NCBI GenBank assembly: GCA_032821775.1
Contig: JAVLRN010000008.1
Span: 1,054,001 to 1,118,000 of the forward strand
DNA length: 64,000 nucleotides
Source of the DNA: Sanguinoderma infundibulare
Taxonomy: Eukaryota; Basidiomycota; Agaricomycetes; Polyporales; Polyporaceae
Direction of reading: 5' to 3'
This document shows, in pieces, positions 1-64,000 of the stretch. The position numbers and the translations under genes were made by a program. The notes beneath the pieces are model-generated. The model saw nothing but the letters and a program-made list of their open reading frames with translations. It made no database searches and was not told the DNA's origin. Positions within the stretch are counted from its first letter, which is position 1. Each line of letters starts with the position of its first letter.

Positions 1-55
1 ACGTATTGTCGGTTCATGGTCCTTATACTCGCAAGACACGCCGAAAAATACGTAC

Positions 56-246
56 AGAGGGTAGAAGAAGAGGACAACCCTTCGTATGGAGATGGGGAGG
101 ATAAGCTACGGTTTGTATCATTGGCGGAAAGCTTGGGAGACGCACCATTGACCGAGGTAGTCGGCCAAGGAAATATCCTGGAAGAGGCCGTCAACGACGG
201 CCGTGGACTTGAAAGCGGGGGCGGGCTTCTGGACGATAGCAACCAT
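56..246 (-). CDS. TSA1: 2-Cys peroxiredoxin (thioredoxin peroxidase), N-terminal exons only
   Basis: This is the start of a typical 2-Cys peroxiredoxin, a cytosolic enzyme that reduces hydrogen peroxide and alkyl hydroperoxides with electrons from thioredoxin. Exon 1 is complement(146..246) and begins at the ATG at 246 (MVAIVQKPAPAF..., then a DGLFQDISLADYLGQW-type segment). A GTGCGT donor and an AAG acceptor give an intron at 80-145. Exon 2, complement(56..79), continues in frame with WVVLFFYPL, the conserved strand before the FTFVCPTE peroxidatic cysteine loop. A GTACGT donor follows at 50-55 and the rest lies beyond the left edge, so the catalytic cysteine cannot be seen. The family call rests on about 42 residues, all of them typical of Tsa1/AhpC-TSA. 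No defect is visible. Confidence 0.85.
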
Positions 247-1929
247 GGCTTTCTATCGAGGTACGAGTGGACAAGCAGAGAGCGGGACGCTTCGACGGGC
301 GGGCGCTGAGGCTGCGGCGAGTGTTTTGAAGGAGGGCTTCGGAATATGAATGTCGACGCGCCGGCCATTATTTGTACAGTCCCCTCGCGTTCTTTGTCCT
401 TGTTTGTCCTCCCTCACGTGTGTGCTTACGACTCGAATCAGCTGCGAAGCGCCGACGATGCTTGCGTCGATTGGCAAGCACCATCACCATGCAGCACTCC
501 CTTGGGAGTCCGACGACGGCCGAACGTTCGAAAAACAAGGACATGGGCCCATACTTACACTCTCTAGCGAATCGGCGCGCCTCTGAAAACTTTGGGGACG
601 ATGCGATCCGGTATGGACGGTGAACACCCTTGCCGCCCTGGAAAGGTCGAGAGGAGGCCTTGGTCCGCCGAGAACACCAAGGCCGAGGCGCGCCTGAAGC
701 TCCCGACTCTCGTGAGTGTCATATACCGATACGGTTAGCCGCGACTGATCTAATGTACGTCTTCAACACGGAGGAAGGTGAACGATAGCCCTGTAGCTCG
801 CCGTCACCACCCGGGAGTTGTGAAGATGTTACGGCACCCTGATACGCTAACTACGAAGACGCGGTCGAGAGCCGGAAGACATCTTCGCGTCTGACTGTGG
901 CGTAATCGTTGACCTGTAGGCGGCGTCGTTTTGGGCATCATCGCGATGCTTTCATCCAGTCGACCGTGGCGGCACGTGCGATACCCTTCTCGCGTCTGAT
1001 AAGCCCGCCGCATCTTGCGCAGCCAGCCAGCAAGTCTGTCTAGTAACGTCGATGACGCTTTCGGACCACGCAAGCACAACACGTTGCACCAAGGACGATT
1101 ATCGGCCTCTGAGCGCGACTCATTTCAGGCGCGTCATTCTCCGCACGTGACCGCGAATGGCTGCTGACAAACCCCCCAACGGAAGGGAAACGCGGAGAAT
1201 CGAGTACTGAACTTGGGCCGTACTACTACTAGACTGTACGCCTTGCGCGGCGAGTTGACGTGTCGTGTTGGAGCGCCAGAGCGTTAACCAGAACGTTAAA
1301 GCTTGAAGAGCCAAGCGCTTCAAAGTCCCGCCAGGGAGGAACGCCTTCCAATTGCTTCAGGTTGCAAAGCGCGTCGCGGACTGGGGAGGTCCTCTTGGTC
1401 CAGAGCTTATCAGATAGGCATCCCCGGGATACTTATTCCTGGTACAGTACTTCCTGTCGCTGCTGGCCTGACTTCAGCGAGCTGATTGGGCCATCGTGCG
1501 CAGCGTTCGACTCCTCCATGTATATCTGGCATCGAACAACGGTGATGTGTCATTTTATGTTCAAGTACCAGACATGCTAGTGGGATTTGGACACTCTCGA
1601 GGCCGGTGTGGGAATGAGACTGCGGCGGCTGCTTGTATGAGCTACGGTGAGCCGTCCATGGGCTCGAATTTCTTTCAAAAGCCGGCCCGTCGACATCATC
1701 GACCAGTAGAAGGCCTGTTACTGGCGGCTGAAATCCTTAGGTGGTCCACGGAAGAGCAAGCCGGGGGACATGGGGCTGGGATTGTTGCGCACCCCGCCTT
1801 CGCTCCGGTTGGATTACCGTGACTGTTTGCGCGGAGAGAGGGCTGTTGGCTCACTTCGCTGGACTTCGCTCGGAGCGCATTTCATTCCGTGTTTCGTCAC
1901 TTCCACCGTCGACGCAAGTTTATTTGACA

Positions 1930-2091
1930 GATCTGCGTGTAGTACGTGCCATGGGCGCCTTGGGCCACGCCGTTGAGTCGTGCACGTCGTTTGCTCGTCC
2001 CACCTCGACCGATCTGCGTGTAGTACGTGCCATGGGCGTCTTGGGCCACGCCGTTGAGTCGTGCGCGTCGTTTGCTCGTCGCACCACGGCT
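1930..2091. repeat. Tandem duplication, 2 x 81 bp
   Basis: Two adjacent copies each begin GATCTGCGTGTAGTACGTGC (1930 and 2011). The period is exactly 81 bp and there are only a few substitutions between copies, mostly near the end of the second. 81 is a multiple of three, so both copies stay open in the same frames, but no recognisable protein results. Confidence 0.9.
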
Positions 2092-2384
2092 CAACACTGA
2101 CAGTGTCCAAACCATATACACGTATCGTATGATGTCCCATGATATTATGGTGTATATATCGTTTAGTGTATAGTCTGCTGCTTTTCGATTTGCCATATTC
2201 AAGGCTAGTCGTGGGTGTGCGTGGTCAAGGTAGACCTGTGACTTTCCCCGCGTTCCCTTGCGCGCCAGCTATCGTATTGGTTGCTTCCATTCTTTCATTG
2301 CGCAGATCAATACCGTATTCTGCCACCACGCGGAAAAAGCCCCTCCGACGATTTGAAGGAAGTTGGCGAACAGTCATCTTCCCC

Positions 2385-2465
2385 TCAGCCTCCCACCTCC
2401 TCCCCTCCCACCTCCTTCCTTCCCACCTCCTTCCCTCCCACCTCCTCCCCTCTCACCTCCCACTC
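2385..2465. repeat. Pyrimidine-rich imperfect repeat upstream of HET-1
   Basis: Repeats of a CTCCCACCTCCT-like unit, almost purely pyrimidine on the plus strand, end about 100 bp before the HET-1 start codon. CT-rich tracts are common in fungal promoters near transcription starts. That role is inferred. Confidence 0.7.
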
Positions 2466-2565
2466 TTGCGTCGGTCTATTTTCCTTACTGAACGATGTGA
2501 GTACATTCTGTTCTCCTCGTCGCTCGGTACTGATAGGACGTGCAATGTTATCAACTTCTGCAGCG

Positions 2566-5500
2566 ATGCGGCTGATCAACACATACACCGGCCAGTTCGA
2601 GGAGTTCCCAGACGCCTCGAAGGCCCCGCCGTACGCCATCTTATCCCACACCTGGCATCCGCTCGGAGAGCAGTCATACCAAGATGTGAAGAGGATACAA
2701 GACGCGTACAAGGTACCCTTTCTACGTTTGGCGCTGCCGCTCTCGCTAAGGCTAACCTCTCTATCAATCGTAGTCGAAGGATACCGTCCGGGCCAAGCCT
2801 GTCTTGGACGAATCTACTCCTGGGACAAACCAAGAGACCACGAATCGTGCGTTGATAGTTTCACTTGGACGGGCTTTGCTTACGTTCACTCCAAGATTCC
2901 TCGGAGGCTACGCACCACAACGACATCTCCTCCTTTCCTACTCCATCCGCCCGCGTCCCGTCCGGCATATGGGATCCCTCCTGGGGTCTCTCGGAGAAGC
3001 TCCGGAGGGCATGCGAAACCGCACGTAGCGATGGCTTCGAGTACATCTGGGTCGACTCCTCCTGCATCGACAAGACGAGCAGCTCGGAGCTGTCTGAGGC
3101 TATCAACTCCATGTACAACTGGTACAGCGGCGCCGAGGTCTGCTATGCCTTCCTGTCGGACGTACCCGATGACGACGACCCGAGCAAATCGGACTCGCGT
3201 TTTTGCAAGAGCCGGTGGTTCAAGCGAGGATGGACGCTCCAAGAGCTCATTGCACCCCACTACGTCGTGTTTCTCTCCAAAGGATGGAGGTTGTTGGGCA
3301 CGAAGCACACCTTGGTGAAGGTGCTCTCTGACATCACGCGTATCGACGGCAACATCTTGATGAACAAGTCGCTGGATGAAGCAAGCGTTGCCCAGCGAAT
3401 GTCATGGGCCGCTGGACGGGAGACTACGCGGGTCGAGGATCGGGCATACTCTCTGCTGGGCATCTTCGGTATCAACATGCCGACGCTATACGGAGAGGGC
3501 GAGCACGCTTTCAGGAGACTGCAAGAGGAGATCCTGAGGAGAATCCCGGAGCAGAGCCTGTTCGCTTGGGGCGACATTCGCAGTCTGGAGTACGTCCGGA
3601 CTACCCCGCGTCTGATGAGATTGAAGGAGGATGATTCCGAGTCATTCTTCGCACAGTCGCCTGCAACGTTTTCCGGAAGCCATCGGACAGTAGTCGCATC
3701 TAGCGAAACTGCCGCGAAGTTCGATCTCCCTGTGCTTGAATACACCACTTCCCCCTACGGCCTCCGGATGCAATTTCGCCTTCTTTCCCTTCGAGAAGCA
3801 GGCTTGCCCATCCATATCCCTGATCAGTCACGGGAATGGTACCTCGCCCTCCTCGGATGCTCCAGCGGTGACGAATATCCTGGAAGCTTCCTCGCCGCGA
3901 TCTGCTACATGCCCACCTCTGCGTCTCAGGTCCCCCTTCTCTGCCCCGGAACGATTACAGGGGGCTTTTTGAAGCGTGATTTACGCATTCCCCAATACGA
4001 TCAGATTAACATTCACATGCTTGCCATTTCTCCAAGCGACATCAATCTCAGCCTCTGGGTTACCCATTCTCAGGTCAAGACTGTCTATCTTCCTCATCAG
4101 AAACGCGCTATCCTTGATCGGACATCGCTTCGTACCTTGACTCTAACGGTTTCGGGGGGGAGCCATACTGCACCAGAGACGGACCGCCGCTACCTCGTTT
4201 CGGACATCGTGCGGGGTCACAATCCAGATTCCTACTCCTTCATCCTCCCCCGCGACTCTTTCACGCTCTGCATGCAATACCTATCCATGGAATCTATACA
4301 GCACGGTCATTACCTTGTGATTGCCCGTATCTGGGTTTTGTCTCCCCATGAGGCCACGGAGAGCTGTTGGAACACAGGGCCTCGGTCTCCCGCGCCTTAT
4401 GCCACCGCCACATGGGCCATCTACCAGGATGGGTCTCCAAATGACCTCGATGGCACATTGCGGAACGTCACGCTCGCCTTGCCGCCAGGATACGAAGCAA
4501 CACTGCGGCTGTGGTTCGAAGCCCTGACCCCATCTCTTTACAACATCCGGTTCGCCATCACCTCCACCTCAGCGCCCCCTCCTGAAACGGCCGTAGCTGA
4601 GACGCGTCGCCATCGACTGGCGATACCTCACAGTGGGACCATCAAGCTGGTCCTGCTAGGACGTGTCCGGCGGTCCCTGGAGGCAAAAGGCTACGCCATT
4701 CAGTTCGAGGGCTCGAGTGGGCACAATTCCAACACGCATATCTTGACTCTCTCCAGCCCCGACTCCTCGTTCTCCATAATCATTTCGTATATCCACGAGC
4801 TCTGGAAGAACCCAATTTCACACGGCGTCTGGGAGACTTCACAGGAGTTCATCCTGGTAGCCCGTGTTACATTGATGTCAGAGGCGTACCAGGACGGTCC
4901 ATATGTTCTGCCGTGGACTGACTGGTTTTCAACATCAGTATCTGAGAACAAGGGTTGGGAATGGGTCCTCGATCAAGGACAGGTGGCGCTAACGGGCCCG
5001 TCCGGAAACCCACTCACCCTGCGCCTTGGTTTTGAACTTGCATGGCAGTCCGAGTACGATGTGCAAGTTGACGTCGTCCCCGAGAGAGGTCCCTTCCATT
5101 GTCCGGACTCTCAGATGCGCCTCCCGTGGTGGGCACTCGGTCTCAAGCAGCCACAGAGGCAAGTCACGTTGACGTTGCCGGGACACACCAGGCGTGCTCT
5201 CGAGTCTCTGGGCTTCGCCGTCCACTTCCAAGGACCGGGAGAAGACCTCCATTCCCTCACGCTCTCAACTCCCGACTTCGCGATCATCATCGAGTACTCG
5301 CACGTCCTCGACCGCAATGGAGCTCAGCTAACTTTGCGAGCTGATGTCAGGCTGATGTCCATCCCCTGTGACGACCAGGCTCGAGCGGTACCGCACGACC
5401 ATCGTTCCTCTGCGACCAATCGGCCTCTACAATGGGTGGCCACTGCGCCGTGGAGTTGGAGCCTTGAGCGGAAGGAAGCCGCCCTGCTCATAACCGGGCC

Positions 5501-6179
5501 GCCCGCTGGGGAAGAGCTCGTGTTGCGTCTCGGGTTCGACCTTGTGTGGTACTCCGAGTACTGCCTCGTCGTCGAGGCGACTCGTCGTACTGGCGACCTG
5601 CTCACCACGACGCCGCTGAACGCCGACCCCGATCCATCCAGCGCGACGCAGGTGAACGACGTCGCCCAGTCACCGTCGCCGTCCGAGGACGCTGAGCCCG
5701 ACCCGATGTGTTCCCCCACGCCGTTTGACGATGCGCAGCCGGCGGAGAGCCTGATTACACCGGAGGGGAACGCAAACTGGAGCGCGACGCAGGTGAATGA
5801 CGTCGTCCAGTCTCCGCTGCCGTCCGAGGATGCCGGCCCCGATCCATCCAGCGCGACGCAGGTGAACGACGTCGTCCAGTCGCCGCCGCCGTCCGAGGAC
5901 GCCGAGCCCGACCCGTCGTGTTCCCCGACGCCGTTCGACGACGCGCGGCCGGCGGAAAGCCTGACCACACCGGAGGGGAACGCAAACTTGACAATGAGGG
6001 CTACTTGTGACGATGCCCATGCACAGACACGCGAGGAGGTGGGCGAGCCGAGGAAAGCAGCGGATCCGCCGCCTGTTGGGGAATGGCGGGGGGACGGTGG
6101 ACACTGGAAGGGACGGATGAAGAGGGCGAAGCGCAGATTGGGGAATTGGATGCAGTCTATTTTCCAGATTTTACAATGA
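2566..6179 (+). CDS. HET-domain protein (HET-1), intact, with three C-terminal modules
   Basis: This is a heterokaryon-incompatibility (HET) domain protein of the fungal non-self recognition and cell-death class, 1167 residues. Exons are 2566..2712, 2774..2846 and 2896..6179. Intron 1 (61 bp) has a GCTAAC branch site and TAG acceptor, and intron 2 (49 bp) a GCTTAC branch site. The start MRLINTYTG matches the other copies; an upstream in-frame ATG at 2545 is possible. The HET domain covers about residues 20-230: YAILSHTW, a YIWVDSSCIDKTSSSELSEA-type segment, GWTLQELIAP, then RMSWAA and EDRAYSLLGIFG. Residues of about 485-635, 654-805 and 828-972 are three diverged copies of one beta-rich module ending LRLGF-L-x-x-SEY. 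A repeated acidic Ser/Pro tail and a basic end (RMKRAKRRLG) follow. No frame defect is seen. It is the best-preserved member of the local family, but its partner and specificity are unknown. Confidence 0.88.
5636..5990 (+). repeat. In-frame repeats in the HET-1 tail
   Basis: Segments encoding ATQVNDV-QSP-PSEDA and CSPTPFDDA-PAESL are duplicated and shuffled here. The DNA copies are nearly identical, so the tail expanded recently by in-frame slippage or unequal exchange. HET-3 has a shorter version of the same tail. Confidence 0.85.
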
Positions 6180-6573
6180 GTCGCCTCCACGACTATGAGT
6201 CTATGACATCGACGTGGTTTAGTACGATTCTCTCTGTATCATGTAGACCATCAGCCTCGATAGACAAACGCTCTGATCCCTGGACGGACGCGGATCGCGG
6301 GGCATGGTTGAAGTGGAGCGCGGCCAACGTTGGAGCCTACGCGGACGGAGTAGCCTGCGCCGAGCGAGGCGGTGGACTAGCTGGGGTGCAGTCCTACGCG
6401 TTTATGGGGGGTGATGTGGGCACTGAGTCGGAGGGTTGCTGCCTGGCGAGCACGGTCTGGAGCGGCGCGGCGATCGGAGGCTCTAAAAGACCGCAAGTGT
6501 TCGCTGTGTAAGATATCGTAGTACATGTACACGGGACCTATCGCTTCTGATAAACACATAGTAAAATTGAAGA

Positions 6574-9500
6574 TTAGGAAGAGTCATCGACGGAACCCTC
6601 TTTAAGTGGTGGTTTCCTCCAATCGTGCCAATTCATAGAAGCGCGACTGCCGATGGTCTCTCTCCCATGTATCGCCTGAGGTGTCCTCGTCAACATCCCT
6701 CTCTCCTGTTTGTCGTCCGAAGTGTCCTCTTCAAAATCAGCATCCACCGGTCCCTCTACGTGGTCGGCACCGGGCGGCGTCGCATGGGGCGGCATCACAA
6801 GCGCATTGGGCAGCGTTGCATCGGGCGGAACAGCGTTGACCACCTCCACAAAGAGGCAGTACTCGGAGTACCACATGAGGTCGAAACCCAGACGCAGGAC
6901 TAGATCTCCACACGGCGATGCGAGCATAACCTGCTGCCTGTCGAGCTCCCAATCCCACGCTCCCCCAGTTCTTTTGGCATCCCAGCGCAAGTGCTGAATA
7001 TGGGAATGAGCGCCGTGAGGTGCTCCAGGGTCATCCTCGACATTCGAAGAGACGGACTTGGACTCAAGCTTGACATCAGCCCCCAATGTCAGCTCGTGTC
7101 CGCCGTCATCGAGGGCATGCGAGTAGTCGATGGCAATAATGATGTCGGGAGTGGAAAGCTCGAGGGAATGACTCGGATGCGCATTCCGGGGGGTTTGGAA
7201 GTGGATGGTGTAGCCCTGAGCTCGAAGCGTACGTCTGATACGTTCTGGTAGCGTCAACGTGACTCCCCTGTGTATGTCCTTGAGGCCCAGCTCGAGATGC
7301 CGTGGAGGGAGTTGAATCGAAGATCTCTCGGGTACAACGTCAAGGTGGATGTAGTACTCCGACTGCCACGCTAGGTCGAAACCGAGGCGCAGCGTGAGCG
7401 GGTCTCCGGAGGGACTGGTAAGAGCAAGTTGCCCCCGCTCAAGGGTCGATGACCATGGAGACCTCACCCCCCATCGCAAAGCATGTGGTCCATCCTGGTA
7501 TGCCTCTCCAGGAGAGCGGCTAGGCAAACATGACCCCAAGGTGATACGGGCTACCAAGACTAGCTCGGTCGACCTCGGTTCCGTAGACGACTCCCAGTTC
7601 CAGGTGAGTTCGCCGTCGAAATGGAGCTCGTGGAAGTACTCGATGACGATGGAGAACCCAGGTTTGGATATCGTCAAGACGTGCGCACTGCCGCGATGGT
7701 CCTGGCTCCAGCGTTCGAAACGGACGACGTAGCCTTCCTTCTCCAACGCCATCCTGACCCTGCCCATCAAGACCAACTTGATCTCTCTGTGGCCTGGCCA
7801 CGGACCGTAATCTCCACCATCGTCGTTCATGGGCTCCGCAGAAGGAGGAGGCGCTGGGATGGTCGCCGGGATGCTGTCGCCGACGCGGATGCGGATGTCG
7901 AAAAGGGATCGTGTAAGGTACTCGAAACCCATTTGGAATGGTACTTCGTGTCCTGATGACGAGATGAGGGTCAGCGTGCGGAATGTCGTGGGGTCATCGA
8001 GACCGATACGCCAGGTAGTACCGGTAAAGGGGGCCTGAGAAAACGCCGTTTCCATGTCGGCGTTATCCCCAGGAAACGAGACCCAAACGCGTGCGGCGAT
8101 GAATATACGATATCCCGTGGGCATGTGTGTATATTTGATGTGGGCGGTCAAGGCATCGTTGGAGAGGGTGAAGGATGTGAGGGAGACGTGATGGTCAGGA
8201 TGGCGTTCATGAGTGATGCCTGAGACGACCCAAAGGTGCTTCTGCAGAGCAGCACGACTCCGGGCCGAAAGAGTCAGGGTAAATACGTTAGGATCTGTGG
8301 GATGAGGCGACCGCTCTCGGTCCGGAGGCCCGAAAATATAAACGGACTTGATGTGCGAGCTTGAAAGCGCGTCGGGCCAATGGCGCTTGACATCGTCCAG
8401 GGAGAGACTGAGGTAATCAATACAACCCAGACGGGGAGCCATGATAAGTGCACGGTGTAGCCAAGGTTTAGAGGGATATGTGTAGCAGACCCTGCAGAGG
8501 AGTGTTTCGGGACCGTGATCAACTCTGTAGCATCCGAGGACGGCAAGGTACCATTCGAGCTTCTGATCCGCATGGCAGTCCACGATATCCAGATACGGGG
8601 CTCCAAGAGGCAAAAGGCGAAATTGGGTGCGTAGGCCGTAGCAAGTGATGGTGCATTCGAGGTTAGGGAGGTTGAAATGATCGGCAGTGTCGCTATGTGC
8701 GCGGATAATGTCGCTCCCAGACTCAAAGTCCACTGGCGAGTACGAGAAGAACGATGCGTGCCGGTATGCGACTGCGAACGACGGCCGATGGTCGAGGGCG
8801 TCTTGTAGCGTGGACACGCTCTGCGCACAACTCCAAGTATACAAGCTGTGATCGGGGATTTTCCACGCGATCTCCTCCTGCAGCCGTTGGAAGGCGTGCG
8901 AACCCTCTCCGTACAGCGTAAACATCTTGATCCCGAAGATGCCCATCAGGGAGTACGCCCGATCCTCGGGCCGTGTCGTCTCGCGCTTGGCCGCCCACGA
9001 CATCCGCTGCGCAACGCCCGCATCATCCAGCGATTTCTTGTGAACCAAGAAGTCACGGTCAATACCCGTGATGGCAAAGACGACCTCGGCTAAGGCGTGC
9101 TTCGACCCGATGAACTCCCAGTCCTGTGAGAGAAAGGAAAGGAATTCGGGTGCGATGAGCTCCTGGAGTGTCCACCCTCACGTGAACCATCGACTCTTGC
9201 GGAAATGAGAGTCCTCGGCGCCCACGTCGTCATCCGAAGGTACGTCCGACAGGAACGCGTGGCAGATATGCGCACTGCCGTACCACTTGTACATCGAGTT
9301 GATAGCCTCTGAGAGCTCCGAGCTGCTCGTCTTGTCGATGCAGGATGAGTCGATCCAGATGTAGCGGTAGCCGTCGCAGCGCGCGACTTCGCATGCCTTG
9401 CGGACCTTCTGGGAGAGGCCCCAGCGGGATCCCAGATTCCGGACAGGACGGGCATGTCTCGAGCGGGGATGTCTGAAGGGACGAGGGGGAGAGAGGCGTC

Positions 9501-9765
9501 CTCGAGGGAGGGGTCTGGATAGCCTGATTGGAAGGTAAGCCTTCCAACTGCATACAAGTATGGGGCTAGACGCACCGTTCGTAGTCGGGAGGGGAGCAAG
9601 ACGCGAGGCATTGGCAAGCCTGTATGTCTCCTGTATCCTCCGCACATCTTGGTATGTCTGCTCTCCCTGCGGATCCCAGGTGTGGGATAAAATAGCGTAC
9701 TTGGGGGTCGCCGAGGACTCGAAGAATTCCTCAAACTCCCCAGTATAAGTGTTGAGCAACCGCAT
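6574..9765 (-). pseudogene. HET-domain gene (HET-2) with in-frame TGA
   Basis: A second HET gene faces HET-1. It starts at the ATG at 9765 (MRLLNTYTGEFEEF) and ends at 6574. The HET motifs are present (YAILSHTW, YIWIDSSCIDKTSSSELSEA, then RMSWAA and EDRAYSLMGIFG), and the three C-terminal modules are complete (LRLGFDLAWQSEY, LRLGFDLMWYSEY). Two lesions break it. A TGA at 9178-9180 replaces the Arg codon before GWTLQELIAP, about codon 196. The GIWDP-WGLS junction near 9420 is 1 bp shorter than in HET-1 and HET-3. The GT of the first intron donor is also lost (AGG-CTTGCC), though a GTGCGT donor lies 34 bp on. The ORF stays open through this stretch if nothing is spliced. Most probably it is a young pseudogene; a truncated HET product or read-through of TGA is possible. 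Confidence 0.8.
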
Positions 9766-10263
9766 CGCTGCCGAAGCTGGTAATCATACACTCTGTCAGT
9801 ACCCAGCGAACGGAATGACAGACACAGCACGCACCGTTGAGCGAGTGCGAGATTTGAAGCCTGAGAGCGTAGGGGAGGTGGAAGGTGAGATGTAGGCTAG
9901 CCAACGTTTCTCGGCTGCGTCTGGGTGGTTGGTAAAGGTGCTGCGTTGAGCGGTGCAATTCGCGACGCACAACACAACTAGGCGTTAATCCGTGAAACGA
10001 AACGCGCGGCAAAGGACACGCCGGGCAATTTGACTCTAACACTGCCCCGCCCCACCTCAAGCAGCGGGTCCTACACCCGGCGTGCCGCGACAATCGCAAC
10101 ACACCACAAGTAGAAATCCCCTCGAGTGTGACCACCATTGGGGGTTGATCCTGAACGGGTGAGTTCGATCGGCGTGACAGCAGGGTGCACAGCTCGCTTT
10201 GCCTTCAGAGCAACTACGATATGCTCAGAAACTGTCTCGGGGCCACGAATGATTGACCGTGAG
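9766..10263. other. Shared upstream region of HET-2
   Basis: The roughly 60 bp upstream of the HET-2 start resemble those upstream of HET-3 (31705-31775): both contain ACCCAGCGAA and GCACCGTTGAG motifs. The promoter was therefore duplicated with the genes. No separate gene is seen. Confidence 0.55.
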
Positions 10264-11113
10264 CTACGTAGATTTCTTCACAAATCGCCCAGTGCGATGC
10301 CAGAACAAATGTTCCTCCTCCTCGTCGGGCTGGCCCCACACGCGCCCCTCCACCCACCCATCCATCTTCTCGATCCAGACGTGCGTCGGGCGATCGATAC
10401 GGCAGCCGTCCATCGCGTAAACCCACACCGGTGCCCAGAACCGCTGCCACCACGCGACGTCCTCGCGCGGGCTCAGCACATGCTCGTAGAAGAGGAGCGT
10501 ACCCCCGGGCTTCAGCACCTCCCGCACGAGCGCGTCCAACGTCCGCTCCGGGTCCGGGATGGAGCAGAGTGAGAGGACGGAGACTAGGGTGTTGACGGAG
10601 TGCGCGCCACCGAGGGCGGAGATAATCAGCGCGGTCTGCTCGGCACCGTAAGGGAGGATGACCAGCGTCCCGGCGTCCTCCGTGAACCCCTTCTTGGCGG
10701 CGGTGGTGCGGATTTCGGCGTGCATGAGCGCGTTGGGCTCGAGCGCGACGTATTTGGTGACCTTGGTCGGGTCGAGGTAGAGCGCTGTGTGCCCGTGGCC
10801 TGCAAACGAGTCCGAGAGATGAACGACATACACACATGAACTGACCGTGAGGAGCGGACGACTCACCAGCTCCGATGTCCAGCACGACACCAGAGGAATT
10901 CGCGGGGAGGAGCTCTTCCTTGGCGGGACGAGCGTTGCCGTCGATTCCGTCGCCGCACAGCTTCCATACATGCGCCATGAAAACGCGCGAGACCTCGCGT
11001 GGCTGGAAAACGAGGAGGGGGTCCTTCAAGAGCGCCACCAGCGTAGGCATGAACGCCGGGCAGGTCACGCCCCAGAGGTGCCAGATAAATCCGAAGCCTG
11101 CAGAGAACTTCAT
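10264..11113 (-). CDS. Class I SAM-dependent methyltransferase, METTL7/UbiE-like
   Basis: This gene encodes a 260-residue methyltransferase. Exons are complement(10867..11113) and complement(10264..10799), separated by a 67-bp intron with GTGAGT donor and GCAG acceptor. The intron splits a glycine codon inside the SAM-binding motif; splicing restores VVLDIGAGHGHT at about residues 76-87. Motif II-like YVALEPN and the post-I block VLKPGGTLLFYEHV with a following WW are typical of the METTL7/UbiE-COQ5-like group. The N-terminal 30 residues (FGFIWHLWGVTCPAFMPTLV) are hydrophobic and could be a membrane anchor, as in METTL7. The substrate cannot be read from sequence; related proteins methylate thiols or small lipophilic molecules. 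No damage is visible. The neighbours, HET-2 and an IRG-like gene, give no functional hint. Confidence 0.8.
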
Positions 11114-12834
11114 GGGGGTGTGAGAGTGGCGGTGGAAGGGGTGGAAGGCCCGCCTCTCGCCTGCCGGGCTAAGAACGTGGACCGCTGCGCGCGGTCACAG
11201 CACGGTGTCTTGTGACTTCAGGTTCGAAGTTCGCTCATGGGAAAAATCCGTCGGAACAGGCCACTTTCGGGGTTGACCAATTGCAACGCAAAGCTGGCAC
11301 GGACGCGCTGGTATTTGCACCAGCGGCCGGCTTCTCGGCAACGGAGACGCGGTCAAAGTGGAGGGGCTCGGCATGGGTGTAGGTGAAAGCTGTAGGTACA
11401 CGGAGCAACGACATGACAGGCGATAACGCCGGCGTTCGTAGAGGCCTGGTGGCCAGCCCAATGGCCATACTATTCCCCGTCGTCATCGGAAACGAGGGTG
11501 GACTGTTGACGGGCTACCTAGAAACACCCATCCGTAAGTTCGAACCTGGATGCGGAGGTAACTATGGTAAGCTTCTGCTTGAGATGTACCGGGCTTTTCA
11601 AGTTTCGAAAATGCCCACCGCTCCTCGCGTGCTATTGGAAGTGTAACACAGGCGACATCAACCTGAGAGCTACATTATGTTCAAACGCACCGAAATGTTC
11701 GTTGTAGCGCAAAAGGGCTCCAGAAAGACAGTAAAGGTAGGCGTCAAGCATGTGGGCGTGTCCGGCGAGGCATGGCACGAGAGAAAAAAAGGCGAAGCTC
11801 ACAAGAACTTGCTCAGGATGGCTGTGACGTTTTAAGCGTCTAAGTTCCCGGATTCGGAACCAATGCCTTCCCGGGCCGAAGGCGACATGTTGTCCAGCAA
11901 CCGCAGTGACGTGCCACCGTTTTCTCTTGATTCTCGTCATCAGCGACAGTACTTGGTTCCTTCGGCCGTGTTCCCGTAGCTGATACAATGCATCATCGGC
12001 GCAGCGAAGGGTGGTCGCACGATCGGCACATGAATGTCAGTTGCAGGCATCGTCGTGCGGTTACAACCACCAATCACCTCGGCGGATGTTTGGCACCTTA
12101 AAGCGACACGGGCGAGTGGCACGAGCCTTCCCATATCCGGTGAGTCAATCTCAGGGCGAGACCCTCACCTGGTCGTGCTTCCGTCCTGATCGATTCATTG
12201 CGTGGTTGAATTCTGAAGAGCCGCAGTACAAGGTCGGATCCCATTCTCGATCGCCATAGCCGCGTCCCCGTTGAGGACGTAACGATCTCTTGCGCTTCTT
12301 GATGCTCGACTTCGTCGATGAACATCATGTTCTGTGTAATGACGCGTGAGTCAAGTCACGTTTATTCGTATGGCTAGGATATTTACTTACAAGGATGTAC
12401 CTGTGTTCGGGAACAGTACTGCTTCCTAGAGGTGAAACCATACCCCTTGATCTGAGCGAGTCCGAGTCTTATCAGTTAGGAAGTGGAAGGATGTTCCTCG
12501 AATCTGGAGGACGCAGATCTGCTGATGAAAGGTCGACAGATGAACGGCGGTAGTGCATTTCTCGGGCGAGGAGGTCGTTATGGTGGTTTCGAAGCACACA
12601 CGGCACTCGATGAACGCTAACTAGAAACCTCAGCGGCATGCGCGGGTCTTTGGCACACTTTTCGCAGAGCTTCGCTTGACACGCGTACCCTGGGCCTTCC
12701 TTGCACTGTCCGCACTGTCTTTGGGCTCGGGCCTTTGCCGTCATCTTACTATTTCCGGGGCCGTTAATCAAATCAAGGATGTACTTATGCTCGTTGTTGG
12801 TGCGCCTCTCCGTCCCAAGTCCTCCTCGAACTTG
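11114..12834. other. Intergenic, no gene recognised
   Basis: It holds the upstream regions of the methyltransferase and of the IRG-like gene. Short frames on both strands show no family resemblance and no conserved splice structure. An ATG at 12787 is in frame with the IRG-like gene and is an alternative start. Confidence 0.5.
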
Positions 12835-14011
12835 ATGGGTGGCGCCGCCTCACTCCTCGTCCCAGTTGCTACCTTGCTCCTCACCAGTCTCCAGTCCCGA
12901 CCCCCAAAACAGGACCCCACGCACCACAACATCGTCGAGGTCGACCGACTTCGACGCGAACTCGAGGAACGCGAACGCGCAGCACGCGCCGCCAGAGAGG
13001 AAGCAGACCGACGCGCACGACAGGCGGAGGCAGAGGCCCAACGAGCACACGAAGCACACGCAGCCATGCAGGCCGCTCAGGCAGAGACCGCGCGGATCAA
13101 GCTGACGGCCGAACTGGCTCGGGCGGCCGCGGCCCGCGCGGCGGAGGCAGAGCGTCAGGTGGCGCAGAGGCGCGAGCGGGAGTTGAGGGAGAAGGCAGAG
13201 GCGGCGCAGAGGGATGTCCAGCGTCAGCAACAGCGCGCAGCGGAGGAGACCAGGCGGGCAACGGAGGCTCAGCGCGCGGCCGAGGGTGCAGCGAGGGCGG
13301 CTGCGGAGGAGGCTCGCGCGGCGCGTGTGGCGAAGGAGGAAGCAGAACGACAGCTCCGCGAGGGCATCCAGCCCGTCATCATGCCGTCCACGGCGGACCT
13401 TGAGAATGCCAAACGCCGCATTGGGTACCGCGAGGGTCTTTACCACTTCGCCGTCACCAGGATCTCTGGCAGCGGCAAGTCGTCGCTCATCAACGCCTTG
13501 CGCGGGATGAGAAGCCGCGACGCGGGGGCCGCAGCGACGGGCATCACCGAGACGACGCTGCAGCTGGCCCGCTTCCCGGACTCCAACCCGAGGAACCCCT
13601 TCATGTGGTACGACATCCCGGGTGCGGGCACGCTGAACGTGCGCGACTGGCAGTACTTCAACAACCAGGGCCTCTACGTCTTCGACGCGCTCATCATCCT
13701 CGTCGACAACCGCTTCACGGCCACCGACGTCGCGATCCTCCGCAACGCACGGCTCTTCAGCATCCCGTGCTACATCGTGCGCTCCAAGGCGGACGTGCAC
13801 ATCCGAAACCTCATGATCGAGAGGGGACTACGACAGTGATGACGAGGCGCAAGACGCAGGGAGCCGGGAGACGACCAGAGGGTGTACGTCGTCTCGCATG
13901 CCACGTTACTCAGCGCTGTCAAGCGGTCGATCTCGGCGAGGATGTCGAAGAAGATTATCGACGAGCTGGAGCTTTTGCAGGACTTGTTGGGAGATGCGTA
14001 CAAGCGCAGGG
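12835..14011 (+). pseudogene. IRG-like (p47-type) GTPase with coiled coil, C-terminus frameshifted
   Basis: This is an immunity-related-GTPase-like protein of the kind found in many basidiomycetes. The chosen start at 12835 gives MGGAAS, a good N-myristoylation consensus, followed by a hydrophobic stretch (LLVPVATLLLTSL). Residues of about 35-180 form a long Ala/Glu/Arg coiled coil. The G domain follows: R-I-S-G-S-G-K-S-S near residue 209, DIPGAGT near 260, VFDALIILVDNRFT, and R-S-K-A-D as the base-specificity motif. The first Gly of the GxxxxGKS loop is Arg (AGG), which is unusual. After RNLMIE the frame meets TGA at 13837. The expected acidic linker (YDSDDE) reads in the next frame, and the conserved KKIIDELELLQDLLGDAY returns in the first frame from 13882. 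Two compensating indels thus bracket about 50 bp. It is a pseudogene, or a 334-residue truncated protein, or a sequence error. Confidence 0.72.
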
Positions 14012-14178
14012 GAGGTGAAGAAGGCGGCGGATGCGGGAAGGCTAGAGCATCTTCTAGCAACAAGTTACAACCCGGCGTCGCTGGTTCATCGCAACATCAC
14101 GGCCATAGTTCCTCACGGTCTCGGTTCACGTCTTGTCATTCGCGCGTTCCTACCTCAGTAGAACGGTCTTTATGTTAG

Positions 14179-17100
14179 TCACCATTGCCCTTCTTATCTA
14201 CAGTGCTTCTTCCATACCGTTGATTAACATACCAGGGCCCAACACACTGCCAATCATGGGACACCACCGGGAGGAGCCACCCCCAGAGATAGTAACGCCG
14301 CGTGAAGGACTCGAGTCGTGCCAGAAGCTGGCGCAGCTCTGCCTCCAATATGCTGGTGCTGATGGGGTGGATATGATGGCCTTCTAGGGGCAGCTTCGGC
14401 AACTTCGTGGGCAGCTCAGGAAGCAGGAGTTCGCTAATGCGAAGCAAAAGACGTTGGGAACCCTTTGCTTGTAGTCGCCTGGGTCACGCACACAGGGGAC
14501 GTAACGTTATGTCACATAAAGTCACAGAATGTGATAGTAGGTGATAGTACTGCAAATCCGTCGCATGGCGAATCGTATGTGCACCTCACAGCTGGATTTA
14601 CCGATTCTGCCCCTGCACCATTCGAGTCCGTTCAATATACAATTGAGCGATCTCCCGTCCTTCTTGAAACCTCAATTGAAATGCCCGGTCCCTGCCCTCT
14701 TCGCCTGCGACCCGTCCGCCTTTCCTCCCAAGTCCGCGATGGCAACGTCGTGTCGTCAGCCTTATCTCGGCCTACGACGCCTCAGACCTGCTTCAAGGCT
14801 CGTAGGTACCACAATACTCTGGAATTCGCTTGCACAACACCCCGTCGTGTCGCCGCGTCTTGCATCTTCGTCACGGATGTCCTCAGCCGAAAGTACTCTG
14901 TCGTCGTTCATACGCACACTCGCGCTCCGTAGCCCAGGCATGCTGCGGACCTTCCTATACACGCCTTGTGTCTCTCGCGACAGCCTCGCGCTCAACTAAG
15001 TATGGGCCCCATTCGCTAAACACTGTCCTTCTGTACCCCTCCAGTCGACGATTGCAGCTTCTCTGAGCCCGGCAACGTTTCGATAGATGACGGTATGTGC
15101 ATCCTTTGCTCCTCCATATGACTCCACTAGCAGGTCTAGCGCTCCTTCCCGCCCCCTTCGGAATTCCTGTCCAGCCAGCGCCGCGCTCCCGCGCTCTCCC
15201 ACGCCCATGCACCGCTTGTTCCCGTTGCGCACAACGTCCAGCGTCGTCGCGCAGGCTCCCGCTGCGACGGCTTCGCTTGCCGCACCACTCGGCCGCGACG
15301 AGCAACTCCGGAGGATCAATCTCACGGTGAACAACCTGGCAGTTACATCATACGGTTCTGCAACGTGTGACAGTTCTAGGAACGTCGTGGCAGGCACCAG
15401 GAGCCTCTTCCGGTTTTGCAACTTGGCACCCGCCCATCTCTAACCCCAACGGGGTGATTGAGGCAGGGCCGGCCATCGACAGTCCAAGGTGGACTGGATT
15501 CGTTTTGAGGATCGGACAGTCGAAATGACGCGGCGCGACACTAGGGGCCTATTATGAGATGGCGAACGTAAATCGTGTACCTACTGCACTGCACCGTCAA
15601 GCGTCGACGCGAGGAGGCGGAGAGCTGTCGAAGCGGTACGCAATTCTCCCAAATGTCATGCTCTGGCTGTGTTTCAACTCACCAAATCCCACCATAGCGC
15701 ATCCGACACGCCCTACGCCACTTTCTTGACTAAGCGCCACGCCCCCGCGCACTCGGCGCGATACGCCTTCTCCCCACGCGCCGTCCTCGTCTCTCTCACC
15801 AGCATCGCGTGTCCGCACGCGATCCTCGTAACTTAACGCGCGGCGCCTTCGATGGTGTTTTTCCACCCGTCCAAGCAGTATTTCTAGTCCTCCGCCTGTG
15901 TCAAACTGGACGTTCCCCGATAAACACCTGTCATCCCCGATCGCGCCCCGAGCAGGTGTCGCAGAGTTTGCGCGCGGGCAACAATTTGTGAGTCGGGGAC
16001 AGGAACGGCACCGAGTCCTCGAGCATGTTTACCACCGGTCTCCTCGGCTTCCGCCCCCTGGCTCGACGACGTCGAGTGAAAATCGAACGCGGGACATACT
16101 AAAAGCATAGGAAGAATGGCCGCGAGATGGGCGCGCTGTACGATGATTTCCTCGGATTCTGATTTGAAGCCGGAAAGGACTTCGACGGGTGGCGTGCGGA
16201 GCGGGTTCCGCGGCGAGCGAGGTGATGGACGATGGGACGAGCTGTCGGTTCGGGTGGCTGGGGTGGTGCACGTCGGCGGCGCCTCGGCGATTGCGAGGGG
16301 TGGGGATCAGAAAGGCACGTTTCCAGGTGGGTTGTGCTTTTTGTGCTTTTTGTGTTCTTTGGAGCGTATTTATATAATCACTCGGCATATGGGTATTATA
16401 CGGGCTCGCAGCGGAGCTCTAGGTCGGCCGAATGTCGGGTAGAACGGTGAGAGAGACTCGGCTTCCAACGCTAAAAGTCTATCTATCAGAGATCGAACGG
16501 TCGCGAGGGAGATGGCCCATGCCCGGACAGTTCGAATCCGTTCTGAACGCTGCGTGCTCTTTGACGACTCTCGGTATGTCTAACGTTTGATCTCCAGAGT
16601 GCAGATCACATATCCGATGTTCTCGTACTAGGATATGCTACCGCGCTGCTGCCCATATCAGACTCGCGCAAGTTCTGGCCCTCAGAAGTGGATGAAGGCC
16701 GTCAAGGCTTTGTCGCGCTGGCTGGGTCCTGTAGTTCTGTCGGTCTCCTCCGCTTCCTCGAATACGCATCGTACGAGGAGCTCGGATTATCGTATCCTAA
16801 TGTAATATTTAGTCCGACCCTTGTAATTAATACTCACGGGTGTCAGACCTCGACGTGAACGACAGGTACTTTTAAAACACATCACCAAACTATGAACGAG
16901 GAGAACAGAGTACAAGACACCTTCAACCTTGCGCTGCGTTTGTCCTTCACGCCAAGACATACGCCGCGAAAGGCGAAACACAGCGGCGTGGACACATCTC
17001 TCTATCGTTATTGTATGCGGCAGGATGTCGAAACCGATGGGATATGTAACATACTCGGAAGGAAGGTATCGTGATACACTTCCCCGACTAGTACCGCTCT

Positions 17101-18631
17101 TCAGACACTTCGCAGGTCATCCTCCATATCGCCACATCGCCACTGAGGACATACAGTACGTTTGCCCCTACCAAAATACCCCATTGTCATCGCGAACTTG
17201 AGCTGCGGAGCCCTGCCGTAATGTGCTCCCCGTCCTGTCGGCCGAGGAACAAAGCAGAAGCGGGCCGTGGACAGGGCGAACGACAGATGTCCTTGCATCG
17301 TGAGTGCGGTGAGCTAAAAATCTGTTTCTAGACTGCTCGGGAAACCAAGCTTCCTTTTCCAGGCGCGCCGATATCTTCTCCGCCCTAGTCGCATTCCGGG
17401 CTCCGAATAGTGCGGTGTGCACCGCTACGGTTCCGTTCAACGTGCAGCACGCATCGCGCTAGTTTACCTTTCCCGATGCAGCTGCTCGCACACAACGCGA
17501 ATCCAGTCCGCCACGGACGTGCCCAGCCACTGCCAGGGGCGGAGCGCCGATGAACATTCAACCGACTGAACGCTAAAGCCTGTCATGCTGCCCTGCGACT
17601 TCCCGCGCTCTCTTAGCTAACAAGAAGATTTCGAAGCGCACACTTACCGGCGCCCACCCATTACCGACGCCCGGGTCCCAACGTTGTCCTGCTCCAAATG
17701 ACCCTATTGTGTGCACAACGGCCTCCGCGGCGTTCTGGTCGCTAGCCGGCCTTCTTATCTTTCCAATGAACGCGCTGGCGAGTGGCTCGCGTACAACCCG
17801 CAGGCCCTGACGTGGGAGGACGAGAAAACAATTACTGCAGATGCCTGCCAAAGGCGGACTGGAGTCGCCCCTGGCGACTGTAGCGGGAAGGGCGCGACTT
17901 CCACGTCAAAGTTCGAGATTCGCGCACGCATCATCTGTCGACGGTATGGCCGCGGAGTGGCAGACGACGTGGGATACGGCGATGTATGATGTGCGACTCC
18001 AAGCATCGAAAGGTGTAACGGATGCGATAGATGCCGAACTGCGACCCTCGGAGAGAATTTACGTGCTGCTGTGCGCACATGAACGTTGAGAATGACTGTA
18101 GAATTGACGGACGTGTACTGACATGATATATACCAGCAAGGCTGTGGATGTTGAATATTGATGACTCGGCGGAAAAGCTTCCTGGATGTTGCTGTGCGGT
18201 GTTCGGCTGACGACCGGCGACCGGCGTGAAGCGCTCGCGGCGTGGCCGGAGGAGGATCGAGGAAGACTGGGATGGACAATAGAGACGGGGAAAAATTAGG
18301 CCAGCTTCTATGACGTTTGAGTACGAATCTAGGATGGCATGTTCTATCAGGGGCGCAGATAGACCGATGCACGCGAAGTGGGAGCGGGAGAATGAATGGG
18401 AGGGATCGGGCTGAGCCACGAGCCTCACCGAAGATCCGGCCGGGCAAGTCACAGTGTAAGATTGCAGGTCATTCCGTTCTACCCAGAAGCTGCCGGTCGA
18501 GTGTTACGTCGTTTGATCCTGCTCCGAATACGTATAAAGCCCCAGGATGTTAGCTAAGAGACCCTCACCAAGCAGCGATAGCTCACCTGCCCTCCTCAGT
18601 TCGCCACCCCACGCACACCCCCCACTACAAC
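14179..18631. other. 4.4 kb without a recognisable gene
   Basis: Many short frames occur on both strands, none with protein-like motifs or consistent splice sites. A T-rich run with TTTTTGTG repeats lies near 16335, and a TATA box for PAL lies at the right end. It may be decayed sequence or host non-coding RNA. Nothing can be claimed from sequence alone. Confidence 0.45.
18533..18538 (+). promoter_or_regulatory. TATA box of PAL
   Basis: TATAAA lies 94 bp upstream of the PAL start codon, a distance that fits a fungal core promoter. The role is inferred from position. Confidence 0.55.
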
Positions 18632-21327
18632 ATGCCCGGCTACACCTTCTCTAAAGCCCAGCACGGCTTCGAGCCTTCGCCTCCTCTGTTCAAGAAGGCC
18701 GTTGTGCCCTCGCCCCTACCCGTCGAGCCTGAAGCACCGAAGGCTTCCCCGACAGCCACCTTGCTTGGCAAGTTCCTCGAAGCGCACCGCGCGCTGGACA
18801 ACTACAAGTGAGTACTCGCTCTCCGGTGTGACGTACAGTTCTTCGTTTTCGCTAGCGGCAAGCGCGAAGACCATCGCGCCGCGGGTCTTGGCTTCGCGAT
18901 CATAACATGACCTAGTTTTGGCGACTTGCTGCGGTCTCTTGACGAGTCTTAGCAACACTCGCTGACATGACGTACTTGCAGGCAAGGTCGACCAATCGTT
19001 GTTGATGGACAGACGCTCTCCATCGCCGCTGTGGCGGCTGTGGCGCGCTATAACGCTGCAGTGGCACTCGACGATTCCCCTGACGTCCAGACCCGGATCC
19101 TCAAGAGCCGACAAGTCATCGTTGACAAGGTCAACAGCCAGAAGAGCGTGTACGGCGTCAGCACTGGCTTCGGTGGCAGTGGTGAGCATCATACCGTCCG
19201 TGGCATGCATATCAGCGTCTTCTGCACTGCAAGTAAACATTGCTCGGGCAAAGCGCTCTGATCCGCATCTAGTGCTCCGATCAGCAGAGGTTCTCACCAT
19301 TATGATCCACCTACACAGCTGACACACGAACCAACGACCCGCTCACACTCGGCCTTGCGCTTCTCCAGCACCAGCAAGCTGGAGTCTTGCCTTCCGACAC
19401 TGACATGGCGCCTACCGTCCTCCCGCTCCGCGACCCTCTCACCTCGACGAGCATGCCGGAGTCCTGGGTGCGCGGTGCGATATTGATCCGCATGAACTCA
19501 CTCATTCGCGGCCACTCTGGCGTCCGGTGGGAGCTCATCGAGCGCATGGGCGCCCTTCTCCGCGAAAACATCGTGCCACTTGTACCGCTTCGCGGGAGCA
19601 TTTCTGCGTCCGGAGGTTAGTGCCACAACTGCCCTTCTATGCATCGTTCTTGCCTTCATTCTCACTGTCTTCCAGATTTGTCCCCGCTCTCATACATTGC
19701 TGGTCTGCTGATCGGAAACCCCTCGATCCGCGCCTTTGACGGCCCTTCGACCTTCCGCGGGCGCCGAATCGTGTCTTCTCGCGAGGCGCTGGCTGCACAC
19801 CACATCGAGCCGATCGAGCTGGCGTCGAAGGAGCACCTCGGTATCCTGAACGGGACCGCGTTCTCCGCTTCTGTAGGCGCGCTCGCCGTCCATGAGGCTG
19901 TCCATCTGTCGCTCCTCGCCCAAGTGTGCACGGCTATGTGCACAGAGGCGATGCTCGGCGCGCGGGGCTCCTTCGTGCCCTTCATCCACGCTGTCGCGCG
20001 CCCGCACCCGGGCCAGGTCGAGGTCGCTGAGACGATTGCCGAACTGCTCGAGGGCTCGCAGTTTGCTGTGACTGCTGAGGAAGAGAAGCACATATCGGCT
20101 GACGTCGGAGAGCTGCGCCAGGATCGGTACCCGCTTCGTACATCGGCGCAGTGGTTGGGCCCGCAAGTCGAGGACATCTTGTCCGCGTTCGCTGCGATCA
20201 CGATAGAGTGCAACTCCAGTATGTGACCACTTAGTGTCTCTCATCGAAAGGCGCCAAGATGAGCTCACCTCCGTTTCAGCCACTGACAATCCGCTCATCG
20301 ACGGTGAGACGGGCGAGGTACACCACGGCGGCAACTTCCAAGCGATGGCGGTCACGAACGCGATGGAGAAGACGCGGCTTGCGCTGCACCATATCGGCAA
20401 GCTGCTCTTCGCGCAGTGCACTGAGCTCATCAACCCCTCGATGAACCGCGGCCTGCCGCCGAACCTGGCTGCGACCGATCCGTCGCACAACTACTTCGCG
20501 AAGGGCGTCGACATCCACATGGCGGCGTACGTCGGCGAGCTCGGATACCTCGCAAACCCTGTCTCGACACATGTACAGTCAGCGGAAATGCACAACCAGG
20601 CAGTCAAGTACGTACCGTAACACCGCGCTATCGATGCCCTGCATTCTGACAGCCTCCATTCCTTAGCTCGCTTGCCCTTATCTCGGCACGTGCCACTCTC
20701 GATTCCTTGGAGGTTCTGTCGCTCCTCATCGCCAGCTGGCTCTACTCGCTCTGCCAGGCCCTCGACCTCCGCGCGATGCAGTACGAGTTCGAGCTCGAGG
20801 CCGACGAGATCCTCCGCGAGCAACTCGCACACGCCTTCGCGTCGCACCTCTCCGATAGCGACCTCACGACCCTCTTCGGGCTCGTCTCGCGCCAGGTCCG
20901 CCACTCGCTCGAGAACACGAGCAAGATGGACGCCGTGCTCCGCATGCGCTCCGTCGCGGGCGCGACGACCACGACGATCGTCGACTTCTGCGCCGAGCAC
21001 GCCGGGCTCCATGCCCTCGACGAGATCGTCCCCTTCCGCGCGAAGCTCGCGGAGCGCATGACGGCCTCGCTGGTTCGCCTGCGGAGCGAGTACCTGGACG
21101 GCGCGAAGGGCGCGGCGCCCGCGGCTGCGTACCTCGGCAGGGCACGCCCGGTGTACGAGTTTGTGCGCAAGACGCTCGGGGTAGCCATGCACGGGTCGGA
21201 GAACCTGCACGAGTTCAAGGCGGGCCCCGGCGTCGAGGCGCAGACGGTCGGCCAGGACATTGCACTCATCCATGAGGCGATTCGCGACGGGCAGATGCAG
21301 GATGTCGTTGTCAGCCTGTTTGCTTGA
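18632..21327 (+). CDS. PAL: Phenylalanine ammonia-lyase (PAL/TAL, MIO type)
   Basis: PAL removes ammonia from L-phenylalanine (and, in fungi, often L-tyrosine) to give cinnamate or coumarate, a cytosolic entry to phenylpropanoid metabolism. Six exons were pieced together: 18632..18807, 18982..19181, 19319..19615, 19676..20218, 20280..20607 and 20667..21327, all with GT-AG introns in matching phase. The product is 734 residues, normal for fungal PAL. The Ala-Ser-Gly triad that forms the MIO cofactor is residues 222-224, and intron 3 splits the very next codon (SASG-DLSPL). The substrate-selectivity pair is His143-Gln144, the usual fungal state that tolerates both Phe and Tyr. [25 protein letters not shown] and the [15 protein letters not shown] segment are all present. 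The first two introns are long (174 and 137 bp) for this genome. The gene looks intact. Confidence 0.95.
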
Positions 21328-22690
21328 GTTTTGGGCTCTGGTGGACTGGATATGGAATAGACGGCGTATTTATTTTTCTTGAGTAGGTGGAAAGTCTTTG
21401 GTGAACGCTTCGATTGTTGTATTTGTACCATGACTACAGTAATAGATGTCAATGCATGACCTAATTCACAGCGAAACGGGTGTGTACCATCTTTCATGCT
21501 GCCGAAAACAAGCTGGCGCGCACTTGCTCCTTCTTCCATGCTAGTGCTGGTGCGTTTTGTCGTCCAGGAAGTGTAGACTTGAGAGCCTGAGCAGCACAAC
21601 ACCCTGAGGGATTTGTTGGCATCGAGGCGGAGTAATCACAGAACACCGAATGCATCCTGAAGCTGCCAATGGAACTTGAAGAACTCACGCAGGTTACGGC
21701 AAATTGTAGTTCAGGCTGAGCATGTGCCCGCTTCGACTACATCCATATTCCGGACGCACCAGGCATAATCTCTCTCAGTCTCCCCAGGTCGCCTTCATGG
21801 AGCATTAAAGCAACGGCCATGTTAGCAGCCGTGCGACGAGCGGAGAAGAGACAGACGCACCTGAGCATGAGCACGCAACAAGTGCACCTTGCGCATGCGA
21901 TGCTCCTCCTCGACCTTGGTCTCCCGCTCCGCCTTCCTGTATTCGTTTATCTCTGTGAAGAAGAGGTTTGGAGGACGGCCGGCGGCCATGCTGTTGGGGC
22001 CCTGGAGAGACCGCCAGTTCGACTCGCCCTGACATGCATCAGCCGAGGGGTTTTCTTGAACTGCCGGGGGTTTTTCCTGACCTGGCGTGGGTTCTCATGC
22101 CGAAACAAGGGAGATGTGGAAGTAGTCCAGAGAATGTAATGCGGAAAGCAGACCTACGTAGTAGGAATGACGGCGGGCGGGGGCGAGCTGCGAGTCTCAA
22201 CCCGGCCTATGCGAGCGCCCAAGCGCATACAGCCCGCCTTCCGCCCCGCCTTCGTCTGCCTCTTTCCATACCCCGCCATCCAGGACCCTACCCCGAAGGT
22301 GAGGGCCTCAGCTGGAGTATTATTGTCGTCCATGTGGTCTTTATTTGGTGAAGGCTTTGCTGTGGCACTTTTCAGCAACTAGGACGGCCAGAAGACGGTT
22401 TTGCGAGGTGTACCAGGAGGTTCCTAATGGCGTGGGGGTTACATGCAGGTATGTAGCACTCGCGATTGATGACTGTATCTCACCGGGGCCCGCGGACCGA
22501 AACATACGGTGAACGACCCCATCTCGGATGTCTAACGATGGCTACGGATTCGTGAACGGTGTACCCTTCACACCGAATACTACCTCCTTCTTCTTCTTCT
22601 TCAGCCCTTCTTCCCTGGACCAAGAGCGTTTGTCTATCGAGGCTGATGGTCTACATGATACAGAGAGAATCGTACTAAACCGCGTCGATG
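21328..22690. other. Intergenic, PAL 3' side to HET-3
   Basis: No gene is recognised. The last ~100 bp before 22690 match the sequence downstream of HET-1 (6190-6280), including the string CATCAGCCTCGATAGACAAA on one strand or the other. The HET duplication unit therefore included 3' flanking DNA. Confidence 0.55.
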
Positions 22691-24450
22691 TCATAGACTC
22701 ATAGTCGTGGAGCCGACACATTGTAAAACCTGGAAAAGAGACTGTATCCAATTCCCCAATCTGCGCTTCGCCCTCTTCATCCGTCCCTTCCAGTGTCCAC
22801 CATCCCCCCGCGATTCCCCAACAGGTGGCGCTGCTTTCTTCTGCTCGCCCACCTTCTCGCGTGTCTGCGCATGGGCATCGTCACAAGTAGCCCTCATTGT
22901 CCAGTTTGCGTTCCCCTCCAGTATAGTCAGGCTTTCCGCCGGCTGTGCGTCGTCGAACGGCGTCGGGGAACACGTCGGGCCGGGCTCGGCGTCCTCGGAC
23001 GGCGGCGGCGACTGGGCGACGTCGTTCACCTGCCTCGTGCTGGATGGATCGGGTTCGGCGTTCAGCGGCGTCGTGCTGAGCCGGTTGCTAGTACGACGAG
23101 GTAGTACTCAGAGAACCCCACAAAGTCGAACCCGAGACGCAACACGAGCTCTTCCCCAGCGGGCGGCCCGAGTATGAGCAAGGCGGCTTTCTTCCGCGCA
23201 AGGCTCCACCTCCACGGCGGAGTGGCGACCCATTGTACAGCCCGATTGTTCGCAGAGGAATGATGGTCGTGCGGTACCGTTCGAGCCTCGTCGTCGTGAC
23301 ATCAGCTCGCAAAGTCAGCCGAGCTCCATCGTTGTCGAGGACGTGCGAGTACTCGATGATGATCGCGAAGTCTGGAGTTGAGAGCGTGAGGGAATGAGGG
23401 TCTTCGCCCGGTCCTTGGAAGTGGACGGTGAAACCCAGAGACTCGAGAGCACGCCTGGTGTGTCTCGGCAATGTCAACGTGACTTGCCTGTGTGGCTGCC
23501 TGAGACGCAGTGCGCGATCCCCTGGGACGCCCTTTGGAGGATCCGGACAATGGAAAGAACCACTCTCGGGGACGACATCAACTTGCACATCGTACTCGGA
23601 CTGCCATGCAAGGTCAAAACCAAGGCGCAGGGTGAGTGGCTTTCCGGATGGGCCCGTCAGCGTCACCTGTCCTTGATCGAGGAACCATTCCCAACCCTTC
23701 TCCTCGGATGGGAATGTTGAACACCAGTCGATCCACGGCAGAACATATGGACCGTCCTGGTACGCCTCTGACATCAATGTAACGCGGGCTACCAGGATGA
23801 ACTCCTGCTCCAAGACGCCGTATGAAATTGGGTCCTTCCAGAGCTCTTGGATATACGAAATTATTATGGAGAATGAGGAGTCGGGGCTGGAGAGTGTCAA
23901 GGTATGCGTGTTGGAATTGTGCTGACTCGGGCCCTCAAAGTGAATGGCGTAGCCTTTTGCCTCCGGTGCCCGCCGGACACGTCCTAGCAGGACCAGCTTG
24001 ATGTTCTCACTGTGAGGTATCGCCAGCTGCCGGCGACGCGTCCCAACTACGGCCTTTTCAGGAGGAGGCGCTGGGGTGGAGGTGATGGCGAACCGGATGT
24101 TGTAAAGAGATGGGGTCTGGGCTTCGAACCACAGCTTCAGTGTTGCTTCGTATCCTGGCGGCAAGGCGAGCGTGACGTTCCGCAATGTGCCATCGAGGTC
24201 AGCTGGAGACCCATCCTGGTAGATGACCCATGTGGCAGTGGCATAAGGCGCGGGAGACTGAGGCCCTGTGTTCGAAGAGCTCTCCGCGGCCTCATCGGGA
24301 GACAAAACCCAGATACGGGCAGTCACAAGGTAATAACTGCCCTCTGTAGTTTCCATGTATAGGTATTTCATGCGGAGAGTGAAAGAGTCGCAGGGGAGGA
24401 TGAAGGAGTAGGAATCTGGATTGTCACCCTCCACGATGTCCGAAACCAGA
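22691..24450 (-). pseudogene. HET-3, 3' part (downstream of the retrotransposon)
   Basis: This is the C-terminal half of a HET gene very close to HET-1, cut off from its 5' half by the LTR element. It resumes exactly where HET-1 has YLVSDIV-G-NPDSYS and carries modules A, B and C (WFEAQTPSLYNIRFA, LRLGFDLAWQSEYD, then LRLGFDFVGFSEYY) and the repeated tail. Beyond the insertion it has two frameshifting deletions relative to HET-1: a net 19 bp near 23290-23300, just after LTLRADV, and a net 16 bp near 23078-23092, just after the SEYYLVV block. The stop of HET-1 has also become a Cys codon, adding about 10 residues. With no promoter of its own and three frames needed to read it, this half is dead. 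Confidence 0.88.
24446..24450. repeat. Target-site duplication (left), CCAGA
   Basis: The five bases before the left LTR are CCAGA and recur at 30080-30084 after the right LTR. Removing the element and one copy restores the HET-1-like sequence without a gap, which proves insertion. Confidence 0.95.
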
Positions 24451-24699
24451 TGTTAAGCGCCATACTTTCACGTACCTCGACGGCATCACCCGGCGAGGGT
24501 TACTGCACGCGATACCCCAATTCCCAACCCTCACTCGTTCTGTCACCAACGAGTGAGGGTGAGTCCGTGGTTCTTAGCGTACTCACTTACATAGCTAACC
24601 TCAACTGTAGTCTCTTACGCTAGGCTACAGGTACAGTCTAATACACTCGTTCTGTCACCAACGAGTGAGGTCTCTTACGCTAGGCTACAGGTTTTAACA
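24451..24699 (+). repeat. 5' LTR (249 bp)
   Basis: It begins TGTTAAGCGCC and ends GTTTTAACA, with short inverted TGTTA/TAACA ends. It contains one copy of a 111-bp unit (starting GTGAGTCCG) bounded by the palindromic ACTCGTTCTGTCACCAACGA-type motif. Apart from copy number it differs from the 3' LTR at one site (CCGTGG against CCGCGG). Confidence 0.95.
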
Positions 24700-24711
24700 G
24701 GTTATGAGCCC
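24700..24711 (+). other. Primer-binding site, complementary to the initiator tRNA-Met anticodon arm
   Basis: GGTTATGAGCCC directly follows the LTR. Its reverse complement GGGCTCATAACC is the anticodon stem-loop of eukaryotic initiator tRNA-Met (anticodon CAT), not the tRNA 3' end. Drosophila copia primes from a cleaved half of this tRNA. The same mode is inferred here. Confidence 0.75.
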
Positions 24712-24967
24712 CGTGCTCTGACGCGTGTTTACAGAGCAACCCTGCTAGCCTCCCGTCTGCGCTTCCCTGCCCTCTCGTGGCATCGCTATTCACTCGTTGA
24801 CGTTCCCTGGTTTGCTTGCCGTCGCTTCCGAGCGCATATACCCAGGTCTACAAGTCGCCCAGGTCGCTTTTTAGCGCATATAGTCAATCTCTGGCGTTTA
24901 TCTCTCATCATTCCGGTACGCCCACCTCGTATAATTCACTTCCCTTATCCTTTCGCCTCGCGTCATC

Positions 24968-27900
24968 ATGGACCCTGCACCTGGCCCCGAAGATCCCCCT
25001 CCCGCGGCTGCTCATCGCCGTATACAATGTCACACCGTTCCTTCCTGGATCGCCGCTAAAAACGATGCCAAAGAGAAGCTCAGCTTGTCCAAGAACAACT
25101 GGCCTAAGTGGTCGAAGAACGTTTGCGGCGCTCTAGATCTAATGGGCGGTAAACTGTCTCTATACCTCACAGGACGTATTCCCCATCCGGGAGACGATCA
25201 ACACGAAGATCAGGCCAACTGGGAGGCGAACGACGCTATGATCCGTGCATACTGTAGAACGCTCGCAGAGGGAGAAGATAAACGCATAATCGAGGAAGCG
25301 GAGTCCACCGAAGAAATGTGGACGGCACTCAAGGAGCGACACACGAAGCAAGGCGCGTACGGTCAGGTCTTGTATCTTCGTGACCTCCTTGAGAAACGCT
25401 TCATGACCTCCGAACCTTTCGACGCCCAAGCACGCACCTTCTACAAACTTTGCGAATGAATCATCGACATTGGACCCCTCACTGCGGACTCTTTAGCCGT
25501 CGTCGTAACCCTGCATGCACTCAACTTCATCGCCGAAGACATCATCACTGGGCTTGTCGGTGAGCAGTCTAAGGACGACACGGCGTTGACCTTCGACCGC
25601 ATCGTAAAGCATCTGAAGGTACACCAGCAACAACTGGACGGCAAAGCTCGCGCTGCGCTCGCATCTGCATCTACACCAGTCGCACTCCCTGCCACTACTC
25701 CGATCGCGCTCCCTACTTCCACTCCAGTCGCACTCACCACCACCACGCAACACAGGTCTGCGCAGTCATCGCACGGTCCCTGTTCGAACTGCAAGAAACC
25801 AGGACACTCTGTCGCTCGATGCTGGGCTCCTGGCGGTGGCGCTGAAGGTCAGCGTAAGCAGATGCTTGCTGAATCCAAGAGGCGATGCGCGGAACGAGAG
25901 AGACGCTCCGCATCCTCATCCTCATCCTCTACCTCATCTGCCCCCTCTGGTGTTGGAAGGAGGAAGATTCATAAGGATCACACAGGCCGAGCCTTTTACA
26001 TCGACGGCGATCACATGTACCCCCTCTCGTCTGCTGACACTGCGCTCTCTGTGCTGTCATCTCCCACGCTGCAAGCGGATGCTCACATCACCGACTCGCC
26101 CGATTCCCTTCCTGCTTGGATTCGTGAGCTAGAAGGCTCCACTGCTTTCTCTGCGATGACTGCACTGGTCGCTGACGGCTCAAAGCCGTGGTACATGGAC
26201 TCGGGCACGTCTGCTCATATCACACCTTTCCATGCCGATTTTGTCTCGCTTGTTGCGATCCCTCCTCATGCGATCTACAGCGTCGATGGCTCTGTCATTC
26301 ATGCAACCGGACTCGGCACCATACGTCAAACATTGAACAACGGCCACGTAATGGAACTCCTGGATGCTCTCTTCGTCCCACAGGCGGCCGTGCGCCTTAT
26401 TTCCATACGTGCCCTTTGTGATGGCAAATCAAACTACTCAGTGACATTTTCACGCTCTGGTCTAACCCTTTGATCTCCTTCCGGCGAAATCCTCTTCAAA
26501 AACGCTCGTACAGGTCAATCTTTATTCACCCTGCAACCCTCTACTCCTCGTGACTCCCACTCCGCACTCGTCGCCACTCGCCGTCCCAATCTTGAGACTA
26601 TCCACCGTCGTTATGGCCACCCCAGTTACACCACTTCCTTCAAAATTGCTCAGCAGCTCATCCGTCAAGGTATGCCCATCGACCTCTCTGAACCCCCTCA
26701 CAAATGTGAGTCATGCATTTTGGGCAAGCAGACTAGGTCGTCCGTACCGAGCGAGCGAGAAGGACAGCGGGTGACGGTGGTGGGGGAATTAGTCTATATT
26801 GACGCAATCAGGCCGGAGTGTACTATGTCAGCAAATGGATACCTGTACTCCCTTGATCTAATCGACGACTTCTCTTCGTACACCTGGGCTTTCCCCTGCG
26901 CCTCCAAGAAGGCGATGGCTCTTGTACTTCGTCGTTGGGTCTTGGCTATGCGCGCCGCTGGTCACACCATTGTTGCCGTCCAAATCGACAATGGCGAACT
27001 TGATTCCAAGGAGGTGCGCGACATGCTCGCTGACTTAGGTATCAGGATTCGAGAGACTGCGCCCTACACCTCCGCGCACAATGGTTGAGGCGAGTGCGTC
27101 CACCGCACGTTCCGAGACAAGTCCCGAACGATGCGAATCGCTGCTGGGTTACCAGAAAATCGCTGGGACGAAATGTATGTCACTGCGTGTTATCTCTACA
27201 ACAGGACACTATGCTCTACGCTGCCTGACGGGATCACGCCCTTCGAAAAGTTCCACGGCAAACCTCCAGATAATTCTCACCTCCGAGAAATCGGCTGCCA
27301 TGCGTTTGTGTTTATTCCGACCCACAATCCAAAGCTCCGCCCGCGCTCATACGAGTGCATCCTCGTTGGCTATGGGCAAACATCCAAAACCTACAGATGC
27401 TACTATCGTGCTCAGCACCGCATCGTCGAATCCTACCATGTTCGCTTTATCGAGTCGCATGAAGACCCTCGGATACTCCTCGCTCCACCTACCATCTCTG
27501 AAAATAAACCCTCTCCCAAACCTGCCTTCACTGATGACGATGACTGCAAAGTCATCCCCCTGCCCTCCACTGTACCTCGCGCCGCTGCCCCACAAGCCCC
27601 GCTCCCAATTCCCCCACGTACCCCCTCTCCACCACCATCTCCCATTCCAACTCCACCACCACTGCCTTCCCCATTGCCGCCTGCAACGCCGCCCCAGCCA
27701 CCACAACCCGTCGAGCCTCTGCGCGCACCCGTGAGACGCTCCACGCGACCAGCTGCGCTGACTCGTTTAGCTGCCCAGCAACAAGGAATACCATATGCCT
27801 CACCCATCGAACGAGCCGTCGCTGACTCCATCGCTGCCGGTGAGTGCATTCGCAACCAGCACGCTGATGCAAAATCCCGGGCGCTGTGGGCTACTAACCA

Positions 27901-29527
27901 CAGCGCCGACTCGCCTGACTCCCTCGCCCTTGCAACTCTGCAACTCGACAGTGAATACGCCGGCGATCCACTCACCATGAAGGAGGCAATGGACAGCCCA
28001 TTCATGCCACAATGGCGAGCCGCCCTCAAGGAGGAGTTTCAATCAATCCGAGACCATGACGTCTTCGACCTCGTCCCAAGGTCCCAGGTACCACACGGCC
28101 GACGGGTCCTCACTGGCAAACCAGTATTCCGCCTCAAGCGCAACGAACACGGCGAACCAACTCGTTTCAAAGCGCGTTGGGTCGCTCGTGGTTTCGAAGC
28201 TATATACGGCCAGGACTTTCACAAGACAACCTCCCCCACAATGCGAATCGAATCATTCCGTGTCCTCCTTCACCTTGCTGGAGCGCTCGACTGGGAAGTC
28301 CACCAGGTCGACGTCAAGACCGCCTTCCTTTATGGCCTCTTACCAGATGACGAAATCTGCTTTATGGAGCAGCCGCCCGGTTTTGAGGAGCCCGGTAAGG
28401 AAGACTGGGTCTGGCGACTGCGCAAAGGCCTCTACGGGATGCCCCAGGGCGGCCGCACGTGGAATCGCACCATGGATGCACATCTAGTCTCTGTCAGCTT
28501 CACTCGTGTCCCTTGTGAATACTGTATCTACTACCGGACAACCTGAGACGGCACGATCATCACTGGTGTTCACGTTGATGACTTCCTGGCTATTGCATCA
28601 TCGTCTCCGGCTGCTAAACAATTCAAAGCCGACCTGCGCAATGCTTGGGAAATCTCTGACCTAGGCGAAGCTCGGTTCTGTGTCGGCATTGCTGTTGAGC
28701 ATGACCACGCCCGGCGCACCATCTCCGTCTCCCAGTGCGCCCTCATCGACAAAATTGTCGCGCATTTCAATTTCGGCCATCTCACCCCACTGTCCACACC
28801 GATGGAGGCAGGCCTTCGTCTCTGCCGGGAGCAACAACCAAATGACCACAATGCCATCGCGCACTTGCCATACCGCGCTCTGGTCGGCTCCCTCAATTAT
28901 CTAGCCACCGGATCCCATCCCGACATCTCCTTCGCAGTACAGCAGCTCGCACAATTCATGGACTGTTTCACTTCGGGTCACTGGGACGCCGCCGTCCGCG
29001 TTGTACGCTACCTCATCGGTTTGCGTGACCTCCGGCTCACTCTTGGTGGTGACGCACCTCCACGACTCATCGGATGGTCCGACTCCGACCACGCACGCTG
29101 CCCGGACACCTGTTGATCAATCGGGGGATACATGTTCTCCCTGGGCTCAGGAGCCATCACTTGGGCCGCCCGCAAACAAGCAACTGTCGCTGACTCCACC
29201 ACAGAAGCCGAGTACATCGCCGCCGCCGACGCCGCCAAGGAGTGTGTCTGGCTGAGGCACCTCCTCGACGCCATTCACTTCCCTATGCCTGACGCCTCGC
29301 CCCTCCTCGTAGACAACACAGGCGCGATTGTGCTCTCAGGCGACCAGTTGTTCCACGCGCGGACAAAGCACATCGAAGTTAAACACCATTACCTACGGGA
29401 GAAAACGGCGTCCGACGAAATCTCCGTCCGCTACGTGCCGTCGCGCGACAATATCGCCGACATCTTCACGAAGCCGCTTCCCGGCCCCCAGTTCAAGCGG
29501 TTGCGAGGCTTTCTCGGCCTTGGCTAG
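24968..29527 (+). pseudogene. copia gag-pol polyprotein with five in-frame TGA stops
   Basis: One uninterrupted frame of 1520 codons, with no frameshift, runs from the ATG at 24968 to TAG at 29525. It is broken only by TGA at 25457, 26471, 27086, 28544 and 29114. In order it has gag, a CCHC knuckle (CSNCKKPGHSVARC, near 25785), aspartic protease (WYMDSGTSAHIT, near 26195), the integrase HHCC part (HRRYGH, CESCILGK) and core (DNGE), a proline-rich linker, reverse transcriptase (FKARWVARGF, QVDVKTAFLYG, VHVDDFLAIA) and RNase H (STTEAEYIAAADA) with KHIEVKHHYLRE. At 27086 and 29114 family alignments expect Arg (NG-x-ER, DT-R-R-S), so CGA to TGA is the simplest change. At 29111 the preceding codon is TGT where CGT is expected. 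No natural frameshift signal separates gag and pol. Confidence 0.9.
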
Positions 29528-29710
29528 GCTGCTCCGCGTTGAGGAGGAGTTGAGTTGTTGCGCTCAGAGTTGTTGCGCTCGAGGCGAGGAGGAGTTCCGT
29601 ATTTCCTTTCTCTATTCCCTATTTTTTTTATCATACTCTCTCACACCACATACCACTATGCGATACCTTCCCATCACTTTCCCTCGCCCGTTCTCACCGT
29701 CTTCCGTCCG

Positions 29711-29719
29711 AGGAGGAGT
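29711..29719 (+). other. Polypurine tract
   Basis: GAGGAGGAG lies immediately before the 3' LTR, the required position for the plus-strand primer of reverse transcription. Confidence 0.8.
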
Positions 29720-30079
29720 GTTAAGCGCCATACTTTCACGTACCTCGACGGCATCACCCGGCGAGGGTTACTGCACGCGATACCCCAATTCCCAACCCTC
29801 ACTCGTTCTGTCACCAACGAGTGAGGGTGAGTCCGCGGTTCTTAGCGTACTCACTTACATAGCTAACCTCAACTGTAGTCTCTTACGCTAGGCTACAGGT
29901 ACAGTCTAATACACTCGTTCTGTCACCAACGAGTGAGGGTGAGTCCGCGGTTCTTAGCGTACTCACTTACATAGCTAACCTCAACTGTAGTCTCTTACGC
30001 TAGGCTACAGGTACAGTCTAATACACTCGTTCTGTCACCAACGAGTGAGGTCTCTTACGCTAGGCTACAGGTTTTAACA
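29720..30079 (+). repeat. 3' LTR (360 bp, unit duplicated)
   Basis: It is the same as the 5' LTR except that the 111-bp internal unit occurs twice in tandem. The length difference is exactly 111 bp. The two units inside this LTR are identical where I compared them. Confidence 0.95.
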
Positions 30080-30084
30080 CCAGA
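30080..30084. repeat. Target-site duplication (right), CCAGA
   Basis: Second copy of the five-base duplication; see 24446-24450. Confidence 0.95.
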
Positions 30085-31693
30085 TAGCGGCGGTCCGTCC
30101 CTGGTGCAGTATGGCTCCGCTCCGAAAGCGTTAGAGTCAAGGTACGAAGCGATCTCCGATCAAGGATGGCGCGTTTCTGATGAGGAAGATAGACGGTCTT
30201 GACCTGGGAATGGGTAACCCAGAGGCTGGGATTGATGTCGCTTGGAGAAATGGCAAGCATGTAAATGTCAATTGGTGGATAAGTTACATGACAGTGCCAT
30301 TCAATCCTCCCGGGGTAGAGAAGGGGGGACTGAGACGCGGAGATGGGTATGTAGCAGATCGCGCCGAGGAAGCTTCCGGGATCTTCGTCACCGCTAGAGC
30401 ATCCGAGGAGGGCGAGGTACCATGCGTGTGAGTGAACAGGGATATCGATGGACAAGCCTGCTTCTCGAATGGAAAGAAGGCGAAATTGCATCCGGAGGCC
30501 GTAGGGGGTAGTGGTGTATTCAAGCACAGGGAGCTCGAACTTCGCGGCAGTTTCGCTAGATGCGACTACTGTTCGATGGCTTCCGGAAAACGTTGCAGGC
30601 GACTGTGCGAAGAAGGATTTGGAATCATCCTCCTTCAAATACACCTGACCCCGGGCAGACCGGACGTCCTTCAGCCTGTGAACGATGCCCCAAGCGAACA
30701 GGCTCTGCTCCGGGATTCTCCTCAGGATCTCCTCTTGCAGTCTCCTGAAAGCGTCCTCGCCCTCTCCGTATAGCGTCGGCATGTTGATACCGAAGATGCC
30801 CAGTAGAGAGTACGCCTGATCCTCGACCCGCGTCGTCTTCCGTTCAGCGGCCCATGACATTCGCTGGGCAACGCTTGCTTCATCCAGCGACTTGTTCATC
30901 AAGATGTTGCCGTCGATACGCGTGATTTGAGAGAGCACCTTCACCAAGGTGCGCTTCGTGCCCAACAACCTCCATCCTTCGGAGAGAAACTGGACGTATT
31001 CGGGTGCAATGAGCTCTTGGAGCGTCCATCCTCGCGTGAACCACCGGCTGTTGCGAAAACGCGAGTCCGATTTGCTCACGTCGTCGTCATCGGGTACGTC
31101 CGGCAGGAAGGCATAGCAGACCTGGGCGCCGCTGTACCAGTTGTACATGGAGTTGATAGCCTCAGACAGCTCCGAGCTACTCGTCTTGTCGATGCAGGAG
31201 GAGTCGACCCAGATGTACTCGTAGCCATCGTTACGTGCGGTTTCGCATGCCCTTCGGAGCTTCTCCGAGAGACCCCAGGAGGGATCCCATATGCCGGACA
31301 GGACGCGGGCGGATGGAGTAGGAAAGGGGGAGATGTCGTTGTGTTGCGTAGCCTCCAAGGAATCTTGGGGTGAACGTAAGCAAAGCCCGTTCAAGTGAAA
31401 CTATCAACGCACAATTTCTGGTCTCTTGGTTTGTCCCAGGAGTAGATTCGTCCGAGACAGGCTTGGCCCGGACGGTATCCTTCGACTACGATTGATACAG
31501 AGGTTAGCCTTAGCGAGAGCGGCAGCGGCAGAAGTAGAAAGGGTACCTTGTACGCGTCTTGTATCTTCCTCACGTCCTGGTATGACTGCTCTCCGTCCAG
31601 ATGCCAGGTGTGGGATAAGATGGCGTACGGCGGGGCCCTCGCGGCGTCTGGGAACTCCTCGAAGTGGCCGGTGTATGTGTTGATCAACCGCAT
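30085..31693 (-). pseudogene. HET-3, 5' part with complete HET domain
   Basis: The promoter-proximal half of HET-3. Exons are complement(31547..31693), complement(31413..31485) and complement(..31363), with introns of 61 and 49 bp at the same places and with the same branch sites as HET-1. The start is the ATG at 31693 (MRLINTYTGHFEEF). The HET domain is whole (YAILSHTW, YIWVDSSCIDKTSSSELSEA, GWTLQELIAP, RMSWAA, EDQAYSLLGIFG), and the frame is open up to the insertion. It then reads six codons into the LTR and stops at TAG (30060-30062), giving a possible 507-residue protein that is essentially the HET domain plus linker and lacks the C-terminal modules. Whether it is expressed is unknown. 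The near-identity to HET-1, introns included, marks a recent duplication. Confidence 0.85.
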
Positions 31694-32599
31694 CACCGCA
31701 GGAGCCTGAAGTCGTGCACTCTATTCAGCACCCAGCGAATGACAGGACCGAAACGGCGCGCACCGTTGAGCAAGTAAACCGGTCGAGAGAACAAGAGCGG
31801 GGGGGGGGGTGTGAGGGACAGATTGTGGTCTGCCGAGGCTGTTCGAATGGGTCTGGAGTGTTCAAAAGGTCGTTGAAAAGAGCCCGCGTGGCGGTAGCGT
31901 ACCGCATTTTACCTGTGCAATTCGTGATAGAAGACCGCACAACACACCCACCGGTCTCCTCTTCTCTTCTCTTCTCAATAAAACTGCCGCAGGCGCGCAA
32001 CCGATCTCGGCCGAGGAAAGTCCGCAATCGCGCAACCCTGCGGCCGGTTTGGGTGCACAACGAAAAGCGACTGGTTTGGACGGTACGCGATATATATATT
32101 GCGATGTATATGCATGGAATATGTGCGCTGAGTGCGGCGTCATGATGGACCGAACGCAATCGGCGACGCCAGCGCACAATGTCGTTCTCATGGCCGCGGA
32201 CGCGCAGCACAGGTTCATATCGATCTGTCAAATAACGAGGGGGCGATAATGAGGAAAACCACAATTGACGACTCAGAATAAGTGTCCTCTCTGTATCATG
32301 AAAACGGTGGCGTTCCGTTTGGTGCTCTGCATCCATCGCGCGCCGAGTCTCAGACGAGGGAAGAATCCGCGAGACTAACAGAGGAGACCTTCCTCCCAAG
32401 AGTGCGGGTCTTGCCGTAACATGGCTTGGCAGACAGGCCAACATCGCCTCCGAGTATGGCCGTGGAATATGCCGCGGCGGAGTCCCTCTTGCCAGTATTC
32501 CCGGTCCCATTGCTGTTGGCGTAGTCGGGTCCGCTGCTGACGTCCAGGTTGAATACATCGTCTGGTACCCCGTTTATCGCGAGTCCGACGGCCGCCCCA
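31694..32599. other. HET-3 upstream region
   Basis: It contains a run of ten G (31800-31809), a TCTTC repeat near 31960-31977 and sequence shared with the HET-2 upstream region. No gene is seen. Confidence 0.5.
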
Positions 32600-34282
32600 T
32601 CATACCCGGTGCGCTGCAGAGACGGAAGGACGGTCGTGGTGAGCTCCTAGGATGGCGAAGCACAGGGCGAAAACGAGACGCACCGAGTTACCGCCGGTGT
32701 ACCACTCAGTAGACGCGGGGTTGATGTCCGCCCAATACGAGAAGCTACCGGCAAGGCGAACGCTCAGCTCCCCCGAGCGATCCTTGATCGCCGCCCTGCC
32801 GGGGAAGCCGTGGCTCTCGACGATGCCGGACACCTCCTTCTCTGCTTGGTTGCAGTTCGTCCCGAAGGGGAGCCCGAGGCTGATGCGGACGTCGGGGTCG
32901 CCATCCTGGCGCGTATGAAGTGTCAGATGACGAGTACGTTGGGAAAGAACTGATAACAGACCTTGACGATGAACTTGACGGAGTAGCCATTGCCGAGGAG
33001 ATGGTTGGCGATGGCCTTCAGGCCACGGGAGACAGCGTCAACGCTGGCGAAGGAAAGCGTCGCGTTGAAGGCGCGCTGAGGCATCCCAGTCATGCCCTCT
33101 CGATCGATCGAATGAGAGGGGGCGATGTTCTTGTACATCATGGGGGGTTCGCTCCCGAGCCCACCATTCGCAGACATCCCGTTCGCAGACAGCTGGATGG
33201 CATCGTATGTCCCGTCCGATCTCTTCTCTATGGAAATCGTGGTGTGCTCGCCGAGCCCCATGAGGTTTTGGCTCCAGATGGGCTGAACACTCAGGATGTC
33301 GGCCTTGACCAGCTCCGTCTGCTTGTAGTCGTCGACGACGTATGCACTGAGGATCGGTGTGAACTCGCCGGTCACGGCGCAGCCCGGGCTGCTCAGTGAT
33401 AGTAGTTAAACCACGCTGTATTGCGGAGAGATGTAGGACACTCACCGGACGTCGGGATACACGATAGCATTGTGCATCTCCTCATCACGAGCGTTGATAT
33501 CGGTGATGAAACCTGGATGAGATATTCATAACAGCTTCGTTTACTTGGGAACGGGAGCACGTACCGAGACCGATCCAAGTCGGACTGTCGGTTCCGTTTA
33601 CAGCCTCCACAGCCTTGATACCTGGGCGAGGTACCGGCTCCTAGAGATGCTCTATCAGTATCAAAAAGTAATCTCCACGACGTGACATTACAGTAAAATG
33701 ATGGACGGGAGGGGACACCGAACCGTCCAGCTTCAAAGTCGTGGTTTCGCCCGCCTAAGGGCCATCGTCAGCACACAGTCATGGAACAAACAGTCAAGAG
33801 CGGGACACTGACGTGAATCGGTGTGTAGTTGCCTGCCATGATCACATTGCCCGAACCAATCCGGTTGGCAGAAAAGGCCAAACTAGAAGGAGAATTTATT
33901 GAAAACGTTCATGAGAAAGCTGACAGAAGAAAACCAACTCAGAAGTCCAAGTCACGTCGAAGACCGAACGGCCTGTATGCTCGGATGGTCAACGTATCAC
34001 GCATGCGGCTACCTCGAGCTTGCTTACCAACACCGGCAAGGGTAGCGACTCTGCAAGGCGAGAAACGTCAGCTGACTGATAGTTATCTGAGGGAGACCCG
34101 AAGTCGACTTACTTCCACACAACGGGGAACTGCTTGACAAACAAGTCGGGGCTCGGCGGCATGAAGCAGAGCATCAACTTGACATTGCTGCCCAAGTTGG
34201 AGCTACGAGAGGCGTCAACACAATGTGTACATGCGATTAGAAAAAGTGATCACCTCTTGAAAGTAAGGTTCCTGGTCACCAT
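32600..34282 (-). CDS. Conserved-looking fungal protein of unknown function, nine exons
   Basis: I do not recognise the function. Exons (complement): 34254..34282, 34113..34202, 34028..34048, 33813..33882, 33692..33754, 33565..33640, 33446..33512, 32962..33388 and 32600..32905, giving about 382 residues. Introns are GT-AG and phases agree except at tiny exon 3. The better-looking acceptor (CAG, exon from 34050) leaves the total two bases off, while GAG two bases on (used here) restores the frame. The protein starts MVTRNLTFKRSNLGSNVKLM, has FMPPSPDLFVKQFPVVW, GNYTPIHAGETTTLKLDG and CAVTGEFTPILSAYV, and ends with a hydrophobic VRLVFALCFAILGA. No signal peptide is evident. The coherent splicing argues for a real gene. 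If exon 3 is misread it could carry a frameshift. Confidence 0.6.
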
Positions 34283-36217
34283 TGTGATCGAGGGGCTGGT
34301 TTGAGAAGCTATGTGAAGTCGTTGAAGCTCGAGAATTAGCTGTAGCTGAGTGCTGCTGGATCATGGCTGATTTCGATCGCCTTTTATGCTCCTACGTAGC
34401 GCACGAGCAGCTCCGAAGACCGCCAAACGCGCTCTGTAATTGAAGGGTCAGTGGACGGCGTTGTGCCTGCCGGGATTGTTCAGTGCGTACCACGAATATC
34501 TGTCCCTGACTCTGCAGAGGTAAGTGAATGATACAGGGCGAGGTGAAACCGGTGCATGTTTCTTCCGGACAGATGTTGGACCTACAATAACCACCGACAA
34601 TTTAGACAGTCCGTTAATCTGCCACGCAAGGCATGGAAGTGAACGTACAGTTGACGCCCAAAAAGTATCAACCGGAAGGCGCCGCCAAAGAGCCATCCCA
34701 GCCCATCATACCCCTAGGCCCTGTATGCACGGCGCATCCTCTGTGAGCGAGAGAGGGCCAATCGTGGACACGTTCCCAGCCTTCCGGCACATTGAACGAT
34801 GAGCTTGGATGCCCTGATTTGTATTGTCTGTGGCGTGCTGCGCTTGCGCGTCCTGTCCAATATGGCACCGTGACGGCTAGCGTCGCAGAAATCTCGGTTT
34901 CGTTGGGGTGTCATAATAACCCTGTATTCCTGGAATTCCTGTGAGCAAAGCAAAGAGACACCTTCAAGGCAACTGGCACCGACCAAGACACCAGAACAGA
35001 CAGGCCGGTGTGATCGCGCTTTTACTGCCCTATTTCCATCATGAGTTGATACAGACGCGGAACCAGCTGAACACTCACCTTCAAGCTTATTCACTGCAGT
35101 ACCTGGAAGGAGAGCCCGTTCCTGACGTCGTCGACTCTAGCGCAGTGATCGTGGGTCAGAGTCGACATGGTCCCCGGGCGCTTCCCCCAACTTGAATTCA
35201 ACGTCCACCTCGCTGCTTTCCATCTGCCATCCTCCCCGAACTCAACATGGCCTTGGTTTGCTGACCTACTGTAAACTCTCTGCCGTACGCACTATATCTC
35301 GCGAATACGCAACAGCGATTCGAGCGCATGTTTTTCTATCGTCGCCTTGTCCGGTGGTGGAAGCTTCCCATCCGACAGCAACAAGGAAGGCCGGAGAATA
35401 CTCTTAAAGCTGGAGAAGGAGCAGGTCAATACGCAGGGCGCAGGGCTGTAAAGCATTGCGAGAGGCAGGTGGCCCCTGCACATGGGTGTTACATGCAGGT
35501 ATGTGGGCATACTCGCCTGTCCATTCCGGAATAGCTCAGCTGCAGCGCGAACATCCATCTACAGCCCTGTTCCGATGGACTGACTTTATTCCCTTGGTCA
35601 GTCAGTCAAGACGACGCGCGTGACATCATGAGCTTGGATGTTCTTCGACGGCCTCGTCGCTCAGCGTGGACATCGGACAACCAGCGCGTCAAGGTGGCCA
35701 ACTGGTACGCATTTCCCATACAACATGATATCCAGACCGTGCTTGAACTCACACAGCGCCGCGAGCGCGATCGCGACCGGGAACGGAGCAACCACGACCA
35801 CAAGCGCGACCAAGGTGCCTCCCCTACCACCACTCGTACGCGACCTCTCGCTCATCCCAGCGCGGTCCCACCCCTCTCGTGGTCGCCACTCTTCAGGTTT
35901 AAGCACGAACGAGGTCAATGGCAGCTGCGCGTACAACGACCGCAAACGCGAACGCGCACACCGCCCGGGCGACAACGCGCACGGACCTGCGGTGCTTTAC
36001 CTCTTGCACGCTGATGTACTACGCCCATGCACACTAGCACCATAGTAAAACCGAGTAACAAAGTGTCCAAGCCCTCGTCTGTTCCCCGGCGCGCTCTACG
36101 TCTCCAGTCACTTCGGGTATCCTCCCTCCTGCTACCGCATATACACCAGACAAGCTGCACCACGCCCATACTCTCGACTCCACCAATTCACGAAAATGTG
36201 TCCATCAGCCGTCATAC
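34283..36217. other. Intergenic, no firm gene
   Basis: A frame at 35628-36014 (+) encodes MSLDVLRRPRRSAW followed by an Arg/Asp-rich stretch (RRERDRDRERSNHD). The opposite strand has a hydrophobic frame over the same bases. Neither shows a family motif, so I do not call a gene. Confidence 0.4.
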
Positions 36218-36665
36218 CTAGATCTCCGCCGCCTTCATCGACGCGAGTGGTAGTTTCAAGTGCGCTTTCCTCGGGCGGTAGACCGACGTTCTCCACCAAC
36301 GATTCATCAACGGAGAGCGTGGGGGACTCTGCCACGGCGCTGGGCGGACCGTGGTAAGCATCGGCTGGTGTCGCCATGGGCGATCGGGGTCCGCATTCAG
36401 CGGTGACTGGCTGGGAGGATCGACGTGGATCACCTCGACGACGAGGCAGTACTCGGAGTACCACACCAGGTCGAAGCCGAGACGCAGAATCAACTCCCCT
36501 CCAGTCGTCGTTCGTGCGAGTGTAGTATCTTTCGGGCACAGGTTCCAATCCCATGGTAGAGTCGCGATTTCGTTGTAGACGCTCCACGGTATGGGGACGA
36601 TGGGCATCTGGGTCGTCGGAAAGGAGGGGCGTCAACTTGACATCTGCTCGCAACTTGGCCAAGCG
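36218..36665 (-). pseudogene. HET C-terminal relic (module C only)
   Basis: Reading leftwards, LRADVKL opens in one frame (near 36650). PWDWNLCPKDTTLARTTTGG, then ELILRLGFDLVWYSEYCLVVEV, follow in another. This is the end of the third C-terminal module of the HET-1 family, with the same order and spacing. The N-terminal part and HET domain are absent and there is at least one frameshift between the blocks. The following tail (PLNADPDRPW) matches the HET-1 tail start, so this is a decayed partial copy rather than a separate small gene. Confidence 0.8.
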
Positions 36666-38652
36666 CCAGCGTTGAATAGGGCATGAGAGTACTCCGGTTC
36701 TTCCGCTAACCGCGGTGAGGGGTTTATGTGCTCATTCGGACCGTGCAGGCGACGGCGGCGTGGTTTTACCCCGGACAACCGCAGGTGACGTTCATGCTCA
36801 ACTGCCCAGGGACAGTTGCAGAAGCTGTGGCGCAAGGGCCAGAGGGTACGGGGCAGAACTTGATCAAGATTCTGGGGTCATGCACTTGGCTATACATTTT
36901 ATGTGATATTGTTGATGGTCTTTGTGTCGCGGGCTCGTCGTTCATACAGTGGTGTAAATATCCTGCAGTACTGGTCTCCATCTAATATTATCCTACGCAA
37001 TTTAGTACTATTCCATGGCTTTCTCGTTGTTAATTGTATACTAAATGTGTTCCTGGGGGGTGCTTACTGGGGTGACGACAATACGGCCTGCAGCTGTCTC
37101 GAACGCACGACCTCCGTACTAGCGCTTAAGTTACCATTTTTGGTCGACATTCCTTCCAGCGCCTCACGTTGCATGACGAACTCTGCCTCGTAGTCGACAC
37201 TTATCGACTCTCAGACATCGCTTCTACAGAAGGTACTGCTTTAAACCTATATCTCCACTTTGCCTGATAGTTGGTCAACGCCATAAGACACCATTCCAGA
37301 CTGTGGCAACTCGATTTCCTCCTGCGCTTTGCATAATTCCGTGAACACGCCGAAATTTCTTTCGGCGCCTATTCCATGATGTCACGGTCACATACTCTAC
37401 TCAACGCCTCAGGCCCGCGAGACAGCGCAACTCGCTCTTGAATTCCTGTAGCCTCCCTTGAAAAGTTTCAAGCCCAATACTTCTAAAAATTTGAAAAGAC
37501 ACAAGGTCTCCAGATTCAGACCCCGGCGGCCGCTTAGACCATGCCCACAATGCGCTTCTTCAAAAATGAAGTACGTTGAAAATCTGCGCCCGTCCCCATC
37601 TTGTCAGCGCAACATAAATCTGGGGACCCACGAGGAGCATCTGCCCTCGTTTGCACTGGTGATACAAGTCTGCACGCCCGGCGCGGCGCTTTCGATGCTT
37701 ATGGCTGCACTCCAGCAGTTCTATCTCGCGTTCGGTCTCTCCAGCGCACCTCTTTGCGTGTGTGTAATTACTTCACCGCTGCATGTTCCTTGTCACGCGC
37801 GTGTTCGCGCCAAGCAGCGTCGACCACGACGCACTCTCGCCCAGTCTAAGCCTCTCGGATCGATGACGACAATGGGCTGAGTATGCTACGTGTCTCATGT
37901 TTCCTGGCAGCAATGGTGTCTATTCAACATTTGTATTTGCTCGCGACACTCGCGCGTCCTCCTGGAGGGAGCGCGCCGGTTTTTGGGGGGAGCGCGAGTG
38001 CTGGAGCCCAGCGGATGTACACGTTCCCCGCCCGCCGTCTGTGACGGCGAAAACCGTCACATCGGCCCCTGTAACCGTTACCTTCTAAATATGGGGCGTT
38101 AGACGCCTGTCGAAAAAAATGGCGTGTTCACGGAATTATGCAAAGCGCTGTAATTGTCCTTGGCCGAAACCCGAAGACATTCACACATGCGCGACGAAGC
38201 CCGCACCCGTAAATGTTGGCATATTGGAAGAATCTACTCCTTGGTTCCTGCAGTTGTGTGATGATGTCAAGTTGACCAGCGAGGTATGTTGTTCGTGAGC
38301 GCGATCTACATGGTAGTGCACTGACATTATTTGCCCAGGGCATGATACTCGCGCCATTCGGCACCTTGATGAACAGCACAGTCAATGTTGAGTCGGGTCG
38401 GGCTCTCCTGTGATGTCTCGTTTGTATGTCATACGTGAGTTACGGGGGTCAATCTCGTTCGCTATTCAAATGTGGACTAATGACGCAGTGTTCACATTCC
38501 ATCAACCATACCCTTGTGTGCAAGCTCACAAGGCTGACACAAAAGCAGATGCGGCATACACGCCAGCCACCGTCTTTATAGTGCGAGGCTCACGAGCATT
38601 GCTGTCTCCGTCAAGCCGTCACCTCGCAGCTCCCTCGTTCTTACTCCACGCC
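36666..38652. other. Intergenic, no gene recognised
   Basis: Frames at 36728-36985 and 37458-37880 (+) have no recognisable motifs or supporting splice sites. The right end is the upstream region of the 38653 gene. Confidence 0.45.
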
Positions 38653-41600
38653 ATGTCTGCATATCACTACCCGGAAGGCCTCAACGGGCGTTACATTGCC
38701 TCACCTTTCGCCGTGCATCTTCTCGGAAGGGCCAGCTTCCCCTCACGCTCTGAGTACATCCACTGCATTATTCAGTTCAACAGAGCCCTCCGGCGGCAGG
38801 CACACGCTCGCGTCGCCACAGAGCGGAAGGCGCTCGAGAACGCACCTCGCCGTCGGCAGCGTGTCTGGGACGGAATCAACCCCGCCAAAGTCCGCCCAGC
38901 GATCCCCAAGTTCGCTGTCAATATCCGTCGGCCTCGACCGAGACGACCTGTTACTTGGTATGGTGTAAGACGATGCGTCCGTGATGAGGAAGAGACTGCT
39001 GAGGTGAGTCCTCCTACTTATCGGTCGGTCATATCATCTTGACAGTGCGTATAGGCCGTGGCTCGCATAGCACACTGGCAGTCAACAGCCAGACCGATCG
39101 CGCGATCGAACCCCGGCCTGAGCTCCGCAAGGGCGCACCAAGGTACTCCTCCCTCTTCTATCTTCCCGTTGGCCTTGACACTGACGCCGTTGGTCATGGT
39201 CGGCCCCTCCTCAAGTCATCTCCCAACCTGCCGCTACAACTCCGCCCCCGTCCATCCCTCAGGCACGTCCGCAGCTGTGTGCAGATGGCGACTGGCGCAT
39301 GCGGGACGACTTTGAAGACGTTCAGGTCGCCAGACAGAGGGCACCGATGGGTCGTGTCAACACCCCGAGGACCACGCACAGACCAGCCCCGTACAGTCCG
39401 CGCAATCGCATCGAGTCCCCGAGCAAGGATGACCTGCGTGCTCGTGTAGCCGAGCCTTTCCCGCCCGCTCGCGGATCGTCGTTTGCTTCCTTCGCAGCCG
39501 AGAAGGCTGCGACCGCTCCTGAACTTGGGTCAGCCGCTGGCTCGAGTGCGTCTTCTAGTCCTCGACCTGCACCAGCAAGGTCAGGAGTCAGCGTCCACCC
39601 GTGCACTTTGAAGAGGCCCCATCACCAGTCAAGCCAGGACGGCTCAAGCGTTCGCACCGAGGCAACAAACGGGGATGACAAGCGCGCGCGCAACATCAAG
39701 CCTCTCCCGCGCACTCGTAGGACGGCGTCCTCTCCCTTGGCCGCCGCGACCGCTTCCCAATGTGGGCAGTCCGCACGCGCGAGCACATCTATTATTCAGC
39801 CCACGCATAAGTATCCCACCACGACAGCCCCAGCGACTGCGCGGCCTCGTACCCAGAGCCCCGAGGTCAGGGACCGAATCCAACCCATCAGCGCGAACGA
39901 GCAGGTGAACCTCCGCAAGTTGTCAGATCCTGGCCGCGCGACAGGCAGCACCGTTCCCGCGCCCACGTCCCGACCAGCGTTCGTTTTCGGGGCGGACAAC
40001 GAGGAGAATGGCCCCAGGCCCGCTCCCAAGGACAAGCGAAACCAGGTCGCCAATCCGGCTCAGGTTCAAGTCCAGCGCGAAGGTAGCGGCAAGCCCCCTC
40101 CGGTCCCGGTGCGATCTGTCCCGCAGGCTACGGAGCCTCGCACCGTACGCGACCTTCCTCGCACACGGCGCGCCGCTGTTTCGGAAGCGACGCGCGTCGA
40201 CGTATCACCAGGCGAGTTACCCGCCAGTGTGGGTACGTCTGGTGCTCAACCCACGCCGACGCGTCCTGCGCAGCCCGCTCCGGTAGTCCCTGCGACTCGC
40301 ATCCACAGTTTGGATGATCCTCGCCTCGCGACTGGCAGCACTATGCCTGCGCCAGTGCGACAGGTGCCCGCGCCTCCACCAGTTGCATTTGTGTTCGGGT
40401 CGGACAACGAGGAGAACGGGCCGAGGCCCACTTCCAAGGGCGAGGGCAAGAAGGTCCCCGATGTGGCTAAGGTCCCTCCGCCAAACAAACTGCCTGAAGT
40501 ACAACCTGTTCGTCAGGCTCTGGAGCGCGTCGTACGTGGTCTGCCTCGCGCACGGCCCGCTGCTCCTTCGGAAGACGCCCTCGTTCAAGTCAACGTGAAG
40601 CGCGTTCCTTCTGCAGAGGAAGCTGTACCAGTCCCTATTCCTCCTTCCATGCTGGCCCGCAACTCCACGATGGTCTCCGCACTTCAAGTTCAGCCACCAC
40701 GTTCGGAACGTCCGCACGTCGCACCCGCGTCCCCGCCGCCCAACGTCGCCCAGCGCGCAGCGGCTGAAGCGCAAGTTCGTAAGGTGTCAACGCCGGCCCA
40801 GGCCGTCGACGAGGACGTCGATATGGAAGCAGTCCCTCAGGCCCTCACAGCTGGACAGTCACCGCGACCGCTCCCGAAGGCCAATGTCCCAGTCTTGAAG
40901 GCGGAGCCCACGGAGAGCAGCCCCACTCTTGACGATGACAACGACGAGATGGACTCTGACGATCTTGCGCTGTTGCAAGAACTCCAGCAGATGCAGCGTG
41001 ATCCTGACGAGTGGTTCCGCTCGCAGCCGCCTGTGCCTGCGCCGGCCCCCGCTGCTGTAAAGTCCAGCAAGCATGTGGATTCGGACGCAGGTACGATCGC
41101 TCGGTGTCCAATTCAATGCTCCTGTGCTGACGTTTATTCTTGGCATTGCAGCTGCGCTTGTGAACGTCAGGACGAACAGCGAACCCTTCCTCGGATTTGA
41201 GTACTCGCCCACATCGGCTCTCGGCGGTGCTGTCGTCAACGTTGAGTCGGTCGAAGCCGCCTTCAGCCCCCGGACGTACTCCTCTGACGTCGCGGCCCTT
41301 GAGAGTGTGCCAGCTGGAGTGTACGAGCGTGAGTTTCTGAGCTCTCTCTCTTTATAAGTTTGAGTCTCTGAGAATGTTCACATTTTGTTCGACTTCTTCA
41401 GCGGATCTTTGGGAGGAGGGCCCGTCTGCCTGGTCCACCGGATCAGCGAGCACCTCGGATGGTTCTTGCTTCAGTCTTCTCGTCGATCGCATGGCTGAGC
41501 TGGGTTTGAGTGACTACGACTCGGGGTCGTTGGGATCGCTTGATGACTCGTTCGTTCTCCCGACTACTTCCGCTTCCTCCATCAAGCAGGAGGACCCCGG

Positions 41601-41682
41601 TCGCGATCGGTGCCGTTCTCTCGGTTCCGTCTCACTCTTCCCCTATGAAGCAAAGCGACTCGGTTATCTCTTACGGGAGTAA
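38653..41682 (+). CDS. Long disordered protein of unknown function, internal repeats
   Basis: No family is recognised. Exons with consistent GT-AG phases are 38653..39003, 39055..39142, 39285..41090, 41152..41328 and 41402..41682. Exon 1 encodes a basic, probably folded piece (MSAYHYPEGLNGRYIASPF..., RRRQRVWDGINPAKVRPAIP). Exon 3 (about 600 residues) is Pro/Ala/Arg-rich and disordered. It has two copies of an FVFG-DNEENGPRP block, each preceded by a DP-ATGST-PAP segment, and three copies of a LPR-R-A-S-like segment, then an acidic DDDNDEMDSDDLALLQELQQ helix. Exon 5 ends at TAA 41680. Alternatively a 46-bp intron (41610-41655, weak AAAG acceptor) would join it to an acidic frame running to 42115. 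The end is therefore uncertain. The mixture of basic, disordered and acidic parts would suit a nuclear scaffold, but that is only a guess. Confidence 0.6.
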
Positions 41683-43379
41683 CGACGACGCCGCAAACCT
41701 TGCCGATATGCTTCCCGCGGTTGCTGCTGCTCCTGTCAAGGCAGAGTCAGTGGAAGCATCCAACACGGACGCGGTCTCCCGCATGGTGTCCCTTTCTGGC
41801 GCGGATAAGAAGGACACCCCCTCCGACGCTCTTGATGAAATGGAAGAAGACGACGATGTCTGGTTCGACGCCTCTTCCTTCTCTGAGGACGACAACGATG
41901 ATGCTCTGCCTATTGTCTCCAAGACTTCACTGTCGCCGCTTCCACCGTGCTCTCCCTATATTCGCCTTCAGCTTCCACGGTCACGCCCTCGGGCCCCGTC
42001 TTGTGCTGATTCTATCTCTGTTTCTCGTGCTCTCGTTCCTCGTGCCTCCGCTCCTCGCGCTTTCTCTTCTCGTGCTATTTCTCTCGTCAAACGATACCTC
42101 GGGATCCGGACTTAGCAACCGTCTCCCTCGTTGCGCTCTGAAACTTTGCTGGCCTCGTGCTCTCCTACTCTCAGGATGCTCTCTCCGATTCCGGCGCTCG
42201 CCCCGCCCAGTGGCGCGATGCCTACAGAAAGCCCAATCATCCCATCTTGGACGGCAGTTACTGGTCTCGCAATCGAGCCTGGGGATCTTTCGCTAGGCGA
42301 CAACGCCCGGCTCGTAACCGGGCACCTAACCGCTTGCTCTTCCCGATACTCTCCGTCCGAACATACTTCGCCCGCCGACTCAAAAACACTAGAAAACGCA
42401 AAACTACATCATAGATGTTCTCGTCTCTTCTCTTTTTTGTGCTCTTCACGGGTGAACAGGATCGCGTTTCCGAGACGAGATCCTCGACGACCGCGGACAG
42501 GTGAGTTCGCTATCAGCACTTATGTTCGACCCTTTGCTGACTCGGATACGGTGTTCAGTCATTTTCTGTCCATCGCGAGTCCAGGCATCTGCGCTCGCGG
42601 TGCTGAGCAAGTTAGACTTGTCTGATGTCGTGCCGCGACCGCTCTCGGAAGGCCACGTCCCGTTTCAGCAGTCCGTGTCTTTGCTCGATGCCGAAGAACG
42701 CGAACCTTCAATTTCAGATCCTCCTGGTTCAGTCTTCTCTCGCGGACGGCCGCCAGCTGCCAGCTGTGTCGAATTGGTTGAATGTGCGCGCCTCTGGTGC
42801 CCCCGCCCACCATCGAACACGGTCTCCCTCCGGCGGCAGGTGCCCTTAGGCCACGCCGATAGTCTTCTTTGCCTTCGTACTACTTCTTTTCGTCTTGTAT
42901 TCTCACAAAAGGTGGCCGCGGAATAGATGTTAGTTTGATTGGGACGGCTGAGCCCGCCTCGAGGTTCTTCACCAGGAGTAGTGTGCGTACAACCCGAAAT
43001 ATTATATGGGGTCGTTCATCGTACTTGATATTGTGACAGTTGTAGGCAATTACGATGAAACATGGCAAGACCGAGCAAGGAGCCTGAGACAGTGTCCGAA
43101 CCCGCGCGGTGCATCCTCAGTCATCCCCGGTATCCTCACTCCTCCTAATCCATATACTCCCAAACCAGCGGCGCAATTCTCATACCCTCTACAATGCCAA
43201 TTGACGAGAAAATGTCCCCTATCCACCGTGTCTCGATCTCCGCCACCAGCATTGCGGCGAGTGGCACCCTCATCCTCGCTTTCCTCCGATAGACTGAGGT
43301 TCTCCCGGACAGGCCGTATTTTGCCTCCCCCCGGACTATGTTGCTCGGCGTCTGTGGAATACATACAGGTTCGAGACGC
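41683..43379 (+). other. Possible 3' exons of the 38653 gene
   Basis: Frame 2 stays open to 42115 with acidic, serine-rich sequence (DEMEEDDDVWFDASSFSEDD) whose composition matches the gene upstream. A different frame, about 42157-42414, reads like protein (SYSQDALSDSGARPAQWRDA, then DGSYWSRNRAWGSFARRQ) and ends in a basic tail. These may be further exons, but I could not find splice sites that join them convincingly. Confidence 0.4.
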
Positions 43380-45878
43380 CTAATAGTTGGAGGTCTCGTT
43401 GTATACTCTGTCAAAGCGAGCACTCGCCCCACGATCATCTAGCGAGCGCTGTCGCCTCACGAGCGGAGGCTGCGATCCACCCCAGCCCGCGGGCTGCTGC
43501 TGTGTCGGGGTCCACAACCATGATCTTCGTTGAGTTGGCTTCTGACCCTGGCCTGGCGGGATGAGAGCGGTTGGTCCACTTCTCTCGTACCGATGGTTTC
43601 GGTTATTGCCGTGCGCCGCTTGCGCATCGCGACTGTGCGGCGGGTGGTGCTGCTCGACGGACCCCTGATACCACGGTGGCAGGCCGTCGCTCGTTCTCGA
43701 GTTTTCTGCAGTGATGGGATGAGAGGGAGGGAGACCACCCGACGGGTTGAGCTTTTGGGAATTGTCGCCATCGAGGGGTTGAATGTACGGTGTCGTCTCC
43801 GAGTTGGATCGCCCGCGCTGAATTCGAAGGCGGTCGGAGGGTGATAGGAAGGTAGAGCCGTCGGAGTGTGGCTGGACGACAACGGGAGTTTGACTCCGAG
43901 GGTACGTGCGGGAGATATCCTCCAGCCGCCTCTCTCGCGCTTCAGCTTCGGCTGGTGACGGGCGAGCGACGTTTCCCTCGGAGGTCGTGACTTCCACCCC
44001 CAGCTGGTAAGCTCTCGCGCCTAGAACGCGGGGAATTACGGACTCGTCACGGCAGAACGTGAGCCGGAGGGTGATTCGCTTTTTTGGGGAAGAGTGCGGA
44101 TACAGATGGACCCTCGTGGACGCGATGCCGCCACGGAAGTCCCACGATGGGATGTGGGCGGGATGGTTCATGAGATGGCGGCCCTCCATGAACTGCTGCT
44201 CGAGACTGCACTCCGCGTTCCGAGACCAGACCAGAACGCCAAGAGTCCGAGAACCAAACGCACATTTACAGCGTCCGATTTGGATGTTGATGCTGATGTG
44301 GTCACTATCGTTGGTGATGGTGATACTGGGAGCGAGCGTAGCGTTCAATCGACGGTTTTCAAGCGCGATATTCGCGTTCGCGCCCTCCCTGTATATGGAG
44401 ACTAGATATCCCTGCAGGATGAGGAGCTTCCGCGACCAGCCGGACAAGCGGACCTCGAAGGAGTGGCGAACGTCGTCCCGGAGGGCGGTGTGAAACGACT
44501 CGTCGCGCTCGTTCTCGCTCGCGATGCGTGAGGGGCGATGGGGGATGTAGACGTTGGCCATCCTGAAGAACCGGCGCCGGAGGCACTGCTGCACCTCCTG
44601 GAGGGAAAGGTACGTCGCGCGATAATACGACGGCAACGAGGACAAGAGGATCCCAACCGACGCAAGTGCGTTGGCGGCCACGAGATGCGGCATCTTCCCC
44701 ACAACGGTGCCGACAGAGAAGCCGGTCCCTGAGCTCTGGACGTGAGGACGCAAAGGTAGCGCGAGCAGGCGTCCGTCCTTCTGGTCTTCGCAGGCGAGAA
44801 GCGCGAGGTGCGTCGGAATGATGTCGTGCGTGCCCTTTGAGACCACCGCTATGAGAGGCAGCCGCGTGTGCATTCCGTACGCGGTCACGGTGAAAACCTG
44901 GTACGCATCTTCTGGGAGGATGCCCAATCGCTCGGCGAACGCCTCGCGCGAAAGGTGGATGAAGCGCGACGAGTGCTGGAAATCCCCGGGAGACGACGCC
45001 AGCAGATATTGACTCGAGGTGGAGGGAAGGGATAACGAAGGGGGCTCGAGCATCGACGAGACCGCGGCGTCGTCTGGACTTGCTAGCTCGAAGTTGTGCT
45101 GGCGCAGAAAGGGGCCCCACGCGAAGATGGACTGGTCGGGAATGACTCTGATGATCTCCTCCTGGAGGCGGATGAACGCGTAGCGGCCTTCTCCGTACGT
45201 GATCGGGATGCTCACACCGAAGATCCCCATCAACGAGTACGCCCGGTCCTCCTCGCGCGAGGTCTTCCGAGACGCCGCCCACGACATCTTGCGCGCGATG
45301 CTGACCTCCTCCAACGACCGCTCGAACGTCAAGACGGCACGGTCTATTCCTGTTGTTTTCTTCACGAGGCTGGCGAGCGTCTGTTTCGAGCCCTTCACAT
45401 CCCAGGTCTTCGAGAGGAACAGCAGGATGGTTGGCGCGAGGAGCTCTTGCAGGGTCCAGCCGCGCGTGAACCACTCGCTGTCGCAGAACTCTTGTTTCCA
45501 GGCGTCTGCATCATCGGGGCTGGCGCCAACGTCGTGGAGGAACGCGTAGCAGACAGCCGCATACCGGTACCAGTCGTACATCGAATTGATCGCCTCGGAG
45601 AGCTCGGAGGAGCTGGTCTTGTCGATGCAGCACGCGTCCGCCCAACCGAGCTCGAACCCGTTCTCCAGCGCTATTTCGCAGAATTTGCGGACCTTCTCGG
45701 AGAGCTGGTCGAGGATGGGTCCATCGCCTGCCTTTTCTTGGAAGCCGAGAACGTCTTGATACGTCTGTTCGGGATTGTTCGGATCTCTCGACCAGACGTG
45801 CGACAAGATGGCGAAGCGGACCTCGCGAGGATCCTCGACCCAGCGAAATCTCCCTGTTCCTGTCTCGAGCAGTCGCAT
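43380..45878 (-). CDS. HET-domain protein (HET-4), single exon
   Basis: An intact 832-residue HET protein with no intron, starting MRLLETGTGRFRWVEDP. The HET domain has FAILSHVW, LGWADACCIDKTSSSELSEA, GWTLQELLAP, RKMSWAASRKTSREEDRAYS and LMGIFGVSIPITYGEGRYAF. It belongs to the same class as HET-1 to -3 but is clearly diverged. The long stretch after the domain (residues about 300-640) has FAVTAYGMHTRLPL and VRLSGWSRKLLILQGYLVSI, a distant echo of the module seen in the others, and there is only one such region. The last 190 residues are disordered and rich in Ser, Pro, Gln and Arg. In this cluster it is the oldest-looking intact copy. Its role in incompatibility is inferred from the domain. 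Confidence 0.88.
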   Translation of the reverse strand: MRLLETGTGRFRWVEDPREVRFAILSHVWSRDPNNPEQTYQDVLGFQEKAGDGPILDQLSEKVRKFCEIALENGFELGWADACCIDKTSSSELSEAINSMYDWYRYAAVCYAFLHDVGASPDDADAWKQEFCDSEWFTRGWTLQELLAPTILLFLSKTWDVKGSKQTLASLVKKTTGIDRAVLTFERSLEEVSIARKMSWAASRKTSREEDRAYSLMGIFGVSIPITYGEGRYAFIRLQEEIIRVIPDQSIFAWGPFLRQHNFELASPDDAAVSSMLEPPSLSLPSTSSQYLLASSPGDFQHSSRFIHLSREAFAERLGILPEDAYQVFTVTAYGMHTRLPLIAVVSKGTHDIIPTHLALLACEDQKDGRLLALPLRPHVQSSGTGFSVGTVVGKMPHLVAANALASVGILLSSLPSYYRATYLSLQEVQQCLRRRFFRMANVYIPHRPSRIASENERDESFHTALRDDVRHSFEVRLSGWSRKLLILQGYLVSIYREGANANIALENRRLNATLAPSITITNDSDHISINIQIGRCKCAFGSRTLGVLVWSRNAECSLEQQFMEGRHLMNHPAHIPSWDFRGGIASTRVHLYPHSSPKKRITLRLTFCRDESVIPRVLGARAYQLGVEVTTSEGNVARPSPAEAEARERRLEDISRTYPRSQTPVVVQPHSDGSTFLSPSDRLRIQRGRSNSETTPYIQPLDGDNSQKLNPSGGLPPSHPITAENSRTSDGLPPWYQGSVEQHHPPHSRDAQAAHGNNRNHRYERSGPTALIPPGQGQKPTQRRSWLWTPTQQQPAGWGGSQPPLVRRQRSLDDRGASARFDRVYNETSNY

Positions 45879-46856
45879 CTTGAGCTACGTAACCATTAGA
45901 TCCACAGTTCTCAGATGAAGGGTGTATGACGTACATTACGACCAGGATCCGAACTTCAAATCCAAATGCTTCTCCCGCGATGGCAACCACAAGCGGCCGG
46001 CTATCTCGCGATGGTTAATACGACGTGAGGAGAGAGGAGGAAGATGGATGAAGAACCAACCGGGGCACAGTAAGGGAGGGGAAGGAAGAGGGGAAGACGG
46101 ACGCGTATCCCAGCCCGCCGGAGTGTGGACGCGCCGTCGAGTTTTATACACATCCTCTGAGGACCGATGCGGCGCTCGACCACACTGACAACCTTCCGAG
46201 CAGGGCGGTCGAATGAATGTGGCGACGATAACCAGTGCCAAACAGGATAGGCTCCTGTTATGCATTGTCCCCCCAATGGTGAGCTGGACGACATGATGCA
46301 TGATATGCCGTGGAGCAACCTGTAACACCAAGTCGCTCTGCGCGGTTTGACCGCCGTGCATGTCGGTCGACCAAGACGGGGTTGATTGATTGCCTTGAGC
46401 GAACCGAACTGCGTGTGGGCATTGAATGCGCCGCAGCGCTGCGATGTCTAGGAGATACGGCGTGGATACGCTACGCCGGAAAGGCTAGGATCTGTCCACG
46501 AACCGCCATTAGCATGAAGCTCTCCGGCTCCGGGTTGAACGCCAGAACTATCTCACGTCTGGTGGAATTCCGTCCCTGAAATCTGTCTGGCACTTGCGGG
46601 ATCCCACGACGGGATTTGTGACGTGGCCAATTGAACAAGGACAGCAAGGGCAAGGTGTATGTGGACTTGCCGGGGCCCGAAGCTTTGAAGCGTCGTATCT
46701 AGGCGTAGCCGAACTGAGAGCCTTGAGCACGCTAAGTATGTCACTAACATCCAGGTTTGTGGGCAGAAAAGTGTCCGTCGGGCCGGAGCAGCGCCGGCCT
46801 GTCGACCGGCAGGGTACTTGCGCGACTCGAGGACCGCCTTCGGTTACGTTAATTAC
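45879..46856. other. HET-4 upstream region
   Basis: No gene is seen. It holds the upstream region of HET-4, then low-information sequence to the esterase relic. Confidence 0.5.
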
Positions 46857-47347
46857 TTAAAGAGAGAGGAACTGAATGGAGGACACGAACCTCGAACGCA
46901 TCATTGTATTGGCCGATCTCGTTCCAGTTGTACCAGCCCCAGCGACCCTGGTGGTGCGACTCCGTAGGCACCCTGTGGTCGTGGCAGTTTTCGTGGCCGG
47001 GAAGATACGCGCGAACGACCCGCGTCCTCTACGTCCTCTAATCCTCCTGCTTGACGTCGTCGAGCATCGTCTGCACCTGACGCGCCCAGGCATCCATCGC
47101 CTCGCTGAAGAAGGCGATGACGTTCTGGATACCGTCCTTGTACATGCCCGTCTCCTTCAGCCTGCTCAACAGTATTGTCGTCCAGTGGCCGCCGATGCTG
47201 ATGACCATCGTTGCATATTTGCCTTCCGGGAGCGGAGACGTGAAGATCTTGACGTAGTCGGCAGGGGACATGTTTCATGTGGCCTCGTCGCTGAAGATGC
47301 TATCGTTCGCGGCGACGTACTTGGAGTCTGGATGTAGCGAGTGGTAG
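46857..47347 (-). pseudogene. PC-esterase/Cas1-type acyl-esterase relic
   Basis: This is a C-terminal fragment resembling the SGNH-like acyl-esterases of the PMR5/Cas1 group, which act on cell-wall or capsule polysaccharide O-acetyl groups. In one frame it reads SLYHSLHPDSKYVAANDSIF, MSPADYVKIFTSPLPEGKY, GGHWTTILLSRL, then RAYLPGHENCHDHR and WGWYNWNEIGQYNDAF. The frame is interrupted by TGA at 47275-47277 (where Trp is expected) and TAG at 47038-47040 and 47029-47031. The N-terminal half with the catalytic serine block is missing, replaced by HET sequence. The family call is from motif memory and is moderate. The pseudogene status is firm. Confidence 0.65.
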
Positions 47348-47661
47348 AGCGAGATCCAAGATGCCAGACAGGACAGGAACGGAATCAGATGGGCTCGTTG
47401 CAAGAGGGGTGGAACCCGCGAAATGTCCCCAAGTGAGGGGTCTGGGTAACCTAATCCACGGTAGATAAGTACTGTGCATTGAAGACTTAAGTCAAGCAAG
47501 AACGAGGCCATACCGTTCGTAGGGACAGGAGCAGCGCGTACGGCGAGTTTATAGGCTTTCTGTATCTCTCTGATATCCTGGTACGACTGCTCTACCTTCA
47601 GGTCCCAGGTGTGCCATAGGATGGCGTAGGATGGTAGCCGTGCACAGGATTCGACGACCAC
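47348..47661 (-). pseudogene. HET N-terminal relic
   Basis: YAILWHTWDLKVEQSYQDIR corresponds to YAILSHTWDPQGEQTYQDVR of HET-2, and the following APVPTNG and YPDPSL strings also match HET-2. Similarity continues to a CCTGTCCTGTCTGGCATCTTGGATC-like stretch (the GIWDP site) and stops there, where esterase sequence begins. No HET catalytic-looking core (SCIDK, GWTLQEL) remains. The left end (start side) has no good ATG. Confidence 0.75.
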
Positions 47662-48645
47662 GTAACGATGGACAGCATTGTGGATGGAGACGCCGGATTA
47701 CCTTAGCACGCACCACAGCCGTCCGAATATATATCGACTGGCTGTGCACATCGTTATAACCGGCATCGCCAAATGAGAGTGCGCCCTTCCCACATCGTCC
47801 GATGTGGCGTCTCTATCAGTATCTCTCCCCACCTTGGATGCCGTTCTCCCACCGATCGCTTTCTGATCTGTAGGCGACGCCGCCTCGAGCCACGCGCACG
47901 TCTTGCTCCTTGTCGCAAACGGAAAACCGCCGTCGCAGTCGTACCCGTCCAAGCCGCGAACTTGTTCACTTTCCGGCGCTTCGACCCGGGGGGGAGGGCG
48001 TCCACGGCCGACTGCGACTCCGTCGAGGACTGCACGGCGCGTCCCAGCAGCGCGTGCGTCTTCTAGTGCGATCTGGCCCGGGGTGAGGTACGCGCCTCGC
48101 GGAACAACGTCGTCATGTGCACAGACCTCGATGGATTTGCCGTGTGCAGCTGAATCGTTGAGCTCTTTCTCAAACCGCCGAGGGGTAGGCTCGTCCGTGC
48201 TGGTCATAACTTTGTTGGCGCAGTGTACGGCCTCGGCGACTCCTTAAGAATAGGGGTTCACGGAAGCATTTCTGTAAATGTTGGTTCTGTCTGCTAGCTC
48301 GAGCGTCCGTACGTACGCCTAATCCTTGAATCGCCATACTGAACATCGTGCATTATTAGTTCACCAAGATTTGAAGGCAAACCTATGATAATCCCAGACC
48401 GCTCAGTAATCAACGCATTTAATTCGACTTGAAAGCACTCACCTTCGTATGTCGATTACTAGTAGCCGGCCCGATATCAGGAAGCACATGTGCCTAACTG
48501 GGGCTCACTCGAGAATTGCTTGGGAACGAAAACCTATCCGGTTGTGCTATACGTATTGGTTCACATTGGTATCTTTACAATGTTTCAACGCCTCGACTCG
48601 CGTAGCCTGGAGTCCAAAGTTCACTCACCTGTCAACCGCCTCCGA
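47662..48645. other. Intergenic; small doubtful frame 47698-48207 (-)
   Basis: A minus-strand frame starts MTSTDEPTPRRFEKELNDSA and changes to a plausible neighbouring frame (QSSTESQSAVDALPPGSKRR, then KVNKFAAWTG) near 48035. It resembles a broken protein but matches nothing I know. The right side is the 3' flank of the dioxygenase. Confidence 0.35.
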
Positions 48646-49775
48646 TCACTCGTTCGCAAGGGAGTATCCCACCTCCCCCACGGTCTCTGCCAGCCTCAAG
48701 ATCCTCTCCAGCATCCTCTTCCCCCTCTCGTCCAGCGTCTCCTTGAACCGCTCCTCCTTCATCCACCCCAGCCCATGTTGCAAGATATTCCGCGCGCGGC
48801 TGGGCCCGTCACAAACCTCGCCCATGCAGGCGTGCAGCGTGATGCGCTCCTCGTTCATGTCGTACGTTGCGCAGTGCAGGATGTTGTTGTTATAGAACAC
48901 GGTTTCGCCCGGGTTGAGCGTGACGCGAATCGCACCAGGCATGTCGAGCGGGTTCGTAGGTGCATCGAGGGTGGATGAAAGCGCGTACTGCGCGGGCGTT
49001 CGTGGGAGCGCTTGTGAGCCAGGGACGATGTAAAGACAGGTGTCTTTGCGGAGTGCGCTGTGGGCAGGAAGGTGCACGGTGGGACCGCCGGGCGTTGGTC
49101 AGAGTGTCAATGACTTTCGAGGTAAGGCAACCTTACGTGTTCCATTGTATCTGTGGGCAAACGGTACAATTAGCTCCGAGAGGACAAATACATAGAGGAG
49201 ACGCGCCAGACGAACAAGGGAGCAAGAATTGTGCAAGTACAGGAAGATGCCGACTTACTCCGTGATGCCAGACTCGAAGGGCCTCGCGCTCCTCGTCCTC
49301 GGTTGCAGTCTCGCGCACGTCATCGCGGTGCCACCGAAGCGCAAAGGAATGCGTTGTCGGATTGATCAAGAGATTGAACAGTTCTAGAAGTGTTCGGGAA
49401 TCTTGCGTCGATGTTGCCGTGCACAAGAGGTCATATATGGCTGTACTCACCCATTTGCAGATCGTCCTCCTCGCACCCCATCAGCTCGCACACAGCGTTC
49501 ACCAGCTCGTCACAAGTATACCACCGCGCGAACGCCCCCTCGCCCAGGTCCGGGTGCATGAGATGCTGCACACCCCACGAGTCGGGGTTACTATCATCGT
49601 ACGGGGGGAACTGCCGTCCGACCGTCCGTCGGTGCGGCCAGGTATTGTTGCGCGTCTTCGCGATCGTGCGCGCGCAAGCCGCTTCAAGCTCAGACAGGAG
49701 TGAAGTTGGAATGAGGTTAGGAACTATGACATATCCCTGTGTGTTATAGACCTGTTTGAGAGCGGCGGTGAGCAT
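48646..49775 (-). CDS. Phytanoyl-CoA dioxygenase (PhyH)-like Fe(II)/2-oxoglutarate oxygenase
   Basis: A non-heme iron, 2-oxoglutarate-dependent oxygenase of the PhyH family, 291 residues. Exons (complement): 49451..49775, 49259..49383, 49137..49150 and 48646..49057. Exon 3 is a 14-bp microexon (IQWNT) needed to join the frames; all sites are GT-AG with matching phase. The N-terminus has QGYVIVPNLIPTSLLSELE, typical of the fold. The iron ligands are seen as H127-x-D129 in WHRDD and distal H216 in ILHCATYD, with R226 ten residues on as the likely 2-oxoglutarate anchor. The core GSQALPRTP and PGETVFYNNNILH are family-typical. No targeting signal is evident. The substrate is unknown; fungal members act on lipids or secondary metabolites. 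It looks functional. Confidence 0.85.
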
Positions 49776-51305
49776 GGTGTATGCTGGTTAAGGGTATGAT
49801 GGCGGTCGTGAGATAAGGTGCGTCTTCGGTGGGAGCGGCGCGATAGGTGGTGCCCAGAGCGGGCGGGCTGGGTGGGCGCGCAATTCGGCAATGGCGCTAT
49901 GGACATGTGAATGCATGCGCAGGGGAACGCGATATACCAGGTGATCATAGTCCACAAGCTTGAGAACCGCGGCGAGTGTCGAGGTACCAGGAGAATGTGG
50001 GTTGAACGTGGGCACTAGATGCAGACCGTGTGAATCAAAATGCGATGACTAAGCATGTCTGTATCAGGACACGAGCGCAGGTGTGGAGGGAGAAAGGGTC
50101 TTGAGGTCGTCGAAACGAAGACATGCAAGCCGCGAATTGACTGCGTAGAGGTGAATATGCGAACAGAAGGCGTTCATTGAATCTTCCAAACTCTGAACGC
50201 TTACTAGTTGGCAGAATGTCGTTCCAAACCGGGCCACCGGCTCAGCCTTGCCCTACGAGAACATGCCACTGGTGTATGGTCCATGGAGGTCCAAACTGGT
50301 CACAGATCCTAGATTTTATGTAACGCGAGGTCGCCTAGAAGATTTCGATACTAGGCGGACGACCGGTACCCTCAGACTGTCCGATACTTCGCCATTCCAC
50401 TGGCACCTTTCTACACGGCAGTTGTACGGCTGTCAGCTGTCGAGAACTGGGACCGAAGGCCAACATTTGGTTTAGCCGAAAACGAAGTCAGACGACACCT
50501 GCACACGTAAAGAACTGAGCCGCCGCGTCTTCGACTGTATAGTCGAATCGGAGCCCCTGGAAGCCACCCCCTTGGCCCTCTGCAAGTCGACAAAGCCATA
50601 CCGTTTGAGCAGGACCTCATCCCCGATGCGCCGCGGCGCTCCGTGACTCATCGACCCTGTGGCACATAGACAACCCAGTTCACCCCGCCAAGCGAAATGA
50701 GCAAATGACCCTTCGTCAGGACAGAATTCGATCGACAACGACCTTCTCTTGTCCATCCGCGCAAGTGGACAAAGCCAGGAGGTTTGTGCAAAACGCCATC
50801 CACCATGCGCGCTCCGTGCTCGACCCTGCACGACCGAGTTAAGTACTTAGTAACCTCACCAAGCTCCGAGGAAATGGGCAAATGACGCAAGACTTCCTTC
50901 GTCAGCGCAGACTTATTTGATCGACATCGTCCACCTTCTCGTGTCCATCCACGGTTCGGCTGCTCGGACCATCCGTAAACACGACGATCGAGACCACCAG
51001 GAGGTGTACACCATGGCAGCACACGACCACGGAACTAGGAGGGACCGGACTTTAAATGACCCCCTTCCAAACTAATATAAGATTTAGAGCGCATGTATTC
51101 ACGAGGATATATAGAAGGCCCATCGAGATGGATATACGATACCGACAAGGAGACATCGACAAAGAAGCGCAGTATAATTATGTCACGACGAATATATAGG
51201 ATGTGTGCTTCCCCAAATAGCCGGTGAACTACCTGTCACTTGGAACTCCTCCACCAGGTCTTGTGCCCTCCTCCGAGCGCATCCTCCACAATCGCACCCC
51301 CTCCC
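49776..51305. other. Intergenic with local repeats
   Basis: No gene is recognised. The region 50530-51020 is made of imperfect repeats (listed). The right end is the 3' flank of the RNA-binding-like gene. Confidence 0.5.
50530..51020. repeat. Imperfect repeat array, about 2.5 units of about 180 bp
   Basis: Recurring blocks in the same order: CTTCGTCAG, GATCGACA, TGTCCATCC, GTGGACAAAGCC-like, then GCGCTCCGTG. The two better units start near 50636 and 50810, with a partial unit to the left. Short minus-strand frames here (GWTREG-RCRSN) are by-products of the repeat. Confidence 0.7.
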
Positions 51306-54300
51306 TCACCCCTTTGACCCCGCGGCCTTGGCAGAGTCCCCATGACCCTGCGCCTTGTACTGGTCCATGACCTTCTTCGCGACCTTCTCCTGCCCCTGGC
51401 TAAGGCTCGAGAACGTAACCGGCAGCTCGAACTTCATGTTCCCGATCACGACCCACACTTTATGCCTCCTCTGGCCCGGCTGGTCCTTTGGCCCTTGGAT
51501 CTCGTGGCACCACTGCGGCGTTGGCAGCTTGTGCTGTGTGCAGTGATCTGCACATAAGACCCGGTCCGGCGTCAGCTCAGCGAGCTCCGAGCAAAAACAC
51601 ACGCAGCCACGAATGGGGCCAGAAATATACGCGTACGGCGGTCGACGCGAAAAAATGCATGGACGACAAGAAAAGACGTACCATAAAGCTCTTGCACGCT
51701 TGTCTTGGGCGTGGCCTTGATGGATACGACCTTGCCGGGGACCTTGGGCTTCGCGGGCCAAGGCGAGAGCGGATCAACTAACGGTGTAGATTTCGTAGGA
51801 GGGGTTGGCTGAGGTTGCATCGTCGAAAGCCCAGTTGGGGTCAACGGCAGAGGCGGAGGCGGAGGTGGGGCATGCAAAGGCGGCGGAGGAGGCGGAGGAG
51901 GAATAGAAGGCGGCGGTGGTTGCGACGGTTGAACAGACTGAGTGGGTGGTGTGGGTAGCGCAGGTTGTTGCATAGGCGTCACAGGTGGAGGCGGCTGCTG
52001 GTACTGAATCACCGGGCCAGCGCCAGGGGTAGTTGGGTAGGGGAACGCAGGAGTGGATATGACCGGAGGCATGTGGGGGGTCACAGGAGCAGGAGAGACA
52101 GTAGGAAGGTACGGCTGAGAAAGAGGAGTGGGATAGTTATATCCCGCTACCTGACCGTTGCCGGGCACAGGCGGATACCCAGCGGCGTATGGGTACTGCC
52201 GTTGAGGATACTGCACCGGTGCAGAAGGCACAACCGGCGCCGTCGCGTATGGAGGGTATGCAACGCTACCCGGCGCTGCTGCATTGGGTACGCTAAACGG
52301 CGTTATTGGCGGCTGCGCCGCCTGAGTCTGGTACGGGATAGGAATCTGCTGGGCTGGGGGGATCGCACCGTAGGCCTGGGAAGGTTGAACATTCCCAGCA
52401 GCGGCACCACCGCCGGCATACGCATACGACGAAGAATGGTGCTGCTGCTGTGGCGGCATCGGGACGCCCGGATACTGTATTGAAGGATGAGGAAGAGAAG
52501 GAATAGGAATGGGAGCAGGTGCGGGCTGCTGTCTCGGTCCAAATCGCGAGGGACCAGGACCACCACCGTTCCTAGATCCAGGCTTATATTGGTGGGGAGG
52601 GTAGGCGTTGTTGCCTGCCACCCCACCACCAAAGGGGCCTGGACCAGGAGCACTGGGGCGAGTTCGCTGCCAATTATGCTTCTGTTGCTGGCCGCCGTTC
52701 CATGAAGGCTTACTACTATTGCCATTCTGCTGGCGGCCACCATGAGGGCCCGGGCCCGAGTAACCGTAGCCGTGGTTCTGTCCAGGATCGAAACTGTGAC
52801 CATTCCCGTAACTGACACCAGGCCCACCATCATGGAAAGCGCCCCCCGTGCGCTGCTTCTTGTTCTGCCAGCTGCCCGGGGGTATGCCACCTGTGGTAGG
52901 AGCCCCATGACCATTGTGGCCCGACCGGTCGCCATTACCATAACCACCACCAGCGACGCCGTTGCCTAAGTCCCCGTGCTTTCGCTTCCTGTTCACGAAC
53001 TGCTGCTCCTGCTGAGCAGCGTACGGGACGTAGCCGGGCGGCGGCTGCTCGCCGTGACAGCGGAGAAAGTCGACGACGCCTTCCTGTACAGCGTGCTGTA
53101 TAACCGCGAGCTTCGCATCGTTCCGACTGCAGTACTCAGCAGGCACGGTGTACCGCCGCACCTGCTCAGAACCCGCGTTCGGTACGAGTTCGATGACCAT
53201 CGTCGCGCCACATGCTGCAGGGAGTAACCATTCCACCCGCACAAAGGCAGGGCAACAAGCTCAGCTGACTGACCGATGACGAGGAGAAACAGTGAAGCGA
53301 AAAGCAACTGACCATCCACATCCTGATCGTATTCAAATGCAAGCTGGATCCCAGGTCCGCGCACCTTGCGGTACTCCGCAGTGACGAGGGGCTGCAGGAC
53401 CTCGGAAACATGCCTCCGCGTCGCGGGCGACAGCTTGTCTTTGACCGCCTTGCCCACATCCCGGATGTAGTCTCCGATACCCTCAGACATAGCAAGTAAA
53501 CATACGGCTGCTTTCGCGTCCGTGCGCTTCGCGAAGCGTGCGTCGACGAGGTATGACTTGACTTGACCGGGGCGCTCGAGGCGGAGCAAGCACCCGTGAT
53601 CTGATACTTACGAGTCAGAAGACGAGACACCATGGCAGGTGAGGACACGCTCACAATTGTGTCGTGGGTCAACGGTCCAGACGAAGTTCGGGGCAATCTT
53701 GCCTCCTCGGGCTGACTGGATCGTCGTGTTCAGCCAGGCCGGACCGTTGATCTCTGCCGCATTGCGTCCCGCGGTAGGCTCTGGGAATGGTTCCGGAAGC
53801 GACTCGAAGAACTGTTGGAGACCTATAGGTGAAAATGCAGCAGTGTCCTCGACGACGTCTATGTCAGTGTCAGAACGTGTCCAACTCTTGATGTAGTCGA
53901 TGACGCCATCCTGGAGAGCTATATCTGCGCATGCTTTCCGAGCCTCGACGACGCTAGCGTAAATGGTGTTGACAGAGTAAACCCGTGAATTGCGCGGAGC
54001 GAGACGGATCCGGAGAGCACACCCTTGAGCTGTCAATCCATCCGTTCAGTCATTTTGCCCACGCAAGTATTAAACAATGACTTACTTCTGCCGAACTTGG
54101 GTTCATTGATGTTCAACCAGAAAGGCTTTACACGTCCATCAGTCCACTCGAGGCAGCACTTCTCGATTGCCTTGACGGATTCGTCCATCTCGAGCGGGTT
54201 GGTGGACTGGCCCAATGTGACAGCTGACGAAGACGGCTCTCCATCAAGTTCACCGCAAATGAACTCAATAGCGCCGGTTGAGATAGCGAGGGTGCAAACA

Positions 54301-54774
54301 CTAGCTTTCGCGTCATACTTGCGGCCGTATATCGTAGGGGAGGCGTATGTACGGGTAGAACCGTTAGGTCTGGTAACGGTGAGGGTACAGCGCTTGCCTG
54401 CAAGAACGGACGTCGGACTATGCGTGGAAGAATAGACGATTTGCGAGAAACGCACCGTGAGTAAGAGTGTCCTCCTCGTATTCAAACTTGAGCGGTTGGG
54501 TGTTCCCAAACGCCTGTTGGCATGCTTGATGGATCCGTGCCACTGCCTTTGGAATCGTCGTCTCGGTCTCCTGCGCCGTTATCGGTTGTGATTGTGGCCC
54601 GCTGCTGGAAGTGCTAGGCAGCGATTGGATGAGGGAAAGATCATTGAGGTAATGGAGGACGGGGATCGCATCGTTGCGGAGAAGCGCTTCAGAGACACGC
54701 GCAAATGTAGGAGGATCGACGTCCATGAGCGAAGGATTCGGAGGATGGGACGAGCCGGAGGCAACAACTGCCAT
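51306..54774 (-). CDS. Multi-module dsRNA-binding-like protein, exon-duplicated
   Basis: A 1022-residue protein. Exons (complement): 54456..54774, 54086..54397, 53655..54029, 53313..53600, 51682..53214 and 51306..51547. The start is MAVVASGSSHPP at 54774. The C-terminal exon completes a good double-stranded-RNA-binding-like fold: SVQELYDHCTQHKLPTPQW, then HKVWVVIGNMKFELP and EKVAKKVMDQYKAQG. Before it lie about 430 residues rich in Gly, Asn, Pro and Gln with polyproline runs (disordered, able to phase-separate by composition). The N-terminal 470 residues hold four copies of a beta-beta-alpha unit, each with an aromatic-rich strand, a GC-L-like strand, a Tyr strand, then a D-A-K--V---A---G-I-FI helix. 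All five introns are phase 1, four of them at the same place in the unit. RNA binding is inferred and the family name is unknown. The gene is intact. Confidence 0.8.
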
Positions 54775-56194
54775 AGCACTTTGGGTAAAACTGTCGAAAA
54801 CCACTGTAGTCAGAGAAACTGCAAAAGGGAGTTTATGTACCATCTCAGCACGCCCTCTTCAAAGACCCAAACGTGGAACGGCAAGGATGCTTCCAGCTAT
54901 GCACATCCGCTGCAGGTGTACAATTAGCCCACGAGTAATGTATGTAATACACACACCTAACCGACGTCCATCTAGTGTTGGCCACCATGTAGAATACACG
55001 TGTATGAGGAGCGGGCCTTGCAGCATGCCTGCGACGAGCGTGCTGCACGCATACACACGGACCTTCCTTGAAGAGGGCGCCTTGGGACAAGTACATTCAA
55101 ATGATCACTTACCTGTTGCCGTGGTACAGTGCTCCTTCGCCCATAAGTCCGTAGATCCAGGAAGCAGGTGGTTGTCAATGGAAGAGATGCATACAGCCTG
55201 AAAGTTGGAGCGGAACGCACGCTACGCTGAGCCGGCTCTTGCCGCAAAAGGGCGCCTAAAAACGCCGTCGCGACGACCGCGGGCCCCAGCGGCGGACGAT
55301 TCTCTGCATCTCCCTTCTCGTCCACACTGCTGTTGGCAGACCTTGCTAGAAGCCGCGTGGTGGACATATATCCGAGGCTTGCGCTTCTATGAAAGCTTTC
55401 TCTTCCCGCTTCCTCGCCCCAGGCTGCTCAATGTCAATTCCTAGTTCTGTGCAACTGTTAACATTCATGAACACCCAACTCCTGCGTTGTGCCTGCGCCG
55501 TCTTAGGTATGTTTCGTTTAGGCCCGGTGGGTTGGAGCTGTGGCGAGAGGACCGTAGAGCACGACAGATCAGCATGAGGAACTGGTGAACCTGGTGCATG
55601 TGGATACGGTCTAGGGGCAACGCAGTGAGTCGTATTTTCGTGCTGTACGTGGACAAACAAGTTGCCCATTTCTTCCGTGATTGACGGCTGCACTGGTCAT
55701 CCATTCATCTCATCCTTCCCCTCGCATCAATCGGACGTGAGGCAAACGTCGGGGCATCTTCCAATCCGGTCCGTTTGACTCTTGAGCACTTTGTTTCTAT
55801 GCTTTTGACCGATGGGCTCGCTTTATGATATATCCTCGCCGTTACAGCGGTGTTGACCTGACTGCCAGTGAACGTATCGCACCTCCGATCTCCGTTCCAT
55901 AGTCAACTGACACACCGTACTACCAGCAAGTTGTCAGTTTGAGCTGCACTCAAGTTTTGATCTCGACAACGCGACGACTCGTTTAGGCATGGGCTAGTTC
56001 ATGCTTCTGCGCGCCCGCCATCGTATTACTATCTATACACAGTTCTCATGCTGTCGTGACGAGCTACGGTCCGATTGCGCGATTTCACCGGCTTGTGACG
56101 TCGTCCCAGACCAGCCAAGAACCTGAACTCCGCGCCTCATAAAGGAGCACTCGGAGCGGACCCGCGCCTCTTCCCATCTCATCCCATACCCATC
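54775..56194. other. Intergenic between divergent genes
   Basis: It holds the upstream regions of the RNA-binding-like gene (minus) and of the first sulfhydrylase (plus). A sequence TACAGTGGTTTTCGACAG just upstream of 54774 could be a 5'-UTR splice acceptor. No other gene is seen. Confidence 0.5.
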
Positions 56195-58172
<1,978 letters not shown>

Positions 58173-58479
58173 ATCTTCCAATTGGCATAGCGGGACAAGT
58201 GCAGTAGGGTCGATTGCAGTATCGTAAGGAAGTTTGAAGTGTATGCGCTCGTGTATTATTCCGATTTGACTTTTCAGGGAGAGCGGGAGCCCCTTAATGT
58301 GCGTAGTGGAGTGCCCCTATCGTGAACAGCTTGGCCGATCACCATCAGTTTGGGTTCCCCTATGGTGCATTTCCTGCATCCGCAACTATTCTCCGCCGAT
58401 CGTTGCGTTTGTTTGGGGTTCTGCTTTCCCCAAACATGTTCTATTGCCGTTAACCGTCCCCTTGGCACTAGCCTAAGCA

Positions 58480-58485
58480 TATAAG
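58480..58485 (+). promoter_or_regulatory. TATA-like box of copy B
   Basis: TATAAG lies about 53 bp upstream of the copy B start codon. The role is inferred from position only. Confidence 0.45.
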
Positions 58486-58532
58486 GTCGAGCAGTCCACC
58501 TATATTCACGTCCTCTTGACAACGCCGCTACC

Positions 58533-60443
<1,911 letters not shown>

Positions 60444-61396
60444 AGCGTGACGCTTGATGTCTCGAACAATGGATATACGAACTCAGGTATACCTCATCGA
60501 TACATAGCGATAATTCACATGCTTTGCTTCTTCCGGACGCCGGGGATACGTTAGCCTACTGACGGCGAGCCAATGGGATCCTCGATTCATTCACCCAAGC
60601 TCATATCTAAACGCTTCTCTTGCGCAATCGCTGTCAGGTGGCACGTTTGTGCCGCCAAAGCCAGAGAGATCCGTACGGTCATGCGAGAAGGCCGCGGTGT
60701 GGCGTCAGAACTCGGAAGTATCTGGCTATGCAGTTTACTAACCTCTTTCCCTACTCCAAGCTGTCTTTCCTACGCAGGTACGGGACGATCTCGGTTCATT
60801 CGATTTAGTTCACAATGTCGTGGGACGGCTCTGCTAACATTAGACGTCTCGGCTCCCAACATTTTCTCGGCGTTTGACACCCTACAGGTTCTTCCCTTCC
60901 TGGTACCTAGGTTCAAGCACAATAGCACGGAACGCTGAATCGTCTCTATTCCTAAACTTTACGGAACTCCGGGTGACATGACGCTCGTTTGGACCCCGCT
61001 ATCAAGCTTCGGCAGGACGACAGGTGAAGTGCATGATCTTGCTCTGGCGCCCCTTATCGTTGACGAGTTAAGGCCGCAGAGGATGCGCTTTGTAGTCATG
61101 TAGTTTGTGGGTCGCAACGTCAGTCTTCTCGTCTCACCTTGACAACAAGGTGCGAATAAGACGTACCATCGCGAGTCACAGACACCTTCCATACGATGGC
61201 CCGACTTCACACCGACACCTCTGCTACCCCACGTACCACGTCAGCTGTCTGCAGCAACAATTGCGGCATTCAAAGATCCCAGCGGACCCAAACTCTATCC
61301 CACGGCTACACACGGTCGGGACGCCGCCACAGAAGCTGGCCACGCTGAGTATAAAATCCCGATGGACACCGAGTCGGTTCCCCGTCCAAGCTCACC
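60444..61396. other. Intergenic, copies B to C
   Basis: No gene is recognised. TATAAA lies at 61350, 47 bp before the copy C start codon. Confidence 0.5.
61350..61355 (+). promoter_or_regulatory. TATA box of copy C
   Basis: TATAAA, followed by another A, in GAGTATAAAATCC, about 47 bp before the start codon. Confidence 0.5.
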
Positions 61397-63360
<1,964 letters not shown>

Positions 63361-63535
63361 AGCAGCAGAAGAGCAACCGGCCGCATTAGAGTCGCAATTA
63401 TGCGGCCTCGGGCAGAGACTCGGCGTCGTATAGAATAAGAATACACAGGATATATTCAGCATTAGGTGTTCCGTCCACTGAACTCCCGACCCTCCGATTA
63501 TTATGCACACGGGGACTTGGAGGTTCGAGTGCTAG

Positions 63536-64000
63536 TCAGGTACGCCTTCCGGAGAGGAACAGCGACACGTTATCTCTTGCACCCTCCAAAAGGCTCTGGT
63601 CGTCTCCAAGGTCGTATAACGCGGCGAGGCGTCTGACGGAAGCTTCTGCGACACGACGACGCTCAGCACCCTTCGGATCGCAACCGCGGCAGATGGAAGA
63701 GATGCTCCTACCTTTCATCTGCTTGAGGTCCCAGGTGTTCCTCGGGAACTCGATGTCCGCCGGCAACGGGTCTCCGTTCAGCAGCGGGAGAGGCTTCCAA
63801 TCCGTCGACATGTTGTTGTACAAGCGCAGCTCCCTGTCCCAGCCGACCCCGCTTTCAAAATGCATTGACGAGAGGGGTCAAGCCGAGCAACGCACCTTCG
63901 AATCGCGTACGCGCTCGCGACCCTCTGCTGCTCCGCCAACGCCTTCTGATGCCTCGCCGTCTCCTCCTGCGCCCGGACGAGCGCGGCGCGATAGGCGTTC
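63536..64000 (-). CDS. Coiled-coil protein of unknown function, 3' end only
   Basis: The gene enters from the right edge. Visible exons (complement): 63896..>64000, 63712..63851 and 63536..63645. The first encodes AYRAALVRAQEETARHQKAL, then AEQQRVASAYAI, a coiled coil. After a 44-bp intron come GWDRELRLYNNMSTDWKPLP and LPADIEFPRNTWDLKQMK. After a 66-bp intron (GTAGGA donor, GCAG acceptor, length divisible by three so it can be retained) come ASVRRLAALYDLGDDQSLLE and the stop. The last block looks like a helix-turn-helix of the SAP kind. I cannot name a family. The start and N-terminal part lie beyond the window. Confidence 0.6.

What the first reader, a model, noticed from the sequence alone, without database searches (positions are those of the whole stretch)
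51306..54774. A protein built by exon duplication of a dsRNA-binding-like unit
Four units each span one intron, always phase 1 and always at the same place, just before a GC-L-type strand. The exons between (312, 375 and 288 bp) are therefore symmetric and could be copied without breaking the frame. The unit's last half (Tyr strand, then D-A-K--V--A---G helix) recalls the second half of a dsRBD, and the true C-terminal exon finishes a dsRBD-like domain. A long polyproline/Gly/Gln tail links them. I know no named family with this layout, and it could be a fungal RNA-granule or RNA-silencing factor.
Basis: partly seen in the sequence, partly recalled or inferred. Interest (0 to 1): 0.82.

Follow-up and report, generated by a model that had tools for sequence, protein, structure and literature searches.

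The report
Mushroom protein with five RNA-binding-type domains
This mushroom gene encodes an unstudied but widely conserved protein with four tandem copies of a domain that looks most like the partner-binding domain of the RNA-cutting enzyme Dicer, then a long floppy tail and one double-stranded-RNA-binding-type domain, so it may be a missing helper in fungal RNA silencing.

Summary
A minus-strand gene (54774-51306, six exons, 1022 aa) encodes four tandem units, each crossed by a phase-1 intron in the same alignment column. A fifth phase-1 intron lies elsewhere. The units are homologous to one another (hhalign E 4.7e-12 to 1.2e-15). Models of homologues show each as a complete dsRNA-binding-domain (dsRBD) fold, not half of one: the intron falls between strands 1 and 2. 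A separate fifth dsRBD fold ends the protein after a Pro/Gly/Gln-rich tail. Fifty-five homologues were found; the 50 named ones are basidiomycetes (two in Dacrymycetes), 49 without a functional name. On the tree the four units predate the Agaricomycetes-Dacrymycetes split. A metagenome protein, read here as unspliced, has inserts at introns 2-4, so the sites look conserved. By profile the combined repeat resembles Dicer's DUF283 more than canonical dsRBDs; unit 2 alone does not, and the C-terminal domain is dsRBD-like. Best explanation: a non-catalytic multivalent RNA/protein scaffold, most likely in small-RNA pathways (the genome has Dicer, Piwi and RdRP loci). Function is inferred; no binding or partner test was possible. 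Exon duplication cannot be told from whole-unit duplication.

The parts
51306..54774 (-). whole coding region, 6 exons, 1022 aa
   Evidence: 72-77% identity over the query part aa 1-500 to the three closest homologues (Ganoderma leucocontextum, Ganoderma sinense, Dichomitus)
54258..54549 (-). unit 1 (aa 76-153), alpha-beta-beta-beta-alpha dsRBD fold, crossed by intron 1
53887..54182 (-). unit 2 (aa 179-258), dsRBD fold lacking most of the helix-2 basic patch, crossed by intron 2
53458..53745 (-). unit 3 (aa 306-383), the most conserved unit, dsRBD fold with a nearly invariant basic patch, crossed by intron 3
53051..53421 (-). unit 4 (aa 396-486), dsRBD fold, crossed by intron 4
54398..54455 (-). 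intron 1, phase 1, 58 bp, between beta1 and beta2 of unit 1
54030..54085 (-). intron 2, phase 1, 56 bp, same place in unit 2
   Evidence: footprint in P0050
53601..53654 (-). intron 3, phase 1, 54 bp, same place in unit 3
   Evidence: footprint in P0050
53215..53312 (-). intron 4, phase 1, 98 bp, same place in unit 4
   Evidence: footprint in P0050
51548..51681 (-). intron 5, phase 1, 134 bp, in helix 1 of the C-terminal domain (a different place)
   Evidence: homologue P0001 diverges exactly here
52979..52993 (-). NRKRK basic cluster (aa 506-510) after unit 4, possible nuclear-localisation signal (inferred)
   Evidence: KRK within 70 residues after unit 4 in 46 of 55 aligned rows; absent in both Calocera rows and Botryobasidium
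51749..53041 (-). Pro/Gly/Gln/Ala-rich tail (aa 490-920), predicted disordered
   Evidence: composition of aa 381-880; pLDDT mostly under 50 in the homologue P0003
51366..51721 (-). C-terminal dsRBD-type domain (aa 930-1003), spans intron 5

Best explanation
It is a conserved basidiomycete protein, single-copy in this genome, with no recognised catalytic domain, carrying four tandem non-canonical dsRBD-fold domains nearest to DUF283 (Dicer_dimer), a disordered Pro/Gly/Gln tail and one C-terminal dsRBD. Shown by computation: the gene structure, the homology of the units, the predicted fold, the conservation, and the common intron site. Inferred: units 1, 3 and 4, which keep basic residues at the start of helix 2, contact RNA; unit 2, which lacks most of them, and perhaps the C-terminal domain serve protein contacts; the disordered tail lets the domains reach several ligands. 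The protein would work as a multivalent RNA/protein scaffold or annealing platform, most likely an accessory factor of RNA silencing (a Dicer or RdRP partner, in the way TRBP, Loqs, R2D2 and DRB4 are in animals and plants). The array arose from one ancestral unit that already carried the phase-1 intron, by tandem duplication before Agaricomycetes and Dacrymycetes split.
Confidence: 0.5

Rival explanations
1. An RNA-granule or mRNP scaffold unrelated to RNA silencing: many dsRBD folds plus a Pro/Gly/Gln-rich disordered tail condense structured mRNAs, like a fungal Staufen-type factor.
For: Long disordered tail of biased composition and several RNA-binding-type domains; VIA rows include Staufen domains.
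Against: The combined units resemble DUF283 more than canonical dsRBDs by sequence; a KRK cluster in 46 of 55 rows hints at the nucleus. Neither is decisive.
Confidence: 0.25
2. A protein-protein scaffold that hardly touches RNA: the dsRBD fold is used only for dimer and partner contacts, as reported for Arabidopsis DUF283.
For: Structural matches include protein-binding dsRBDs (DCL4 dsRBD2 with DRB4, DRB7.2 with DRB4, Staufen dsRBD5, Loqs dsRBD3). A review reports only trace dsRNA binding for plant DUF283 and none for human DUF283 (PMC7827160, passages).
Against: Helix-2 basic residues are conserved in three of four units, in unit 3 in 98-100% of rows.
Confidence: 0.2
3. The shared intron site arose by separate insertions at a preferred sequence after the units had duplicated.
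For: Preferred insertion sites exist in general (recalled).
Against: Exon bases at the four junctions (ACG/G, GAA/C, ATT/A, ATG/C) share no proto-splice pattern; P0050 has inserts at the sites of introns 2-4; chance coincidence is small.
Confidence: 0.06

Closest known systems
Dicer DUF283 / Dicer_dimer (PF03368)
   Same: [quoted passage not shown] best profile match of the combined unit; combined consensus hit E 0.0017; structural alignments at 21-26% identity for unit 1 of P0003 with 4 Dicer chains that contain DUF283, against 7-17% for the other single-domain rows there
   Different: Four in tandem, no helicase, PAZ or RNase III domain found in this protein; unit 2 fits worse; below the Pfam cut-off; in the P0022 structural run the identity difference is not seen; no intron at the same place in the DUF283 pieces of this genome's Dicers as I read them
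Dicer-partner dsRBD proteins (TARBP2, Loquacious, R2D2, DRB4)
   Same: Several dsRBD folds and no recognised enzyme domain; TARBP2, Loqs-PB and R2D2 are the best Foldseek matches
   Different: They have two or three dsRBDs (recalled) and none of the four-unit DUF283-like array or the long Pro/Gly/Gln tail; identity 9-17% in those Foldseek rows, with large rmsd over several domains
Staufen
   Same: Five dsRBD-type domains in one chain (number in Staufen recalled); single Staufen domains appear among structural matches
   Different: No Staufen sequence match in the PDB searches with unit 1, the C-terminal piece, the unit consensus, or the two profiles; different spacing, tail and domain subtype
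Double-stranded RNA binding motif dsrm (PF00035)
   Same: Fold; weak hits on unit 1; C-terminal consensus hits DND1_DSRM E 1.4e-4 and dsrm E 0.043
   Different: Cut-off not reached in scored scans; GPxH loop in 1 of 49 rows of unit 1 and in none of units 2-4; a further short helix, G-x-x-[DE]-[FYI]-[ILV], after helix 2 in 170 of 217 unit rows (44/52, 41/55, 36/55, 49/55)

Membership tests
[quoted passage not shown]
   5 of 5 domains in predicted models of homologues; structural matches for units 1 and 2 and the C-terminal domain; units 3 and 4 by DSSP and by homology to unit 1
dsrm / canonical dsRBD | Pfam gathering score reached | tested here: not met
   0 of 6 window pieces and 0 of 20 homologues with printed scores. 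One search scanned 36 members and found dsrm at E <= 1 in 5, best E 9.2e-4, but prints bit scores for the first member only
dsrm / canonical dsRBD | Basic residues at the start of helix 2 (KKxAK) | tested here: inconclusive
   Units 1, 3, 4 and the C-terminal domain keep two or three basic residues in a shifted pattern; unit 2 does not
dsrm / canonical dsRBD | GPxH in the beta1-beta2 loop | tested here: not met
   Unit 1: 1 of 49 rows (Botryobasidium), GP in 7; units 2, 3, 4: 0 of 54, 55, 55
dsrm / canonical dsRBD | dsRNA binding | not testable with these tools
   needs purified protein
Dicer_dimer / DUF283 | Profile similarity over the whole domain | tested here: met
   Combined unit profile E 7.3e-8 over 68 columns; shuffle and leave-one-out controls. 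Unit 2 alone fails this
Dicer_dimer / DUF283 | Pfam gathering score reached (23.7 bits) | tested here: not met
   Best printed score 21.2 bits, unit 4 of P0038; combined consensus 18.7 bits
Dicer | Helicase, RNase III and PAZ domains in the same protein | tested here: not met
   No such Pfam match in the window pieces scanned or in the homologue scans
Dicer-partner dsRBD proteins (TRBP/Loqs/R2D2/DRB type) | Tandem dsRBD folds without a catalytic domain | tested here: met
Dicer-partner dsRBD proteins (TRBP/Loqs/R2D2/DRB type) | Binds Dicer and changes small-RNA output | not testable with these tools
   needs pull-down and small-RNA sequencing

The most novel reading that the evidence does not exclude
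Mushrooms and their relatives have a Dicer-partner-like protein, not described in the papers searched here, whose body is four tandem copies of a DUF283-type domain, multiplied together with its phase-1 intron before Agaricomycetes and Dacrymycetes split. It would be a self-made counterpart of animal and plant Dicer partners and would act as an RNA-annealing or Dicer/RdRP-tethering platform.
Probability: 0.22. Interest if true: 0.8.

Novelty: new variant of a known kind. Interest (0 to 1): 0.55.

Why it matters
A protein conserved from Polyporales to Dacrymycetes has five dsRBD-type folds but no Pfam hit over cut-off in the scored scans and no functional name. If it is a Dicer partner, it would fill a gap in fungal RNA silencing and would show a DUF283-like domain working as a repeat outside Dicer. 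The case is also a clear example of domain repetition in which the intron position, still shared by all four copies, outlives the DNA similarity.

Tried and rejected
Single-sequence PDB searches with unit 1, the C-terminal piece and the unit consensus gave nothing at E <= 10; the profile of the units gave only PKR at E 0.82; the full-length profile gave only a low-complexity ZipA row. NCBIfam gave one irrelevant weak match in 3 proteins. Viral contigs: 58 pattern stretches, none confirmed; the viral structure library gave some RNase III and dsRBD-named rows and was not pursued. Paralogues: a search of the genome with P0022 matched only this gene. Idea that the unit's intron came from Dicer's DUF283: not supported as I read the loci by eye; the C5 DUF283 is one open stretch, the C7 locus is split after beta2, the C3 frame shows no break at the site. 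Order of duplications: the U1+U3 against U2+U4 split (96/81) does not exclude the other two pairings by AU test. The first dsRBD control used truncated rows and was unfair to dsRBDs; one search replaced it, without new decoys. My first count of KRK (48 of 55) took KRK anywhere in the protein; restricts it (46 of 55). My first view that no unit has GPxH was wrong; one search counts it. Homologues outside Agaricomycetes and Dacrymycetes: none among the hits of three protein searches, but these need shared 5-mers and scored about 8,000 candidates each, so absence is not shown. Ten paper searches brought no paper describing this family in what I saw: listings, passages of six papers and abstract plus opening of one.

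Full report
What is there. The minus strand of 54774-51306 holds one gene of six exons and 1022 codons plus stop. All five introns are GT..AG and phase 1 (58, 56, 54, 98, 134 bp). The protein has a short N-terminal part, four units (aa 76-153, 179-258, 306-383, 396-486), a tail rich in Pro, Gly, Gln and Ala, and a C-terminal domain (aa 930-1003). The three closest homologues match 72-77% over the first 500 aa, and a search with homologue P0022 matches only this place in the 48.9-Mb genome.

The units are real repeats. Profile comparison of the four units gives E-values of 4.7e-12 to 1.2e-15 for 6 of 6 pairs, while the DNA repeat search finds none between them. The C-terminal domain is not recognised by the unit profiles. 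Introns 1-4 split a codon exactly three codons before the same column in each unit, in the same phase. Intron 5 is phase 1 too but lies in helix 1 of the C-terminal domain, so it is not a copy of the others.

The intron sites look conserved elsewhere. Within the unit bodies of 54 homologues aligned to the gene, inserts of 5 or more residues relative to the gene occur at four places, one protein each, all within 3 residues of an intron site: one in P0052 (6 residues near intron 1) and three in the unnamed metagenome protein P0050, with 17, 24 and 18 residues at introns 2, 3 and 4. I read P0050 as an unspliced reading frame with in-frame introns; its DNA was not seen. Its best match among the aligned rows is 51% identical (P0022, 400 positions), so it is not a close relative of the window's species. 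Some deletions in homologous gene models also start at these sites (P0036 and P0046 at 105, P0017 at 212), and P0001 diverges exactly at intron 5. Other deletions lie elsewhere (for instance P0017 at 368-375 and P0052 at 404-412).

Which kind of dsRBD. Pfam gives no match over cut-off in the scans with printed scores. Below cut-off, unit 1 of P0019 and P0018 matches dsrm in full register and unit 4 of P0038 matches Dicer_dimer at E 3e-4 (registers). In the full-length scan of 36 members 5 match dsrm and 1 Dicer_dimer at E <= 1; among 27 single units 4 match dsrm and 1 Dicer_dimer. The combined consensus hits Dicer_dimer at E 0.0017; unit 1's consensus at 0.056; those of units 2, 3 and 4 hit nothing. 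The combined unit profile fits DUF283 clearly better (score 41.6, 68 columns) than canonical dsRBD sets (22-23), against a best shuffled score of 17.2. This holds whichever DUF283 row (32.9-41.9) or unit (35.7-40.1) is left out. Taken singly, units 1, 3 and 4 score higher with DUF283, unit 2 with dsRBDs, and the C-terminal domain with dsRBDs. In the structural alignment of P0003 unit 1, the four Dicer chains that contain DUF283 show 21-26% identity and the other single-domain rows 7-17%; in the P0022 run this difference is not seen (canonical rows up to 24%). The canonical GPxH loop appears in unit 1 of Botryobasidium only.

Conservation and age. The three protein searches gave 55 different proteins, 50 of them with a source's name. 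Of these, 49 are called hypothetical, uncharacterized or unnamed; P0020 is called a putative transporter and carries PF07690, which I take for a fused gene model. The named ones are basidiomycetes, two of them Calocera in Dacrymycetes; the classes of Calocera and Botryobasidium were looked up, the others are recalled. Each unit forms its own group on a tree of 44 unit sequences from 11 proteins (support 100/98, 96/79, 96/85, 91/93), so the four-unit array predates the split of Agaricomycetes and Dacrymycetes. The order of duplications is unresolved. Unit 3 is the most conserved (mean identity 0.67 over 54 homologues, against 0.48-0.56 for the others). The C-terminal domain was recovered in 37 of 55 rows.

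How it may work. Basic residues at the start of helix 2, the place where canonical dsRBDs hold the phosphate backbone (recalled), are conserved in units 1, 3 and 4 and partly in the C-terminal domain, but at one site only in unit 2. DUF283 is reported to bind single-stranded nucleic acids and speed up annealing (PMC4820750, abstract) and to bind Dicer partners with little or no dsRNA binding (PMC7827160, passages). A KRK cluster after unit 4 (46 of 55 rows, not in Calocera) may be a nuclear signal. The genome has three Dicer-like loci, many Piwi-domain matches and many RdRP matches, and only two other loci over the dsrm cut-off in the search made. The most economical reading is a multivalent scaffold of RNA silencing; an mRNP scaffold and a pure protein scaffold remain open. 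A survey of fungal Dicers reports that most have no recognised dsRBD, though a divergent one may be present (PMC12663654, passages); that leaves room for partner proteins, but I saw none named there.

What would settle it is listed under next steps. The function is a proposal; the anatomy, homology and conservation are computed results.

Noticed in passing
genome G000, C1:4233209-4340990 (outside the window): Seven near-equal-scoring RdRP-domain matches spaced 17,661-17,665 bp apart, with further such matches on short contigs C43 and C76: a tandem array of about 17.7-kb units, or an assembly effect.
   Followed up: no
genome G000, C7:2671264-2673716, C5:3103899-3106055, C3:1349894-1352663: Three Dicer-like loci with very different DUF283 sequences; in the C7 locus the domain is split by an interruption after beta2 (read by eye).
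   Followed up: partly
L001 (C3:3028334) and L002 (C1:2093382): The only two loci over the dsrm cut-off: an RNase III/mL44-like protein with a C-terminal dsRBD, and a DEAH-type helicase with an N-terminal dsRBD (types judged by eye).
   Followed up: partly
window 56933-57172 (+): Neighbouring reading frame matches Cys/Met metabolism PLP-dependent enzyme (PF01053, E 2.3e-9).
   Followed up: partly
window 50582-50631 and 50761-50810: Two copies of a 50-nt repeat 179 bp apart (76% identity) downstream of the gene.
   Followed up: no
Suillus homologues P0024, P0026, P0027, P0029, P0035, P0042: The printed protein ends show no C-terminal dsRBD (they end in an EPEPGEV-type tail); real loss or shortened gene models cannot be told apart here.
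   Followed up: no
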